This document shows positions 1-64,000 of a stretch of 64,000 bases of DNA, piece by piece. Origin of the DNA: Xanthomonas indica (GTDB lineage: Bacteria; Pseudomonadota; Gammaproteobacteria; Xanthomonadales; Xanthomonadaceae). How positions within the stretch are numbered: the first letter of the stretch is position 1; every line of letters starts with the position of its first letter. The stretch lies in contig NZ_CP131914.1 in the NCBI RefSeq assembly GCF_040529045.1, positions 2,154,501 to 2,218,500 on the forward strand. Reading direction: 5' to 3'. Made by a program: the position numbers and the translations under genes. The notes below the pieces were generated by a model, which searched no databases, was not told the DNA's origin, and saw only the letters and a program-made list of their open reading frames with translations.

Positions 1-775
1 GCCGGCCCATCCAGTTGTCCTCGCCCTGCACCTCGAACGGGTAGGCCAGGTCGCGATGGCAGAAGATGTGCACGAACAGCCGCCCACCCGGCACCAGCCA
101 ATGGCTGACCCGCTTGAGCAGTTCGCGGTAGTTGCGCATGTGCTCGAACATCTCGATCGAGACCACGCGGTCGTAGCTCTCGGTCGGCAGGGTCAGGGTG
201 TTGGCGTCGTGAGTGATCACCTTGACGTTGCTGAGCCCGCGCGCGCGGCACTGCGCTTCGATGTGCTCGCGCTGCGGCCGCGAGTTGGACACCGCGGTGA
301 TGCGCGCGCCGGGGAACTGCTCGGCCATCCACAAGGTCAGCGAACCCCAGCCGCAGCCCAGCTCGAGGATGCGCTGGCCATCGCGCAACTGCGCGCGTTC
401 GCCGTACAGCTGCAGCATGCGTTCTTCGGCCGCGTTCAGGTCGGGCGTGCTCGCGTCCCAGTAGCAGCTGCTGTACTTCAGGCGCTTGCCCAGGCACAGC
501 TCGAAGAACCGCGGCGGCACTTCGTAGTGCTGGCGATTGGCCGCGTCGGTCTCGATGGCGATGGCGCTCTCGCGCAGCGATTCGATCAGCAGGCGCTGGC
601 GTTCCCAGGCCGCGTCGGCGCCGCCGGCGCGCTCGTCGCGCAGGCGCTGCGCGCACAACCGGCGCATCGCCGCGCGCAGCATGGCGTCGGGCAGCAGGCC
701 GGACTCGGCCAGGCGCGTGGCCAGAGGCTCGGCCGGCGCGGCGGGCGGGGAAGAGGTGGCGAAGGTGCTGGACAT
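1..775 (-). CDS. CFA-synthase-like SAM-dependent methyltransferase (3' part cut by window edge)
   Basis: A class I SAM methyltransferase of the cyclopropane-fatty-acyl-phospholipid synthase superfamily, expected to methylate unsaturated acyl chains of membrane phospholipids. From ATG 773-775, 258 residues are visible; I estimate roughly 90 C-terminal residues lie outside. HYEVPPRFFE (83-92) matches the family's substrate-domain signature, LELGCGWGS (137-145) is SAM motif I, and VSIEMFEHM (205-213) is the region holding a conserved Glu. It is the last visible gene of the lipid operon, 21 bases after the DUF1295 gene, and is a second, shorter paralogue of the methyltransferase at 2118-3431. Two methyltransferases in one operon suggest two successive methylations or two substrates (inference). 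Family certain, substrate not. Confidence 0.88.
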   Translation of the reverse strand, partial: MSSTFATSSPPAAPAEPLATRLAESGLLPDAMLRAAMRRLCAQRLRDERAGGADAAWERQRLLIESLRESAIAIETDAANRQHYEVPPRFFELCLGKRLKYSSCYWDASTPDLNAAEERMLQLYGERAQLRDGQRILELGCGWGSLTLWMAEQFPGARITAVSNSRPQREHIEAQCRARGLSNVKVITHDANTLTLPTESYDRVVSIEMFEHMRNYRELLKRVSHWLVPGGRLFVHIFCHRDLAYPFEVQGEDNWMGR

Positions 776-796
776 CGGCGGATCTCCTGGCGCGGC

Positions 797-1579
797 TCAG
801 TGCCGCGGCGGCATGGGGAAGAAGGCGCTGGTGCTGCGCTGGTAGTCGGCGTAGTCGCGGCCACGCGAGCGCAGGGCCTGCTGTTCGGTGTAGGGAATGC
901 CGGTGACGCGGTACAGGAAGGCGAACATCAGCAGCGGTCCCAGCGCGGCCACGCCGACCCACAGCGCGCCGCTGCCCGCCGCCAGGAACACGTAGGCGAA
1001 CCAGTGCACGAATTCGAAGAAGTAGTTCGGGTGCCGCGAATAGCGCCACAGGCCGCGGCGGCAGGTGGTGCCCTTGTTCGCCGGGTCGGCGCGGAACGCG
1101 GCCAGTTGCCGGTCGGCCAGGCTTTCCCCGCCGACCGCGATCAGCCAGGTCGCCACCGCCAGCGTGGTCCACACGCTCCATTGCGGCTGCGGATTGTGCG
1201 CGGCCACCGACAGCGGCACCGCGAACGCCAGCACCACCAGCGCCTGGCCGAGGAAGAACGCCAGGAACTTGCGCTGGTCGCCGTGCCAGTGCTCGCGCAG
1301 GGCGCGATAGCGGCCGTCCTCGTGCGCATCGCCGAACACGCGCACGCCCAGGTGCCAGGCCAGGCGTGCGCCCCACAGCCCGCCCAGCACGGCGGTCAGC
1401 ACGCGCGGCAGCAACGCGCCGTCGGCGCGCCAGGCGCAGTACACCGCGGTCAGCGCCATGCACGCCGACCACAACACGTCGACCACGCCGGCGTTGCGGG
1501 TGTGTCGCTGCCAGGCCCAGCCGGCGAGCATGACCAGCACGGTGAATACGCCGACATGCAGCAGCGGCCAGGTGTTCAT
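797..1579 (-). CDS. DUF1295 domain membrane protein (steroid 5-alpha-reductase-like)
   Basis: Integral membrane protein of 260 residues with about six hydrophobic segments. The C-terminal part contains LWRYSRHPNYFFEF, the RHPNY-type signature shared by DUF1295 proteins, steroid 5-alpha reductases and isoprenylcysteine methyltransferases. Family members are annotated as NAD(P)H-dependent reductases, but the bacterial ones in lipid operons lack an assigned reaction. The start ATG 1577-1579 overlaps the stop of the DUF2878 gene by ATGA, implying translational coupling. Placement between the two methyltransferase genes suggests a redox or double-bond step on modified acyl chains, an inference from context only. 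Confidence 0.85.
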   Translation of the reverse strand: MNTWPLLHVGVFTVLVMLAGWAWQRHTRNAGVVDVLWSACMALTAVYCAWRADGALLPRVLTAVLGGLWGARLAWHLGVRVFGDAHEDGRYRALREHWHGDQRKFLAFFLGQALVVLAFAVPLSVAAHNPQPQWSVWTTLAVATWLIAVGGESLADRQLAAFRADPANKGTTCRRGLWRYSRHPNYFFEFVHWFAYVFLAAGSGALWVGVAALGPLLMFAFLYRVTGIPYTEQQALRSRGRDYADYQRSTSAFFPMPPRH

Positions 1580-2121
1580 CGCATCGCTCCGGTTGCCGGC
1601 ATCGCTGGCGTTGGGGACATCAGGCGGCGCATCGCCAGGCTCAGCGGGGTCAGTGCCGCGGCCCAGCCCAGCGCCAGCGCCAGCAGCGCCTGCGGCAATG
1701 GCTCGGTCAGCGTCACCGCCTGCCAGCCGCGCGCGGCCAGCACATAGCCCAGCGGACCGGCGGTGGCGCCGAACAGCGCCGCGCGCCAGGGATGGCGCAT
1801 CACCCACGCCAGCGAATGCTGGAAGGTCAGCGCGAAGCCGGCCCACAGCGCCAGGATCCACAGCGGCGGCCACGGCGCCGGCGGCGCGGCGGCGTAGCGC
1901 ACCCAGTCGCCGGCGCGCATGGCGGCATCCACACCGGCGCCCAGGGGCAACGCCAGGGCGATCAGCGTGGCGTCGCCGCGGGCGCGACGGCGCGGCTGCA
2001 ACTGGTACAGCGCGAACAGCGCCAGCGCCGCCGGGCCGGCCCAGGCCAGCCCGTGCGCGGCGCCGACGACCGCGGCCAGCCACAGCCCCTGCAGGGCCAG
2101 GTAGTTGATCAGGTTGCTCAT
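1576..2121 (-). CDS. DUF2878 family membrane protein
   Basis: A 181-residue, very hydrophobic protein with about five predicted membrane helices and no catalytic motif I can point to. It matches the small DUF2878 family, which to my knowledge occurs beside CFA-synthase, DUF1365 and FAD-oxidoreductase genes. Both ends are coupled: its ATG (2119-2121) overlaps the methyltransferase stop, and its stop overlaps the DUF1295 start, each through ATGA. This fixes the start and argues for tight co-translation. The function is unknown; a membrane partner or scaffold for the lipid-modifying enzymes is a guess. Confidence 0.78.
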   Translation of the reverse strand: MSNLINYLALQGLWLAAVVGAAHGLAWAGPAALALFALYQLQPRRRARGDATLIALALPLGAGVDAAMRAGDWVRYAAAPPAPWPPLWILALWAGFALTFQHSLAWVMRHPWRAALFGATAGPLGYVLAARGWQAVTLTEPLPQALLALALGWAAALTPLSLAMRRLMSPTPAMPATGAMR

Positions 2122-3431
2122 GCGTCGCCCGCCAGCGCGGGAGCGAACTGCGCCGGCCGCGCGCGCGGCTTGCTCAGCCACAGGTGCACGTCGCCGATCG
2201 AGCGCTCCAGGAAGCCGCCCTCGCAGTAGGCCAGATAGAACTCCCACATGCGGATGAAGCGTTCGTCGTAGCCGAGCGCGCGCACCTGCGGCAGTTTGGC
2301 CATGAAGCGCTCGCGCCAGGCGCGCAGGGTCAGCGCGTAGCTGGGGCCGATGTCTTCCAGGTTGAACAGGCGCAGGTCGCTGGCGCGGCCGATCGCGCCG
2401 GTCATCGCCGCTACCGAGGGAATGAAGCTGCCCGGGAAGATGTGGCGCTTGATGAAGTCCACCGACTTGAGCGCCTGCGCGTAGCGGTGATCCTCGATGG
2501 TGATGGCCTGGATCAGCGCCTGGCCGTCGTCCTTGAGCAGGCTGCCGACCTTGCCGAAGTAGGTGTCCAGGTACTGATGGCCGATCGCCTCGATCATCTC
2601 GATCGAGACCAGGCGATCGTAGCGACCATCGAGATCGCGGTAATCGCGCAGCAGCACTTCGACCCGGTCCGACAGCCCCGCGGCGGCGATGCGCTGCCGC
2701 GCCAGTTCGTACTGCTCGCGCGAGATGGTGGTGGTGGTGACGCGGCAGCCGTGGTGCTTGGCCGCATGCAGCGCGAAACCGCCCCAGCCGGTGCCGATCT
2801 CGACCAGATGGTGCTGCGGCTGCAGATCGAGCTTGGCGCAGATGCGCTGCAGCTTGCGCTCGGCCGCGCGCTCCAGCGCCGCCTCGCCCAAGGCGGCGTC
2901 GGCATCGCGGAAGATCGCCGAGGAGTACATCAGGTTGCGGTCCAGGAACAGCTCGAACAGTTGGTTGCCCAGGTCGTAGTGCGCGGCGATGTTGCGGCGG
3001 CTGCCGGCGCGGGTGTTGCGGGCGAACGCGTGCAGGCCGCGCATCGCCAGGCCGCCGAGCCGGGCCAGGCCGGTCTCCATCGCGTCCAGGCGGTCGCGGT
3101 TGCGCACCAGCAGGCGCACCAGCGCGACCAGGTCGTCGCAGTCCCACAGCCCGTCCATGTACGCCTCGCCGACGCCGACGCTGCCGTTGAGCGCGGCCTG
3201 CCGGTAGAAACGCGGGTCGTGGATGCGCAGGTGCGCCTGCAACGCGTCGGCGCCGGCGCTGGCATCGCCCAGCGTGGTCAGCGTGCCGGCCTCCTCGATC
3301 CGCAGCTGACCATCGTGCAGGCCATCGAGCGTGGCGAGCAGGCGCTGCCGCAGCAGGCGATCGAGACCGCGCACCGGCGGTGCGGCCGGGGTCAGCGCGG
3401 CGTCGGAAGAGGGCGCGTGCGGAGCGTTCAT
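2118..3431 (-). CDS. Cyclopropane-fatty-acyl-phospholipid synthase-family methyltransferase
   Basis: A 437-residue methyltransferase that should transfer a methyl group from SAM to the double bond of phospholipid acyl chains at the inner membrane. Visible are the N-terminal GEAYMDGLWD (88-97), HYDLGN (151-156) before the catalytic domain, SAM-binding EIGTGWGG (211-218) and an IEMIEAIGHQY segment with the conserved Glu, all typical of Cfa. It is longer than E. coli Cfa (about 382 residues). ATG 3429-3431 overlaps the DUF1365 stop. Depending on chemistry it could form cyclopropane rings or a methylated unsaturated chain, as UfaM does in furan fatty-acid synthesis; the sequence alone does not decide. 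Confidence 0.93.
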   Translation of the reverse strand: MNAPHAPSSDAALTPAAPPVRGLDRLLRQRLLATLDGLHDGQLRIEEAGTLTTLGDASAGADALQAHLRIHDPRFYRQAALNGSVGVGEAYMDGLWDCDDLVALVRLLVRNRDRLDAMETGLARLGGLAMRGLHAFARNTRAGSRRNIAAHYDLGNQLFELFLDRNLMYSSAIFRDADAALGEAALERAAERKLQRICAKLDLQPQHHLVEIGTGWGGFALHAAKHHGCRVTTTTISREQYELARQRIAAAGLSDRVEVLLRDYRDLDGRYDRLVSIEMIEAIGHQYLDTYFGKVGSLLKDDGQALIQAITIEDHRYAQALKSVDFIKRHIFPGSFIPSVAAMTGAIGRASDLRLFNLEDIGPSYALTLRAWRERFMAKLPQVRALGYDERFIRMWEFYLAYCEGGFLERSIGDVHLWLSKPRARPAQFAPALAGDA

Positions 3432-4297
3432 CGGCGTTCTCGCGGAAGGGAATGGTCGGGGTGGTCGTGCACCGGGTTGCCGCGCAGCCACAGCCGCAGC
3501 GCCTGCCAGTGGATCTTGGCCATGACCTGCAGGGTCATCGCCGGATAGCGCAGCAGCGCCTGCGCCAGGCTGGCGCCGCCGAGGGCGCGGCGCTGCAGCA
3601 CCAAGGTGGCGTCGAAGCGCCGCCGCGTCGTCGCCGGCGCGGGATCGAGCACGTCCATGTGCACGCGCAGTTGCGCGCCGGGTTCGCTGAAGCGCCAAGC
3701 GTAGGTGTGCGCCATGGCCATGAACGGCGAGACATGGAAGCGCTTGGCGAAGCGCCAGGCATGCGTGGCGCCATGACTGCGCGCCTCGGCCATCGGCAGC
3801 ACGTAGGCGTGGCGCTGCCGCCATGGCGTGTTGGTGATCTCGGCGACGATGCTGTGCAGGCGTTGCTGCGCATCGTGGCAGTAGTAGAACGTGACCGGAT
3901 TGAAGCAGTGGCCGAAGTAGCGCAGGTGGGTGAGCATGCGCACTGGCCCCAGCGGGCGCTCGCCGGTGTGCTGCTGCACGCGGTCGCGTACCGCTTCGTC
4001 CAGTGGCTGTGCAGGGTCGCCGAGGTAATCGCTGCGGCGGAACTCGGCCAGGTTGCGCCGGTTCACCGACCACAGCCAGCGCCGCGCGAACACCTGCTCC
4101 AGTTCGTCCAGGTCCAGGTACAGCAGGAACAGCGGATAGCGGAACGCCAGCGCTTTCGGCGCATAGCGGCGATGCCGCACCCAGCCGGTGTACACCGCGC
4201 TGTGCAGGCCGTGCAAGGTCGTGCCCGCCGCCGCCGACGTTGTCGAGACGGCGCCAGCCGGCGGGGCGGACACGGCAGCACGGCGCATCAGGGTCAT
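3428..4297 (-). CDS. DUF1365 domain-containing protein
   Basis: A 289-residue protein of the DUF1365 family, recognisable from an N-terminal block (LHSAVYTGWVRHRR), the central RYFGHCFNPVTFYYC and the following EITNTPW segment. DUF1365 proteins are almost always encoded next to CFA-synthase and FAD oxidoreductase genes and are implicated in making modified (cyclopropane or furan) fatty acids, but the reaction is not settled. The start chosen is ATG 4295-4297, which overlaps the oxidoreductase stop; a second in-frame ATG nine bases on (4286-4288) is a possible alternative. No signal peptide is visible. Confidence 0.9.
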   Translation of the reverse strand: MTLMRRAAVSAPPAGAVSTTSAAAGTTLHGLHSAVYTGWVRHRRYAPKALAFRYPLFLLYLDLDELEQVFARRWLWSVNRRNLAEFRRSDYLGDPAQPLDEAVRDRVQQHTGERPLGPVRMLTHLRYFGHCFNPVTFYYCHDAQQRLHSIVAEITNTPWRQRHAYVLPMAEARSHGATHAWRFAKRFHVSPFMAMAHTYAWRFSEPGAQLRVHMDVLDPAPATTRRRFDATLVLQRRALGGASLAQALLRYPAMTLQVMAKIHWQALRLWLRGNPVHDHPDHSLPRERR

Positions 4298-5547
4298 GAC
4301 CAGGGTACCCCCAGCGCGGCGGCCACGTCGACCGCGCTGCGCAGGCCGTCCTCGTGGAAGCCGAAGCCCCAGCCGGCGCCGGCGAACCAGGTGTTGCGCT
4401 GGCCCTGGATCTCGCCCTTGCGCGCCTGCGCCGCCACCGATGCCTGGGTCTGCAGCGGATGCCGGTAGCGCATGCGTCGCAGCACCTTGGCCGGATCGAT
4501 CGCATCTGTGCGGTTGAGGCTGACGATGAACGGCTGCGGCGCCTGCAGCGACTGCAGCGCGTTCATCCAGTAGCTCACCGTGCACGGCGCGTCCGGATCG
4601 GCCGGCACGTGCGCATTCCAGGCGGCCCAGGCGCGGCGGTCGCGCGGCAGCACGCGCGCATCGGTGTGCAGCACGGTCTCGTTGTCCTGGTAGCCGATCG
4701 CGCCGAGGATCGCGGTTTCGGCTTCGCTGGGATCGGTGAGCAGGCGCAGCGCATCGTCGGCGTGGCAGGCCAGTACCGCGTGGTCGTATTGCTGGGTGTC
4801 GGCGTCGCAGGCGATGGCGACGCTGCCGTGCGCGGTCCGCTGGATCGCGCGCACCGGCGTGCCCAGCCGCTCGCGCACGCGCCAGCGGCTGCGCAACGCG
4901 CGCACGTAGCTGTTGGAGCCGCCGCGCACTACCCGCCACTGCGGGCGGCCGCTGACCTGCAGCATGTGGTGGTTGGCCATGAAGCCGATCAACTGGCGCA
5001 TCGGGAAGTCGAGGATCTGCCGCGAGGGCGAGGACCACAGCGCCGAGGCCATCGGCACCAGGTGCGCGTCGCGGAACACCTCGGAGTAGCCGTGGCGCTG
5101 CAGGAATTCGCCCAGCGTCAGCTGCGCCAGGGTGGCGTCGTGCAGCACCTGCGGCGCCTCGCGGTAGAACCGCTGCAGGTCGCGCAGCATCCGCCAGAAG
5201 CGCGGCGACAGCAGATTGCGGCGCTGGCAGAACAGGCCGCCGAGGGTGCCGGCGTTGTATTCCAGCCCGGTGCGCTGCTCGTGCACCGAGAAACTCATCG
5301 TGGTCGGCTGCGACTCCACCCCGAGCCGCGCGAACAGCGCGCTCAGCAGCGGGTAGTGCTGCGGATTGAACACGATGAAGCCGCTGTCCACCGCGTACTC
5401 CACGCCGTCCAGTTCGATCGCATGGGTGTGGGTGTGGCCGCCGAGATAATCGGCCGCCTCGTACAGCGTCACCTCGTGGCGCTGCGACAGCAACCATGCC
5501 GCGCCGAGGCCGGCGATCCCCGAGCCCACCACCGCGATCCGGCTCAT
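4294..5547 (-). CDS. NAD(P)/FAD-dependent oxidoreductase (amine-oxidase fold)
   Basis: A 417-residue flavoprotein. It opens with a dinucleotide-binding Rossmann motif GSGIAG (8-13) followed by an acidic strand end (TLYEA), and closes with WFAGAGWGFGFHEDGL, the C-terminal FAD contact seen in amine oxidase and phytoene-desaturase-like enzymes. The partner set (DUF1365, CFA-like methyltransferase) is the usual one for this subfamily. A flavin-dependent desaturation or oxidation of methylated acyl chains would fit, but that is inference. ATG 5545-5547 overlaps the desaturase stop, so it is the second gene of the operon. Confidence 0.9.
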   Translation of the reverse strand: MSRIAVVGSGIAGLGAAWLLSQRHEVTLYEAADYLGGHTHTHAIELDGVEYAVDSGFIVFNPQHYPLLSALFARLGVESQPTTMSFSVHEQRTGLEYNAGTLGGLFCQRRNLLSPRFWRMLRDLQRFYREAPQVLHDATLAQLTLGEFLQRHGYSEVFRDAHLVPMASALWSSPSRQILDFPMRQLIGFMANHHMLQVSGRPQWRVVRGGSNSYVRALRSRWRVRERLGTPVRAIQRTAHGSVAIACDADTQQYDHAVLACHADDALRLLTDPSEAETAILGAIGYQDNETVLHTDARVLPRDRRAWAAWNAHVPADPDAPCTVSYWMNALQSLQAPQPFIVSLNRTDAIDPAKVLRRMRYRHPLQTQASVAAQARKGEIQGQRNTWFAGAGWGFGFHEDGLRSAVDVAAALGVPWS

Positions 5548-6521
5548 CGGGCACGCGCCTGTGCGCGCAGCAGTCCGGCCGGCACCGGTTTGAGCTCGCG
5601 GATCACGCGGGTCCACGACAGCGCCTTCAGTCCGTACCAGGTCAGGTCCAGCTCCCACCAGCGGAATCCCTGGCGCGCGGCGCCGGGGAAGAAATGGTGG
5701 TTGTTGTGCCAGCCTTCGCCGAAGGTCAGCAGCGCCAGCCACAGGTTGTTGCGGCTGTCGTCGCGGGTGTCGAAGCGACGGCTGCCGAAGCGGTGCGCCA
5801 GCGAGTTGATGGTGAAGGTGGCATGGAACAGCGCCACGGTGGAGACGAAGAAGCCCCAGACCAGCAACTGCGGGCCATCGGTGCCGAGCTGCGGCACGTG
5901 CTGCTGCAGCCACTCGCCGAGCAGGAACAGTGCCAGCGCCAGCAGCACCGGCAGCAGCAGGTCGAAGCGATCGAGGAAGCGCAGTTCGGGGAAGCGACGC
6001 AGGTCCGGGATCGCGTCCCAATCGGTGCGGAAGCCGCGCGGGGTCAGGAACCAGCCGCTATGGCTCCACCAGAAGCCGTGCTGGCGTGGCGAATGCGGAT
6101 CGGCCGGGGTGTCGGTGTGGCGATGGTGGTTGCGGTGGTGCGCGGCCCACCACAGCGGCCCGCGCTGCACGCAGGTGGCGCCGATCGCGGCGAACAGGAA
6201 CTGCACCGGGCGCGAGGTCTTGAACGCGCGGTGGGCGAAATAGCGGTGGTAGAAGCCGGTGAGCGCGAACATGCGCACCGCGTACATCGCCACCGCCATG
6301 CCCACGGCGAACCACGACACGCCGACCCAGAACACGCCCAGGCAGGCCAGGTGCAGGCCGATGTAGGGCGCGGCGCGCAGCCAGTCGATGCGGTCGGCAC
6401 GCGCCGGGTCCAGTTCGATCTCGGCGCTGGTGTCGAACCAGCGGCGCAAGGTGCGCAGGATGCGGCCACGCGGCGCAGGCGGCGTTGTCGAATGCGGGCG
6501 TTCCGGAACGGGACTCGGCAC
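5544..6521 (-). CDS. Membrane fatty acid desaturase (di-iron, acyl-CoA/acyl-lipid type)
   Basis: First gene of the lipid operon. The 325-residue protein carries all three histidine boxes of membrane di-iron desaturases: HRYFAH (92-97), HHRNHH (128-133) and HNNHH (272-276), separated by paired membrane helices. It should introduce a cis double bond, most likely delta-9, into saturated acyl chains using O2, supplying the unsaturated substrate for the methyltransferases that follow. The start is GTG 6519-6521: no in-frame ATG occurs before residue 74, and a stop lies four codons upstream. The reaction is solid at family level; substrate form and position are inferred. Confidence 0.92.
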   Translation of the reverse strand: MPSPVPERPHSTTPPAPRGRILRTLRRWFDTSAEIELDPARADRIDWLRAAPYIGLHLACLGVFWVGVSWFAVGMAVAMYAVRMFALTGFYHRYFAHRAFKTSRPVQFLFAAIGATCVQRGPLWWAAHHRNHHRHTDTPADPHSPRQHGFWWSHSGWFLTPRGFRTDWDAIPDLRRFPELRFLDRFDLLLPVLLALALFLLGEWLQQHVPQLGTDGPQLLVWGFFVSTVALFHATFTINSLAHRFGSRRFDTRDDSRNNLWLALLTFGEGWHNNHHFFPGAARQGFRWWELDLTWYGLKALSWTRVIRELKPVPAGLLRAQARAR

Positions 6522-6857
6522 AAGCGCGTCTCATTGGGGGACTTGGGGAGCGATACGGGCGAAACCGGAAGACGGATGCACCCGCGTCGCGCGCCGTCCC
6601 CTGCGCGTGGTGCATGCCCCTCGCGCGTGGCGCACGTGTTCCCCGCCTGCGCATCGCAGCGCCGAGGGGGACGATCGTGTCGCGACACAGGACGGAACCG
6701 CGCATGCATGACAGCGCGCGTATCCTGCCCAGGCTGCGGTAGCGGTTAAGTGAATACGCGCCGCCGACGCCGTGGCGGCGGCGGTCGGCGACCACCGCGA
6801 CGCGCGCCAAGAGGCCGCGCGCGGGCGATGCGGCGGCGCAGGGCCGCCGCAATTTGT
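6522..6857. other. Intergenic region between lipid operon and anti-sigma gene
   Basis: This 336-base gap is the presumed promoter region of the seven-gene lipid operon and also the 3' flank of the anti-sigma gene. I found no coding sequence and no convincing -35/-10 pair. It contains a perfect 12-base palindrome (6677-6688, listed separately). I could not identify an ECF-type promoter with confidence. Confidence 0.5.
6677..6688. promoter_or_regulatory. Perfect 12-bp palindrome, candidate operator
   Basis: GTGTCGCGACAC reads identically on both strands and lies about 156 bases upstream of the desaturase start, between the anti-sigma gene and the lipid operon. Position and symmetry suit a dimeric repressor or activator site. 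No cognate regulator can be named, and chance occurrence in GC-rich DNA is possible. Confidence 0.3.
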
Positions 6858-7646
6858 CTACGGCGCCAGCTGCAACGTACTGATGCCGCCCTTGGCCACG
6901 ACCGGGCCGGTGGCCACGCCGCCGGGCGCGCCGCCGGGCGGTTCCATGGTCACCGCCAGCACCGCGCCGTCGCTGAGCAAGGGCATCAGCGCATCGGGGA
7001 TGCGCGCCACGCGCGCCTTGGCTTCGTCGAACACGCCCATCGAGCGCGCCTTGCCGTCGGCCGGGATCAGCCACAGTTCGGGCACGCGGGCGCTGTCGCG
7101 GGTGCCGCCGAGCGGGGTGAGGGTGATGCTGCGCTTGTCGGCGTCCATCAGCGCCACGTAGCCGGGCTTGCCGTCGTCCTGCATCAGCGTGGAGGTCATC
7201 GCGATGCCGCTGGGCTTGGGCGTGGTGGTGGCGACCGGCGGCGGCTGCGCGGCCGGCGGTGGCACCGGCGCGCGCGCCAGCAGCAGCGCCAGCAGGCAGG
7301 CGGTGGCGGTGGCGAAGCCGCCGGCGCTGAGCCAGCGCCAGGTCCGCACGCTGTCCCAGAACCCGGGCGCGGCCGGACGCGCGCGTGGCGCCGGCGCATC
7401 CAGGCCCAGCGAGGCGCGGATGCGCACCCACACGCGTTCGGGCACCGCCACCGGCGCGATCTCGTCGGCCAGCGGCATCAGGTGCTGTTGCCACTGCAGC
7501 ACCGCCGCGGCGAATGCATGGTCGCTGTCGATGCGCGCCTCGGCAGCACGCCGCTCCTGCGCGTCGAGCACGCCGAGCACGTATTCGCCGGCCAGCACGT
7601 CGCGCGGCGGCGGGGTTTCCTGCGGATCGGGCACGGAGGCGTTCAT
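6858..7646 (-). CDS. RskA-like anti-sigma factor
   Basis: A 262-residue, single-pass inner-membrane protein. The N-terminal cytoplasmic part (LAGEYVLGVLDAQERR, 18-33) matches the helical start of the anti-sigma-K family; a membrane helix spans about 106-124, followed by a Pro/Ala linker and a periplasmic RskA domain. It should bind and silence the ECF sigma factor encoded just upstream. The zinc-binding HxxxCxxC motif of ChrR/RsrA-type anti-sigmas is absent, so it is unlikely to sense singlet oxygen through zinc like ChrR. ATG 7644-7646 overlaps the sigma stop (ATGA); a GTG twelve bases upstream is less likely. Confidence 0.88.
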   Translation of the reverse strand: MNASVPDPQETPPPRDVLAGEYVLGVLDAQERRAAEARIDSDHAFAAAVLQWQQHLMPLADEIAPVAVPERVWVRIRASLGLDAPAPRARPAAPGFWDSVRTWRWLSAGGFATATACLLALLLARAPVPPPAAQPPPVATTTPKPSGIAMTSTLMQDDGKPGYVALMDADKRSITLTPLGGTRDSARVPELWLIPADGKARSMGVFDEAKARVARIPDALMPLLSDGAVLAVTMEPPGGAPGGVATGPVVAKGGISTLQLAP

Positions 7647-8200
7647 CGTTCCAGGCACGCTTTCAGTTTGGCCAGGCCGCGGCGGATCCAGCTCTTGACC
7701 GTGCCCAGCGGCGTGCCGCTGCGATGGGCCAGTTCTTCATAGGTGATGCCTTCGAAGAACGCGGTACGGATCAGCTCGCCGCGCGGCGGCTCCAGTTCGC
7801 CCATGCACACGTCCAGGCGCCGGCCGGCCACCCGCCACTCGGTGTCGGCGAGCGGATCGCGGCCTTCGTCCTGCAGCTCGCCGGCGTCGTCCAGCGCCAC
7901 CGATTGCCGCGCCGGCGCACGTGCGCGCAGATGGTCGATGGCCTTGTTGCGCGCGATCATGGTCAGCCAGGTCAGGCCGCGCGCGCGCTGCGGGTCGAAT
8001 TGCGCGGCCTTGCGCCAGACCGAGGAGAACACTTCCTGCAGCACGTCCTCGGCCTCGCCGCGCTGCGGCACGATGCGCAGGCACACGCCGAACAGGCGCG
8101 ACGAGGTGCTGCGGTACAGGCGCTCGAAGGCGGCGCTGTCGCCGTTGGCGGTGGCGACCAGCAATTGTCCTGCTTCGTCGTGATCGGGCGTCTCGGTCAT
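7643..8200 (-). CDS. ECF-family RNA polymerase sigma factor
   Basis: A 185-residue sigma-70 family factor containing only regions 2 and 4. Region 2 includes the DVLQEVFSSVW segment and TWLTMIARNKAIDHLR (recognition of the -10 element); region 4 is the helix-turn-helix around YEELAHRSGTPLGTVKSWIRRGL, near the C-terminus. It is co-transcribed with its anti-sigma through an ATGA overlap, the classical ECF arrangement. Its regulon probably includes itself and possibly the downstream lipid operon, on the same strand about 1.1 kb away; that link is inferred from position only. Start ATG 8198-8200. Confidence 0.93.
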   Translation of the reverse strand: MTETPDHDEAGQLLVATANGDSAAFERLYRSTSSRLFGVCLRIVPQRGEAEDVLQEVFSSVWRKAAQFDPQRARGLTWLTMIARNKAIDHLRARAPARQSVALDDAGELQDEGRDPLADTEWRVAGRRLDVCMGELEPPRGELIRTAFFEGITYEELAHRSGTPLGTVKSWIRRGLAKLKACLER

Positions 8201-8258
8201 GCCGGGATACGGTGGCGAAGGTCGGCGCGATGCTACAGGCTTTCGCCGCGTCCGTCGC

Positions 8259-8630
8259 TCAGGCGCGCTGGCGCCGCCACAGCACGAGTGCGGCGAGCAG
8301 CAGGACGATCTCGAACACGGCCAGGCCGGTCGTGGTCGGGCCCACCGGCCACAACCGCAGCAGGCTGGCGCTGCGGTAGAGCACGATGGGCACGTAGAAC
8401 GCCAGCGCCAGGAGCAGGCCGGTGCGCAGCTGCCCGGTGCGGGCGAAGTAGCCGAACAGGAAGGCCATGCCCAACTGCAGGCCGCCGTAGATGACCAGGT
8501 ATTCGGACTGGCCGGACCGGTCCAGGCCGACATAGCCCACCGCCGCGGCGGTCTGCGCCGGCAGCAGCGTGCACCAGACGGCGAGCAGCGCGTACAGCGC
8601 GGCGTTGAACCACAGATAGGCCTTGGCCAT
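8259..8630 (-). CDS. Small four-helix membrane protein, unknown function
   Basis: A 123-residue protein with four evenly spaced hydrophobic segments and a short basic tail (WRRQRA). The centre, EYLVIYGGLQLGMAFLFGYFAR, is reminiscent of DUF4345-type small membrane proteins, but I do not recognise it securely. ATG 8628-8630 follows no overlapping gene. It is encoded 58 bases upstream of the sigma factor on the same strand, so it may share its transcript. No function assigned. Confidence 0.7.
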   Translation of the reverse strand: MAKAYLWFNAALYALLAVWCTLLPAQTAAAVGYVGLDRSGQSEYLVIYGGLQLGMAFLFGYFARTGQLRTGLLLALAFYVPIVLYRSASLLRLWPVGPTTTGLAVFEIVLLLAALVLWRRQRA

Positions 8631-8718
8631 GGGGTGTCCTCGTCGATGCGCGGGCGATGCGCAGGCATGGTTGTAGCGGGTGCGGCGCGGGCCGGCGTGA
8701 ACGCGCTGGCGGCGCGGC

Positions 8719-9507
8719 TCAGCGCGCGCTGCATTGCGCGACCAACGGTTGCTGCAGCGCCTGCTCCCAGGCGCCGGCATCGGCCTGGCCGCGCAGGCGT
8801 TCGGGGAATTCGATGCGCACGGTCGGGTAGCGGCCGCGCGCGTCGCGGATGTTGCCGACGCCGCGGAACTCGAGCAGACGCCGGTCCTGGCGCGCGTAGG
8901 CGACGCTGAGGTCGGGCAGCAGCGTGCCGTACCAGGCGGCCAGGCTCAGGGTGTAGCGCTGCACCTCGGCATCGGCCGGGCCGGGCGTGATGCGGAAGTC
9001 GAGCGTGCGCAGTTCGCTGGGCAGCACGAAGGCGATACGCTGCGGCGCGCCGCTGCCCAGGCTGTCCCAGCGCTGGCGCAGGTAGGCGTCGAAGCCGGCG
9101 TCGATCACCTGCGCCTGGTCGCTCTTCGGCAACGGTGCGCGGCGCTCGGCCTGGCCTTTGGCCTGGCTGAACATCTCGCGCCCGCCGCCGCTGCGGCGCA
9201 CGCCCTCGCGGTAGCCGCTGCGCGCATCGACCAGCTCGAAGTCCGGCGCGGCGCTGCCGTCGTCCACGCGCTTGCGCGCGAATGCGGCGCCATCGGCGCA
9301 CTGGTACAGCACCAGGCGCGCACCATCCTCGCGCACCCAGTGGCTTTCGCGATACAGCACCTGCTTGCCGTCGGCGGCATAGGCGACGCCCTCGTAGTGC
9401 AGCATGGCCCTGGCCGGCGCCGCAGCGATCAGGGCGGCGATGCCGAGGGCCAGGGCCAGCGGCAGGTGCGGTCGGGAGAGTGGGAAGGCAGCGGTCGACG
9501 TCGGCAT
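8719..9507 (-). CDS. Exported protein of unknown function
   Basis: About 262 residues beginning with a clear signal peptide (basic start, hydrophobic LALALGIAALIAAA, then an Ala-x-Ala-like cleavage site before MLHYEG). The mature part has no motif I recognise; it contains ESHWVREDGARLVLYQC and a long polar C-terminal half with two cysteines (YQC and the final QCSAR) that could form a disulfide. ATG 9505-9507 places the signal peptide correctly; an upstream in-frame ATG at 9538-9540 would add eleven residues without improving it. Likely periplasmic. Confidence 0.72.
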   Translation of the reverse strand: MPTSTAAFPLSRPHLPLALALGIAALIAAAPARAMLHYEGVAYAADGKQVLYRESHWVREDGARLVLYQCADGAAFARKRVDDGSAAPDFELVDARSGYREGVRRSGGGREMFSQAKGQAERRAPLPKSDQAQVIDAGFDAYLRQRWDSLGSGAPQRIAFVLPSELRTLDFRITPGPADAEVQRYTLSLAAWYGTLLPDLSVAYARQDRRLLEFRGVGNIRDARGRYPTVRIEFPERLRGQADAGAWEQALQQPLVAQCSAR

Positions 9508-9598
9508 GCACGGCGCTCCGGTGGGATGACACCAGGACATACGCGGCCGGCGCCGATCCGGATGCGCCCGCCGTGGCGGCCGCGTTGCGGTGGCCGTC

Positions 9599-10009
9599 TC
9601 AGCGCAGGACGATGCAATCCACCGGGCAGGCCGGCAGGCACAGCGCGCAGCCGGTGCACAAGGGGGCCAGCACCGTGTGCATGTGCTTGGCGCCGCCGAC
9701 GATGGCGTCCACCGGGCAGGCCTGGATGCACTTGGTGCAGCCGATGCAGTCGGCCTCGACTACCCACGCCACCTGCGGCGGCGCATGCGTGCCGCGGCTG
9801 CGGTCGTAGGGCAGGGCAGGCACCCCGAGTACCCGCGCCAGGGCGCGCGCGCCTGCATCGCCGCCGGGCGGGCAGCGGTCCACCTGCGCCGTGCCGGCGG
9901 CCATCGCCTCGGCATAGGGGCGACAGCCGTCGAACCCGCACTGGCCGCATTGGGTCTGCGGTAGCAGGCGATCGAGGCGTTCGAGCAGGGCGTCGTGGGC
10001 GGGCGTCAT
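9599..10009 (-). CDS. rsxB: RsxB/RnfB-like ferredoxin
   Basis: A 136-residue iron-sulfur protein. C21, C24, C29 and C46 form the RnfB-type 4Fe-4S site; C88/C91/C94/C98 and C118/C121/C124/C128 form two classical ferredoxin clusters ending in CPVD. In Rnf/Rsx complexes RsxB passes electrons between the cytosolic and membrane subunits. Here the N-terminal membrane anchor of RnfB is missing and no other rnf/rsx gene is visible, so it probably works as a soluble ferredoxin. Short standalone versions annotated RsxB are, as I recall, usual in xanthomonads. Confidence 0.85.
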   Translation of the reverse strand: MTPAHDALLERLDRLLPQTQCGQCGFDGCRPYAEAMAAGTAQVDRCPPGGDAGARALARVLGVPALPYDRSRGTHAPPQVAWVVEADCIGCTKCIQACPVDAIVGGAKHMHTVLAPLCTGCALCLPACPVDCIVLR

Positions 10010-10290
10010 GGTGGGGGCGGCGCGCGGCAGCGCACGGCGTGGAGCAGGAGCGAAGAAACGGGAACGCCGGCGTGGGCGGCCGGCACAGTGTAGCGCGGCG
10101 TCCGTTGCGGCCCGCCCTGGGGGGCGCCGTGGGTATCGATCGCGATCTGGATCGCAGTGCCTGGCTCCCGCTGGCCCTGCACGCGCTGCGATCGCGCGGT
10201 GGCGTCTAGGCGCCGCTTCGTGCCGCCGCTGCGGCCACGCGCCGCGCCACGGAGGGCGTGCACGGCGGGGTCTCGTGCCGCGTCATCGGC

Positions 10291-10893
10291 TCAGGCGATC
10301 CGGCGCCCGCGGTACCAGCGCTCGTGCGCCAGCGCCAGCATCGGCCGGTCCTCGCGGCTGTCGCCGTAGGCATAGATGCGCTGATAGGCGCCGAGGTCGT
10401 AGTGCATGCGGATCAGCGCCGCCTTGCGCGGCCCGCAATCGCCGTGGCGATAGCGTCCGGTCAGGCGTCCGTCCTGCACATCCAGGCGGTTGCAGATCAC
10501 GTGCAGCCCATGTTGCGTGCACCAGGGCCGCAGATACAGGTCCAGCGAGCCGGACACCACCGCCACGGCGTGCCCTTGGGCCTGATGCCAGGCGATCCGC
10601 TGCAGCATGTCCGGTCGCAGCACCAATGGCAGCGCCTCCTGCGCATAGTGTTCGGCCTGGCGGGCGATGTCCTCTGCATCGCGTCCGGCGAACACCAGCC
10701 GGGTGACCCGCGTGCGCAACGCCGCCGCCGACACCAGGCCCAGCCGGTAGCCGGCCAGCCAGGGTCCGACCGTCCAGCGCGCAGTCGCCTGTTGCGCCGG
10801 CGTCGCCACACGGCGCAGGAACCCCGAATAGGTATCGGTGGTGGTGACCGTGTGGTCGAAGTCGAAAAGCGCGAGGGATTGGGGATTCGGCAT
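10291..10893 (-). CDS. HAD-IB family phosphatase
   Basis: A 200-residue hydrolase of the haloacid dehalogenase superfamily. Motif I is FDFDHT (10-15) with nucleophile D11 and general acid D13, motif II is VVSGS, and motif IV is YGDSREDRPML. These are typical of the IB subfamily (SerB-like and lysophospholipid/phosphate-ester phosphatases). Substrate unknown. The first six codons lie inside a repeat arm: MPNPQS is translated from a CCCCAATCCC-type unit, so the true start is uncertain, although an ATG (10891-10893) is present and motif I sits at a normal distance from it. Confidence 0.85.
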   Translation of the reverse strand: MPNPQSLALFDFDHTVTTTDTYSGFLRRVATPAQQATARWTVGPWLAGYRLGLVSAAALRTRVTRLVFAGRDAEDIARQAEHYAQEALPLVLRPDMLQRIAWHQAQGHAVAVVSGSLDLYLRPWCTQHGLHVICNRLDVQDGRLTGRYRHGDCGPRKAALIRMHYDLGAYQRIYAYGDSREDRPMLALAHERWYRGRRIA

Positions 10894-10973
10894 TGGGGAT
10901 TCGTCACCGCGTCATGGACCCATCGGCGCCGAGAGTGGCTCAACCAATCCCAATCCCGACTCCCCAATCCCGG
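10875..10973. repeat. Inverted pair of GGGATT-type repeat arms (HAD/metG gap)
   Basis: The left arm (10875-10902) is built of GGGATTnGG-like units; the right arm (10944-10973) carries the complementary CCAATCCC units. Transcribed, they could pair around a loop of about 40 bases. The left arm overlaps the start of the HAD phosphatase gene and the right arm ends two bases before the metG stop. Confidence 0.7.
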
Positions 10974-10975
10974 CC

Positions 10976-13039
10976 TTACCGCACCGGCATGCCCGGCTGC
11001 GCGCCGCTGTCGGCGTCGAGCAGGGCCAGGGCGCCGCCGTCGAAGCCGGCCGACAGGATCATGCCTTCGCTGAGGCCGAAGCGCATCTTGCGCGGGGCCA
11101 GGTTGGCGATGAACACCACGTTGCGGCCGACCAGCTTCTCCGGTTCGCCGTAGCTGCCGCGGATGCCAGAGAAGATCTGCCGCTTGCCCAGCTCGCCGGC
11201 GTCCAGTTCGAAGCGCAGCAGCTTGTCCGATCCTTCGACGAACTCGCAGGCCAGCACCTTGCCGATGCGCAGGTCGAGCTTGGCGAAGTCGTCGATGCCG
11301 ATGACGCCGGGAGTGGGGAGGGGGGATTGCGGGTTCGTCACTGCCTTCGCCTCCTGCTTGGCGGCGGGGGCCGCGGCGGCGGGAGCGGGGGCGAGGGTGT
11401 CCTTGGAGGCGTCGGTCATGGCGTCGAGCAGCTTTGGGTCGATACGGGTGAACAGGGGGGCGTAGGGCTGGATCACGTGCGCCAGCAGCGGCGCCTGCAG
11501 GTCGTCCCAGGCGCCGAGCGGCGCCGACAGGAACGCCTCGGCCTCGGCGCAGGTGCGCGGCAGCACCGGCTTGAGCGCGGCGGCCAGCACGCGGAACAGG
11601 TTCAGGCCATGCGTGCACACGGCCTGCAGTTGCGCCTCGGCGCCGTCCTGCTTGGCCAGCACCCAGGGCTTGTGTTCGTCGATGTACTTGTTGGCCTCGT
11701 CGGCCAGGGCCATGGTCTGGCGGATCGCGCTGGCCGGGTCGTTGCGCTCGTAGGCCTCGCGGATCGGCGCCAGGGCGGCGACGAAGCGCGCGTACTGCGC
11801 CGGGTCCGGCAGCGCGTCGGCGAGCGTGCCGCCGAAGCGCTTGTCGATGAAGCCGGCGCAGCGGCTGGCCAGGTTGACGAACTTGCCGACCAGGTCCGCA
11901 TTGACCCGCGCCACGAAGTCGCCCAGGTTCAGGTCCAGATCGTCGACGCCACCGGAGGACTTGGCCGCGAAGTAGTAGCGCAGCGCTTCCGGCTCCAGGC
12001 CCACGTCCAGGTAGGTGCGAGCCATGACGAAGGTGCCGCGCGACTTGGACATCTTGGCGCCGTCCACCGTCAGGTAGCCGTTGACGTGCAGCCGGGTCGG
12101 CGCGCGGTGGCCGGTGCCGTGCAGCACCGCCGGCCAGAACAGGCCGTGGAAGTTGACGATGTCCTTGCCGATGAAGTGGTGCAGCTCGGTGGCGGTGCCG
12201 GCGGCCAGGTGCGGCGCGAACGCTTCGCCCAGGCTTGCGCACAGGGTCTGGAAGCTGCTCAGGTAGCCGATCGGCGCATCCAGCCACACGTAGAAATACT
12301 TGCCCGGCTGGCCGGGGATCTGGAAGCCGAAGTAGGGCGCGTCGCGGGAGATGTCCCAGGCGCGCAGGCCGCCTTCGCTGTCCAGCCATTCCATCAGCTT
12401 GGCCTTGACCCCGGGCAGGGCCACGTCGCCGGCCAGCCACTGCCGCAGGAAGCCGTCGAAGCGGCCGACCTCGAAGAAGAAGTGCTCCGAATCGCGCAGC
12501 TCCGGCGTGGCGCCGGAGATCACCGACTTGGGCTCCTTCAGTTCGGTCGGGGAATAGGTGGCGCCGCAGACCTCGCAGTTGTCGCCGTACTGGTCGGCGC
12601 TGCCGCAGTTCGGGCAGATGCCCTTGATGTAGCGGTCGGGCAGGAACATGCCCTTGGCCGGATCGTAGAACTGCGCCACCGAGCGCCGCGCGATGTGGCC
12701 GCCGGCATCGAGCTTGGCGTAGAACGCCTCGGTCAGGGCACGGTTGGCGTCCGAGTTGGTGGAGTCGTAATGGTCGAAGGCCACGCCGAACGCGGCGAAA
12801 TCGCGCTCGTGGCTGGCCTGGATGGCGGCGATGAAGTCTTCCGGGGTGACCCCGGCCTTCTCCGCGGCCAGCATGATCGGCGTGCCGTGGGTGTCGTCGG
12901 CGCACACGAACCAGGTGCGGTCGCCGCGCAGCCGCCGCGCGCGCACCCAGATGTCGGCCTGGATGTAGCCGACCAGATGCCCCAGGTGCAGCGGTCCGTT
13001 GGCATAGGGCAGGGCGGTGGTGACGAGGGCGGTGGTCAT
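10976..13039 (-). CDS. metG: Methionyl-tRNA synthetase
   Basis: A 687-residue class I synthetase charging tRNA-Met. Visible are the HLGH signature (18-21), a zinc-knuckle region with CPNCG and CEVCG, and KMSKS in the loop after NGYLTVDGA. The C-terminal 100 residues, from IDDFAKLDLRIGKVL, form the EMAP-II-like tRNA-binding and dimerisation domain seen in E. coli MetRS. The linker before this domain is Ala-rich and includes TNPQSPLPTPG, which is encoded by a stray intergenic-repeat arm (11310-11337). Start ATG 13037-13039; the protein begins directly with the Rossmann strand TTALPYANG, as in the family. Confidence 0.97.
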   Translation of the reverse strand: MTTALVTTALPYANGPLHLGHLVGYIQADIWVRARRLRGDRTWFVCADDTHGTPIMLAAEKAGVTPEDFIAAIQASHERDFAAFGVAFDHYDSTNSDANRALTEAFYAKLDAGGHIARRSVAQFYDPAKGMFLPDRYIKGICPNCGSADQYGDNCEVCGATYSPTELKEPKSVISGATPELRDSEHFFFEVGRFDGFLRQWLAGDVALPGVKAKLMEWLDSEGGLRAWDISRDAPYFGFQIPGQPGKYFYVWLDAPIGYLSSFQTLCASLGEAFAPHLAAGTATELHHFIGKDIVNFHGLFWPAVLHGTGHRAPTRLHVNGYLTVDGAKMSKSRGTFVMARTYLDVGLEPEALRYYFAAKSSGGVDDLDLNLGDFVARVNADLVGKFVNLASRCAGFIDKRFGGTLADALPDPAQYARFVAALAPIREAYERNDPASAIRQTMALADEANKYIDEHKPWVLAKQDGAEAQLQAVCTHGLNLFRVLAAALKPVLPRTCAEAEAFLSAPLGAWDDLQAPLLAHVIQPYAPLFTRIDPKLLDAMTDASKDTLAPAPAAAAPAAKQEAKAVTNPQSPLPTPGVIGIDDFAKLDLRIGKVLACEFVEGSDKLLRFELDAGELGKRQIFSGIRGSYGEPEKLVGRNVVFIANLAPRKMRFGLSEGMILSAGFDGGALALLDADSGAQPGMPVR
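11310..11337. repeat. Single repeat arm inside metG
   Basis: A GGAGTGGGGAGG...GATTGCGGG segment of the same family as the intergenic arms lies in frame within metG, in the linker before the tRNA-binding domain. It adds residues such as TNPQSPLPTPG. No inverted partner is close by, unlike the other copies. Confidence 0.6.
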
Positions 13040-13082
13040 GGCGGCCGGCGTTTCTGGGGGCCGGGGATTATTGCATGGAGCC

Positions 13083-13265
13083 GGGATTGGGGAATTGGGA
13101 ATGGGGAATCGCAGGAGCGGTGGCCTGCGATCTGATGGGCCACGAAAAAGGCGACCCGATGGCCCACGAAAAAGGCGCCTTTGCAGGCGCCTTGTCGGAG
13201 TTGGGTGGTCTCAGGCCGACAGATGCCGCTTTTACGATTCCCGATTCTCCACTCCCGATTCCCGG
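13083..13265. repeat. Inverted pair of GGGAATnGGG repeat arms (metG/DUF2147 gap)
   Basis: The left arm (13083-13112) reads in GGGATT/GGGAAT units and the right arm (13236-13265) in complementary GATTCCCGATT units, separated by about 120 bases that include a rho-independent terminator. The right arm stops three bases before the DUF2147 stop codon. Same family as the arms near 10.9, 30.3, 40.1 and 45.8 kb. Confidence 0.7.
13172..13193 (-). terminator. Rho-independent terminator of the DUF2147 gene
   Basis: AAGGCGCC and GGCGCCTT form an 8-bp stem with a 6-base loop; read on the minus strand the stem runs into TTTTTCG. It lies about 75 bases past the DUF2147 stop, inside the repeat-flanked gap. 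Confidence 0.8.
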
Positions 13266-13268
13266 CTT

Positions 13269-13721
13269 CTACTCCCTGATCCAGGTCTGCGTCCGGCCCA
13301 GGGCCTCGATGCCGATGTAGCCGCGCATCTGCAGCTTCTTGCCGCCGTCGGTCAGGGTGACCTTGGCCTTGTAGGTCTTGCCCTTGGCCGGGTCCAGCAC
13401 CGAGCCGCCGTCCCACACCGCCGTGCCGTCGGGCTTGAGGCCCCACAGGATGGTCATGCCCTTGATCGGCTTGCCCTTGCGCTCGCCGTCGCACTTGTCG
13501 CACATCGGGTTGGGGCCGTGGTTGGACTGCAGGATCTCCACCACCTTGCCGCTCAGCGTGCCGTTGGCAGCCTGTTCGATCTGCACGATCGACTTGGGCT
13601 TGCCGGTTTCGTCGTCGATGGTCTGCCAGCGGCCGACCGGCGTGGTGTCGGCGGCGTGCGCCATGAATGCCGCCGCGCTCAGCGGCAGGGCCAGCATCAG
13701 GGTCTTGAAGCTCGTGCGCAT
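13269..13721 (-). CDS. DUF2147 domain periplasmic protein
   Basis: A 150-residue protein with a Sec signal peptide ending at AHA-AD. The mature part matches DUF2147: GRWQTIDDETGKPKSIV, the CDKCDGERKGKPI cysteine segment and GMTILWGLK. DUF2147 proteins are small lipocalin-like secreted proteins of unknown role. A strong Shine-Dalgarno (GGGAGGGG) precedes ATG 13719-13721, which decides this start over an upstream in-frame ATG. A terminator follows downstream, so the gene is probably monocistronic. Confidence 0.88.
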   Translation of the reverse strand: MRTSFKTLMLALPLSAAAFMAHAADTTPVGRWQTIDDETGKPKSIVQIEQAANGTLSGKVVEILQSNHGPNPMCDKCDGERKGKPIKGMTILWGLKPDGTAVWDGGSVLDPAKGKTYKAKVTLTDGGKKLQMRGYIGIEALGRTQTWIRE

Positions 13722-13847
13722 GTTCCCCTCCCGAGGGATGTCCGGTGCGGCCGGCGCGATGCCGGCCTGATCCGACTGTATACCCAAGCGTATGGTGCTG
13801 GGAATCCGCACTGCGGCATGCGGTTCAGCGTGACCGCCGGCATGCGT

Positions 13848-14249
13848 TCAGCCGCTCTCGTACAGTTCCAGCGGCAGGTCGTCGGGGTCGGCGAAGAAGG
13901 TGAAGCGGTGGCCGGTGTACTCGTCCACGCGGATCGGTTCGACCGTCACGCCGTGCGTCTGCAGGTGTGCGACCGCCGCATCGAGGTCGCGCACGCGCAG
14001 CGCCAGGTGGCGCAGCCCGCAGGCTTCCGGGCGGCTCGGCCGCGGCGGCGGTGCGGGGAACGAGAACAGTTCGAGTTGGCTGCCGTCGGGCAGGGCCAGA
14101 TCCAGCTTCCAGGAGTCGCGCGCGTCGCGGTAGACCTCGGCGATCACCGGCAGGCCGAGGATGCGGCAATAGAAGTCCTTGGAGCGCGCGTAGTCGGAGG
14201 CGATGATCGCCACGTGGTGCAGGCCGTCGAGGGTCAGCGGTGACGTCAT
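13848..14249 (-). CDS. VOC family protein (glyoxalase I-like)
   Basis: A 133-residue single-domain protein of the vicinal-oxygen-chelate fold, with LDGLHHVAIIASDY (first metal His), a central ELFSFP strand, GLRHLALRV (second His) and PLELYESG (C-terminal metal Glu). The layout matches the GloA2/YaeR-like group, with one metal site per dimer interface; the actual substrate is unknown. Start taken as ATG 14247-14249; an ATG at 14265-14267 would add six residues. It is divergent from mmuM. Confidence 0.88.
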   Translation of the reverse strand: MTSPLTLDGLHHVAIIASDYARSKDFYCRILGLPVIAEVYRDARDSWKLDLALPDGSQLELFSFPAPPPRPSRPEACGLRHLALRVRDLDAAVAHLQTHGVTVEPIRVDEYTGHRFTFFADPDDLPLELYESG

Positions 14250-14435
14250 CGCGGCGCGCTCGGGCATTGGGCGTGGGCGAGGGCGGCAGTGCGCGCCTGC
14301 GGCGCGGCGGTGGCGACAGTGCGGTCGCGCGTCGTCAGTAATCGAGCGAATAGCATGGAGGCAGCATAGCGCAGCGTCGCGACCACACCGCCGCCGTCTG
14401 CGACACTGCGCATTCCGTCGCTGCGAGGCCGCGCC

Positions 14436-15374
14436 ATGCCGCACAACCCGCTCGCCGCGCTGCTGGCCGAGGACCGCTGCCTGGTGCTCGACGGCGCGCT
14501 GGCCACCGAACTGGAACGGCGCGGCTGCGATCTCGCCGATCCGCTGTGGTCGGCGAAGATCCTGCTGGAGCAGCCGCAGCTGATCCGCCAGGTGCACCAG
14601 GACTATTTCGCCGCCGGTGCGCAGTGCGCGATCACCGCCAGCTACCAGGCCACGCCGCAGGGCTTTGCCGCGCGTGGCATCGACCTGGCGCAAGCGCAGC
14701 GCTTGATCGCGCGCAGCGTCGAACTGGCGCAGCAGGCGCGGGAGGTCCATCTCGGGCTGCATCCGCAGGCGGGGACCTTGCTGGTGGCCGGCTCGGTCGG
14801 TCCGTATGGCGCCTTCCTGGCCAATGGCGCGGAGTATCGCGGCGACTACGTGCTGGCACCGGCACGGATGCGCGCGTTCCACCATCCGCGCATCGCCGCG
14901 TTGGTGGAGGCGGGCGTGGACCTGCTGGCCTGCGAAACGCAGCCGTCGCTGGCGGAAATGGCGGCGTTGCTGGAAGTGATAGAGGCGTTCCCGCAGACCG
15001 TCGCCTGGTTCGCCTGCACGCTGCGCGATGCGATGCACCTCAGCGACGGCACGCCGTGGCGCGACGTGGTGGCCTTGCTCGACGGCCATCCGCAGGTGGT
15101 CGCGCTGGGCGTCAACTGCGTCGCCCCGTCGCTGTCCACCGCGGCGTTGCGCCATCTGGCGACACTGACCCGGTTGCCTTTGGTGGTGTATCCGAACGCG
15201 GGCGAGCGCTACGACGCCGACCGCAAATGCTGGCAGGCCGACGGTGCCGATGCCGGCACCCTGGCCGATCACCTCGATGCCTGGCGTGCGGCCGGTGCCC
15301 GCCTGATCGGCGGTTGCTGCCGCACCACACCGCAGGACATCGCGCAGCTGGCGCGGCGGCTGGCAGCGGCGTAG
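14436..15374 (+). CDS. mmuM: Homocysteine S-methyltransferase
   Basis: A 312-residue enzyme converting homocysteine to methionine with S-methylmethionine or SAM as methyl donor. The zinc/thiol-binding cysteines are visible in GVNCVAPS and the C-terminal GGCCRTTP pair, and the start LVLDGALATELERRG is typical of the family. S-methylmethionine is abundant in plants, so the gene suits a plant-associated bacterium. No permease (mmuP) is adjacent. No SAM or homocysteine riboswitch was evident in the short leader. ATG 14436. Confidence 0.95.
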   Translation: MPHNPLAALLAEDRCLVLDGALATELERRGCDLADPLWSAKILLEQPQLIRQVHQDYFAAGAQCAITASYQATPQGFAARGIDLAQAQRLIARSVELAQQAREVHLGLHPQAGTLLVAGSVGPYGAFLANGAEYRGDYVLAPARMRAFHHPRIAALVEAGVDLLACETQPSLAEMAALLEVIEAFPQTVAWFACTLRDAMHLSDGTPWRDVVALLDGHPQVVALGVNCVAPSLSTAALRHLATLTRLPLVVYPNAGERYDADRKCWQADGADAGTLADHLDAWRAAGARLIGGCCRTTPQDIAQLARRLAAA

Positions 15375-15464
15375 AAAGGAGGCGGGTCGCTTGCACTCTG
15401 CAGCACGACGTCTTCGCCGGCGATGGTCCAGCGGATGCCGGGGCCGACCAGCCGTCTTGGGCTG

Positions 15465-16080
15465 TGTGGGAGGGACTTCAGTCCCGACGCGTTGAAGTGA
15501 ACGGCGTCGGGACTGAAGTCCCTCCCACAAGGGGTTCATGCTCGCCCCATGCCCTGATGGAACTGGCGTGCTATCCGCACCGAGTGGAATGGGGGCAACG
15601 GGAGGGCGATGACACCAAACGAACGTCGTTGCAGCTCCTGCTGCCGTCGCGGTGCGATTGCAGTAGCTCGGCATGCCGGGGATTGCACTGTGGGAGGGAC
15701 TTCAGTCCCGACGCGTTGCAGTGAAAGGCGTCGGGACTGAAGTCCCTCCCACAAGGGGGGCATGCGCGCCGAATACCCTGATGGAACTGGCCTGCTATCC
15801 GCACCGAGTGGGATGGGCGCAACGGGAGGGCGATGGCACCAAGGGAACGTCGTTGCAGTTCCCATCGCTGTCGCGGCGCGATTGCAGTAGCTCGGCATGC
15901 CGGGAATTGCACTGTGGGAGGGACTTCAGTCCCGACGCGTTGCAGTGAACGGCGTCGGGACTGAAGTCCCTCCCACAAGGGGGGCGTGCGCAGCCAATGC
16001 CCTGATGGACTGGCCTGCTATCCGCACCGAGTGCGATGAGCACAAAGGCAGGGCGATGGTGCTGCCGCCGATGCGGCCTT
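15465..16080. repeat. Tandem array: 224-bp unit, two full copies and one partial
   Basis: Copies start at 15465, 15689 and 15913, an exact 224-base period; the third fades after about 168 bases. Each begins with an inverted REP pair (GGAGGGACTTCAGTCCC ... GGGACTGAAGTCCCTCC) followed by about 155 bases of unique-looking spacer that is also repeated, with scattered substitutions. No gene is supported here; short open frames (WEGLQSRR, GTEVPPT) are translations of the REP. Together with 15375-15464, where I see nothing, it fills the mmuM/DUF885 gap. Confidence 0.9.
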
Positions 16081-16149
16081 TGTGGGAGCGGCTTCAGCCG
16101 CGACCGGGCTTTACCAGGCATGTCCGGTCGCGGCTGAAGCCGCTCCTAC
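16081..16149. repeat. REP palindrome, GGAGCGGCTTCAGCCGC type
   Basis: GGAGCGGCTTCAGCCGCGACC and its inverse flank a short CTTTACCAGG loop, so the element can fold into a cruciform or a stable RNA hairpin. It directly follows the 224-bp array and lies about 70 bases beyond the DUF885 stop. Confidence 0.85.
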
Positions 16150-16218
16150 GAGAGATTTTGCGACATTCGGGATCTTGCGACATCGGGCCGCATGCTCCGC
16201 GCGTGCGGCCTCGCCCAC

Positions 16219-18093
16219 TCATCCCTTCTTGCTCGCCACCCAGCGCTCGATCTTTTCCTGCAGCACGTTCAGCGGCACCGAGCCGTCCTTCAGCACTTCG
16301 GCATGGAATTCGCGGATGTCGAACTTGTCGCCCAGTTGCGCGCGGGCGTAGTCGCGCAGCTGCATGATCTTCATCTCGCCGATCTTGTAGGACAGCGCCT
16401 GGCCGGGGATGGCCATGTAGCGCTCGGCTTCGGCCTCGGCATCGGTGCGGCTGGTGGCCGAGTTCTGCAGCATGTAGTCGATCACCTGCTCGCGGGTCCA
16501 GCCCTTGCTGTGCAGGCCGGTGTCCACCACCAGGCGGATCGCGCGCCACAGCTCGTTCTGCAGGTAGCCGAAGTAATTGTACGGGTCTTGGTACAGGCCC
16601 AGGTCCTTGCCCAGCGATTCGGCGTACAGGCCCCAGCCTTCGATGAAGGCGGTCTCGCCGCCGAAGCGGCGGAACTTCGGCAGGTTGGTCAGCTCCTGCT
16701 GCAGGCCGAGCTGGAAGTGGTGGCCGGGAATGGCCTCGTGCAGGTACAGGTCTTCCGCATCCCAGGTCTTGCGGCTGGGCAGGTCGTAGGTGTTGACGTA
16801 GAAGATGCCGGGGCGGCCGTCCTCGCTGGGGCGCATGTACGAGCCGCTGGCGGCCGACTGCGCGCGGTACGGTTCCACCGGGCGGATCTCGAACGCGGCC
16901 TTGGGCTTGAGCGAGAACATGCGCGGCACCGCCGCGTCGACCCGGCCTTCCAGGCCGCGGTAGTAGGTCAGCAGCTCGTCCTCGCTCTTGAAGGTGAAGC
17001 GCTTGTCGGTCTGCATGAACTTGAAGAACTTCTGCATCGAGCCGCGGAAGCGCACCTGCTTCATCACCGCCTGGATCTGGCCCTGGATGCGCGCCACCTC
17101 GTCCAGGCCGATCTGGTGGATCTGGGCCGGGGTCAGGTCGGTGGTGGTGCTCTGGCGCACGTTCCAGGCGTACCAGGCGTCGCCGCCGGGCAGGGCGCCG
17201 ACGCCGGCGGTGGTACGCGTGGCCGGCAGGTACTCGGTGGCGATGAAGCCGCGCAGCGAGCGGTAGGCGGGCATGATGCGGTACTCGATCATGCGCTTGT
17301 ACTCGGCGGTGATGCGCTGCTTCTCGGCCTCGGGGATGTCCGCCGGCAGGTTGCGCACCGGCCCCCAGAACAGGCTCTCCTCGGCGGTGGGCTTGATGAT
17401 CGCATCCAGCTGCGGCAGCACCTTCTCCATCAGCGCGCGCGGCTGCACCACGCCGGCCTTCATGCCTTCGCGCATGTTGGCGATGGCCTGGTCGAACAGC
17501 GCCGGGATGCCGAGCGCGCGCCGCGACCAGTTGTCGTAGTCCTTGACCGTGCGGAACGGCTGCGCGCCGGTGCCGGAGCCGAGCATCACCATGATGCTGC
17601 CGACGTTGTAGAACTGGTTCACCGGCTGCATCCAGCTCGGGTACTTCTCCGCCTCCAGCGCGTTGCGCGCGTCGCCGACGAAGATCTCGTAGCTGAGCAG
17701 GTCCTGCCCGGTCAGCCCGTCCTTGCCGATCGCCTCGGCCTTGCCCAGCCACTCCACGGTGAAGTCGTGCGACTGCTGGCGGAACGCGGCCGAGAGGAAG
17801 TTCGGCAGCTGGTCGTTGTAGCGGCTGTCGCCCTGGAAGGTGGCCTGCAGCGGGTTGAGCTTGAGCGAGGCCTCCCAGTAATCGTCGTACAACTTGTTCA
17901 GTTGCTGCGCCTTGGTCAGCACCACCGGGGCCGGTGCCGGCCGCGCCTTGCGCGCCTTGCTGGCCTTGGCGCGGGTCTGCGCGGTGGTCTGCTTGGTGGT
18001 CTTCTTCTTGGCCGCGTCCGCCGGGGCCGCCAGCGACAGACTCAGGGCGGTGGCGATGGCAAGGGACAGCAGGCGGGGAAAGCGGGGCGGCAT
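16219..18093 (-). CDS. DUF885 family protein (putative secreted metallopeptidase)
   Basis: A 624-residue exported protein. A signal peptide (ending near ADA-A, residue 28) is followed by an unusual Lys/Thr/Ala-rich stretch (29-55), then the DUF885 domain. HEAIPGHH (452-459) and the downstream EGWGLYAE (485-492) form an HExxxxHH-plus-Glu arrangement resembling gluzincin-like peptidases; DUF885 members are generally described as uncharacterised peptidases. Periplasmic or envelope location expected. Start ATG 18091-18093 gives a normal signal peptide. Catalytic activity is inferred from motifs only. Confidence 0.9.
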   Translation of the reverse strand: MPPRFPRLLSLAIATALSLSLAAPADAAKKKTTKQTTAQTRAKASKARKARPAPAPVVLTKAQQLNKLYDDYWEASLKLNPLQATFQGDSRYNDQLPNFLSAAFRQQSHDFTVEWLGKAEAIGKDGLTGQDLLSYEIFVGDARNALEAEKYPSWMQPVNQFYNVGSIMVMLGSGTGAQPFRTVKDYDNWSRRALGIPALFDQAIANMREGMKAGVVQPRALMEKVLPQLDAIIKPTAEESLFWGPVRNLPADIPEAEKQRITAEYKRMIEYRIMPAYRSLRGFIATEYLPATRTTAGVGALPGGDAWYAWNVRQSTTTDLTPAQIHQIGLDEVARIQGQIQAVMKQVRFRGSMQKFFKFMQTDKRFTFKSEDELLTYYRGLEGRVDAAVPRMFSLKPKAAFEIRPVEPYRAQSAASGSYMRPSEDGRPGIFYVNTYDLPSRKTWDAEDLYLHEAIPGHHFQLGLQQELTNLPKFRRFGGETAFIEGWGLYAESLGKDLGLYQDPYNYFGYLQNELWRAIRLVVDTGLHSKGWTREQVIDYMLQNSATSRTDAEAEAERYMAIPGQALSYKIGEMKIMQLRDYARAQLGDKFDIREFHAEVLKDGSVPLNVLQEKIERWVASKKG

Positions 18094-18293
18094 TGCGGGC
18101 TCCAACGACAAGCGAGCGGGGAGCTTGCCCGATCCGCACCGCGGAGGCCACCCGTGGCCGCTGCCCGCGGGCGCCTGCTGACCCTGCATTCGGTCCGCGC
18201 CTCGCCGTGGCGGGCCAGGCGGGGCCGACGTCTGCGGCGCTGCACGATGGCCGCGCGCGAGGGCGTGCGGGGCGCTCGCGCGTGTGCCGGCGT

Positions 18294-19067
18294 TCAGTCG
18301 GCAGCCGCTTCCTCGCGCAGCTGTTCGGCGCGCTCGGGGGTCAGGTAGTCGGTGATCAGCCGCCGCATCAGGTACAGCAACGGGATCAGCAGCACCGCCA
18401 GCAGCATCTTGCAGATGTAGTTCAGCGTGCTCACTGCCAGGAACAGCTGCATCGACCAGTGCTGCGGGCCGAGCACGAAGGCGATGTAGATCACCACGAA
18501 GCTGTCGATCAGCTGCGAGACCGCGGTGGAGCCGGTGGCGCGCAGCCACACGTGCTTCTCGCCGGTCACGCTGCGGATGCGGTGGAACACCGCCACGTCG
18601 ATCAACTGGCCGGCCATGAACGCGACCAGCGAGCCGGCGATGGTCCACATGCCCTGGCCGAACACCGCGGCAAACGCGGCCTGGTAGTCGGGCACGCCCT
18701 GGCTCTGCGCCGCGGTGACCCAGAACCCGGCCGGGGCCAGCGCGATCGCGGCGAAGGCGAACAGGAAGCCATAGCCGATCAGCGCCACCGCCAGCCAGGA
18801 GATGAAGCGCACGCCGCGGCGGCCGAAGAATTCGTTGATGGTGTCGGTGAGGATGAACACCAGCGGCCACAGCAGGGTGCCGGCGGTGAAGTTCATCGAG
18901 CCGGTCTGCCCGAACAGGTTCCAGTTCAGCGGGGCGATGCCCAGGGTGTCTTCCAGGGCGAAGATCTTGACCCCGATGAACTCGGCCAGCGCGGCATTGA
19001 CGCAGAAGAACGCCGCCAGGGCGATGAACAGACGGACCGCGCGATCGTCGAGCGTGCCGCGGCGCAT
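18294..19067 (-). CDS. yhhQ: Queuosine precursor transporter
   Basis: A 257-residue inner-membrane protein of the YhhQ/QPTR family, which imports preQ0/preQ1 for queuosine modification of tRNA. About six hydrophobic segments are visible; FIGVKIF, the TDTINEFFGRRGVR loop and the FVVIYIAF region match the family pattern. It starts (ATG 19065-19067) six bases after the DUF502 stop on the same strand, so the two are probably co-transcribed. No other queuosine gene is in view. Confidence 0.9.
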   Translation of the reverse strand: MRRGTLDDRAVRLFIALAAFFCVNAALAEFIGVKIFALEDTLGIAPLNWNLFGQTGSMNFTAGTLLWPLVFILTDTINEFFGRRGVRFISWLAVALIGYGFLFAFAAIALAPAGFWVTAAQSQGVPDYQAAFAAVFGQGMWTIAGSLVAFMAGQLIDVAVFHRIRSVTGEKHVWLRATGSTAVSQLIDSFVVIYIAFVLGPQHWSMQLFLAVSTLNYICKMLLAVLLIPLLYLMRRLITDYLTPERAEQLREEAAAD

Positions 19068-19072
19068 CGGCG

Positions 19073-19750
19073 TCAGCGGTCCACGGTCCGGGTGAACGGC
19101 ACGCTCTCCGGCGCCACCGCGCCGCCGGAGATGATGAAGCTCATCGCCTGGTCCACGCTCCAGTCGGTGGGCGTGAGCAGCTCCACCGGCACGATCTCCA
19201 GGTAGCCGGAGGTCGGGTTGGGCGTGGTCGGCACGTACACCGCGGCCAGTTCGCGGCCGGTGCCGTGTTCCTTGATCACCCGCGTCACCAGACCCACCGA
19301 CTTCATGTCCCGGTGCGGGAAGTCGATCAGCACCACGCGCTGGGTGCTGCCGGGCTGGGTCTGCAGGATGTCCACCAGCTTGCGCACGCTGTCGTAGACC
19401 ACGCTGGCCAGCGGGATGCGGCGCATCACCGCCTCGAACCAGCGCAGCAGGCGCTGGCCGATCATGCGCCTGCTGAGGATGCCGACCAGCAGGATCACCG
19501 CCAGGGTGGCGATCAGGGCGATGGTGTTCTGCACCCATTGCGCGGTGGCCCAGCCCAGCTCGCGCGGGAACGAGGCGGCGATGCGCACCGACAGCGGCAC
19601 CACCCAGGGGCTGCTGATCCCCGAGAGCAGCACGAACACGAACTTGACCACGACCCAGGTCAGCCAGATCGGCAACAGGGTCAGCAGGCCGGTGAAGAAC
19701 AGCCGTTGCAGGGACGGGCGCGGAGCGGGGGCGGCGAGATCGGGCGACAT
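19073..19750 (-). CDS. DUF502 family membrane protein
   Basis: A 225-residue protein with two N-terminal membrane helices (LFFTGLLTLLPIWLTWVVV and the segment around IALIATLAVILLVG) and a soluble C-terminal domain holding VPTTPNPTSGYLEIVP, a hallmark of DUF502. The family is widespread in bacteria and plants, and its role is not settled. It precedes the queuosine transporter gene, probably in one transcript. Start ATG 19748-19750. Confidence 0.9.
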   Translation of the reverse strand: MSPDLAAPAPRPSLQRLFFTGLLTLLPIWLTWVVVKFVFVLLSGISSPWVVPLSVRIAASFPRELGWATAQWVQNTIALIATLAVILLVGILSRRMIGQRLLRWFEAVMRRIPLASVVYDSVRKLVDILQTQPGSTQRVVLIDFPHRDMKSVGLVTRVIKEHGTGRELAAVYVPTTPNPTSGYLEIVPVELLTPTDWSVDQAMSFIISGGAVAPESVPFTRTVDR

Positions 19751-19958
19751 CCGCGTAGTGTAGCGGCGCGTGATGGCCGTTGGTGCGGCGCCGCATGGTC
19801 TCGCGGCACGGTGTGCAGCTGCGATTGGGCTGGGGCGTGCACAGGCGGCCCGCGTCGCAACGCCGCGCACGCCGACGGCGCGATCGCGTTCGCATGCGGG
19901 GTGTGTCCGCCTGCGCAGCTGCAGCGTCGGCCTTGGCGAACCCCCGGGCCGCGGCGCG

Positions 19959-20408
19959 CTAGCGCGGCGGCTTGCGCTTGACGTACACCTGCTTGCGCAC
20001 CCGCGCCACCACCTCGCCCTGCGCGTCGACGACGTCGGTCTCGAACCAGCGCAGGTGCTTGTCGCCGCTGGCGGTGGCCGCGCGCAGCTCGTCCAACAGG
20101 GCCTGGTCCAGGTCGAATTGCGCGCTGACCGTGCCGCGGCCCGGGCGCACGAACTCGATGCTGCCGGCCTTGTCCCAGACGTAGTAGTCGCGTCCCAGGT
20201 TCTGCATGGTCAGCAGCATCCAGAACGGGTCGGTCATGGCGAACAGGCTGCCGCCGAAATGCGTCCCGACGTAGTTGCGGTTCCAGGGGCGCATGCGTAG
20301 TTCGACCCGCGCATGGCGGTAGTCGGCGCTCAGCGCGGTCACATGGATGCCGGCGAACAGGAACGGCGGCCACAGGTTCAGGCCCAGGCGGAACAGCGAT
20401 GGCTTCAT
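19959..20408 (-). CDS. DUF4442 hotdog-fold thioesterase-like protein
   Basis: A 149-residue single hotdog domain of the DUF4442 group (PaaI-related). NYVGTHFGGSLFAMTDPF carries the HFGG loop and the central-helix Asp typical of thioesterases in this group. The substrate would be an acyl-CoA or acyl-ACP, unspecified. Its ATG (20406-20408) overlaps the stop of the diguanylate cyclase gene by ATGA, so it is the third gene of a coupled minus-strand unit. A functional link between it and cyclic-di-GMP signalling is not obvious. Confidence 0.87.
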   Translation of the reverse strand: MKPSLFRLGLNLWPPFLFAGIHVTALSADYRHARVELRMRPWNRNYVGTHFGGSLFAMTDPFWMLLTMQNLGRDYYVWDKAGSIEFVRPGRGTVSAQFDLDQALLDELRAATASGDKHLRWFETDVVDAQGEVVARVRKQVYVKRKPPR

Positions 20409-22087
20409 GGCGCGGCAGTGGGTGGATCGGAGCGCGGCAGGGTACCAGACGCATGCGTATGGTGCTCTGGCGGCGCGTCGCTGAGCGCGTAGCCGTCGCG
20501 TCCGCCGCGCTTGACCCGGTACAGCGCGGCGTCGGCAGATTCGAAAAAGGCGCGCTCGGACGTGAGCGCTGTCGCCGTGGCGCTGTGCACGCCCAGGCTG
20601 GCGGTGATGGCGACGCTGCCGTTCGGCGCGCGCAGCGACAGCCCGCGGATCTCCTCGACCAGCGCCGCGGCGATGCGGCCGGCATCGGTGGCGTCGGTGG
20701 CGGGCAGGATCATGGCGAACTCGTCGCCGCCGAAGCGCGCGGCGACCTCGCGCGGATGTCGCGCATGCCGTGCCACCGCGGCGGCCACCAGCTTCAGTGC
20801 GCGGTCGCCGGTGCGATGGCCCAGGGTGTCGTTGTAGCGCTTGAAATGATCCACATCGACGATGATCAGCGTCAGCGGCCGGCCACTGCGCCGCGCCTCG
20901 TCCAGGGCCTGGGCGAAGGCCTGTTCGAAGCCGTGACGGTTGACCAGCCCGGTCAGGGCGTCGCGACGCGCCTGGCGGCGCCAGCGTGCCGCGTGCAGGC
21001 ACAACTGGCCGGCGGCGACGACGGCCAGGGCGAGCAGGGCCGCCCCCGGCGCGAACCAGCGGTGGCTGACCAGCAGCCACAGCAGGCTGCCGCCGGCGAT
21101 CACCGCCATGCTCGCCAGCGGTGCCAGCCAGCGCCGTCTCCGCCAGCCGGCGCAGTGCGTTCCCAGGCAGGCCAGCAGCACCAGCAGCGCGGACCCGGCC
21201 ACCTGGGCCGTGCGCGACGACGGCAGGATCGGGTCGCCGCGCAACAGCATCGCCGCGATGTTGGCCTGGTACTCGGGCGCGCTCATCCAGCGCGCATCGG
21301 ACATCGGCGTCATCACCCGCTGCCCCAGGCCGGTGGCGGTGACGCCGACGATCGCCAGGCGTGCGCGCAGGGACTGCGGCGGGATCCGGCCCTGCGCGAC
21401 GTCGACGTAGGACACCTGCGCGAACGGTGCCGACGGCGCGGCGAAATGCAGGCCGACGTAGTCGGCGCGATGCCAGGCATAGGGGGCGTTGGGGGTGGCC
21501 GGCGCCGGCGGCAGCGCGCGGCCGGTGAGGGCCGCGGCCAGCGCCGGCCAGTGCGCGCTGCCGAGCCCGGCGCGCAGGTAGACGCCGCGCGCGATGCCGT
21601 CGGCATCGACGGCGAGATCGGTGTGCGCCAGCGCCGCCGCGGCGCTGGCGATGGCTGGGATCGGCAGCAGTTCCTGCGGCATGTCGGCATCGCTGACGCT
21701 GCCGATCACCGGCAGCACGGTGCGGCCATTGCGCCGCAGCGCCGCAGCCAGGCGTGCGTCGTCGTCCGGGTGTTGCTGGTCGGGTTCGCTGAACAGCAGG
21801 TCCAGCGCCACCCGCTCGGTGCCCGCTGCGGTGAGCCGGTCGAGCAGGCGCGCGTGCAGGTCGCGTCGCCATGGCCACTGGCCCAGTGCCTGCAGGCTGC
21901 GGTCGTCGATGGCGATCAGCAGCAGGCGCGGATCGGCCGGGCGCGGCGCCTGCGCGATCGCCGCGTCGTACAGCGCGTTGTCCAGCCGCCCGGTGACATC
22001 GCCCAGGCTCAGGGCCGCGGCCAGTGCGGCTGCGGCGAGCGCCGCCAGCACGCGCCGCAGCAGCGCGGCGCTCACAACGCCAGCCAT
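20405..22087 (-). CDS. CHASE2-domain diguanylate cyclase (GGDEF)
   Basis: A 560-residue inner-membrane enzyme making cyclic-di-GMP from GTP. One N-terminal helix, a periplasmic CHASE2 sensor (about 30-290, with LLLIAIDDRSL and VALDLLFSEPD), three helices (about 295-365), then a GGDEF domain with intact RFGGDEF (451-457). The inhibitory RxxD site five residues upstream is replaced by HPRE, so product inhibition at the I-site is unlikely. ATG 22085-22087 is used; GTG 22073-22075, overlapping the upstream stop as GTGA, is equally plausible. Upstream it is paired with a LysM-FecR protein, suggesting a shared envelope signal. Confidence 0.93.
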   Translation of the reverse strand: MAGVVSAALLRRVLAALAAAALAAALSLGDVTGRLDNALYDAAIAQAPRPADPRLLLIAIDDRSLQALGQWPWRRDLHARLLDRLTAAGTERVALDLLFSEPDQQHPDDDARLAAALRRNGRTVLPVIGSVSDADMPQELLPIPAIASAAAALAHTDLAVDADGIARGVYLRAGLGSAHWPALAAALTGRALPPAPATPNAPYAWHRADYVGLHFAAPSAPFAQVSYVDVAQGRIPPQSLRARLAIVGVTATGLGQRVMTPMSDARWMSAPEYQANIAAMLLRGDPILPSSRTAQVAGSALLVLLACLGTHCAGWRRRRWLAPLASMAVIAGGSLLWLLVSHRWFAPGAALLALAVVAAGQLCLHAARWRRQARRDALTGLVNRHGFEQAFAQALDEARRSGRPLTLIIVDVDHFKRYNDTLGHRTGDRALKLVAAAVARHARHPREVAARFGGDEFAMILPATDATDAGRIAAALVEEIRGLSLRAPNGSVAITASLGVHSATATALTSERAFFESADAALYRVKRGGRDGYALSDAPPEHHTHASGTLPRSDPPTAAP

Positions 22088-23694
22088 AGCAGCAGCGCGC
22101 CGCCGGCCGTGCCGAGCTTGCAGTAGCGGCAGGGCAGGTCCAGCGTCTGCGGCGTCGAGAACGGCGCGGCCTCGCCCTCCGCGTCCAGGGTCTGGATGCG
22201 GACGTACCAGGTGCCGCGCCGCGGCCGCGGCAGCGCGACCTGCGGCTGCGTCACGGTGCGTTCGAGCAGGCCGCGGCGGAACCCGGGATCGCGCGCCAAC
22301 TGGACCCGGTAATGGCGCGCGTCCGGGTCGGGCTGCCAGCGCAGGGTCAGCGTGCCGCGCTCGGCCTGCGCCGGCGCCAGGCCGGGATCGACCGGCGTAT
22401 CGCTGAGATGCAGCGTCAGCGCCTGCCCGAACGGACCTTGCCGGCCTTGCGCATCGCGCGAGGCCAGGCGCCAGAAGTAGGTGCCGGGCGGCAGGGGCTG
22501 CGGCGCGCGCAGATGGGTCGCGTCGGTCTCCTGCTCCAGCAGCAGGTCGTGGAACTGCGCATCGCGCGCCAGCTGCAGCACGCTGCTGGTCGCCTCCGGG
22601 TTGCGGGTCCAGGCGAAACGCGGCCGCGCGATGCGCAGTCGCTGCTGCTGCAGCGGTTGCACGGTCAGCGGCGGCAGCGGCGTGGCCGAGACCAGCAGCG
22701 GCTGCTCGGCGTCCCGGCCTTCCACGCCGGTGGCGGTGACGCCGCGCAGCAACAGCCGCAGATCCCCGGGGGGCAAGTCGTCCAGCACCAGCTCGCTGGC
22801 CTCGGTCTCGCGGGCGTAGCGCAGGATTTCGCGCTGCTGCGCATCCAGTGCCTCGAGACGGTAGCGGCTGGCGCCGGCCAGCGGCGTCCACGCCAGCAGG
22901 TAGGGCGGGTGTTGCAGGCGGCTGCGCGCCAGGTCCAGGACCGGTGCCGGCAGCAGCGGTTCCGGCAGCGGCGCCGCCCCCGCGCCGACCCGCGCCGCCT
23001 CGCCCGGCTGCAGCAGGCGCTGGCCGCCGCCGCCGGCCACCCGCACCGCGCCCTGCAGCACCTCGGTGGCGGCGAGCTGGTGGCCGTCGCCGGCGCCGAC
23101 GCGGAAGCGGGTGCCGCGCACGCTGCTGGTGCTGCTCGGGGTCTGGATGATGTAGCGCGAGGCGGGGCCGTTGGCGGGGATGACATCGTTGCTGGTGCGG
23201 CCTTTCTCCAGCCGTACCCGCGTGTCGACCATGCCGGTGGCACCGTAGCGGATCAATTGGTCGAAGCGGATCAGGCTGTTCTCGCGCACCTGCATGCGCG
23301 AGCCGTCGGCGAACTGCACGGTGGCACTGGCGTCGGCGCCGGTCTGCAGCGCGCTGCCGATCGGCAGCGGCATGCCTTCCTGCGCCGACAGCGTCGCGCG
23401 GTCGGCGGTCTGCACGCTGATCTGGCCACGCAGCGCGACCAACCGCGCCGGCGCCGGCTGCACCCGCAGCCAGGCGATCGGGAAGCGCAGCCGCGCCCCC
23501 GGCGCCAACCGGTACGGATCGGCCACCTGGTTGTGCTGGCCTAGCAGCATCCAGTCCACGTCCGGGCGCAGATAGCGCCGGCCCAGGTCCCACAGCGTGT
23601 CGCCGGGGCGCACCCGGTAGTGCCAGTCCTGCGCCATCGCGGCAGGAGCGAGCAGCAGGCCGATCCAGCACAGCAGGCCGACAAGCCGGCGCAT
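22072..23694 (-). CDS. LysM-FecR domain envelope protein with fibronectin-like repeats
   Basis: A 540-residue exported protein. A signal peptide (MRRLVGLLCWIGLLLAPAAMA) leads into a LysM domain (about 25-75, HYRVRPGDTLWDLGRRYL) likely to bind peptidoglycan. A FecR domain (about 95-190) contains SVRGTRFRV. The rest holds repeated beta-sandwich segments (YLLAWTPLAGASRYRLE, HYRVQLARDPGFR) and ends in a hydrophobic, cysteine-containing tail. ATG 23692-23694 fits the signal peptide best; ATG 23725-23727 and GTG 23749-23751 are in-frame alternatives. No sigma/FecA partner is near; instead the diguanylate cyclase follows directly. Confidence 0.87.
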   Translation of the reverse strand: MRRLVGLLCWIGLLLAPAAMAQDWHYRVRPGDTLWDLGRRYLRPDVDWMLLGQHNQVADPYRLAPGARLRFPIAWLRVQPAPARLVALRGQISVQTADRATLSAQEGMPLPIGSALQTGADASATVQFADGSRMQVRENSLIRFDQLIRYGATGMVDTRVRLEKGRTSNDVIPANGPASRYIIQTPSSTSSVRGTRFRVGAGDGHQLAATEVLQGAVRVAGGGGQRLLQPGEAARVGAGAAPLPEPLLPAPVLDLARSRLQHPPYLLAWTPLAGASRYRLEALDAQQREILRYARETEASELVLDDLPPGDLRLLLRGVTATGVEGRDAEQPLLVSATPLPPLTVQPLQQQRLRIARPRFAWTRNPEATSSVLQLARDAQFHDLLLEQETDATHLRAPQPLPPGTYFWRLASRDAQGRQGPFGQALTLHLSDTPVDPGLAPAQAERGTLTLRWQPDPDARHYRVQLARDPGFRRGLLERTVTQPQVALPRPRRGTWYVRIQTLDAEGEAAPFSTPQTLDLPCRYCKLGTAGGALLLWLAL

Positions 23695-23832
23695 GCTTGC
23701 CCGGGAGCGAAGGGTGGGCAGAGGCATGCGGCGGTCGTACTGCTGAGTCACATCATCTGTCCGGCAAAAGACCGGGGCGCTGCTGCCGGCGGGGCGCCAG
23801 GCACCATTCGTCCCTGATCACGGCATCCATGA

Positions 23833-28410
<4,578 letters not shown>

Positions 28411-28534
28411 GCCGGCGCGCCGCATCGGCCGCGCCGCGGCCGCGCGGCGCGGCAGGTCTCAACCCGCGTTCACGCGGCGTACGGCAGGCTAGCCGCCTGT
28501 TGCCGCACCCAGCCGGCTCCTCCAGACTGTGTCC

Positions 28535-29149
28535 ATGACCCGACTCCTGCTCGCTCTCGTCTTCGCGGCGTCCCTGACCGCCTGCGGTTTCCACCTGCGC
28601 AACAAACTGACCCTGCCGGCCGACACGCCGTCGGTGAAGGTGGTGTCCTCGGCGCCGTACAGCGAGCTGGCCAAGCTGCTCGAGCGCGGCCTGCGCGCCG
28701 CCGGCGCGCAGATCGCGCCCAAGGACGTCAACACCGGCGTGGCCCGCCTGGAAGTGCTGTCCGAGCGCTGGGGCGACCTGCCGATCGCGCTCGACGCCGA
28801 GGGCCGCGCCCAGGAATACAGCCTGCGCTACGCGGCGATCTTCGTGTTCCGCCGCGCCGACGGCAGCGTGCTGGTGCCGCAGCAGGTGATCGAGCTGTCG
28901 CGCGACTACGTGTCGCCGCCGACCGACGCCACCGGCACCTCCACCGAGCGCGAGATCCTGGCCGACGAACTGCGCCGGGAGATGTCGGCCTCGATGCTGC
29001 GCCGGATCGATAGCGTGGTGCGCGCCCAGGTGCGCGACGGCAAGGACGTCAACGCCGCGCCGCCGTCGACCGACGGCACGCCGGTGCAGGGCAAGCCGGC
29101 CGACGCCACGCCGGCCGACGGCAAGCCGGCGACCACGCCGCAGCCTTGA
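28535..29149 (+). CDS. lptE: LPS-assembly lipoprotein LptE
   Basis: A 204-residue outer-membrane lipoprotein. The signal peptide ends in LTACGFHLR, a lipobox with the acylated Cys followed by GFHLR, which is diagnostic for LptE. It plugs LptD and helps insert lipopolysaccharide at the cell surface. The last 35 residues are a low-complexity Asp/Pro/Ala/Lys tail (repeated PADGKPA-like units) beyond the usual fold. Start ATG 28535, with an in-frame GTG two codons earlier. The order leuS-lptE-holA-nadD is the conserved gammaproteobacterial arrangement. Confidence 0.95.
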   Translation: MTRLLLALVFAASLTACGFHLRNKLTLPADTPSVKVVSSAPYSELAKLLERGLRAAGAQIAPKDVNTGVARLEVLSERWGDLPIALDAEGRAQEYSLRYAAIFVFRRADGSVLVPQQVIELSRDYVSPPTDATGTSTEREILADELRREMSASMLRRIDSVVRAQVRDGKDVNAAPPSTDGTPVQGKPADATPADGKPATTPQP

Positions 29150-29250
29150 GCCTCGCCCTGCTGCCTTCGCCGCCGCGCGCGGCGGCCACGCGGTTCGCCG
29201 CAGGCGCGCGGCGTTCGCCGCATTCGCCTGCAGCGGCGTAGGCTGTCGCC

Positions 29251-30285
29251 ATGGAACTGCGCCCCGAACAACTCACCACCCAGCCGGCCTCGCAGTCGCT
29301 GCAGCCGGTCTACCTGATCGCCGGCCCGGAAACCCTGCGCGTGCTCGAGGCCGCCGACGCGGTGCGCGCCCGCGCGCGCGCCGCCGGCATCAGCGAGCGC
29401 GAGGTGTTCGACGCCGACGGCCGCGACTTCGACTGGGGTCAGCTGTATTCCAGCTTCAACGCGCCCAGCCTGTTCAGCGCGCAACGGCTGATCGAGCTGC
29501 GCCTGCCCAGCGGCAAGCCCGGCAAGGAGGGCGGTGAGGTCATCAGCGCGTTCTGCGCCGACCCGCCGCCGGACGTGGTGCTGCTGATCACCTGCAACGA
29601 GTGGAGCAAGGCGCACCAGGGCAAATGGGCAGACGCGGTCGGCCGCATCGGCACCATCGCCGTGGCCTGGGCGATCAAGCCGCACGAACTGGGCGACTGG
29701 ATCGAGCGACGCCTGCGCAGCAAGGGCCTGCGCGCCGACGCCGGCGCGGTGCAGCGCCTGGCCGAACGGGTGGAAGGCAACCTGCTGGCGGCGGCGCAGG
29801 AGATCGACAAGCTCGCCCTGCTGGCCGATGGCCAGGGGCTGGACGTGGCGGCGATGGAGTCGCTGGTCGCCGATGCCGCGCGCTACGACGTGTTCCGCCT
29901 GGCCGAGGCCACGCTCGGCGGACAGGCGCCGGCGGTGCGGCGCATGCTCGCCGGCCTGCGCGCCGAGGGCGAGGCGGTGGCCGCCTTGCTGCCGATCCTG
30001 ATCAAGGAACTGCTGCGCACCGCGGCGCTGGCCAAGGTGCAGGCGGCCGGCGGCAACCTGGCCGCAGAGATGAAGGGGCAGGGCATCTGGGAGTCGCGGC
30101 AGGCGCCGTTCAAGCGCGCCCTGCAGCGGCATGCCGAACCGCGCCGCTGGGAGCGTTTCGCCGCCGAGGCCGGCCGCATCGACCGCATCGCCAAGGGCCG
30201 CGCCGATGGCGACGCCTGGATCGCGCTGGAGCGCCTGCTGCTGGCGATCGCCGAGGCGCGGGCGGTGCGGTTGTTGGTGGTATGA
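29251..30285 (+). CDS. holA: DNA polymerase III subunit delta
   Basis: A 344-residue clamp-loader subunit that opens the beta clamp. It is recognised by [19 protein letters not shown] near the N-terminus, [18 protein letters not shown] (the clamp-contact region), and [16 protein letters not shown]. Length and order are normal for the family. ATG 29251. The stop overlaps the ATG of the long nadD reading frame (30282-30284) by ATGA. Start of a block shared with nadD, rsfS and rlmH. Confidence 0.95.
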
Positions 30286-31073
30286 ACGTCGGGAGTCGGG
30301 AATCGGGAATCGGGAATGGGAACAGCGGCGCTGCGGTCCCGCCAGAGACCCCGCAGCCCGCGGCTGTTGCGTCTTCCCCATTCCCCATTCCCGATTCCCC
30401 ACCACTGCACCTCATCTACGGCGGCACCTTCGATCCCATCCACAACGGCCACCTGGCGATCGCGCGGGCGGCGCGGGATGCGTTCGGGGTGCCGGTGCGG
30501 CTGATGCCGGCGGCCGATCCGCCGCATCGCCCGGCGCCTGGGGCCGATGCGCCGCAGCGCTGCGCGATGCTGGCGCTGGCGATCGCCGGCACGCCGGGGC
30601 TGGTGCTGGACCTGCACGAACTGCGCCGCGCGCAGGCCCGGCCGGGCGTGGCGTCCTACAGCATCGACACGGTGCGCGAGCTGCGTGGCGAACTCGGTGC
30701 CGAGGCGCCGCTGGCGCTGCTGATCGGCAGCGACAGCTTCGTGGGCTTCAACGGCTGGCGCGAGTGGCGGGCGCTGCTCGAGGCCGCGCACCTGGTCGTC
30801 GCCGACCGCGCCGGCAGCGGCTGGGAGCGGGCGGTGCCGGCGGAACTGGCGCAGGCGGTGGCCGGACGCTGGGCCGACACGCCGCAGGCGCTGACCGCCG
30901 CGCCGGGCGGCCGGCTGTGGTGCCTGCGGCAACCGCTGCGCAGCGAATCGGCCAGCCTGGTGCGGGCGCGCATCGCCGCCGGCGAGGACTGGGCGGCCCT
31001 GCTGCCGCCGGCCGTAGCCGCCTACATCCGCGACCACGGTCTGTATGCGTCCGGTGCCGCCGCCGCTGGCTGA
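30282..31073 (+). CDS. nadD: Nicotinate-nucleotide adenylyltransferase
   Basis: Converts nicotinate mononucleotide plus ATP to deamido-NAD. The nucleotidyltransferase motif [11 protein letters not shown] (47-57), GSDSF, and SLVRARIA in place of the usual ISSTxIR are visible. From ATG 30282 the protein has 263 residues, but the family normally starts at LHLIYGG (about residue 42). The extra 41 residues are encoded almost entirely by an inverted repeat pair (30291-30402). No other ATG or GTG lies in frame between; CTG at 30405 is the only late candidate. Either the extension is translated or a rare start codon is used. Confidence 0.93.
30291..30402. repeat. Inverted pair of GGGAATCGGG repeat arms within the nadD 5' end
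   Basis: The left arm (about 30291-30320) holds three GGGAAT/C units, the right arm (30373-30402) the complementary CCCCATTCCCC/CGATTCCCC units, 52 bases apart. Together they encode most of the first 41 codons of the nadD frame. In RNA they could form a long hairpin just after the holA stop and over the nadD start region. Confidence 0.7.
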
Positions 31074-31096
31074 ATACGCGTCGTGCCGGGGTCGCC

Positions 31097-31102
31097 TATA
31101 AT
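31097..31102 (+). promoter_or_regulatory. Consensus -10 box upstream of rsfS
   Basis: An exact TATAAT, rare in this GC-rich DNA, lies 28 bases upstream of the rsfS TTG start and just after the nadD stop. No good -35 is found 16-18 bases before it. Position supports a promoter for rsfS and the genes after it. Confidence 0.5.
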
Positions 31103-31129
31103 TCGCCCCATTCCATCGAGTTCGCCGCT

Positions 31130-31549
31130 TTGTCCAGTCAAGCCCACGTCATCAAGACCCAAGTCCCCAATCCGCCGCCGCCGCTGCCGGTCCTGCTCGC
31201 CCACGTCCGCGAGGCAGTCGAGGAACTCAAGGCCAAGGACGTGGCGGAAATCGACGTGCGCGGCAAGTCCAGCGTCACCGACTACCTGGTCATCGTCTCC
31301 GGCACCTCTACCCGCCACGTCAAGTCGATCGCCGACGAAGTGATCAAGTACGCCAAGCGCCTGGACGTGATGCCGCTGGGCGTGGAAGGCGAGCGCGAGG
31401 CCGAGTGGGTGCTGGTCGATCTCGGCGACGTGGTGGTGCACGTGATGCTGCCGCGGGTGCGCGAGTTCTATGCGCTGGAGCGGCTGTGGACGGTCGGCGA
31501 CCAGCCGCCGGGCGACGACGACGGCGACGACACGGCACGCGATGCCTAA
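31130..31549 (+). CDS. rsfS: Ribosomal silencing factor RsfS
   Basis: A 139-residue protein of the DUF143/Iojap family that binds uL14 and blocks subunit joining in starvation. [21 protein letters not shown]... opens the domain and [15 protein letters not shown] is the classical motif. The C-terminal tail ([15 protein letters not shown]) is acidic and longer than in E. coli. No ATG is available in frame at the right place; the start used is TTG 31130-31132, and the actual start could be a little downstream. It overlaps the J-domain gene by eight bases. Confidence 0.92.
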
Positions 31550-32696
31550 GCGGCAGGCCGGCCTGCCGGCTGGCGGGTCCGATATCGCGCCGTCCGTCCG
31601 AATCCGCGCTGGTACCGACACCGCTGCGCAGCTGCTGGCCACACCGGCGCGCAAACGCTTCGATGCGCTGATCGAACGCCTGGAGCGGACCCGCGAGGAA
31701 CTGCGCGACTGGCGCGAGGCGTTGCCGCGCTGGGAACAGCGGTTCCATGCGCAGGTCGAGCCGCTGCTGCAGGCGCGCGATGCGGCGCAGGCGCAGCTGG
31801 TGCATGACCTGGACGCCGCGCATGCCATGCACAAGCTGGGCAAGCGCGAGCGTGCGGACTTGTCCGAGACGCTCTGCGCGCTGGCCGCGCCGCTGCTGGA
31901 GCAACCCGGATTCGACGCGCTGAAGTCGATCCATGCACGCCACCGCGGCGCGCAAGGCGAGGGCGGCGACATCCTGCAAGACGCCGCGATGCAAGCGGCG
32001 CTCGCCGCCGAGTTCGGCCTGACCATCGAAGAACTGCAGCACCTGCCGTCGCCGGAAGCGATTTACGCGCAACTGCAGCAGCGCCAGCACCAGCAACAGG
32101 CGCATGCGGATGGGCGCGCGCAGCGGCATGCCAAGCGCCGCCGCGCCGGCGCGGGCCCGGCGGCCGCGAGCGAGTTCGATCCGCAGCAGGCGCGGCGCGC
32201 GCTGTACCGCAGCCTGGTCGCGGCGCTGCACCCGGACCGCGAACCCGATGCGCGGCAACGCGAACGCAAGACCGCGCTGATGCAGGAACTCAACCGCGTC
32301 TACCGTCAGGACGATCTGCTGGGCCTGCTGGAACTGCAACTGGAGATCGGCCAGTTGGACCACGCCGGGATCGCGTCCATGGCCGAGGAGCGGATCGGCG
32401 ACTACGCCGCGATGTTCGCCACGCAACTGCAGCAGGTCGAGCGGGAGCTGGCGCAGGTGGTCGATGCGTTCGTGGCCGACTACGGGCTGGCCCTGGAGCG
32501 CCGCCCGCAGCCGCGGCGCCTGGATGCGCTGATGGCGCAGATCAAGCGCCAGTTGCAGGACGAGATCGCGTATTGCGAGGAGGACCGGCGCGCGCTGCAG
32601 CAGCCGTCCACGCTCAAGCAGTGGCTGCGCGAGCAGCGTGCGGCGCGCGAGGCGCAGGACGCCGCCGCGGCTGCTGGCGTGGCGGAGCGCGGATGA
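31542..32696 (+). CDS. J-domain-containing coiled-coil protein
   Basis: A 384-residue protein inserted between rsfS and rlmH. A long helical N-terminal part (about 35-200, charged, probably coiled coil, with a Gln/His-rich stretch around 178-188) precedes a J-domain-like region: [16 protein letters not shown] contains HPD (230-232), the tripeptide by which J proteins stimulate Hsp70 ATPase. A second helical part follows (270-384). No Gly/Phe or zinc region is present, so it is not a DnaJ. ATG 31542 overlaps the rsfS stop by eight bases. Role unknown; ribosome-linked chaperoning is a guess from its neighbours. Confidence 0.83.
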
Positions 32697-32718
32697 TGCG
32701 CGCGCGGCGGTCGACGCC

Positions 32719-33189
32719 ATGAAGGCGCGCCTCATCGCCACCGGCGAGCGCGCCCCGGCCTGGGTGGCGCAGGGGTTCGCCGAGTACCGCAAGCGGCTCT
32801 CGCACTGGCTGCCGCTGGAGCTGGTCGAGATCGAGCCCGGCCTGCGCGGCAAGGGCCGCGATGCGCAGCGCGCGATCGAGGACGAAGGCCGCCGCGTCCT
32901 GGCGGCGCTGCCGAAGAACGCGCTGGTGGTGGCGCTGGACGTGCCCGGCAAGCAGCACAGCTCCGAGCAACTGGCGCAGCGCATGGAGCACTGGCGCGGG
33001 CAGGGGCGCGATTTGGCGTTCCTGATCGGCGGTCCCGAGGGCCACTCGCCGGAGGTGCTGGCGGTGGCCAGTGAATCCTGGTCGCTGGGGCCGCTGACCC
33101 TGCCGCACATGCTGGTGCGGCTGGTGGTGGCCGAACAGCTCTATCGCGCCGCGGCGATGCTGGCCAATCATCCCTATCATCGCGCCTGA
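32719..33189 (+). CDS. rlmH: 23S rRNA pseudouridine-1915 N3-methyltransferase
   Basis: A 156-residue SPOUT methyltransferase that methylates pseudouridine 1915 in helix 69 of the 23S rRNA. The trefoil-knot motif FLIGGPEGH and the C-terminal SLGPLTLPHMLVRLVVAEQLYRA are both present; the length equals the E. coli enzyme (155). Start ATG 32719, 22 bases after the J-domain gene. It is the last gene of the plus-strand block and is followed by a strong terminator. Confidence 0.96.
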   Translation: MKARLIATGERAPAWVAQGFAEYRKRLSHWLPLELVEIEPGLRGKGRDAQRAIEDEGRRVLAALPKNALVVALDVPGKQHSSEQLAQRMEHWRGQGRDLAFLIGGPEGHSPEVLAVASESWSLGPLTLPHMLVRLVVAEQLYRAAAMLANHPYHRA

Positions 33190-33260
33190 TTGCTCATCGC
33201 GCGCGGTGGCATGCCTGCGTGCTCGCCAATCCCATGCGCGCCGGTCCGGCAGCAAAACAA

Positions 33261-33286
33261 AAAGCCCGGGCTCTCGCCCGGGCTTT
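33261..33286. terminator. Bidirectional rho-independent terminator
   Basis: AAAGCCCGGG and CCCGGGCTTT form a 10-bp stem around CTCTCG, with A-rich sequence before and TTTCG after. It lies between the converging rlmH and TonB-dependent receptor genes, 72 and 25 bases from their stops, and can serve both. Confidence 0.9.
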
Positions 33287-33311
33287 CGTTACTGCAGTGC
33301 GACGTTCGCGA

Positions 33312-36074
33312 TCAGTTGAACGTGTACTTCGCACCCACCGTGAAGTAGCGGCCGATTGCGCCGCTGTAGTGCAGCGGGTTGTAGTTGACCGCACCGTAGG
33401 TGGTCGGATCCAGCGGGGCGATCCGGTCGAACACGTTCTGCACCGAGGCGTTCAGTTCGAAGGCCTCGGTGATGTTCCAGCGGCCCGACAGATCGAAGGT
33501 GGTGAACGAGGCGATCTTCTTGACCGGCGTACCGTCGGCGTAGAACGCCTGGTAGTCGCCGCCGCGGCGATCCTTGTTCTCGATGCTGTCGATGTAGTTG
33601 ACCACTCCGCTCACGCTCCAGGTGCCCTGCTTCCAGGTGGTGCCGAAGTTGATGCGGTCCTGCGGGGTGCCGATGCAGTTGGTCACGTCGCAGTTGCCGT
33701 GCGTGCCCACGTAGTCGACGGTGGTGTCGCCTTCGGTGCGCTCGAACTTGAGCAGGTGGCTCCACTGCGCGTCCAGCTCCAGCTGGCCGGGGCCGATCGC
33801 GAAGGTTTGGCGGATGTCGGTATCGATGCCGCGCACGCGCGAGGAGTTCGCGTTCACGTAGCCGGTGTTGACCGCCAGGATGGTGCCGCTGTTCGGCACG
33901 CCGCCGATGTTGTTGCTGTCGCGCAGGACGTTGCCGGCGGCGATCGCGTCGGCGGTGCTGCCCTGGGCGATCTCGTTGGTGCGCTTGATCTCCCAGCCGT
34001 CCACGGTCAGCGAGGTGGTCGAGGTCGGCTGCAGCACGAAGCCCACCGAGTAGCTCTTGGATTCCTCGGGCTTCAGCGCTGGGTTCGGGCGGGTGATGAT
34101 CGCCACCGAGCGCGCGGTGCACTCGTTGGCCGGATCGATCGCGCAGCGCACCGGATCGCGGGCGTTGGAGAACGCGGCCAGGCCGCCGTCGCCGTTCTCG
34201 GCCGGGTTCGGTGCGCGGAAGCCCTCGGCGTAGCTGGCGCGCAGCGCGATCCAGTCGGCCGGCGTCCACTTCACGCCGAACTTCGGCGTGGCCTTGCCGT
34301 CGCCGCCGTCGTACTTGTCGTAGCGCAGCGCCGCGGACAGTTCCAGTTGCTCCAGCACTGGCGCCGACAGCTCGACGTGGGCGGCGTAGACGTTCTGGGT
34401 GCCGTCGTAGGCCGAGTAGCCGAGGCCGATGATGTCGCCGACGTCGGTGTAGGTCTGCGGGGTCAGGCTATTGCTGGTCTTGCGCCATTCGGCGCCGAAC
34501 GCCAGGCCCAGCGGGCCGCCCTTGAGATCGGCCAGGCTGCGCGAGACGTTGAAGTCGAACATGTCCAGTTCGGACTTGGCGCGGGCGCTGATGGTCGGCG
34601 AGATGTAGTCGTACAGCGCCTGCGAGTTCAGATTGGCATTGTCGCCGATGCGCCAGGTGCCGGCGGGGCAGGCCGGGTTGCCGAGCACGCAGCGCACTGC
34701 GCTGTAGCGCAGGAAGCCGGTGCGCTTGTTGACCAGGTTGGTGCCCGAGTGCAGGTAGCCGGTGTCGTAGCTCCAGTCGCCCCAGTTGCCCTTCACGCCG
34801 ACCAGGAAGCGGTTGAACTCGTTGGTGTTGTCGGTCACCCGCGGGCCCACGTCCCAGGCGCTGTAGCGCAGGCGCGCAGCGTAGGGCAGCGGATTGTCGG
34901 GATGGCCGGCGTAGAGCACGGTGGCGCCCGCGCCACTGTTGGCGTTGACCGGACCGCCCGGGTAGCCCCAGCCGCCGGACACGGCCGACGGGGTGTTGGA
35001 GAACACGGTGTTCTTCTTCGAGTAGCCGATCTCGGTGTAGATCTCGCCGCCCTCGCCGAAGGCGAAGCTGGCGCGCCCGAACACGTTGACGTACTTCTCT
35101 TCCGGCGCCAGGTCGCGGAACTGCTGGGCCGGATCCCACAGACAGCCCTGCGCCTGCGCGGTGGCGTCGCTCTGGCCGGGGATGGTGGTCAGGCCGGCGC
35201 AGCCGGGGAGCGCCACCAGTTGTCCGGCGGTGTTGAACACCGAGCCGTTGGGGCCGGTGCCGCCGGCGGTGCCGCCGCTGAGGTAGGCGCCGCCGAGGAA
35301 TTGCGCGTCCTGCGCCGCGTAGCCCCAGCGCCGGATGTCGCCGGTGCCGATCCACTTGCGGTCCTTGCGGTCGCTGATCTTGATCGCGTCGGTCTTGCCC
35401 ACGTCCAGGCTGAAGAACGCGTTCCAGCCGTCGCTGGAGAGGTCGCCGGTGCCGGCGGTCAGGGTGGCCTTGCGCGCATCGCCATCGCCGTCGCCGGAGA
35501 TGCCGTAGGAGCCGCGCAGGATCGCGCCCTGGAAGTCGCTGCGCAGGATGATGTTGACCACGCCGGCGATGGCGTCGGAGCCGTAGATCGCCGAGGCGCC
35601 GTCCTTCAGCACTTCGACCCGCTCGACCGCGTCCAGCGGGATGGTGCTCAGGTCGGTGAAGACCTTCTGGCCGTCGTCGGCCAGCCCATAGGTCGCCATG
35701 CGCCGGCCGTTCAACAGCACCAGGGTGGAACCGGCGCCCAGGCCGCGCAGCGAGATGCCGGCGCCGCCGCCGGCGAAGCCGTTGCCGAAGCTCTTGGGGA
35801 TCGAGCCGGCGCCGTCTGCGGTCAGGGTCTGCAGGTATTCGGCCAGCGAGGTCTTGCCAGTGCGGTCGATTTCCTGGCGGGTCACCACCTGCACCGGCGA
35901 CGGGGTCTCGGTGTCGGTGCGCGGGATGTTGGAGCCGGTGACGGTGATACGGTCGAGATTGGTGGCCGCTTCCTGGGCGAAGGCGGCAGTGCCTGCGAAG
36001 GCGGCGAGCACGCCGGTCACGGAGGCGCACAGCAGGGACCGGCGGGTTGCACGCCGTTGGGTCGGGATGTTCAC
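33312..36074 (-). CDS. TonB-dependent outer-membrane receptor
   Basis: A 920-residue receptor. A signal peptide (to about residue 34) is followed by a TonB box (DRITVTG, 41-47), a plug domain (about 55-170, with SLRGLGAGSTLVLLNGRRM and GSDAIAGVVNIILR) and a 22-strand-type barrel. The last residues are GAKYTFN, ending in Asn rather than the usual Phe. Start GTG 36072-36074 follows AGGAGAG by five bases. The ligand is unknown. A TonB gene lies just upstream on the same strand. Xanthomonads carry many such receptors for plant-derived carbohydrates. Confidence 0.93.
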   Translation of the reverse strand: MNIPTQRRATRRSLLCASVTGVLAAFAGTAAFAQEAATNLDRITVTGSNIPRTDTETPSPVQVVTRQEIDRTGKTSLAEYLQTLTADGAGSIPKSFGNGFAGGGAGISLRGLGAGSTLVLLNGRRMATYGLADDGQKVFTDLSTIPLDAVERVEVLKDGASAIYGSDAIAGVVNIILRSDFQGAILRGSYGISGDGDGDARKATLTAGTGDLSSDGWNAFFSLDVGKTDAIKISDRKDRKWIGTGDIRRWGYAAQDAQFLGGAYLSGGTAGGTGPNGSVFNTAGQLVALPGCAGLTTIPGQSDATAQAQGCLWDPAQQFRDLAPEEKYVNVFGRASFAFGEGGEIYTEIGYSKKNTVFSNTPSAVSGGWGYPGGPVNANSGAGATVLYAGHPDNPLPYAARLRYSAWDVGPRVTDNTNEFNRFLVGVKGNWGDWSYDTGYLHSGTNLVNKRTGFLRYSAVRCVLGNPACPAGTWRIGDNANLNSQALYDYISPTISARAKSELDMFDFNVSRSLADLKGGPLGLAFGAEWRKTSNSLTPQTYTDVGDIIGLGYSAYDGTQNVYAAHVELSAPVLEQLELSAALRYDKYDGGDGKATPKFGVKWTPADWIALRASYAEGFRAPNPAENGDGGLAAFSNARDPVRCAIDPANECTARSVAIITRPNPALKPEESKSYSVGFVLQPTSTTSLTVDGWEIKRTNEIAQGSTADAIAAGNVLRDSNNIGGVPNSGTILAVNTGYVNANSSRVRGIDTDIRQTFAIGPGQLELDAQWSHLLKFERTEGDTTVDYVGTHGNCDVTNCIGTPQDRINFGTTWKQGTWSVSGVVNYIDSIENKDRRGGDYQAFYADGTPVKKIASFTTFDLSGRWNITEAFELNASVQNVFDRIAPLDPTTYGAVNYNPLHYSGAIGRYFTVGAKYTFN

Positions 36075-36122
36075 AGTTTCTCTCCTAACTGGAAACGCAG
36101 GTTGTGTCTTTCTGACGAAAGT

Positions 36123-36143
36123 GCCGACCTTTTGACGGTCGGC
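36123..36143 (-). promoter_or_regulatory. Leader hairpin upstream of the TonB-dependent receptor
   Basis: On the minus strand GCCGACC and GGTCGGC form a perfect 7-bp stem with a GTCAAAA loop, about 50 bases before the GTG start. There is no U-tract, so it is not a terminator; it may stabilise or regulate the leader. Confidence 0.3.
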
Positions 36144-36236
36144 TGGTTCCCATCTAGGTGTATCTATCGTGAACAAATAGTGAATTTTTGCGGAATGTGC
36201 GCGGCCGGGCGGACCCGGCCGCGCGCGTCGCAACCC

Positions 36237-36908
36237 TCAGCGATCCAGCGAAAAATCGATCGGCACCAGCCCGTACGCCTGCACCGGCGTGCCGTTCTGC
36301 AACGCCGGCTGGAACGCCCAGCGCTTGAGCACCTGGTCGCGGGCGGCCTGGTCCAGCGCCCGGTGGCCGCTGCTCTTCTCGACGGTGACCTGTAGCGGCT
36401 GTCCGTCGGTGCCGACCAGTACCCGCAGCAGTACGCTGCCCTGCAGATGCTCGCGCAGCGCGTCGCGCGGATACGGCGGCGCCGGCGCGCGCAGGTACTG
36501 CAACTGCATGCCGTCCACCGGCGCGCTCACGCTCGCCGGCGGCAGGCTGGGCGCGGCGATGCTGGGCGTGGGGTCGACGCTGGGCGCGCTGTCCAGCGCC
36601 ACCGGGCTGCTGTCGACCGCTGGCTCCGGCGTCGAGGTCGGCACCGGCACCGCAGTGGGCGTGCGCGGCTGCGTCGGTACCTGTTTCTCGACAGTGGGAA
36701 TGGTCGGCGGCGGCGGCGTGACCTTGACCACCACCGGTTGCTGCCAGGGCGGCTGCACCTGCGCCGGTTCCGGTGGCGCGGTCACGTGCGAGAGCGGAAG
36801 CAGCAGCAACAGGGCGGCCAGCACGTGCAGGGCGATCGCGGTGCTGTAGGCCAGGACCCGGGACAGGTCGATGCGGAAGGACGGGGCGGGGAGTTGCGTG
36901 CGAACCAT
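36237..36908 (-). CDS. Energy transducer TonB
   Basis: A 223-residue TonB-type protein. One N-terminal helix (VLAYSTAIALHVLAALLLLLP) with a His (SHV), a long Pro/Thr/Val-rich linker (about 45-135), and a TonB C-terminal domain (PPYPRDALREHLQGSVLLRV ... RWAFQPALQNG). It should couple ExbB/ExbD proton flow to outer-membrane receptors, presumably the receptor downstream. exbB and exbD are not nearby. Start ATG 36906-36908. The gap to the receptor (36075-36236) is long enough for a separate promoter. Confidence 0.92.
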   Translation of the reverse strand: MVRTQLPAPSFRIDLSRVLAYSTAIALHVLAALLLLLPLSHVTAPPEPAQVQPPWQQPVVVKVTPPPPTIPTVEKQVPTQPRTPTAVPVPTSTPEPAVDSSPVALDSAPSVDPTPSIAAPSLPPASVSAPVDGMQLQYLRAPAPPYPRDALREHLQGSVLLRVLVGTDGQPLQVTVEKSSGHRALDQAARDQVLKRWAFQPALQNGTPVQAYGLVPIDFSLDR

Positions 36909-37096
36909 GGATCCACCTCTGCGATAGGAGTGTCGTGGACTGCGGTACGGGGAAACGCACGGGGGCGGCGGATGGGGTCGTGGCGCCCGTCCGCGCTTCG
37001 ACAGTGCGCCGGTCGCGGTCGCTTTGGCAAGCGCTGGCGGAGATCGGCGCCGGGTGCCACAGTGGCGAAGGGCGGTGCTGCCGGATCCAGACACGA

Positions 37097-37120
37097 CGAC
37101 GGCGCCCGCAGGCGCCGTCG
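37097..37120 (-). terminator. GC-rich hairpin downstream of the SIMPL gene
   Basis: CGACGGCGCC and GGCGCCGTCG form a 10-bp perfect stem with a 4-base loop, 24 bases after the SIMPL stop. There is no clear U-run, so termination may be weak. Confidence 0.5.
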
Positions 37121-37143
37121 CGAGGTGTGGCCGGGCAGCCGGC

Positions 37144-37881
37144 TTACTTGCCCAGTTCGAACACCACGTCCAGGTTGACCGAGACGCTGCTTTCGCCCGC
37201 GGCCACCGGGGTGTCGGCTTCGGCCTTCATCGCCATCGCGCGCATCATCGGCATCGGCGGACGCACGCCGCCACCGCTGCCCTCGGAAATACTGACGAAG
37301 CGCCGCACGCGCAGGCCCAGCGCCTTGGCGTAGCTCTGCGCGCGCGCCTGCGCCTTCTTCAGCGCATCGACCCGGGCCTGGTCGTACAGCGGTTCCGGGT
37401 CGTCGATCTCGAAGGTGGGGCCGTTGATCTGGTTGGCGCCCTGCGCGGCCAGCGCGTCGAGCACCTTGCCGAGCTTGGCGATGTCGCGCACCTTGAGGTT
37501 GACCGAGTTGCTGGCCTGGTAGCCGATGATCTGCGGGGCCTGGTTCTCGGCGTACTTGTACTGCGGGTTGAGGCTGACGCCGCTGGTCTGCACATCCTTG
37601 TCGGCGATGCCGGCGGTGCGGATCGCGGCCAGCACCTTGGTCATCTGCTCGGCGTTCTGGCGCATCGCCGCGGCGCTGTCGGTGGCCTGGGTGACCACGC
37701 CGGCCGAGATCGCGGCCACGTCGGGCGTGCGCTTGGCCTCGGCCTGCGCGGCGATGTTGAGCAAGGTGCCGTCGGCGGGCACGGCGTAGCCGGGCGCGGC
37801 GGATTGGGCGTGGGCGGTCATCGTGCCTCCTAGGGCGAGGGACAGGGCCAGCAGCAGTGGGCGGACGGACAATGCGCGCAT
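37144..37881 (-). CDS. SIMPL domain (DUF541) periplasmic protein
   Basis: A 245-residue exported protein. The signal peptide ends at AHA-QS. The mature part matches the SIMPL/DUF541 family (E. coli YggE): GTLLNIAAQAEAKRTPDVAAIS, VQTSGVSLNPQY, a GYQASNSVNLKVRD segment, and a C-terminal SVSVNLDVVFELGK strand. YggE-like proteins reduce oxidative stress in E. coli and form ring-like oligomers; no enzymatic activity is established. Start ATG 37879-37881. Divergent from maf. Confidence 0.92.
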   Translation of the reverse strand: MRALSVRPLLLALSLALGGTMTAHAQSAAPGYAVPADGTLLNIAAQAEAKRTPDVAAISAGVVTQATDSAAAMRQNAEQMTKVLAAIRTAGIADKDVQTSGVSLNPQYKYAENQAPQIIGYQASNSVNLKVRDIAKLGKVLDALAAQGANQINGPTFEIDDPEPLYDQARVDALKKAQARAQSYAKALGLRVRRFVSISEGSGGGVRPPMPMMRAMAMKAEADTPVAAGESSVSVNLDVVFELGK

Positions 37882-38013
37882 CGATGTTCTCCTTGAAGAA
37901 TGGGGCGAGGGTGTTGCCGCGACGATGAACGCGTCGTGATCTTCGCCGGGGTTGAAGCGATCGTCGCGCCATCGGCGTTCGTTCAGCCAGTCCGCTCGGG
38001 TTATCCTTCGGCC

Positions 38014-38580
38014 ATGCTGTATCTCGCGTCCCGTTCCCCTCGCAGAAACGAACTGCTGACCCGCCTCGGCGTGCCGTTCCGGATCCTCGATCTCGAGGTG
38101 CCGGAAGTGCGCGCGGCCGACGAGTCGGCGCAGGCCTACGTGCGCCGCGTGGCGCTGGACAAGGCCCGCGCCGGGCTGGCGCAGCTGGCCGACAGCGCCG
38201 ACGCGGTCGTGCTCGGCGCCGACACCGAAGTGGTGCTGGACGACCGCGTCTTCGGCAAGCCGGCCGACGCCGAGGACGCCGCGGCGATGCTGGCGGCCCT
38301 GTCCGGACGCACCCACCAGGCGATGACCGCGGTGGCGCTGGTCGCCGCCGACCGCGAGGAGGTGGTGCTGGTGCCCACGGCGGTGACCTTCGCCACGCTG
38401 TCGGCGCGCGACATCGCCGACTACGTGGCCAGCGGCGAGCCGATGGGGCGGGCCGGCGCGTATGCGATCCAGGGCGGCGCCGAGCGTTTCGTCAGCCGTC
38501 TCGACGGCAGTTATTCCGGGGTGATGGGCCTGCCCCTGCACCAGACCCACCACCTGCTGCGCACCTTCGGAGTGCTGTGA
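38014..38580 (+). CDS. maf: Maf-like nucleotide pyrophosphatase
   Basis: A 188-residue Maf-family protein, the YhdE (dTTP/UTP pyrophosphatase) type that cleans modified nucleotides. [11 protein letters not shown] is the N-terminal phosphate loop, ADTEVVLDD carries a conserved acidic residue, and [31 protein letters not shown] matches the family's C-terminal signature across its length. ATG 38014. Its TGA stop overlaps the rng ATG by one base (TGATG), so rng is translationally coupled. Confidence 0.94.
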
Positions 38581-40070
38581 TGTCGCAAGAGATCCTGGTC
38601 AACGTCACACCACGCGAGACCCGGGTGGCGGTCATCGAGAACGGCATGCTGCAGGAGCTGCACATCGAGCGCGGCTGGCGCCGTGGCGTGGTCGGCAACA
38701 TCTACAAGGGCCGGGTGCAACGGGTGATGCCGGGCATGCAGGCGGCCTTCGTCGAGGTCGGGCTGGAGCGCGCCGCGTTCCTGCACGCCAACGACGTGGT
38801 GCGGCCGGCGCCGGTCGGCAACGGCGACACCGAGGAAGCGACGCCGCTGCCGGTGTCGGCGGCGGTGCCGATCGTGGAACTGCTGCGCGACGGCCAGGAC
38901 ATCGTGGTGCAGGTGGTCAAGGACCCGATCGGCAGCAAGGGCGCGCGGCTGACTACGCAGATCAGCATTCCCTCGCGCTACCTGGTGCTGCTGCCGCAGT
39001 CGCGGGTGATCGGGGTGTCGGCGCGGATCGAGGACGAGGCCGAGCGGCAGCGCCTGAAGACCCTGGTCGCCGACCTGGCCGCCAGCCACGGCGGCTTCGG
39101 CTACATCATCCGCACCAATGCCGAGGGCCAGCCGGCCGAGGCGCTGGCCGAGGACATCGCCTACCTGTCGCGGGTCTGGAACGTGGTCGAGCGGCGCGGC
39201 CGCGACGGCGCCCCGGCCAGCATCATCTACGAGGACCTGAGCCTGCCGCTGCGCGCGGTGCGCGACCTGATCCGCAAGGACGTGGAGAAGGTCAAGGTCG
39301 ATTCGCACGAGACCTTCGAGCGGCTGCAGGCCTTCGTCGCCAAGTACATGCCGGTGCTGGCCGAGCGCCTGGAGCTGTACACCGGCGACCGCCCGATCTT
39401 CGACCTGTACGGGGTCGAGGACGAGATCGCCCGCGCGCTGGACAAGCAGGTGCCGCTGAAGTCCGGCGGCTATCTGGTCATCGACCAGACCGAGGCGATG
39501 ACCACCATCGACGTCAACACCGGCTCGTTCCTGGGCCAGCGCAACCTTGAGGAGACGGTGTTCCGCACCAACCTGGAGGCGGCGCAGGCGGTGGCGCGGC
39601 AACTGCGGCTGCGCAACCTCGGCGGCATCATCATCATCGACTTCATCGACATGGACGACGCCGAGCACCGCCGCCAAGTGCTGCGCACGCTGGAGAAGGC
39701 GCTCTCGCGCGACCACGCCAAGACCACGGTGTACGAGTTCTCGCCGCTGGGCCTGGTGGAGATGACCCGCAAGCGCACCGTGGAGAGCCTGGAGCGGCAG
39801 TTGTCCGAACCGTGCCCGGAGTGCAGCGGGCGCGGGTCGATCAAGACTGCCGAGACGGTGACCTACGAGATCTTCCGCGAGATCACCCGCGCGGTGCGCC
39901 AGTTCGACGCGGCGCGGCTGCTGGTGATCGCCTCGACCAAGGTGGTGGCGCGCATCACCGACGAGGAATCGGCGGCGGTGGCGGAGCTGGAGGAATTCCT
40001 CGGCAAGACCATCCGCTTCCAGGCCGACGAACAATACCTGCAGGAGCAGTTCGACGTGGTGTTGTTGTGA
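38580..40070 (+). CDS. rng: Ribonuclease G
   Basis: A 496-residue endoribonuclease of the RNase E/G family that matures 16S rRNA 5' ends and decays some mRNAs. It has an N-terminal S1-like RNA-binding region (about 35-125), the catalytic DNase I-like domain with TIDVNTGSF and IIDFIDMDD metal-binding aspartates, and the zinc-link CPECSGRG. It lacks the long C-terminal scaffold of RNase E. Start ATG 38580-38582 is within the maf stop; a GTG one codon upstream is also in frame. Confidence 0.96.
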   Translation: MSQEILVNVTPRETRVAVIENGMLQELHIERGWRRGVVGNIYKGRVQRVMPGMQAAFVEVGLERAAFLHANDVVRPAPVGNGDTEEATPLPVSAAVPIVELLRDGQDIVVQVVKDPIGSKGARLTTQISIPSRYLVLLPQSRVIGVSARIEDEAERQRLKTLVADLAASHGGFGYIIRTNAEGQPAEALAEDIAYLSRVWNVVERRGRDGAPASIIYEDLSLPLRAVRDLIRKDVEKVKVDSHETFERLQAFVAKYMPVLAERLELYTGDRPIFDLYGVEDEIARALDKQVPLKSGGYLVIDQTEAMTTIDVNTGSFLGQRNLEETVFRTNLEAAQAVARQLRLRNLGGIIIIDFIDMDDAEHRRQVLRTLEKALSRDHAKTTVYEFSPLGLVEMTRKRTVESLERQLSEPCPECSGRGSIKTAETVTYEIFREITRAVRQFDAARLLVIASTKVVARITDEESAAVAELEEFLGKTIRFQADEQYLQEQFDVVLL

Positions 40071-40074
40071 GGCC

Positions 40075-40224
40075 GGGAGTGGGGAATCGGCAATGGGGAA
40101 TGGGGGAAGAGCGCGTTATCGGCGCTGATGCATTCCCGGATTCCTTTGCCGAATTTCACGTGGCAATGAGCGGTTCGCGTGCTGCTTTTGCGATTCCCCA
40201 TTCCCGATTCCCCACTCCCCGCCC
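40075..40224. repeat. Inverted pair of GGGAATnGGG repeat arms (rng/yhdP gap)
   Basis: The left arm (40075-40107) and right arm (40191-40224) are near-perfect complements built from GGGGAATCGG and CCCGATTCCCC units, 83 bases apart. The left arm starts four bases after the rng stop; the right arm ends three bases before the yhdP ATG and thus occupies its ribosome-binding region. Confidence 0.75.
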
Positions 40225-40227
40225 CTG

Positions 40228-43200
40228 ATGCACACCCCCCTGCGCCGCCGCCTGCGCCTGGCTCGCCGTTTCGCGTTCTACGCGGTGGCGATCGCGCTGG
40301 TGTGCGTGGCGTTGGCGGTGGGGGCGCTGAGCCAGGCGCTGCCGTTCGTGGAGCGGCATCCGCAGCAGGTGGCGGCGTGGCTGAGCGAGCGCGCCGGGCG
40401 GCCGATCCGGTTCGATCGGCTGGAGACGGCCTGGACCCGGCGCGGCCCGCTGCTGCGCCTGGACGGGCTGCGCATCGGCGCCGGCGACGGCGTGCGCATC
40501 GGCCAGGCCGAGGTGCTGGTGTCGATGTACGCCGGACTGCTGCCCGGGCGTTCGTTCACCGAACTGCGCCTGCGCGGCCTGGCGCTGACCCTGCTGCGCG
40601 GCGACGACGGCAACTGGAGCGTGCAGGGCCTGCCGACCTCGGGGCAGGGCGGCGATCCGCTGGATGCGCTGGAAGGGCTGGGCGAACTGCAGGTCATCGA
40701 TGGCCGCCTGCGCGTGCACGCCCCGTCGCTGGGGCTGGAAGCGCAGGTGCCGAAGATCGACCTGCGGATGCGCGTGAACGGCGAGCGCCTGCAGGTGGGC
40801 GTGCAGGGCTGGAGCGATCTGCAACAGGCGCCGCTGACCGCGGTGCTGGACCTGGACCGCCGCCGCGGCGACGGCCAGGCCTATCTGGCGGTGCGGCCGG
40901 CGGAGCTGGCGGGCTGGGCCGGCCTGCTGCATGCGGCGGGCATCGAACTGCAGGGCGGCGTCGGCGAAGTCCAGGCCTGGCTGGACCTGCAGCAGCGCCG
41001 GGTCGCCGGGGTGACCGTCGACGCCACGCTGCGCGAACTGCGCCTGCGCGGCGCGCCGCTGGCCGACGGCCGCACCCGGCCGCAACTGGCCTTCACCACC
41101 TTCCGTGCGAAGGCACGCTGGCGCCAGATCGACGGCGGCTGGCGGCTGGATGCGCCGCAGCTGCAGTTCGGCCAGGCCGGGCAGCCGCTGCAACGCCTGG
41201 ACGGGCTGACCGTCGCCGGCGGGCGCCGTTACGCCCTGTTCGGCGACCATCTCGACGTGGCGCCGCTGATCGCCGTGGCCGGACTCAGTGACCGCCTCTC
41301 GCCCGGCCTGCGCAGTTGGCTGTCGGTGGCGAAGCCGCGCCTGCAACTGACCCAGGTGGCGGTGAGCGGGGTGCCCGGCGGCCCGTTGTACGGCCAGGGC
41401 CGCCTGGCCGAGCTGGCGTTCGCGCCGGCCGGGGGGGCGCCCGGGGTGAACGGGCTGCGCGGCCGCTTCGACGGCGATGCGCAGGCCGGCGAACTGGCGC
41501 TGGAGGCCGGCAGCCCGGTCCGGGTCGACTGGCCCAGCGGCTTCGGCGTGGTCCACCAGGTTCAACTGGCCGGGCGCATCGTCGCCTTCCGCGACGGCGA
41601 CGGCCTGCGCGTGGCGACCCCCGGGCTGCGCGTGCAGGGCAGCGACTACGGCGCCGACGTGCGCGGCGGGCTGCGCTTCCAGGGCGATGGCTCGCGGCCG
41701 TGGATCGACCTGGCCGCCGACCTGCAGGACGCGCCGGTGGTGGCGGCCAAGAAGTTCTGGGTGCACTCCAAGATGAGCAAGGCCGCCACCGACTGGCTCG
41801 ACGCCGCGCTGCAGGGCGGGCGCTTGCGCGACGGCCACGCGCTGGTCTCCGGCGACCTGGACGACTGGCCGTTCGCCGACCACAACGGCCGCTTCGAGGC
41901 GACCGCACGGCTGGAGGACGCCAAGGTGCGCTTCCAGCACGACTGGCCGGCGGTGGAGAACGTGGACGCCAGCGTCGCCTTCATCGGCAACGGTTTCGAG
42001 GTGCACGGCCGCGGCAGCATGGGCGGGGTGCCGGTGGAGCAGCTGTCCGCGGCGCTGCCCGACTACAAGGAGGGCCAGCTCAGCGTGCTGGCCAGCACCC
42101 GCGCCGAGACCGGCAAGCTGCTGGCGATGCTGCGGCAGAGCCCGCTGCGCACCCGTTACGGCGACACCCTGGATGCGCTCAGCGCCTCGGGGCCGGCCGA
42201 CGTCACCTTCGATCTGCTGCAGCCGCTGCGGGCCGACGTCGGCACTCACCACCTGCGCGGCACGGTCGACCTGCTCGGCGCGCATATCGCCGACAAGCGC
42301 TGGGACCTGGCCTTCGACGACATGCGCGGCAGCGCCAACTACAGCGATACCGGGTTCGCCGCGCAGAAGCTGAGCGTGTCCTACCAGGGCCACCAGGGCG
42401 AACTGGCGCTGCGGGCCGGCGATGGCGTGCAGGATCCGCAGCAGGCCTTCGAGGCCGCGCTGAGCGCGTCGCTGGACGCCAACGAACTGCTCGACCGGGT
42501 CCCGGAAATGGCCTGGCTCAAACCCTACGTGCAGGGCCGCTCGCGCTGGAACATCGGCGTCGGCCTGCCCAAGACGCCCGACGGCGGCGCGCAGCCGCCG
42601 ACCCGGCTGCAGCTGCGCTCGGACCTGGTCGGCACCGAGCTGTTGATGCCGGCGCCGATGGACAAGGCGCCGGCGACGCCGCTGGCGACCTCGGTCAACG
42701 TGCCGCTGCCGGTCGGCAGCGGCCGCATCGAGGTGGTCTTCGGCAAGTTGATGGCGCTGGCGGCGCGCAGCCAGGGCGGCAAGACCGGCGTGCGCGTGGT
42801 GATGGGCAGCGACCATGTCGCCGACGAACCGCCCGCCAGCGGCCTGGTCGTGACCGGGCGCACCGCGGCGCTGAACGCCATCGACTGGATCAGCGTGGTC
42901 AGCCGCCCCGATCCGAACGCCGCCGCGGCCAACGGCGGCGAAGACCCGATGCCGCTGCGCCGTATCGAGATCCTCGCCGACCACCTGCTGTTGCTGGGCG
43001 GGGTGTTCGACAACACGCGCCTGCGCCTGCTGCCGCAGACCGACAGCATCGACGTGCACCTGGACGGCCCGGCCCTGGCCGGCGACCTCAGCGTGCCGAC
43101 CAAGGACGGCGGCGTGCTTGGCGGACGCCTGGCGCGGGTGCATTGGCGCTCGGCCACGGCCACGCTGCCGGCGGCGAACGGCGCGCCGACCGCGGTGGTC

Positions 43201-44121
43201 GCCACGCCCGCCGACAATGGCGTCGCCGGCAGCGCCGGCCCGGTCCCGGCCGGCCCGTTCGCCGACAGCCTGGATCCGGCCACGATCCCGGCGCTGGCGC
43301 TGGACGTGGACGACCTGCGCTTCGGCGCGATCACCCTCGGCGCGGCCTCGCTGCGCACGCGCAAGCTCGCCGACGGCATGCAGGTGGATCAACTGCACCT
43401 GCGCTCGGACAAGCAGAAGATCGACATCAGCGGCGACTGGCGCGGCAAGGGCGCCACCGCCCATACCCAGCTCGACGCCAACGTCGACAGCCGCGACCTG
43501 GGCGAACTGATGCAGAACCTGGACTTCGGCGGCCAGGTGCGCGGCGGCGAAGGCCAGTTGAAGCTCAGCGCGGCCTGGCCGGGTACGCCGGCCGGCCTCC
43601 AACTGGCGACGGTGCAGGGCCAGCTCGACGTGGCCGCGCGCAACGGCCAGTTGCTGGAGCTGAACCCGGGCGCCGGGCGCGTGCTCGGCCTGCTCAGCGT
43701 GGCGCAGCTGCCGCGGCGGTTGATGTTCGATTTCCGCGACTTCTTCTCCAAGGGGTTCGCCTTCAACCGCATCGACGGCCAGATCCGCTTCGGCGACGGG
43801 ATGGCGCGCAGCGACAACCTGGTCATCGATGGCCCGGCCGCCGAGATCAAGGTGCGCGGCGAGGCGGATCTGCGCGCGCAGCAGTTCGACCAGACCATCG
43901 ACGTCAATCCCAAGTCCGGCAACCTGCTGACTGTGGTCGGTGCGGTCGCCGGCGGGCCGGTCGGCGCGGCGGTCGGCGCCGCCGCCAACGCGGTGCTGGG
44001 CAAGCCGTTGGGCAACATCGGCGCACGCACCTACCGGGTCACCGGGCCGTGGAAGGATCCCAAGGTGGACGTGATCGAGCGCGAATCGGCGCGGCCGCCG
44101 GCGCCATCGGGTACGCCCTAG
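40228..44121 (+). CDS. yhdP: YhdP family AsmA-like membrane protein
   Basis: A 1297-residue protein with one N-terminal membrane helix (about 16-36) and a very long periplasmic part, the size and arrangement typical of YhdP, one of the AsmA-like proteins thought to bridge the envelope and move phospholipids to the outer membrane. The N-terminal WLSERAGRPIRFDRLETAW and C-terminal FDQTIDVNPKSGNLL match the TIGR02099 group. It occupies the conserved position between rng and tldD. No classic Shine-Dalgarno precedes ATG 40228 because a repeat arm sits there. Confidence 0.93.
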   Translation: MHTPLRRRLRLARRFAFYAVAIALVCVALAVGALSQALPFVERHPQQVAAWLSERAGRPIRFDRLETAWTRRGPLLRLDGLRIGAGDGVRIGQAEVLVSMYAGLLPGRSFTELRLRGLALTLLRGDDGNWSVQGLPTSGQGGDPLDALEGLGELQVIDGRLRVHAPSLGLEAQVPKIDLRMRVNGERLQVGVQGWSDLQQAPLTAVLDLDRRRGDGQAYLAVRPAELAGWAGLLHAAGIELQGGVGEVQAWLDLQQRRVAGVTVDATLRELRLRGAPLADGRTRPQLAFTTFRAKARWRQIDGGWRLDAPQLQFGQAGQPLQRLDGLTVAGGRRYALFGDHLDVAPLIAVAGLSDRLSPGLRSWLSVAKPRLQLTQVAVSGVPGGPLYGQGRLAELAFAPAGGAPGVNGLRGRFDGDAQAGELALEAGSPVRVDWPSGFGVVHQVQLAGRIVAFRDGDGLRVATPGLRVQGSDYGADVRGGLRFQGDGSRPWIDLAADLQDAPVVAAKKFWVHSKMSKAATDWLDAALQGGRLRDGHALVSGDLDDWPFADHNGRFEATARLEDAKVRFQHDWPAVENVDASVAFIGNGFEVHGRGSMGGVPVEQLSAALPDYKEGQLSVLASTRAETGKLLAMLRQSPLRTRYGDTLDALSASGPADVTFDLLQPLRADVGTHHLRGTVDLLGAHIADKRWDLAFDDMRGSANYSDTGFAAQKLSVSYQGHQGELALRAGDGVQDPQQAFEAALSASLDANELLDRVPEMAWLKPYVQGRSRWNIGVGLPKTPDGGAQPPTRLQLRSDLVGTELLMPAPMDKAPATPLATSVNVPLPVGSGRIEVVFGKLMALAARSQGGKTGVRVVMGSDHVADEPPASGLVVTGRTAALNAIDWISVVSRPDPNAAAANGGEDPMPLRRIEILADHLLLLGGVFDNTRLRLLPQTDSIDVHLDGPALAGDLSVPTKDGGVLGGRLARVHWRSATATLPAANGAPTAVVATPADNGVAGSAGPVPAGPFADSLDPATIPALALDVDDLRFGAITLGAASLRTRKLADGMQVDQLHLRSDKQKIDISGDWRGKGATAHTQLDANVDSRDLGELMQNLDFGGQVRGGEGQLKLSAAWPGTPAGLQLATVQGQLDVAARNGQLLELNPGAGRVLGLLSVAQLPRRLMFDFRDFFSKGFAFNRIDGQIRFGDGMARSDNLVIDGPAAEIKVRGEADLRAQQFDQTIDVNPKSGNLLTVVGAVAGGPVGAAVGAAANAVLGKPLGNIGARTYRVTGPWKDPKVDVIERESARPPAPSGTP

Positions 44122-44135
44122 ATCGCGCGCCGTCC

Positions 44136-44204
44136 GTAGCAGCGGCTTCAGCCGCGATGGGGCGTTACCGGTAAGGCCCGTCGCGGCTGAAGCCGCTCCT
44201 GCGA
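44136..44204. repeat. REP palindrome, CAGCGGCTTCAGCCGC type, between yhdP and tldD
   Basis: AGCGGCTTCAGCCGCGA and its inverse flank a GGCGTTACCGG loop; the same family as those at 16.1 and 51.1 kb. It lies 15 bases beyond the yhdP stop and about 100 before tldD. Confidence 0.85.
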
Positions 44205-44306
44205 GGCGATAGGGGTGACGGCACAGAGACCCGCGGCGCACTGGTCATTCGCGTTCGCTGCCGCGCGCCGCTTGCGCTGCGCGCCTTCCTCCCCCATGTT
44301 GAGCCC

Positions 44307-45749
44307 ATGAACGATCACGCCCTGAGCCTCGCCGAAACCCGCCTGTTGCTTCCCGCCGGCCTGGATGCCGCCAGCCTGGAGCGCGCCTTCGGCACGCTGC
44401 TCGGCCCCGGCATCGATTTCGGCGACCTGTATTTCCAGCATTCGCGGCGCGAGAGCTGGAGCGTGGAGGACGGCATCGTCAAGGACGGCGCCCACTCCAT
44501 CGAGCAGGGCGTGGGGGTGCGTGCGATCTCCGGCGAGAAGACCGGCTTCGCCTATTCCGACGACATCCACCGCGACGCCCTGCTGGCCGCCGCGCAGTCG
44601 GCGCGGGCCATCTCCCGCGACGGCGGCGCGCAGCCGGCGCACGCGCTGCAGCGCGGCGGCGGCCGCGCGCTGTATCCGGCACTGGACCCGGTGGACGCGA
44701 TGGACAACGCGCACAAGGTGGAGCTGCTGCGGCGGCTGGACCAGTACCTGCGCGCCGCCGATCCGCGCGTGCAGCAGGTGATGGTGAGCCTGTCCGGCGG
44801 CGTGGACACGGTGCTGGTGGCGCGCAGCGACGGCGTGCTCGCCGCCGACGTGCGCCCGCTGGTGCGGCTCAACGTGCAGGTGATCGTGGAACAGCAGGGC
44901 CGCCGCGAGTCCGGCTATGCCGGCGGTGGCGGCCGTTACGACTACACCACGCTGTTCGCCGACGGCCGCCCGGAAGCCTTCGCCCGCGAGGCCTTGCGCC
45001 AGGCGCTGGTGAACCTGGAGGCGGTGCCGGCGCCGGCCGGGGTGATGCAGGTGGTGCTGGGGCCGGGCTGGCCCGGCGTGCTGCTGCACGAGGCGGTCGG
45101 CCATGGCCTGGAGGGCGATTTCAACCGCAAGGGCACCAGTGTCTACGCCGGTCGCATCGGCCAGCGCGTGGCCTCGCCCGGCGTCACCATCGTCGACGAC
45201 GGCACCCTGGACGGCCGCCGCGGTTCGCTCAACGTCGACGACGAGGGCACCGCGACCAACTGCACCACCCTGATCGAGGACGGCGTGCTGGTCGGCTACA
45301 TGCAGGACACGCTCAACGCGCGATTGATGGGCGTGGCGCCGACCGGCAACGGCCGCCGCGAATCGTTCGCGCACCTGCCGATGCCGCGCATGACCAACAC
45401 CTACATGCGCGCCGGCCAGCACGACCCGCAGGAGATGATCCGCTCGGTGAAGAAGGGCCTGTACGCGGTCAATTTCGGCGGCGGCCAGGTCGACATCACC
45501 AGCGGCAAGTACGTGTTCTCGGCCACCGAGGCCTACCTGATCGAGGACGGCAAGGTCACCGCGCCGGTGAAGGGCGCCACGCTGATCGGCAACGGCCCGG
45601 AGACCATGCAGAAGGTGCGCATGATCGGCCACGACCTGGCGCTGGACGAAGGCGTCGGCGTCTGCGGCAAGGACGGGCAGAGCGTGCCGGTGGGCGTGGG
45701 CCAGCCGTCGCTGCTGATCGACGGGCTGACCGTGGGCGGGACGGCCTAG
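44307..45749 (+). CDS. tldD: Metalloprotease TldD
   Basis: A 480-residue subunit of the TldD-TldE protease that degrades unfolded peptides and matures certain peptide antibiotics. The metal site is [11 protein letters not shown] (H261, E262, H266), and [28 protein letters not shown] is the family's C-terminal end. The partner PmbA/TldE is encoded 0.9 kb downstream, with yjgA on the opposite strand between. ATG 44307. Confidence 0.97.
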
Positions 45750-45752
45750 GAG

Positions 45753-45988
45753 CCGGGAGTGGGGAATCGGGAAACGGGAATCGGCAGAGCGGGCGCCGCG
45801 GTGTGCTGCGGCAGTGCCGGCCTGGCGGGGAGGTTCATCGCGCGCCGCGCTCGCTGGGCTGGGCGTGCGGCGGCCGCGGTATGCGACAGCCGACGTCGCC
45901 GCAGCTCAGTCGCGCGTGTCGTCGAATGCCTCGTCGGTGTCGGCGTCGGGGGGTTCGATTCCCGATTCGCCATTCCCCATTCCCGACG
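45753..45988. repeat. Inverted pair of GGGAATCGGG repeat arms (tldD/yjgA)
   Basis: The left arm (45753-45784) begins four bases after the tldD stop. The right arm (45956-45988) lies inside the 3' end of yjgA, read in frame. The arms are about 170 bases apart, the widest pair in the window. Confidence 0.7.
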
Positions 45989-46508
45989 CGCCACCCAGGA
46001 TCAGCTCGCGCAGTTCCCGGAACAACTCGCGGTAGGCGTGCGGCGGCTTGTTCTTCAGCCGTTCGTCCTTGGCGTTGCGGACCAGCTGGCGCAGCCGCTG
46101 GCGGTCGGCATCGGGATGCTCGGCCAGCAGTTCGGCCAGCGCGGTGTCGCCTTCGGCGAGCAGCCGCTCGCGCCAGTCCTCGACCCGGTGCATGGCCGCC
46201 ACTTCACGGCGCGCGGCGTCACTGTTGACGTCCATGGCCTCGCGGATCGCCTCCAGCACCGCCTCGTCCTCGCGCCGCATCTGCTTGGCCAGGAACGCCA
46301 ACTGCCGCTTGTGCGCGATGTGCGAGGTGATGCGCTTGGTCTCGGCGATGTGCGGCAGCAGCGACTCGGGCACCGGCAGCTTGGCCAGCTGCGCCGGGGT
46401 CAGCGCCACCAGCTTCTCGCCCAGGCTCAGCACTTCCAGCGCCTCGCGGCGTTGCTGGCTGCGGCTTTCGCCGCGGAATTCACCGGTGTCTTCGTCGCGT
46501 CCGCGCAT
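45906..46508 (-). CDS. yjgA: Ribosome biogenesis factor YjgA (DarP)
   Basis: A 200-residue protein of the DUF615 family that binds late 50S precursors. The body (about 1-170) matches the family, with [19 protein letters not shown] and [11 protein letters not shown]. After RELILGG the protein continues with [12 protein letters not shown], encoded by a repeat arm, and an acidic tail [13 protein letters not shown]; the arm has thus lengthened the C-terminus. ATG 46506-46508 faces pmbA, with about 95 bases between the starts for divergent promoters. Confidence 0.93.
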
Positions 46509-46603
46509 GCTCGTACTACTCGATCGGGCTGGAAATCAAATCAACACATCCGGCCAGGACGGCCGGACAGGGGCGAAGGGATTCGCACAACAAGGATAAA
46601 GCA

Positions 46604-47968
46604 TTGAACGCGATCACCCCCGATTTGCACCGCGACGACAGCCAGCAGCGCCTGGAGCGCCTGTCCGACATCGCCGAGCGGCTGCTGGCGCGCGCCCGCG
46701 CGCTCGGCGCCAGCCAGGCCGAGGTCAGCTGCAGCGAAGACCGCGGGCTGGACGTCAACGTGCGCCTGGGCGCGGTGGAGACCGTGGAATCCACCCGCGA
46801 CCGCGGCATCGGCGTCACCGTCTATTTCGGCCAGTGCAAGGGCAGCGCCAGCACCGCCGACCTGCACGAATCCAGCCTGGAGGCCACCGTGGCCCAGGCC
46901 TGTGCGATCGCCCGCTACACCGAGGACGACGTGGCCGCCGGGCTGGCCGACGCGGCGCTGATGGCCCGCGAGCAGCCGGATTACGACCGCTGGCATCCAT
47001 GGCCGCTGCAGGCCGAGGAGGCGATCGACCTGGCGCTGGCTTGCGAGGCCGCGGGCCGCGACGCCGATGCGCGGATCAGCAATTCCGACGGCGCCTCGGC
47101 CGGTACCAGCGAGAGCCTGTCGGTCTACGCCAATTCGCACGGTTTCATCGGCTGCGAGCGCAGTACCCACCATTCGCTCGCCTGCACGCTGATCGCCGGG
47201 CAGGGCGACGGCATGCAGCGCGACGGCTGGTACAGCAGCGCGCTGGCGCGCGAAGACCTGGAGCGCGCGTCGGCGATCGGGCGCCGCGCCGCCGAGCGCA
47301 CGGTGGCGCGGCTGCAGCCGCGCTCGCTGCCGACCGGCGAGGTGCCGGTGCTGTTCGCGCCGGAGACGGCACGCTCCTTGATCGGGCATCTGCTCGGCGC
47401 GGTGTCCGGTGGTGCGCTGTATCGCCGCGCCAGCTTCCTGCTCGACAGCGCTGGCACCCGCCTGTTCCCGGAGTGGTTCGCGATCGACGAGCGGCCGCAC
47501 CTGCGCCGCGGCCTGCGCTCGGCCGCCTTCGACGGCGAGGGCGTGGCCACCCGTGAGGCGCCGCTGGTGCGCGACGGCGTGTTGCAGCGCTACGTGCTGG
47601 GCAGCTACTCGGCGCGCAAGCTCGGCCTGCAGACCACCGCCAATGCCGGCGGCGTGCACAACCTGCAGGTGGCGGCCAACGCGGCGGACCTGCAGGCCAT
47701 CGTCAAGGGCCTGCCGCGCGGCCTGCTGGTCACCGACCTGATGGGCAACGGCGTCAATCCGGTGACCGGCGACTACTCGCGCGGCGCCGGCGGGTTCTGG
47801 ATCGAGAACGGCGAAATCGCCTATCCGGTGGACGAGATCACCATCGCCGGCAACCTGCGGCAGATGTTCCAGGACATCGAGGCGGTCGGCGCCGACATCG
47901 ACGTGCGCTCGCACGTGCACATCGGCGCGGTGCTGGTCGGCAGGATGACGGTGGCCGGCAACGACTGA
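46604..47968 (+). CDS. pmbA: TldE/PmbA, regulatory partner of TldD
   Basis: A 454-residue homologue of TldD lacking the HExxxH metal site: the region corresponding to the motif reads FAPETARSLIGHLLGAVSGG. In E. coli PmbA/TldE forms a heterodimer with TldD. The N-terminal GASQAEVSCSEDRGLDVNVRLG and the C-terminal TIAGNLRQMFQDI are standard family features. ATG 46604. Divergent from yjgA. Confidence 0.95.
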   Translation: MNAITPDLHRDDSQQRLERLSDIAERLLARARALGASQAEVSCSEDRGLDVNVRLGAVETVESTRDRGIGVTVYFGQCKGSASTADLHESSLEATVAQACAIARYTEDDVAAGLADAALMAREQPDYDRWHPWPLQAEEAIDLALACEAAGRDADARISNSDGASAGTSESLSVYANSHGFIGCERSTHHSLACTLIAGQGDGMQRDGWYSSALAREDLERASAIGRRAAERTVARLQPRSLPTGEVPVLFAPETARSLIGHLLGAVSGGALYRRASFLLDSAGTRLFPEWFAIDERPHLRRGLRSAAFDGEGVATREAPLVRDGVLQRYVLGSYSARKLGLQTTANAGGVHNLQVAANAADLQAIVKGLPRGLLVTDLMGNGVNPVTGDYSRGAGGFWIENGEIAYPVDEITIAGNLRQMFQDIEAVGADIDVRSHVHIGAVLVGRMTVAGND

Positions 47969-48005
47969 GCGCTCCGATGCAGGCAGCGCGCAAGGATGCT
48001 TAGGC

Positions 48006-48437
48006 ATGCAGGCAACCGACACCGAGAACGCGATCACCGGCGGCCCCGCCTCCGCGTGGGAGCGCGTGCTGGCGGCGTTTGCGCACCTGTCGATGTGGAT
48101 CGGCTTGTTCGCCGCGTGCAATGTGCACCTGGGCGACGCGCTGTGGTGGCTGCTGTTGCTGTGGCTGTTGCCGGGCGTGCAATGGTGGGTGCTGCGGCGC
48201 ACACAGCCGTTCGCCGCCGAACACGCGCGCCAGGCCATGCGGCTGGGCCTCGGCCTGTCGCTGCTGAGTGCGGTTTTGCTGGCGCCGGCCCTGCTGATCT
48301 TCGGTGCCGCGCTTGTGTTCGGGCCGCTGCTGATCCTCATGCTGCTGGCGGCGCTGTGCCTCAGCCTGTGCGCCGCGGCCAGGGCCATGCGCGGTCGGCG
48401 CTACCGCTATCCGCTGCCGTATGGAAGCGTTCGTTAG
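48006..48437 (+). CDS. Small membrane protein, DUF4870-like
   Basis: A 143-residue protein with three to four hydrophobic segments and a basic tail (RGRRYRYPLPYG). The final RYRYPLPYG resembles the YRYPF ending of the DUF4870 protein encoded next, so the two are probably distant relatives arising by duplication (inference). ATG 48006, 37 bases after pmbA and likely on the same transcript. Function unknown. Confidence 0.75.
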   Translation: MQATDTENAITGGPASAWERVLAAFAHLSMWIGLFAACNVHLGDALWWLLLLWLLPGVQWWVLRRTQPFAAEHARQAMRLGLGLSLLSAVLLAPALLIFGAALVFGPLLILMLLAALCLSLCAAARAMRGRRYRYPLPYGSVR

Positions 48438-48579
48438 CGTGGCGCCCGGCGCGGCGAGGGCATTCGGCCCTTCGCGAAGTCCGGCGCGGTGCGCCTGGAT
48501 CGCTTGACAGCGCTACGCCGGCCGCCGAGAGTGACGCGCCAACGTCTTGTCCCCTCACCACCAAAGGAACGGAATACCG

Positions 48580-48957
48580 ATGAGCGAATTCGACAACGTC
48601 ACCGCCCCGCCGCCGCCGCCGGCCTCGGCAGGGCCGCAGGAAGACCGCACGGTCGCGCTGATCACCCACCTGTCCGGGATCATCGCCGGTTTCATCGTGC
48701 CGCTGATCATCTGGCTGATCAACAAGGACAACCCGGCCAAGTCCTTCCTCAACGATCAGGCCAAGGAAGCGCTGAATTTCCAGATCACCGTCGCCATCGC
48801 GTACGTGATCTGCGTGGTGCTCAGCGTGATCGTCATCGGCGGCCTGCTGATGCCGGTGGTGTGGGTGGTGAACCTGGTGTTCTGCATCCTGGCCGGCATC
48901 AAGGCCAACGAAGGCGTCGCCTACCGCTACCCGTTCGCGCTGCGCTTGATCAAGTAA
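48580..48957 (+). CDS. DUF4870 domain-containing membrane protein
   Basis: A 125-residue protein. A Pro-rich start (TAPPPPPASAG) precedes three helices; ALITHLSGIIAGFIVPLIIWL, AKEALNFQITVAI and GIKANEGVAYRYPF are the DUF4870 hallmarks. AAAGGAAC provides the ribosome-binding site before ATG 48580. A strong terminator follows. The family has no known function. Confidence 0.92.
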   Translation: MSEFDNVTAPPPPPASAGPQEDRTVALITHLSGIIAGFIVPLIIWLINKDNPAKSFLNDQAKEALNFQITVAIAYVICVVLSVIVIGGLLMPVVWVVNLVFCILAGIKANEGVAYRYPFALRLIK

Positions 48958-48982
48958 GCGCCGCTGCAACGCGTCTCCAAAG

Positions 48983-49009
48983 GCCCGGCCGCTGCGCCGG
49001 GCTTTTTTT
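48983..49009 (+). terminator. Rho-independent terminator after the DUF4870 gene
   Basis: GCCCGGC and GCCGGGC pair around CGCTGC, followed by seven T residues (49003-49009), 26 bases past the stop. A textbook intrinsic terminator. Confidence 0.92.
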
Positions 49010-49273
49010 GTGTCTGGGAGGCCTGCCGGCAGAGTGGAGCGCAGGCCGTCCACCGCGGCTCCACCGGCGCGTTTGCAAGGCGCTCGCCATTGCGCAGCGA
49101 GGTCGACTACCAGAGCGAACGCCGCCATCTGTCGCCGTGGGCCCTGAATGAGGTCCGCGATCTGCGTGCCACCAGCGACCTGCGCAGCCTGTTCCTGCGG
49201 GATTGCCCAGGTTGGAAGGATGGGTGGCCTGGGAACCCAGCCACCAAGGCGTACGGCACGGGCCGCACGCGAA

Positions 49274-49302
49274 CCGGGCGCCGACGGCAGGTCGGCGCCC
49301 GG
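49274..49302 (-). terminator. Long GC-rich hairpin after the M35 protease gene
   Basis: CCGGGCGCCGAC and GTCGGCGCCCGG form a 12-bp perfect stem with a 5-base loop, 21 bases past the protease stop. There is no U-tract on the minus strand (GGTTCGCG follows), so it may act with Rho or simply protect the 3' end. Confidence 0.55.
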
Positions 49303-49323
49303 GCGATCACCGGCCTACCGCAC

Positions 49324-50418
49324 TCAGTTCTGCGACGGATTGTTCTCGGCGAAGTACTCGTGGCTGTCGGCGTTCTTCACCGCGCGGGCCGGATCGCTCT
49401 TGGCCAGGCTCTTGGCCGCGCTCTGCCCGTACGCGGTGTCCTGCGTGCCGGCGACCACGCTGAAGTGGCTCATTTCGTGGATCAGGGTACCGGCCTTGGA
49501 GTCGGTGCCGGTCAGCGGCGCGCTCCAGAACGCGTTGCAGACGTAGATCTGGTACGGCTGGTTCGGATAGACGTAGGCGTAGGAGCTGTCGCTGCAGCCG
49601 CAGTTGATGGTGATCTGCCCGTTGTTCTGGTCGATCGCCGAATCGATGTTGACGAAGTTGGAGGTGGCGGTGCTGTAGCGGCTGGCGTTGTAGGCGCCGA
49701 ACCAGGTGGTGTAGCGCGCGCCGGTGCTGCCGCCGTTGAGATAGGTCTTGGCGTTCTGCGAGTAGTTGCGCGCGGCACTCACCGCGCTGCCGATGGTGCT
49801 GATCTGGCTGGTGCTGCACGAGGCGTAGTTGACGCCGTTGACCACCGCCTGCGGGCCGACCATCAGGTCGTTGCGCACCGCGCGGCCGCGGCCGCCGTCC
49901 AGCCACACCGTCAGCGGCGCGCTGGCCAGCGTCTGCGGTTCGCCATCGGCGCGCAGCATGCGCGCGCCATCGGCGAACGCGGCGCCCTGCAGCGGCGCGT
50001 CGAGGCGGATGCTGTAGGTGCCGCTGCGGCTCAGGTCATAGGCCTGGCCGAGATCGATCCGTGCCTGCCGCGCTTCGCCCGGCTGCAGCACCACCATGTC
50101 GTCGGCGCGCGGCGCGGCGCGCTTGACCAGGCGGCCCACGTAATCGACCGGCTTGCCGTCGCGCTGGACCTGGAACAGCGCGTTGTCGAGATCGCCCAGC
50201 GGCAGTTCCCACTTGGGCACGCGCGCGACCTGATCGCCGGTGTTGCGGACGGTCACCGCGAGTTGGCCGCGCTGCTGGCCGTCGGCGTCGGCGACCGGCG
50301 TCAGTTCGACCTGCAGCGGCGCCGGCGTGCGCGTGAGTTGCGATTGCGCGGTAGCCGCCGAGATGATGCCGACCAGGCTGAAGCCGATTGCTGCCGAGAT
50401 CCGGGATGCGTGTTTCAT
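49324..50418 (-). CDS. Secreted M35 (aspzincin) metalloendopeptidase
   Basis: A 364-residue exported zinc protease. A signal peptide (ending near ATA-QS) is followed by a beta-rich propeptide-like domain (about 27-190) and the M35 domain. HEMSH (314-318) is the zinc motif and GTQDTAYG (324-331) supplies the Asp ligand, the aspzincin arrangement of deuterolysins and peptidyl-Lys metalloendopeptidases. Cys pairs (NYASC, INCGC, YVCN) would form disulfides. Such proteases are typically fungal but also found in plant- and animal-associated bacteria. ATG 50416-50418. Extracellular or periplasmic action is inferred. Confidence 0.9.
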   Translation of the reverse strand: MKHASRISAAIGFSLVGIISAATAQSQLTRTPAPLQVELTPVADADGQQRGQLAVTVRNTGDQVARVPKWELPLGDLDNALFQVQRDGKPVDYVGRLVKRAAPRADDMVVLQPGEARQARIDLGQAYDLSRSGTYSIRLDAPLQGAAFADGARMLRADGEPQTLASAPLTVWLDGGRGRAVRNDLMVGPQAVVNGVNYASCSTSQISTIGSAVSAARNYSQNAKTYLNGGSTGARYTTWFGAYNASRYSTATSNFVNIDSAIDQNNGQITINCGCSDSSYAYVYPNQPYQIYVCNAFWSAPLTGTDSKAGTLIHEMSHFSVVAGTQDTAYGQSAAKSLAKSDPARAVKNADSHEYFAENNPSQN

Positions 50419-50873
50419 GCAGTCTCTCTCCGTCGAAAGTGGGCGCCCCAACACAGGGGCCGAAGCAAACTAGCCCGGTGCCGCGCGCGTGCGCGTCGCA
50501 GGCGCGTTTGTCTTCGATTTCGTCCAGCGAAGCGCGCGCCAGGTCTCAGTATGGGCACTGCGTTCGTACATCGCAGCGCGTGACTGGCGCGCTGCAGCGG
50601 CATCGACGCCGTCGCATGCGCTGGATCGAGGGCAGCGTTGCGATCGGCCAAGCGGCGCTCGCGCTGTGCGATGCACGTGCAGTGCGTGAAGCCCGCGCTG
50701 GCGGCACCTTTGCCGAAGGCGATTAGCAATGCAGAGATCTCCTTCGCTACCGTTGGCGTCAGCGCGATCTGCAGCGGTGCAAGCGGCGTCGGGCCGTTTG
50801 CGACAACGCGGGGTTGCGGTTGTGCGGGATGCGCCGGGTTGCCTGGTGTGGGAGTCAACTGTCAGGCATCCGA
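50419..50873. other. Intergenic region upstream of the M35 protease
   Basis: No supported gene. A minus-strand reading frame at 50415-50858 has no recognisable domain and no ribosome-binding site, and is better read as a chance frame in GC-rich DNA. The protease promoter should lie in its left part, but I see no clear -35/-10. Confidence 0.45.
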
Positions 50874-51060
50874 GACGACGGAGTAGCGGACGATCGGACC
50901 GCGAAAGCAGTCGGGACTGAAGTCCCTCCCACATTGCCCTCCGGCACCTCGTCGCGCGTTACTGGGGGATCGGCTTCCGCCGCGACGATCCGGAGTAGCG
51001 GACGATCGGACGGTGAAAGCAGTCGGGACTGAAGTCCCTCCCACCTTGCCCCCAGACACC
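50874..51060. repeat. Tandem pair of about 111-bp units with half-REP
   Basis: GGAGTAGCGGACGATCGGA, a GAAAGCAGTCGGGACTGAAG core and CCCTCCCAC occur at about 50880-50933 and again at 50991-51044, a 111-base period; the second copy is partial. Each carries a single GGGACTGAAGTCCCTCCC arm rather than an inverted pair. Confidence 0.75.
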
Positions 51061-51074
51061 TCGCCTCGAGTCCC

Positions 51075-51141
51075 TGTAGGAGCGGCTTCAGCCGCGACAG
51101 GCGTTACCGATGACGTGTGTCGCGGCTGAAGCCGCTCCTGC
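51075..51141. repeat. REP palindrome, GGAGCGGCTTCAGCCGC type
   Basis: TAGGAGCGGCTTCAGCCGCGA and its inverse surround a CAGGCGTTACCGATG loop. Lies about 135 bases beyond the ispA stop. Confidence 0.85.
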
Positions 51142-51276
51142 AACAGCACCTTTGGCCATCAAGGGCTGCGTGCGACCAGCGCCAGCATCATTCCTTGCTT
51201 TCGCGGAGACGGCGCATTTCCTGTGGCAACGACGCGTGCGGCGAGCCGCGGCAATCGCACGCGTCGAGCGCCACGC

Positions 51277-52158
51277 TCAGTGCGCGCGGTCGACCGCCAG
51301 CCGCGCCAGCGCCGCCAGCGCATCGGCGGAGCCGCCATAGCCGTGCAGGCTGTCCTGCATCGCCTGCGCCAGTTCGGCCAGCTTGGCCTTGGCGCCGTCC
51401 ATGCCCAGCAGGGCGGGGTAGGTGGATTTGGCCTGCGCTGCGTCCTTGCCGGCGGTCTTGCCGAGCTGTTCGGAGCTGGCTTCCACGTCGAGGATGTCGT
51501 CGCGCACCTGGAAGGCCAGGCCCAGCGCGCTGGCGAAGCTGTCCAGCTGCGCGAGCGCCGCGGCGTCGGCGCCGCCGCCGAGCGCGCCCAGGCGCACGCT
51601 GGCGCGGATCAGCGCGCCGGTCTTCAGCGCATGCATCCGTTGCAGCTCGGGCAGTGCCTGCACGCGGCCGGTGGCGTCGATGTCCAGCGCCTGGCCGCCG
51701 CACATGCCGGCCGCACCGGCGGCCTCGGCCAGGGTCTGCAGCCACTGCACGCGCAGCGTCGGCGCAGCGTCCTCGGCGTTGGCCAGCAGCGCGAACGCCA
51801 GGCTCTGCAGCGCATCGCCGGCGAGGATCGCGGTGGCTTCGTCGAAAGCGATGTGCACGGTGGGCTGGCCGCGGCGCAGGGCGTCGTCGTCCATCGCCGG
51901 CAGGTCGTCGTGGACCAGCGAATAGGCGTGGATCAGTTCCACCGCCAGCGCCGGCGCGTCCAGGCGCGCAGCGTCGGCGCCGAACAGCGCGCCGCTGGCG
52001 TACACCAGCAGCGGACGCATGCGCTTGCCGCCGCCGAGGGTGGCGTGGCGCATCGCCGCGTGCAGACGTTGCGGTGCCAGCGTCGCCGCCGGCAACTGCG
52101 CCTGCAGGCCGGCTTCGACCCGCTCGCGCCAGTGCGCGAACGCCGCGTCAGCCGCCAT
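51277..52158 (-). CDS. ispA: Polyprenyl synthetase (farnesyl diphosphate synthase)
   Basis: A 293-residue trans-prenyltransferase condensing isopentenyl diphosphate with DMAPP/GPP. First Asp-rich motif DDLPAMD (84-90), second RDDILD in [21 protein letters not shown] is the substrate-binding lysine region. Length and position next to xseB match IspA, giving farnesyl diphosphate for quinones and undecaprenyl phosphate. ATG 52156-52158 overlaps the xseB stop by 11 bases. dxs, the common next gene in other Proteobacteria, is not present downstream. Confidence 0.94.
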
Positions 52159-52411
52159 GGGGCGGCACGGGCTCGAAGGGTTCGGCGCTGTCGGGCTGCT
52201 CGGGATCGCTGAGCAGGCGCACGCGCAACTCGGCCTGCTCCAGCGCCTGCTGGCATTGCCGGTACAGGCCCACACCGCGCTCGTAGGCGCTGAGCGACTG
52301 TTCCAGGCTCAGGTCGCCGGCTTCCATCTTCTCCACCAGCACTTCCAGTTCTTCGAGCGACTGCTCGAAGCGGGCGACCGGGGAGGCATCGTCTTGAGGC
52401 TTCTTGGGCAT
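52148..52411 (-). CDS. xseB: Exodeoxyribonuclease VII small subunit
   Basis: An 87-residue subunit that binds XseA to form the single-strand exonuclease. [32 protein letters not shown] is, in pieces, the defining helical signature ([11 protein letters not shown]). The C-terminal [12 protein letters not shown]-like tail is variable. ATG 52409-52411. It overlaps ispA; the two genes are coupled, as is usual. Confidence 0.95.
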
Positions 52412-52442
52412 GGCGAAAGTGTGCGCGGCGGCGGCAGCAGGG

Positions 52443-53786
52443 TCAATGCGACGCGGGCGCCGGCACCGGCAGCGGATCCAGCGCCAGGCGTGCGGCGTGC
52501 GCCTGCAGCCAGGCGTGCAGCGGCGCGGCCAGCAGGTCCGGGCCGGCGGCCAGCAGCTGCGTGGCGTCGAACAGCAGCGGCAGCCGTTGGCGCTCCCACG
52601 GCGGTAGCGCCTGGGTCTGCAGCAGCTGCTTGAGCGACTGCGACTGTGCACGCCCGGGCAGGCGCAGGCGTTCGCCGCCGCGGCGTGCGCGCACCAGCAA
52701 CGGCGTGTCGAAGGTCAGCGTGGTGTCGGCGAGCAGGTGCAGGCGGCGGCCGTCGGGCAACGGCAGCGGCGCGCGACCATCCCACCGCGCCTGCCAGTCG
52801 GCAGGCCAGGGGGCGGGGTCACGTTCGGCGTACAGCGTGTCGCGCCAACTGCGCACGCTGGCGCCATGCCAGGCGAACTGCGCCGCGGCGTCGGCGCGCG
52901 GCTGCAGCAGGTCGCGTTCGATCGCGGCCAGGCCGGCTGCCGGCAATGGTGGCAGCCCGGCCTGCGCGACCCAGCGCCGCAGCACGCGCGCGCGCCGTGC
53001 CGCGGGCAGGGCACGTAGCGCGACGAGCGACAGTGGGGCGCCGGGGGCATCCTGCAGGGTCTCGAGTACCGCGCGGTCGTCCGCGTCCAGCAACGCGCCG
53101 GCGTCGGCGCACAGCTCCGCGCTGCGAGCGAGGGCGGCGTCGGCATGCGGCCAGCGCTGGCGCAGCAATGGCAGCACCTGCAACCGCAGGAAATTGCGAT
53201 CGAAGCCGGGATCGGCATTGCTGGGGTCGTCGATCCACCGCAGGCCGTGTTGCCGTGCATAGGCGTGCAACGCGCTGCGCGGCTGCGCCAGCAGCGGCCG
53301 CCACAGGCGACTGCCGGCAAAGTCGGACAGCGCCTGCATCGCTGCCAGGCCATCCGGGCCGGACGCGCGCAGCGCACGCAGCAGGAAGGTCTCGGCCTGG
53401 TCGTCGCGGTGCTGGGCCAGCGCCAGCCATTCGCCGGGCTGCAGCGCCTGCGCGAAGGCGTGGCGCCGCACCTGCCGCGCCGCCGCTTCCAGACCATCGC
53501 CGCTGTCGCGCGGCACCTGCACCCGCACCACCTGCAGCGGCACCGCCAGCGCGGCGCACAGCTGCGCGCACTGCGCGGCCCAGGCGTCGGCCTCGGCATG
53601 CAGGCCATGGTGCACGTGCAGCGCGCGCAGGCCTGCGGCGCGATAGGAGGGGTGTTGCGCGAGCAGGTGCAGCAGCACGGTCGAATCCAGTCCGCCGCTG
53701 AAGCCGAGCAGCAGCGGCGCCGGTGCCGGATCGGGCAGTGCGGCGGCGAGGGCGGACAAGGGGGACGTGGAGACGCGCGGAGCCAT
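52443..53786 (-). CDS. tilS: tRNA(Ile)-lysidine synthase
   Basis: A 447-residue enzyme converting the wobble cytidine of tRNA-Ile(CAU) to lysidine, essential for AUA decoding. The PP-loop SGGLDST (30-36) binds [13 protein letters not shown] and [12 protein letters not shown] are family motifs; WIDDPSN is in the substrate pocket. The C-terminal TilS domains are present ([21 protein letters not shown]). ATG 53784-53786. It lies 31 bases upstream of xseB on the same strand, so one transcript with ispA is likely. Confidence 0.95.
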
Positions 53787-53860
53787 CGCGTCACTGTAGA
53801 CGCAAGCGCTTGCCAGCGCGACGCGCGACCAGGGCGAGGTCTTTGAGGCTGGCCAGCGCT

Positions 53861-54510
53861 GAGGGAGAGACTTCAGTCCCGATGCCTTTCAGCTCGAGGC
53901 GTCGGGACTGAAGTCCCTCCCACAAGCGCAGTTCCCGGCACTCGGCACTATCCCGGTCGAATGCTCAACAAGGCGCCTGCTCGGTGTCGACCGCCAGCAC
54001 GCGAAGCCCGGCCTGTGGCCAGCGCGCCACGGCGTCCGAAGCAGCGCAAAGGTGAGGGAGCTCCCTGTGGGAGGGACTTCAGTCCCGACGCGAGGAACCC
54101 GCATCTCGCAGATTCCGCGTTTCCCTTACATCGCAGCGATGCAGCGAGAGGTAGCAGAAGACGATCGTCTGGCTCCAGATGACCTCCAGAGCTGCAGTAT
54201 CCCCTGTGGGAGGGGCTTCAGTCCCGACGCCTTTCGGCTCAGCGCGTCGGGACTGACGTCCCTCCCACAAGCGCAGCTCTCGGCAGCCGGCACTAACCCG
54301 ATCGCCTGCTCGGCAGGGCGCCTGCTCGGTGTCGACCGCCAGCACGCCAAGCCCGGCCTGTGGCCAGCGCGCCACGGTGTCCGAAGCAGCGCAAAGGTGA
54401 GTGAGCCCCCTGTGGGAGGGACTTCAGTCCCGACGCGGGAGTTTCTCACCTCGCGGACGATGCGCTTCCGCCGACATCGTGGAGCTGCAGCAAGAGATGC
54501 GTTGCAGAGG
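53861..54510. repeat. Tandem duplication: 345-bp unit with REP pairs
   Basis: Two copies, starting about 53861 and 54206. Each holds an inverted REP pair (GACTTCAGTCCCGA ... GGGACTGA), then a shared segment containing GGCGCCTGCTCGGTGTCGAC (53972 and 54317, exactly 345 apart), a single REP arm (54066-54092; 54411-54437), and a more diverged end. This fills the tilS/WG-protein gap; no gene is supported. Confidence 0.85.
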
Positions 54511-54567
54511 ACCAGCCTTGGCGACGTTGCCCGCGACAGCGCGGCCATGCCGCGCACGGTGATCGGC

Positions 54568-55143
54568 TCAGCGCTTTGGCGCCGGCACTTCGCGGTTGTG
54601 GCGGTCGATGGAGTACCAGCGGCCACCCTGCATCGGCGTATGACCGTCGGCGTCGGGTGTGCCGGCGCGGCAGCCATCGCAGACCTCGGCGACGCCGTGC
54701 GCGAACGGCCAGGCGAAGTCGTGCACCGGCGCGATCACCTCGCGCAATTGCCGGTCGTAGAAGCCGATGCGGCCGTCGACGATGCCGCGGGTGAGACCTT
54801 CGGTGAAGCCGTCCGGGCCGTTGTCCCAGGTGATCACCGGCAGGCTGTGGCCATCGGCGCGCACATAGTAGAAGCGTGCGCCGACGCTCAGCAGCGCCAG
54901 GCCGTCGCGATCGAAATGCAGGTGTCGCAACGCCTGCGGCGTCAGTACCAGGCGTCCGTCGGCGCCGAGCCGGCAGCCCGGCACCACCGGCCGGTCGCTA
55001 TTCGGGTCGCCCAGTCGGCAGGCCTCGGCGGCCGGTTGCGCCGTGGCCGCCGGTACGGCGCCGAGCGCGGCAAACGCAGCGAACACTGCGCACACGGCAA
55101 CGGCCGCACGCAGGCGACCGCCGTGCGACCGATACCGGCTCAT
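54568..55143 (-). CDS. Exported WG-repeat-like protein
   Basis: A 191-residue protein with a signal peptide (hydrophobic AAVAVCAVFAAFAALGAV, cleavage near ATA-QP). The mature part contains short segments of the WG/KWG-repeat kind (GIVDGRIGFYDRQLREVIAP, WPFAHGVAEVCDGC, YSIDRHNREV), which describe a beta-propeller-like or solenoid repeat. Function unknown. Its ATG (55141-55143) overlaps the alkaline phosphatase stop by ATGA, so the two are co-translated and may work together in the periplasm. Confidence 0.82.
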   Translation of the reverse strand: MSRYRSHGGRLRAAVAVCAVFAAFAALGAVPAATAQPAAEACRLGDPNSDRPVVPGCRLGADGRLVLTPQALRHLHFDRDGLALLSVGARFYYVRADGHSLPVITWDNGPDGFTEGLTRGIVDGRIGFYDRQLREVIAPVHDFAWPFAHGVAEVCDGCRAGTPDADGHTPMQGGRWYSIDRHNREVPAPKR

Positions 55144-56846
55144 TGCGCAGTCGCGGCGCTGGTCATGAAGGCCGCCGGCTTGGGCAGCTCCACCGGTACG
55201 CCGTCGCCGTTGCAGGTGCCGGCCTGGCACAGCCGCGCGCGCAGGGTCGGCGTGGCCTGCACGATCACGTGGTAGATCACGTTCTCCTCCAGGCTGCCGC
55301 GGAACGCATTGCTGCCGGGGCCGCGCGCCCAGATGCCGACGTCGTCGCCGCCATGGGTCTCGGCCTTGGTCGGCACCAGCGCTTCCTGCATGAAGTCCGG
55401 GCTTTCGGTGTCGACATGGGTCAGGTCGGGACGGCCGTTGGCCGGCTCGAAGCTGCTCGGCGCATGCGGGAAGGTCTTGACCCCGGCCGGCTGCTGGTTG
55501 CTGGCGCCGGTGTAGCCGGGGCCGTTGGCGTAGCTGAGCGTGGCGTAGGGCTGGCCGTTGCCGTCCAGCGCCAGGTCGCCGGTGTTGGCGTCCTCGCCGC
55601 TGGTGCCGCGCACCTTGCCCAGGATCGGGTTGCCGCGCTGCGGATAGCCGACGAAGTTCAGCGTATGCGAGTGGTCGGCGGTGACGATGATCAGCGTGTC
55701 CTCGGCCGAGGTCGCGTCCGCCGCGGCCTGCACCGCCTGCGACAGCGCGATGGTCTCGTCCAGCGCACGGTAGGCGTTGCCGGCGTGGTGCGCGTGGTCG
55801 ATGCGTCCGCCTTCGACCATCAGCACGTAGCCGTTCTTGTCCTGCGACAGGGTGCGGATCGCGGCGCGGGTCATCTCGGCCAGGCTCGGGTCGCCGTTGG
55901 CGCTGCGGTCGCGGTCGTGGTCGAACTGCATGTGGTCCGGCTCGAACAGGCCCAGCAGCGCCGGCGCGTTCTGCGCCGCCTCCAGTTGCCCGCGGGTCCA
56001 CACATAGGCGCCCTGCGGATGGCGCTGGCGCCATTCGCCGACCAGGTCGCGGCCATCCAGGCGCAGGCCGACCTTGTCGTCGTACTCCGGGTCGCGCTGT
56101 TCGACGGTGGTGAACTGCCCGCGGCCGCCGGCCAGCATCACCTGCGGGCCGCGGCCGAAGCGCGCGCCGACCATCTGCTGGGCGATGTCGCGGCAGCCCT
56201 CGGCGACCGCCTTCTCCGGCAGGTCGGCATCGCTTTCCCAGTTGCGCTCGGGTACGTGCGCATAGGTCGCGGCCGGGGTGGCGTGGGTGAGGCGGGTGGT
56301 GGTGACGATGCCGGTGCCCATGCCGGCGCTGTCGGCCAGTTCCAGCCAGCTCAGCAACTGCTTGCCGAGGCTGTCGGCGCAGGCGTCGCGCTTGCCGGCG
56401 GCCACGCCGATCGCGCCCATGTGGGTCTTCACCCCGGTGGTGATCGAGGTCATGGTGCCGGCCGAATCCGGCGTCTGCGAATCGGTGTTGTAGGTCTTGC
56501 TCAGCGCGGTGGCGGGGAACGCCTCCCACGACAGCTGGTTCTCCTCGCCGGAGGCGCCCTTGCGCTGGCCGTCGAGGATGCGCGCGGCGGCGACCGTGGT
56601 CAGGCTCATGCCGTCGCCCAGGAACAGGATCACGTTCTTGGCCTTGCCGCGCATGGCGCCGTTGTTGGCGGCCTTGGCCGCGCCGCTGCGGTACCACCAC
56701 GCCGCGGTCTCGCCGGCCGGATGGGCGACGGCGGGGACGACGATTGGCGCGACGTTGGCGCTGGCGGCCGGCGCGTGCGGCGCGCTGGCGCAGGCACCCA
56801 GCAGCAGGGTGGAGGCGGCGGCGAGAGCGGAAACGGGAAGGCGCAT
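55140..56846 (-). CDS. Alkaline phosphatase (lipoprotein)
   Basis: A 568-residue PhoA-superfamily phosphomonoesterase. The N-terminus has a lipobox (LLLGAC, Cys19), so it should be membrane-anchored rather than free in the periplasm. LFLGDGMS (74-81) supplies a metal Asp, TPDSAGTMTS contains the nucleophile Ser128, and GGRIDHAHH and TADHSHT carry the other zinc ligands. No Pho box was identified upstream. ATG 56844-56846. It precedes the WG-like protein in a two-gene unit. Confidence 0.94.
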   Translation of the reverse strand: MRLPVSALAAASTLLLGACASAPHAPAASANVAPIVVPAVAHPAGETAAWWYRSGAAKAANNGAMRGKAKNVILFLGDGMSLTTVAAARILDGQRKGASGEENQLSWEAFPATALSKTYNTDSQTPDSAGTMTSITTGVKTHMGAIGVAAGKRDACADSLGKQLLSWLELADSAGMGTGIVTTTRLTHATPAATYAHVPERNWESDADLPEKAVAEGCRDIAQQMVGARFGRGPQVMLAGGRGQFTTVEQRDPEYDDKVGLRLDGRDLVGEWRQRHPQGAYVWTRGQLEAAQNAPALLGLFEPDHMQFDHDRDRSANGDPSLAEMTRAAIRTLSQDKNGYVLMVEGGRIDHAHHAGNAYRALDETIALSQAVQAAADATSAEDTLIIVTADHSHTLNFVGYPQRGNPILGKVRGTSGEDANTGDLALDGNGQPYATLSYANGPGYTGASNQQPAGVKTFPHAPSSFEPANGRPDLTHVDTESPDFMQEALVPTKAETHGGDDVGIWARGPGSNAFRGSLEENVIYHVIVQATPTLRARLCQAGTCNGDGVPVELPKPAAFMTSAATAQ

Positions 56847-56997
56847 GCGCGGAACGGGTCCTGAACGACGAAGTCCCCCGCATTATGCCGGTTGCGACAA
56901 GGCACGCCGATGACATCGCGCCTTTCCAGCCATGGCGTCGTCGTTGCCGCCGGGGTGCGCTATCGTGCGGAACCCCCGAGATTTCTGGACAGCGTCG

Positions 56998-58338
56998 ATG
57001 AAACTGGTGACGGCCTGGTTACGCATTCCGTTCTGGCAGCGCGTGGTCGCCGGCTTCGTGCTGGGCGCCCTGGCCGGCTGGGCACTGGGGCCGACCGCGG
57101 AAACCTGGTTCAAGCCGCTGGGCGATCTGTACGTCACCCTGATCAAGATGATCGCGGTGCCGCTGGTGTTCTTCGCCGTCATCAATGCGATCTCGGCGCT
57201 GCACGGGCAGCAGTCGGTGGCCAAGCTGGGCGGGCGCACCTTCCTGTGGTTCGTGGTCACCGCGGCGCTGGCGGTCGGCGTCGGCCTGGCCGTGGGCACT
57301 GTGCTGCAGCCGGGCGCCGGCCACCTGGGCCTGCGCGTGGACAGCGCCTGGACCCCGCGCGACGTGCCCAGCCCGGTGCAGGTGCTGCTGGACGTGGTGC
57401 CGTCCAATCCGTTCTACGCGCTCACCGGCATCGGCACCAAGACCAATGCCGCCGGCGAGACCGTGCTGGCGGCCGGACGCGGCTCGATCCTGCCGGTGAT
57501 CTTCTTCGCCGCGCTGCTCGGCTTTGCCATGGTCAAGCTCGGCGAGCGCGTGGCCGAGGCGCGCAAGCTCACCAAACAGATGAGCGAGATCATGATCCAG
57601 GTCACCCGCTTCGTGCTGGAGATGACCCCGCTCGGCACCTTCGGCCTGATCGCCGCGCTGGTCGGCGGCTACGGCTTCGGCAAGCTGCTGCCGTTCGGCA
57701 ACTTCGTGCTGGCGCTGTACCTGGCCTGCGCGATCCACATCGTGGTGGTGTACAGCGGCCTGCTGCTGGTGCATGGCTTGAACCCGTGGAAGTTCTTCCG
57801 CGGCGCCGCGCCGGGCATGCAGGTGGCCTTCGTCAGTTCCTCCAGCTTCGCCGCGATGCCGGTGGCGCTGCGCTCGATCACCCACAATCTGGGCGTCAAC
57901 AAGGACTACGCGGCGTTCGCGGTGCCGCTGGGCGCGAGCATCAAGATGGACGGCTGCGGCGCGATCTTCCCGGCGTTGTGCGCGGTGTTCATTGCCCAGT
58001 ACACCGGCGTGCCGCTGACCGCCAACCAGTACTTCGTGGTGCTGATCGCCTCGGTGCTGGGCAGTTTCGGCACCGCCGGCGTGCCTGGCACCGCGGTGGT
58101 GATGGCCACGGTGGTGCTGAGTGCGGCCAACCTGCCGCTGGAGGTGATCGGCTACCTGTACGCCATCGACCGCGTGCTGGACATGATGCGCACCATGACC
58201 AACGTGACCGGGCAGATGCTGGTGCCGGTGCTGGTGGCCAAGGAAACCGGCCTGCTCGACCGCACCATCTACGAGGCGGCGCCGAGCAATGTCGGCCTGG
58301 AAGATCCGCCGGTCGACAGTTCCGGCCAGGTGCGTTGA
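56998..58338 (+). CDS. Dicarboxylate/amino acid:cation symporter (DAACS)
   Basis: A 446-residue secondary transporter of the GltP/DctA family, importing glutamate, aspartate or C4-dicarboxylates with sodium or protons. About eight helices and two re-entrant loops; the Ser-rich loop VSSSSFAAMPV and the later FGTAGVPGTAVVM are the substrate-site signatures, and a conserved NxxxxxD-like region is near the end (AIDRVLDMMRTMTN). The choice between glutamate and dicarboxylate cannot be made here. ATG 56998. Divergent from the alkaline phosphatase. Confidence 0.93.
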   Translation: MKLVTAWLRIPFWQRVVAGFVLGALAGWALGPTAETWFKPLGDLYVTLIKMIAVPLVFFAVINAISALHGQQSVAKLGGRTFLWFVVTAALAVGVGLAVGTVLQPGAGHLGLRVDSAWTPRDVPSPVQVLLDVVPSNPFYALTGIGTKTNAAGETVLAAGRGSILPVIFFAALLGFAMVKLGERVAEARKLTKQMSEIMIQVTRFVLEMTPLGTFGLIAALVGGYGFGKLLPFGNFVLALYLACAIHIVVVYSGLLLVHGLNPWKFFRGAAPGMQVAFVSSSSFAAMPVALRSITHNLGVNKDYAAFAVPLGASIKMDGCGAIFPALCAVFIAQYTGVPLTANQYFVVLIASVLGSFGTAGVPGTAVVMATVVLSAANLPLEVIGYLYAIDRVLDMMRTMTNVTGQMLVPVLVAKETGLLDRTIYEAAPSNVGLEDPPVDSSGQVR

Positions 58339-58345
58339 TGCTGCC

Positions 58346-59182
58346 GTGAGCGCGCCTGTCGAGCGCCTGCGCGCGCAGTTGCGGCAGTTGCCGGGGCTGA
58401 CGCTGCGCGAGGGCGTGCTGGTGCACGACGCGTTGCCGGACGACCCGTTCGAGCAGCGGTATCTTGAGGTGCGCCGCCGCGAAGGCCGGCTCTACAGCGA
58501 CGCGCAGGTGCGCACGCTGCCGCAGCCGTCCGGCGCGCTCGGCGCAAGTTACGAATGGCGGGTGCGTGCCGAATCGTGCCGGCGCCTGCTGCGCCATCTG
58601 CGTGCGCGCGGCGGCGACGGGCCGCTGCTGGAACTGGGCTGCGGCAACGGCTGGCTGTCCCATCGCCTGGCCAGCAGCCTGCAGCGCGAGGTCTGCGGCG
58701 TCGATGTCAATCGCACCGAACTGGCGCAGGCGGCGCGGGTGTTCGCCGCCGCGCCGCGGCTGAGCTTCGTCGCCGGCGACATCCTGCGCCTGCCGCTGCC
58801 GACGCAGCGGTTCGATGTGGTGGTGGTGCCGGCCTGCCTCCCTTACTTCGCCGACCCGCGTGTGCTGATCGTGCGCCTGCTGCAGCTGCTGCAGCACGAC
58901 GGCGAACTGCACATCCTCGATAGCCCGTTCTATGCCGACGCCGAGCAGGCCCGCGCCAGCGCCGCGCGCAGCCTGCACTACTTCAGCGACCTGGGCTGCG
59001 CGGAACTGGCGCAGCAGTACCACCAGCACACCGACGCAGCGCTGGACGGCATCGTGTTGCGCCGGCTGTTCGACCCGCGCCGCTGGTCCGCGCGCTGCCT
59101 GCGCGCGCTGCGCTGGCGCCAGCCGCATTTCCCGTGGCTGTGCATCCGCAAGCGCGACAACCTGGCGCTGGCCGCGGCGTAG
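58346..59182 (+). CDS. Class I SAM-dependent methyltransferase
   Basis: A 278-residue methyltransferase with LLELGCGNGWLSHRLA (motif I), a GVDVN acidic loop, and FDVVVVPACLPYFADP (post-I). The N-terminal 70 residues include a polar region with RYLEVRRREGRLYSDAQ. Substrate unknown; small-molecule or lipid targets are common in this group. Start GTG 58346-58348, eight bases after the symporter stop; an upstream in-frame start would run into the symporter gene. It is likely co-transcribed with the symporter. Confidence 0.86.
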   Translation: MSAPVERLRAQLRQLPGLTLREGVLVHDALPDDPFEQRYLEVRRREGRLYSDAQVRTLPQPSGALGASYEWRVRAESCRRLLRHLRARGGDGPLLELGCGNGWLSHRLASSLQREVCGVDVNRTELAQAARVFAAAPRLSFVAGDILRLPLPTQRFDVVVVPACLPYFADPRVLIVRLLQLLQHDGELHILDSPFYADAEQARASAARSLHYFSDLGCAELAQQYHQHTDAALDGIVLRRLFDPRRWSARCLRALRWRQPHFPWLCIRKRDNLALAAA

Positions 59183-59295
59183 CCGACCCCATCGGCCGCC
59201 AGCGCGGCCGTGGCCGCAGGCCATTGCGGCGCCATTGCGATTGGCGGCGTCGGCGCATGGCAGACTGCCGCCTTCTTCCCCTGCATGGACTCCCG

Positions 59296-59775
59296 ATGAG
59301 CGGCACCCAACGCGAACTGACCTTCCGCTTCCTGGCCGAGCCGATCGACGTCAACTACGGCGGCAAGGTCCACGGCGGCGTGGTGATGAAGTGGATCGAC
59401 CAGGTCGGCTACGCCGCCGCGGTGGGCTGGAGCGGCCACTACAGCGTGACCGTGGCGGTGGGCGGCATCCGCTTCGTGTCGCCGATCCGCATCAGCGACA
59501 TGGTCACGGTCAGCGCCAAGCTGGTCCACACCGGCACCAGCAGCATGCATTTCGCCATCGAGGTGCGCGCCCGCGATCCGATGGGCGGCGAGCCGCGCCT
59601 GTGCACGCATTGCATCATCGTGTTCGTGGCCCTGGACGGCGTCGAAGGCCGGCCGACCGCGGTCCCGGCCTGGCATCCGGATACCCCGGAAGACCATCGC
59701 CTGGCCGAGTACGCGCAGAAGGTGATGGAGCTGAGCAAGGGCATCGAGGACACCATCGCCCACTACCACGGCTGA
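59296..59775 (+). CDS. Acyl-CoA thioesterase, YciA-type hotdog protein
   Basis: A 159-residue hotdog-fold enzyme. GKVHGGVVMKWIDQVGYAAA covers the central helix with the catalytic Asp, and VGGIRFVSPIRISDMVTVSA is the following strand, as in YciA-like broad-specificity thioesterases. It should hydrolyse acyl-CoA to free acid and CoA. The C-terminal extension after PTAVPAW is a helical tail (AQKVMELSKGIED) also found in the family. ATG 59296. Confidence 0.9.
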   Translation: MSGTQRELTFRFLAEPIDVNYGGKVHGGVVMKWIDQVGYAAAVGWSGHYSVTVAVGGIRFVSPIRISDMVTVSAKLVHTGTSSMHFAIEVRARDPMGGEPRLCTHCIIVFVALDGVEGRPTAVPAWHPDTPEDHRLAEYAQKVMELSKGIEDTIAHYHG

Positions 59776-59784
59776 GCGCGCGGC

Positions 59785-60534
59785 CTACGCGCGCCAGTCC
59801 GCCGGCGCGGTGCGGCAGTCGCCATCGAACAGGCGGCCGCCGTGCGCGGCCAGTTCCTGCTGCGCCAGGGCCAGCACCGGCGCACAGTCGGCCTTGGCGA
59901 ACAGTGCGGCGAAGGCCTGGTCGAAGCGGTGGCCAAAGGCCGGGTCCATCCGTGCCAGCAGGCGCGGCACCCACTTGCCGCTGCCGTACCAATGGCCGCG
60001 TCCGCGCAGTGCCAGTTCCGCCAGGCGCGGATGCAGCAGCGCGCCGATCGCGACGATCTCGGCGGTGCTGTGCTCGCCGCACAGGTCGTCGATCAGGTCG
60101 GTGATCTCGTAGCGCAGCGCGTCCCGTTGCGCCTGCGTCAGCGGCGCTGGGCCGGCCTGCAGCCGCGCGGCGACCTGGGCTTGCAGGGTGTGGGCCGCGT
60201 CCGTCGTGGTGCCGACGATGTGGCCCTCGGCGATCATGTGCAGCAGGCTGGGACGGCCGCGCGCTGCGTCCTCATCGAGGAACCAGGCGAGCGTGCCTGG
60301 ATCGTGCACGAAGGCCTCGACCGGCACGCCGTCGACCAGGAACGATTCGCGGCGTGCGGCCGGCAGATGCGCATAGACCACGACCAGGTCGAGATCGGAC
60401 AGGTGCGTGCCTTCGCCGCGCAGGATCGAGCCGGCGGCGAAGCCGAAGGCCGCATCGGCGTAACGGGTGGACAACAGCGATTGCGCGAGCGCCAGTGCCC
60501 GTGCGGGCGTGGGCAGGGTGGGGGCGGCCGGCAT
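59785..60534 (-). CDS. Nucleotidyltransferase domain-containing protein
   Basis: A 249-residue protein with an N-terminal nucleotidyltransferase core: AAGSILRGEGTHLSDLDLVVV (about residues 33-53) has the GS...SDxDL pattern that binds metal and nucleotide, as in MNT/KNTase-type enzymes. The remaining two thirds are helical, with DLIDDLCGE and GRGHWYGSGKWV. It is single and not paired with a HEPN partner visible in this window, so a toxin-antitoxin role is not supported. Substrate unknown. ATG 60532-60534. Confidence 0.87.
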   Translation of the reverse strand: MPAAPTLPTPARALALAQSLLSTRYADAAFGFAAGSILRGEGTHLSDLDLVVVYAHLPAARRESFLVDGVPVEAFVHDPGTLAWFLDEDAARGRPSLLHMIAEGHIVGTTTDAAHTLQAQVAARLQAGPAPLTQAQRDALRYEITDLIDDLCGEHSTAEIVAIGALLHPRLAELALRGRGHWYGSGKWVPRLLARMDPAFGHRFDQAFAALFAKADCAPVLALAQQELAAHGGRLFDGDCRTAPADWRA

Positions 60535-60888
60535 CAGCGCAGCGCCCGCTGGCGCGGCCAGGACAAGGCCGCATGGCGAACCTGCAGGGCGGGCGAGGGA
60601 AGGAGTGTCATCGAAGTGCCGGTGACGCGATCAGGCGGGCCAGCGTAGCGTGCCGATGGGCAACATGGACGGCAGCGCAACTGCAGCGGGCAATGCGGCG
60701 AGTCCCGCCGGCGCAGCGCAGGTCGCGGCATGCCAGGTGCGGCCGCGCCGGCGGGTCTCCGTGGTTGCGCGGGCAGGTGTCGCTGGCTGCTGCGACGCTA
60801 GCCCGCTCGTCGCTGTCTCCTGCGAGCGGCGTCGCCGTGCGCCAGTGGTGCGGCGGCCAGCCAGGTGGCAGCAAACCGCCGCAACGAA
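60535..60888. other. Intergenic region without supported gene
   Basis: Between the nucleotidyltransferase start and the terminator of the NlpC/P60 gene. I see no gene and no convincing promoter. Upstream sequence of the nucleotidyltransferase gene on the minus strand should hold its promoter. Confidence 0.4.
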
Positions 60889-60914
60889 AAAGGCCGCTGT
60901 CGCCAGCGGCCTTT
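60889..60914 (-). terminator. Rho-independent terminator of the first NlpC/P60 gene
   Basis: AAAGGCCGCTG and CAGCGGCCTTT form an 11-bp stem around a 4-base loop; on the minus strand the stem ends in a run of T (TTTTTCG). It lies 26 bases past the stop. Confidence 0.9.
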
Positions 60915-60940
60915 CCTGAGGTGTCTGCAGACGGGGCGGC

Positions 60941-61780
60941 TTACATCGCCACGCGGCGCGCCTGCACGAACTTCTCGCCCCAGTAGCCCGAAGTCAGCGT
61001 GTCCACGCGCACGTCCTTGCCGCGGCTGGGGGCGTGCAGGAAGCGGCCCTCGCCGACGTACAGGCCGACGTGGTCGACGCGGCCCTTGCGGCCGAAGAAC
61101 ACCAGGTCGCCCGGCGCCAGCGCGTCGCGGTCCTTGATCAGCTGGGCGTTGGCCTCGCGGGCCATCTCGCGCGACACGCGCGGCAGCTCGATGCCCAGCG
61201 CGGTGCGGAATACGTAGCCGACCAGGCCGCTGCAGTCGAAGCCTTCGGTGTCTTCGCCGCCCCAACGGTACGGGGTGCCCAGCAGCGCCATGGCGCGCTT
61301 GAGCACGGACTGGACCTTGTCGCCGCCCGGCACCACGCCTTCGCGCGGAACCGGCTGGGACACGTCGTAGTTGGCCAGCAGGCGGCTGATGTCGCCGGCG
61401 AACATCGCCGAGCGGTCCATCAGCGGAATGGTGTCGTTGGCGGCCAGGTGCGGCAGCAGGGCGGCCAGGGTGGCGGTGGCGGCGGCGTCGGCCTTGCTGC
61501 GCGACGGCGCGGCGGGCGTCTGGCTGGCGGCGGCCGGCTTGGCCGCGGCGATGGTGTTGCTGGTCTGCGCGGCGGCCGGGGCGGTGGTCGCGGCGGCGCC
61601 GACCTGGGCCGGAGCGGGGGCGACGGTCGCGATCGCTTCCGGGACGACGGTGTCGGCGGGAGCGGTCTGGGCCAGGGCCGGGAGGGCCGAGAAACAGAGC
61701 GAGGCGGTGCAGAAGAGGCGGAAAGCGGTCCGGCGGGGAACGGCGGTCTTGCCTGGAGAGGTCTGGGCTTCGGTCGTCAC
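60941..61780 (-). CDS. NlpC/P60 (C40) peptidoglycan hydrolase
   Basis: A 279-residue secreted hydrolase that should cut gamma-D-glutamyl-diamino acid links in the cell wall. A signal peptide (about 15-38), an Ala/Pro/Thr-rich linker (40-105), then the C40 domain with catalytic Cys183 (FDCSGLV), His237 (VDHVGLYVG) and His249. Start GTG 61778-61780: no ATG is in frame before the signal peptide. A paralogous C40 gene lies directly upstream on the same strand, with about 45% of its residues in the domain appearing shared by eye. Confidence 0.92.
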   Translation of the reverse strand: MTTEAQTSPGKTAVPRRTAFRLFCTASLCFSALPALAQTAPADTVVPEAIATVAPAPAQVGAAATTAPAAAQTSNTIAAAKPAAASQTPAAPSRSKADAAATATLAALLPHLAANDTIPLMDRSAMFAGDISRLLANYDVSQPVPREGVVPGGDKVQSVLKRAMALLGTPYRWGGEDTEGFDCSGLVGYVFRTALGIELPRVSREMAREANAQLIKDRDALAPGDLVFFGRKGRVDHVGLYVGEGRFLHAPSRGKDVRVDTLTSGYWGEKFVQARRVAM

Positions 61781-61887
61781 GCTTGGATCACAAAATAAAA
61801 CGATGAGGGATCATGCCTTGTAGACAGAAACAGGAAGTTCAAATAAGGTTAAATTTTCGTAATTATGAATGTGGGTGAAATCACAGT

Positions 61888-62430
61888 TCAACGCAAAACC
61901 CGTTTCGCGCCCGTGTAATGGTCCCGCCAGTAGGCCCCGTCCAACGAATCCAGGCGCACCGTCCCGCCGGTGCTGGGGGCGTGCACGAAACGGCCTTCGC
62001 CGACGTAAATTCCGACGTGCGTCACATTGCCCGCGCTGCCGAAGAACACCAGGTCGCCGGTGCTCAGGCGCTGCGGGTCGATCCGCGGCCCCTGCACCGC
62101 GGCCAGCTCGCGCGAGGTGCGCGGCAGCCGCAGGTCGAGCATGTCGCGATAGACGTAGGCGACCAGGCCGCTGCAGTCGAACCCGGACTCGGGGGTGTTG
62201 CCGCCGTAGCGGTAGGGCGTGCCGACCAGGCCCAGCGCGCGCATCAGCACCGCATTGGCCGCGACCGGGTCGGCAGGCGCCACCTGCGGCCACTCGCGCA
62301 CCGTCACCGGTGCCGGCCGGGTGTGGCGGACCTCGTGGCGTCCGCAGGCCGCCAGCGCGGCGGTGCACAGCAGCGGAAGCCACCACGGGAACGCGCGGCG
62401 GCCGCGCGGCGAAACTGGCGTGTTGTGCAT
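61888..62430 (-). CDS. NlpC/P60 (C40) lipoprotein hydrolase
   Basis: A 180-residue paralogue of the previous enzyme. Its signal peptide ends in a lipobox (LAAC, Cys29), so it should be anchored in a membrane, unlike its neighbour. The C40 domain has Cys86 (FDCSGLV), His138 (VTHVGIYVG) and His150. It lacks the long linker and is close to the minimal NlpC-type size (Spr/NlpC). Start ATG 62428-62430, chosen because it gives the lipoprotein signal. Confidence 0.92.
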   Translation of the reverse strand: MHNTPVSPRGRRAFPWWLPLLCTAALAACGRHEVRHTRPAPVTVREWPQVAPADPVAANAVLMRALGLVGTPYRYGGNTPESGFDCSGLVAYVYRDMLDLRLPRTSRELAAVQGPRIDPQRLSTGDLVFFGSAGNVTHVGIYVGEGRFVHAPSTGGTVRLDSLDGAYWRDHYTGAKRVLR

Positions 62431-62539
62431 GGAGCCGGGATAATGCGCGACCTCAGAAGGCCGCCATGATGGCGGCGCTCCCGGCGGCCGACAAGCCGCC
62501 CATCCCGTCTGCCCCCGGCAGCCACAGCGCAGAGTGCAC

Positions 62540-63019
62540 ATGAAGATCGAAAAAGACCGCGTCGTCCGTTTCCACTACACCGTTTCGGAAGTCGGTCAAG
62601 AACCGATCGAAAGCTCCAAGGACCGCGATCCGCTGGTGATCCTGGTCGGCCACGGCAACATCATCCCGGGCCTGGAGAACGCGATGCTGGACAAGGCCGC
62701 CGGCGACAGCTTCGGCGTCGACGTGGCCGCCAAGGACGCCTACGGCGAATACCGCGAGGGCCTGAGCCAGCGCGTGCCGAAGAAGCATTTCGGCGCGGCC
62801 AAGCTGCAGCCGGGCAGCCAGGTGGTGCTGCAGACCAACTTCGGCCCGCGCGCGGTGACCGTGCAGAAGGTCGGCATGAGCGTGGTCGACGTCGACCTCA
62901 ACCACCCGATGGCCGGCAAGGACCTGCACTTCGACGTGGAGATCGTCGACGTGCGCGAGGCCAGCGCCGAAGAGATCGAGCACGGCCACGTGCACGGCGA
63001 CGGCGGCCACCACCACTGA
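62540..63019 (+). CDS. slyD: FKBP-type peptidyl-prolyl isomerase SlyD
   Basis: A 159-residue proline isomerase and chaperone. GHGNIIPGLENAMLDKAAGD is the FKBP active-site and flap region; the insert-in-flap domain (about 70-130) binds unfolded protein; the C-terminal His-rich tail (HGHVHGDGGHHH) should bind Ni/Zn for hydrogenase or metalloenzyme maturation, although no nickel enzyme is in view. ATG 62540; GTG two codons upstream is in frame. Divergent from the C40 lipoprotein gene. Confidence 0.95.
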   Translation: MKIEKDRVVRFHYTVSEVGQEPIESSKDRDPLVILVGHGNIIPGLENAMLDKAAGDSFGVDVAAKDAYGEYREGLSQRVPKKHFGAAKLQPGSQVVLQTNFGPRAVTVQKVGMSVVDVDLNHPMAGKDLHFDVEIVDVREASAEEIEHGHVHGDGGHHH

Positions 63020-63152
63020 TTGCGTTGGCGGCGGTGCCGGTCGCGCCGGTGCCGCCGGCCCTGGCGCCGCGCGCAGCGGCGCCGTCGCGCCGCCGCGGAC
63101 GCCGGCGGCCCTCCTGATCGCGGCGAGGGGACATTCGCCGGCCTTCCGCCCG

Positions 63153-64000
63153 GTGCCCGTCTTGGCTTCCTCCGCCCCCCTGTTGCAGCCCGTCGCGCCC
63201 GCCGAGCGCATCGCCACGCTGGACGTGCTGCGCGGCTTCGCCCTGCTGGGCATCCTGCTGATGAACATCGAGGGCTTCGTCGGTCCGCTGGACGCGGCGC
63301 TGACCGGCCTGGATCCGGCGCTGCGCGGCGCCGACCGCATCGCCGACGCCCTGGTCTACATCCTGGTGCAGGGCAAGTTCTACACCTTGTTCTCGCTGCT
63401 GTTCGGCATGGGCTTTGCGGTGATGGCGCAGCGCGCCGAGACCGCGCGGCGGCCGTTCGGCGGGTTCTTCCTGCGCCGCAGCGCGGGGCTGTTGCTGATC
63501 GGCCTGCTGCACGCGCTGCTGCTGTGGTCCGGCGACATCCTGGTCAGTTATGCGCTGCTGGCGTTCATGCTGCTGGCGTTCCGCGAGGCGCCCACGCGCT
63601 GGCTGCCGGGGATGGCGCTGGTGGTGTATCTGTTCGCGCCGGCGCTGTGGCTGCTGATCGGCGCGGTGGCGTCGGCGGCGCAGGCCGATCCGCACGCTGC
63701 GGCGCAGTGGCAGCGCGACATGGCCGAGCAGGCGCAGCACAGCGCCGCGGCGCTGGCGCAGCAGCGCGAGGTATTCGGCCACGGCAGCTATGTCCAGGCC
63801 ACCGCGCAACGCGCGCGCGACCTGGTCGAATCGCTGAGCGGGCTGCTGTTCAATGCGCCGAGCATCTTCGGCATGTTCCTGCTCGGCGCCTGGTGCGTAC
63901 GCAGCGGTCTGGCCGCGCACCCGCAGCGCTTCCCGCGGCTGCTCGCCGCGCTGCGCTGGGGCGTGTTGCCGCTGGGCCTGGCGCTGATGTTGCTGAGCTT
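63153..64000 (+). CDS. DUF418 family membrane protein (3' end beyond window)
   Basis: The first 282 residues or so of a polytopic membrane protein. RIATLDVLRGFALLGILLMNI near the start and GKFYTLFSLLFGMGFAVMA are hallmarks of the DUF418/YeiB family; about five helices are visible. DUF418 proteins are thought to be transporters, without known substrate. The start is uncertain: GTG 63153 is used, TTG 63162 is equally possible. The sequence runs off the right edge. Confidence 0.87.
   Translation, partial: MPVLASSAPLLQPVAPAERIATLDVLRGFALLGILLMNIEGFVGPLDAALTGLDPALRGADRIADALVYILVQGKFYTLFSLLFGMGFAVMAQRAETARRPFGGFFLRRSAGLLLIGLLHALLLWSGDILVSYALLAFMLLAFREAPTRWLPGMALVVYLFAPALWLLIGAVASAAQADPHAAAQWQRDMAEQAQHSAAALAQQREVFGHGSYVQATAQRARDLVESLSGLLFNAPSIFGMFLLGAWCVRSGLAAHPQRFPRLLAALRWGVLPLGLALMLLS

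What the first reader, a model, noticed from the sequence alone, without database searches (positions are those of the whole stretch)
1..8200. Coupled seven-gene lipid operon next to an ECF sigma/RskA pair: possible furan or branched fatty acid pathway
Seven genes on one strand, six of them linked by ATGA overlaps or short gaps, encode a di-iron desaturase, a flavin oxidoreductase, DUF1365, DUF2878, DUF1295 and two CFA-like methyltransferases. Published work in alphaproteobacteria shows that furan fatty acids are made on phospholipids by a SAM methylase (UfaM), a desaturase (UfaD), an oxygen-inserting protein (UfaO) and, for dimethyl forms, a second methylase (FufM). Two methylases plus redox proteins in one operon is what a dimethyl-furan or related pathway would need. 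Whether this operon makes cyclopropane, methyl-branched or furan chains is not decided by sequence.
Basis: partly seen in the sequence, partly recalled or inferred. Interest (0 to 1): 0.75.

Follow-up and report, generated by a model that had tools for sequence, protein, structure and literature searches.

The report
Complete dimethyl-furan fatty acid operon
These seven genes most likely let the bacterium build rare antioxidant furan fatty acids in its membrane, with both methyl-adding enzymes in one operon and a stress switch of an unexpected type beside it.

Summary
In detail: seven minus-strand genes (6521 to beyond base 1) follow an ECF/RskA pair; five junctions are 4-base overlaps, one a 21-base gap. 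The last gene runs off the window.

The furan reading is supported and sharpened. Published UfaD is a flavin oxidoreductase and UfaO a DUF1365 protein, so FAD-DUF1365-CFA1 has the ufaD-ufaO-ufaM order of Rhodopseudomonas. CFA1 groups with Rhodopseudomonas UfaM (100/99), apart from E. coli Cfa. The second methyltransferase is coclaurine-N-methyltransferase-like and groups with the Rhodopseudomonas FufM-type gene (48-51% identity). The di-iron desaturase is extra.

All seven genes stand in order in 20 of 25 loci examined. A Stenotrophomonas cluster with the same annotated order is in print, under sigmaE-ChrR and read as cyclopropane synthesis.

New here: GCATCS-N15-CCGTAT occurs exactly twice in 4.8 Mb, before the operon and before the ECF gene. 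A looser form precedes the operon in 13 of 13 loci with ECF/RskA and 0 of 11 without (still looser matches exist in a few of the latter). A SigK/RskA-type switch apparently stands where others have ChrR.

Not shown: any lipid. Cotton cyclopropane synthases share part of CFA1's active-site signature. Roles of DUF1295 and DUF2878 are open.

The parts
9539..9565 (-). third promoter-like copy (one mismatch to GCATCS-N15-CCGTAT), before the periplasmic-protein gene
   Evidence: looser form before this gene in 9 of 10 RskA loci that hold the gene, window included
8719..9540 (-). predicted exported protein, no Pfam family; counterpart of a gene at the head of the L038 cluster (40%) and by position of smlt2375
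   Evidence: PMC11832516
8207..8233 (-). promoter-like GCATCG-N15-CCGTAT before the ECF gene
   Evidence: one of 2 exact matches in the genome
7643..8200 (-). ECF sigma factor, SigK-like, Cys40/132/182
6858..7646 (-). RskA-type anti-sigma factor
   Evidence: PF10099, 71.8 bits
6553..6579 (-). promoter-like GCATCC-N15-CCGTAT before the operon
   Evidence: one of 2 exact matches in the genome; looser form in 13 of 13 ECF/RskA loci
5544..6521 (-). membrane di-iron fatty acid desaturase, probably makes the monounsaturated substrate
   Evidence: PF00487; SCD-type; histidine boxes
4294..5547 (-). FAD oxidoreductase, UfaD-type
   Evidence: 44-45% to the gene before DUF1365 in four named Rhodopseudomonas/Bradyrhizobium genomes
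3428..4297 (-). DUF1365 protein, UfaO-type
   Evidence: PF07103, 287.7 bits; 32-35%
2118..3431 (-). CFA1, UfaM-type methyltransferase
1576..2121 (-). DUF2878 protein, role unknown
   Evidence: PF11086, 140.8 bits
797..1579 (-). DUF1295 membrane protein, sterol-reductase/ICMT fold
   Evidence: PF06966; model and fold comparison
1..775 (-). second methyltransferase, coclaurine-N-methyltransferase-like, FufM-type; continues outside the window to -301

Best explanation
The operon encodes a complete membrane furan fatty acid pathway. Inferred by homology to the route shown in R. sphaeroides and R. palustris: the operon's desaturase tops up cis-monounsaturated acyl chains. CFA1 (UfaM) methylates the double bond of a phospholipid chain, giving a methyl-branched trans-olefin. 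The FAD enzyme (UfaD) makes the conjugated methyl-diene. DUF1365 (UfaO) inserts an oxygen atom from O2 and closes the methylfuran. The coclaurine-type methyltransferase (FufM) adds the second methyl group. If 16:1(9) is the main substrate the products would be the C16-backbone counterparts of 9M5 and 9D5. The ECF factor, held by RskA, drives the operon, and probably its own gene, from GCATCS-N15-CCGTAT-like promoters in an oxidative or envelope stress response. Shown here: tree placement, gene order, conservation and motif-regulator co-occurrence. Inferred: every chemical step, the substrate, the signal, and that the motif is a promoter.
For: Roles of UfaM/D/O and FufM and their gene order from PMC7380195. 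Same FAD-DUF1365-CFA order in four named alphaproteobacterial genomes. CFA1 in the UfaM clade (18 rows, 100/99) and the second enzyme in the FufM-type clade (26 rows, 100/100). UfaM active-site pattern in CFA1. CNMT and DUF1365 together in 53 of the 55 relatives with either, 80 searched. Seven genes in order in 20 of 25 loci. Motif exactly twice in the genome and in 13 of 13 against 0 of 11 loci. Cysteines kept in 12 of 12 RskA-partnered ECFs. A Halomonas UfaM expressed in E. coli gave 11-methyloctadec-12-enoate (PMC12089945, passages). Arabidopsis homologue of FufM reported at 37.9%.
Against: No lipid data. Cotton cyclopropane synthases have lost His266 and two of three have Ser139, as CFA1 does. 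RPA0924 and R. sphaeroides UfaM themselves were not fetched; FufM is assigned by elimination and rank, and one of the four named genomes (R. pseudopalustris) has no RPA3082-type gene. 2 of 20 CNMT genomes in the phylum sample lack DUF1365. The motif was found by eye first; with a laxer pattern matches also occur upstream in L037, L038, L248 and L249, which lack ECF/RskA, and before the ECF gene the full pattern is exact only in the window (1 of 12 loci). From recall, C17 cyclopropane acid has been reported in related genera.
Confidence: 0.82

Rival explanations
1. Plain cyclopropane (or simply methyl-branched) fatty acid operon: CFA1 closes rings on monoenes made by the desaturase and the redox proteins act on other lipids. 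This is how the Stenotrophomonas authors read their cluster.
For: Authors' proposal in PMC11832516; cotton cyclopropane synthases share Ser139 and the loss of His266; CFA1 is the only strong Cfa-like candidate in this genome besides the CNMT-like gene.
Against: Tree placement apart from E. coli Cfa; three of the Cfa-site residues changed as in UfaM; DUF1365 and the FAD enzyme conserved beside it across the order.
Confidence: 0.1
2. The second methyltransferase methylates nitrogen, for instance on an aminolipid head group, and the operon makes only monomethyl-furan acids.
For: Its nearest solved relatives are plant N-methyltransferases.
Against: Groups with the FufM-type gene of Rhodopseudomonas; FufM's Arabidopsis homologue is reported as AT4G33110; close co-occurrence with DUF1365.
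Confidence: 0.12
3. The ECF/RskA pair is only a neighbour and does not control the operon.
For: A 336-base gap separates them; 11 of the 24 loci scanned carry the operon without ECF/RskA; no transcription data.
Against: Rare shared motif before both units, and its match with the presence of ECF/RskA.
Confidence: 0.1

Closest known systems
R. palustris furan pathway: RPA2571-2569 (ufaD-ufaO-ufaM) and RPA0924 (fufM), PMC7380195
   Same: Same three families in the same order; FufM-type gene preceded by a DUF1295 gene in the named Rhodopseudomonas loci
   Different: Here both methylases, a desaturase, DUF2878 and DUF1295 are in one operon; in Rhodopseudomonas fufM lies apart
R. sphaeroides RSP1091-1087 plus ufaM (RSP2144), sigmaE-ChrR regulon
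   Same: UfaD and UfaO adjacent, ECF-controlled
   Different: ufaM elsewhere, no fufM named, ChrR instead of RskA (paper; sequences not fetched)
S. maltophilia smlt2375-smlt2367, PMC11832516
   Same: Same order by annotation: exported protein, desaturase, FAD enzyme, hypothetical, CFA, two membrane hypotheticals, CFA, lipocalin
   Different: Divergent rpoEc-chrR-chrA control; authors proposed cyclopropane modification; no lipid analysis in the passages I read
M. tuberculosis SigK-RskA (ECF18/19), PMC7509140
   Same: RskA partner; SigK-like ECF; cysteines at 132 and 182 near SigK's 133 and 183
   Different: 138.5 bits against NCBIfam's SigK cut-off of 226; predicted target here is a lipid operon

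Membership tests
Furan fatty acid (Ufa/Fuf) pathway | UfaM-type methyltransferase, phylogenetically apart from Cfa | tested here: met
   18-row clade, 100/99; R. sphaeroides UfaM not included
Furan fatty acid (Ufa/Fuf) pathway | FAD desaturase UfaD and DUF1365 UfaO beside it | tested here: met
Furan fatty acid (Ufa/Fuf) pathway | FufM orthologue | tested here: inconclusive
   Clade with the FufM-type gene of named Rhodopseudomonas genomes, itself assigned by elimination; RPA0924 not fetched
Furan fatty acid (Ufa/Fuf) pathway | 9M5/9D5-type furan acids made on phospholipids | not testable with these tools
   needs GC-MS
Cyclopropane fatty acid synthase (Cfa) | Bacterial bicarbonate-site residues Cys139, Glu239, His266, Ile268, Tyr317 | tested here: not met
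   CFA1 has Ser, Glu, Gln, Ile, Tyr; cotton enzymes with similar changes are described as cyclopropane synthases
SigK-RskA (ECF18/19) | RskA-type anti-sigma beside the ECF gene | tested here: met
   PF10099 71.8 bits against a cut-off of 29.4
SigK-RskA (ECF18/19) | Two conserved cysteines (133, 183 in SigK) | tested here: inconclusive
   Cys132 and 182 kept in 12 of 12 RskA-partnered ECFs; not aligned with SigK itself
SigK-RskA (ECF18/19) | Score over NCBIfam's SigK subfamily cut-off | tested here: not met
   138.5 against 226 bits
sigmaE-ChrR (ECF11) | Cupin-type ChrR anti-sigma | tested here: not met
   The window has RskA; ChrR-type partners (PF12973) are at L038, L040, L045 and L052

The most novel reading that the evidence does not exclude
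A furan fatty acid operon whose stress switch was exchanged (ChrR for a SigK/RskA-type pair, with promoters to match), and which holds an unrecognised further step: DUF1295, the usual neighbour of fufM, is a membrane reductase of sterol-reductase fold that acts on the methylated or furan chain, for instance saturating a double bond.
Probability: 0.3. Interest if true: 0.75.

Novelty: new variant of a known kind. Interest (0 to 1): 0.57.

Why it matters
Furan fatty acids are scavengers and proposed messengers of oxidative membrane damage; the bacterial pathway was worked out in two alphaproteobacteria. If this reading holds, many non-photosynthetic bacteria of the window's order carry the full dimethyl pathway in one operon, and the Stenotrophomonas superoxide-tolerance cluster should be re-read as furan synthesis. 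It also gives a compact gene set for making dimethyl-furan acids, a residue pattern that separates UfaM from bacterial Cfa, and two conserved orphan membrane proteins (DUF1295, DUF2878) to test inside a defined pathway.

Tried and rejected
Both methyltransferases as plain Cfa: rejected on tree and active site, with the cotton caveat. Di-iron desaturase as UfaD: rejected on the paper's description. ChrR control in this genome: the partner is RskA. A TGATCC-type promoter before the desaturase in eight loci without ECF/RskA: none found with the pattern used. Rfam scan of the window: no match at gathering score. PDB sequence searches with DUF1295 and DUF1365: one chance-level hit each, no relative. 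A Foldseek search proper and a DUF1365 model were not obtained; only the VIA second look ran. No sigma-70 promoter or terminator was found at the operon's end (L006 7900-8300). The motif pattern was written after I had read the two upstream regions by eye and was later loosened and tightened on relatives, so one search is partly post hoc; L252 was left out because no desaturase was detected there, and L242 was counted as having the pair although only its RskA lies in the stretch. Slips: one search translated the last gene one base off (put right); one search used an out-of-frame query (put right).
Full report
WHAT IS THERE. The window is bases 2154501-2218500 of a 4,807,150-base single-contig genome. 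Five junctions from the desaturase on are 4-base overlaps and the sixth is a 21-base gap; ECF and RskA also overlap by 4; RskA and the desaturase are 336 bases apart. The second methyltransferase starts at 775 and leaves the window; the rest was read from the genome (L006).

WHICH ENZYMES. Lemke and colleagues (PMC7380195; [quoted passage not shown] In R. palustris ufaD, ufaO and ufaM are RPA2571, 2570 and 2569. The window's FAD-DUF1365-CFA1 has that order, and the di-iron desaturase is an extra gene. The desaturase is of the stearoyl-CoA type with three histidine boxes. The genome has two other desaturases over the Pfam cut-off.

THE FIRST METHYLASE. Two R. palustris strains (XCP, 2.1.18), R. 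pseudopalustris DSM 123 and Bradyrhizobium BTAi1 each have a FAD-DUF1365-CFA cluster; identities to the window are 44-45, 32-35 and 40-42%. In a 58-row tree CFA1 lies in one clade of 18 rows with these UfaM proteins (100/99), apart from E. coli Cfa and from the other Cfa-like gene of R. palustris. At the Cfa active site, 10 of 10 Cfa-like rows and 3 of 3 RPA3082-type rows keep Cys139, His240 and His266, as E. coli Cfa does; 4 of 4 UfaM rows have Ser, Ala, Gln; of 14 CFA1 rows all have Ala and Gln, 13 Ser and 1 Ala. Cys139, Glu239, His266, Ile268 and Tyr317 are the bicarbonate-site residues of bacterial enzymes (PMC3132707 and PMC11387697, passages). Against a simple reading, all three cotton cyclopropane synthases have lost His266 and two of three have Ser139.

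THE SECOND METHYLASE. Its nearest solved relatives are coclaurine and pavine N-methyltransferases. A genome-collection scan found 458 relatives and kept 80 named loci; 63 of the 80 have DUF1295 beside it, four of these only in part, and some contigs are short. Three of the four named genomes have three CMAS genes over 130 bits: the one beside DUF1365, a Cfa-like one and this one; R. pseudopalustris has only the first and last. Lemke names UfaM, RPA3082 (38% to R. sphaeroides UfaM, deletion without effect) and RPA0924/FufM (26%). Against Rhodopseudomonas/Bradyrhizobium UfaM the Cfa-like gene is 29-33% identical over 374-410 residues and the CNMT-like gene 27-32% over 223-231, so by rank and by elimination the CNMT-like gene is FufM. 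FufM's Arabidopsis homologue is reported as AT4G33110 at 37.9% (PMC10940516, passages), which I recall as coclaurine-N-methyltransferase-like. RPA0924 itself was not fetched.

CONSERVATION. Of 25 loci (the window, four, twenty, all picked for carrying the CNMT gene) 20 have all seven genes in order; the others lack a detectable DUF2878 (L040), DUF1295 (L245, L253, L255) or desaturase and FAD gene (L252). Among 80 relatives CNMT (E up to 1e-60) and DUF1365 (E up to 1e-10) co-occur in 53; one has only CNMT (G545), one only DUF1365 (G558), 25 neither. 51 of the 53 pairs lie within 6 kb on one strand, 48 with DUF1365 first; two are on different contigs. In a 299-genome phylum sample 18 of 20 CNMT genomes have DUF1365 (G035 and G217 do not; G217's CNMT match is partial) against 73 of 279 without CNMT, p 1.5e-8 without correction for kinship. 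Of 18 fetched CNMT loci, 10 have FAD and DUF1365 in the stretch, six of them outside the order, and 13 have DUF1295.

REGULATION. GCATCS-N15-CCGTAT occurs exactly twice in the genome: before the desaturase (6579-6553) and before ECF (8233-8207); the reversed-pattern control occurs 0 times. A variant, GCATCC-N15-YCGTA, occurs twice, once at the desaturase and once elsewhere, with one control match. In the window a third copy with one mismatch (0.54 matches expected at that laxity; 2 of 100 shuffles reach three) lies before a gene for an exported protein. GCATC-N15/16-YCGTA lies within 180 bases of the desaturase match in 13 of 13 loci with ECF/RskA (eight of the window's genus including itself, four of its family, one of another family) and 0 of 11 without; the rate over all loci, these hits included, is 0.005 per 180 bases. 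With a laxer pattern and 400 bases, L037, L038, L248 and L249, which lack ECF/RskA, also have matches. The motif precedes the exported-protein gene in 9 of 10 RskA loci holding that gene, window included; L039 lacks it. Before ECF the full pattern is exact in the window only (1 of 12 loci); the left half is visibly kept in seven others, so autoregulation is less sure. The ECF has Cys40, 132 and 182 in 12 of 12 RskA-partnered proteins and at none of these columns in 4 of 4 ChrR-partnered ones. SigK/RskA systems have two conserved cysteines, 133 and 183 (PMC7509140, passages). At L038, L040, L045 and L052 the neighbouring ECF is followed by a ChrR-type cupin protein. So the same pathway appears wired to two unrelated anti-sigma types.

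WHAT IS IN PRINT. In S. maltophilia a nine-gene cluster with the same annotated order is the most induced cluster of a chrR mutant, falls back in the chrR/rpoE double mutant and contributes to superoxide tolerance and beta-lactam susceptibility; the authors proposed membrane lipid modification by cyclopropane synthases (PMC11832516, passages). L038 has that arrangement, with divergent ECF, ChrR and an NAD(P)-binding protein gene. Parts of the cluster are described in Vibrio (VC1123, DUF2878; PMC12971978) and Aeromonas (PMC10012899), passages seen. Halomonas has contiguous ufaM, ufaD and ufaO, and its UfaM made 11-methyloctadec-12-enoate in E. coli (PMC12089945, passages). Furan fatty acids are in the core regulon of sigmaE-ChrR (PMC6852236, passages). 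In the held library, 'furan fatty acid' with Xanthomonas gave two papers that look incidental (listing only) and with Stenotrophomonas none.

Noticed in passing
window 8719-9540 (-): Gene for an exported protein without Pfam family, conserved with the regulon and carrying its own copy of the motif; a DUF4345-like gene (8259-8780) lies between it and ECF.
   Followed up: partly
L037, 11469-12098 in reverse-complemented coordinates: A lipocalin-like gene (by eye, not tested with Pfam) follows the CNMT gene, as in the published Stenotrophomonas cluster; none was seen directly after the window's operon.
   Followed up: no
window 4294-5547 (-): The nearest solved relative of the UfaD-type FAD enzyme is the amine oxidase LkcE (170 bits), a possible template for its chemistry.
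   Followed up: no
phylum sample: 73 of 279 genomes without the CNMT-like gene have a DUF1365 match, which fits monomethyl furan acids being commoner than dimethyl ones.
   Followed up: partly
G035 and G217: Two large-genome members of one genus carry a CNMT-like gene but no DUF1365 match, so that gene may have another substrate there.
   Followed up: no
L006, just downstream of the operon (window about -300 to -530): Short GAATGGGGAA-type repeats between the operon's end and a convergent RidA-like gene.
   Followed up: no
cotton GhCPS1-3, PMC3132707: Plant cyclopropane synthases share UfaM-type active-site changes, so the residue pattern marks the lineage rather than the product.
   Followed up: partly
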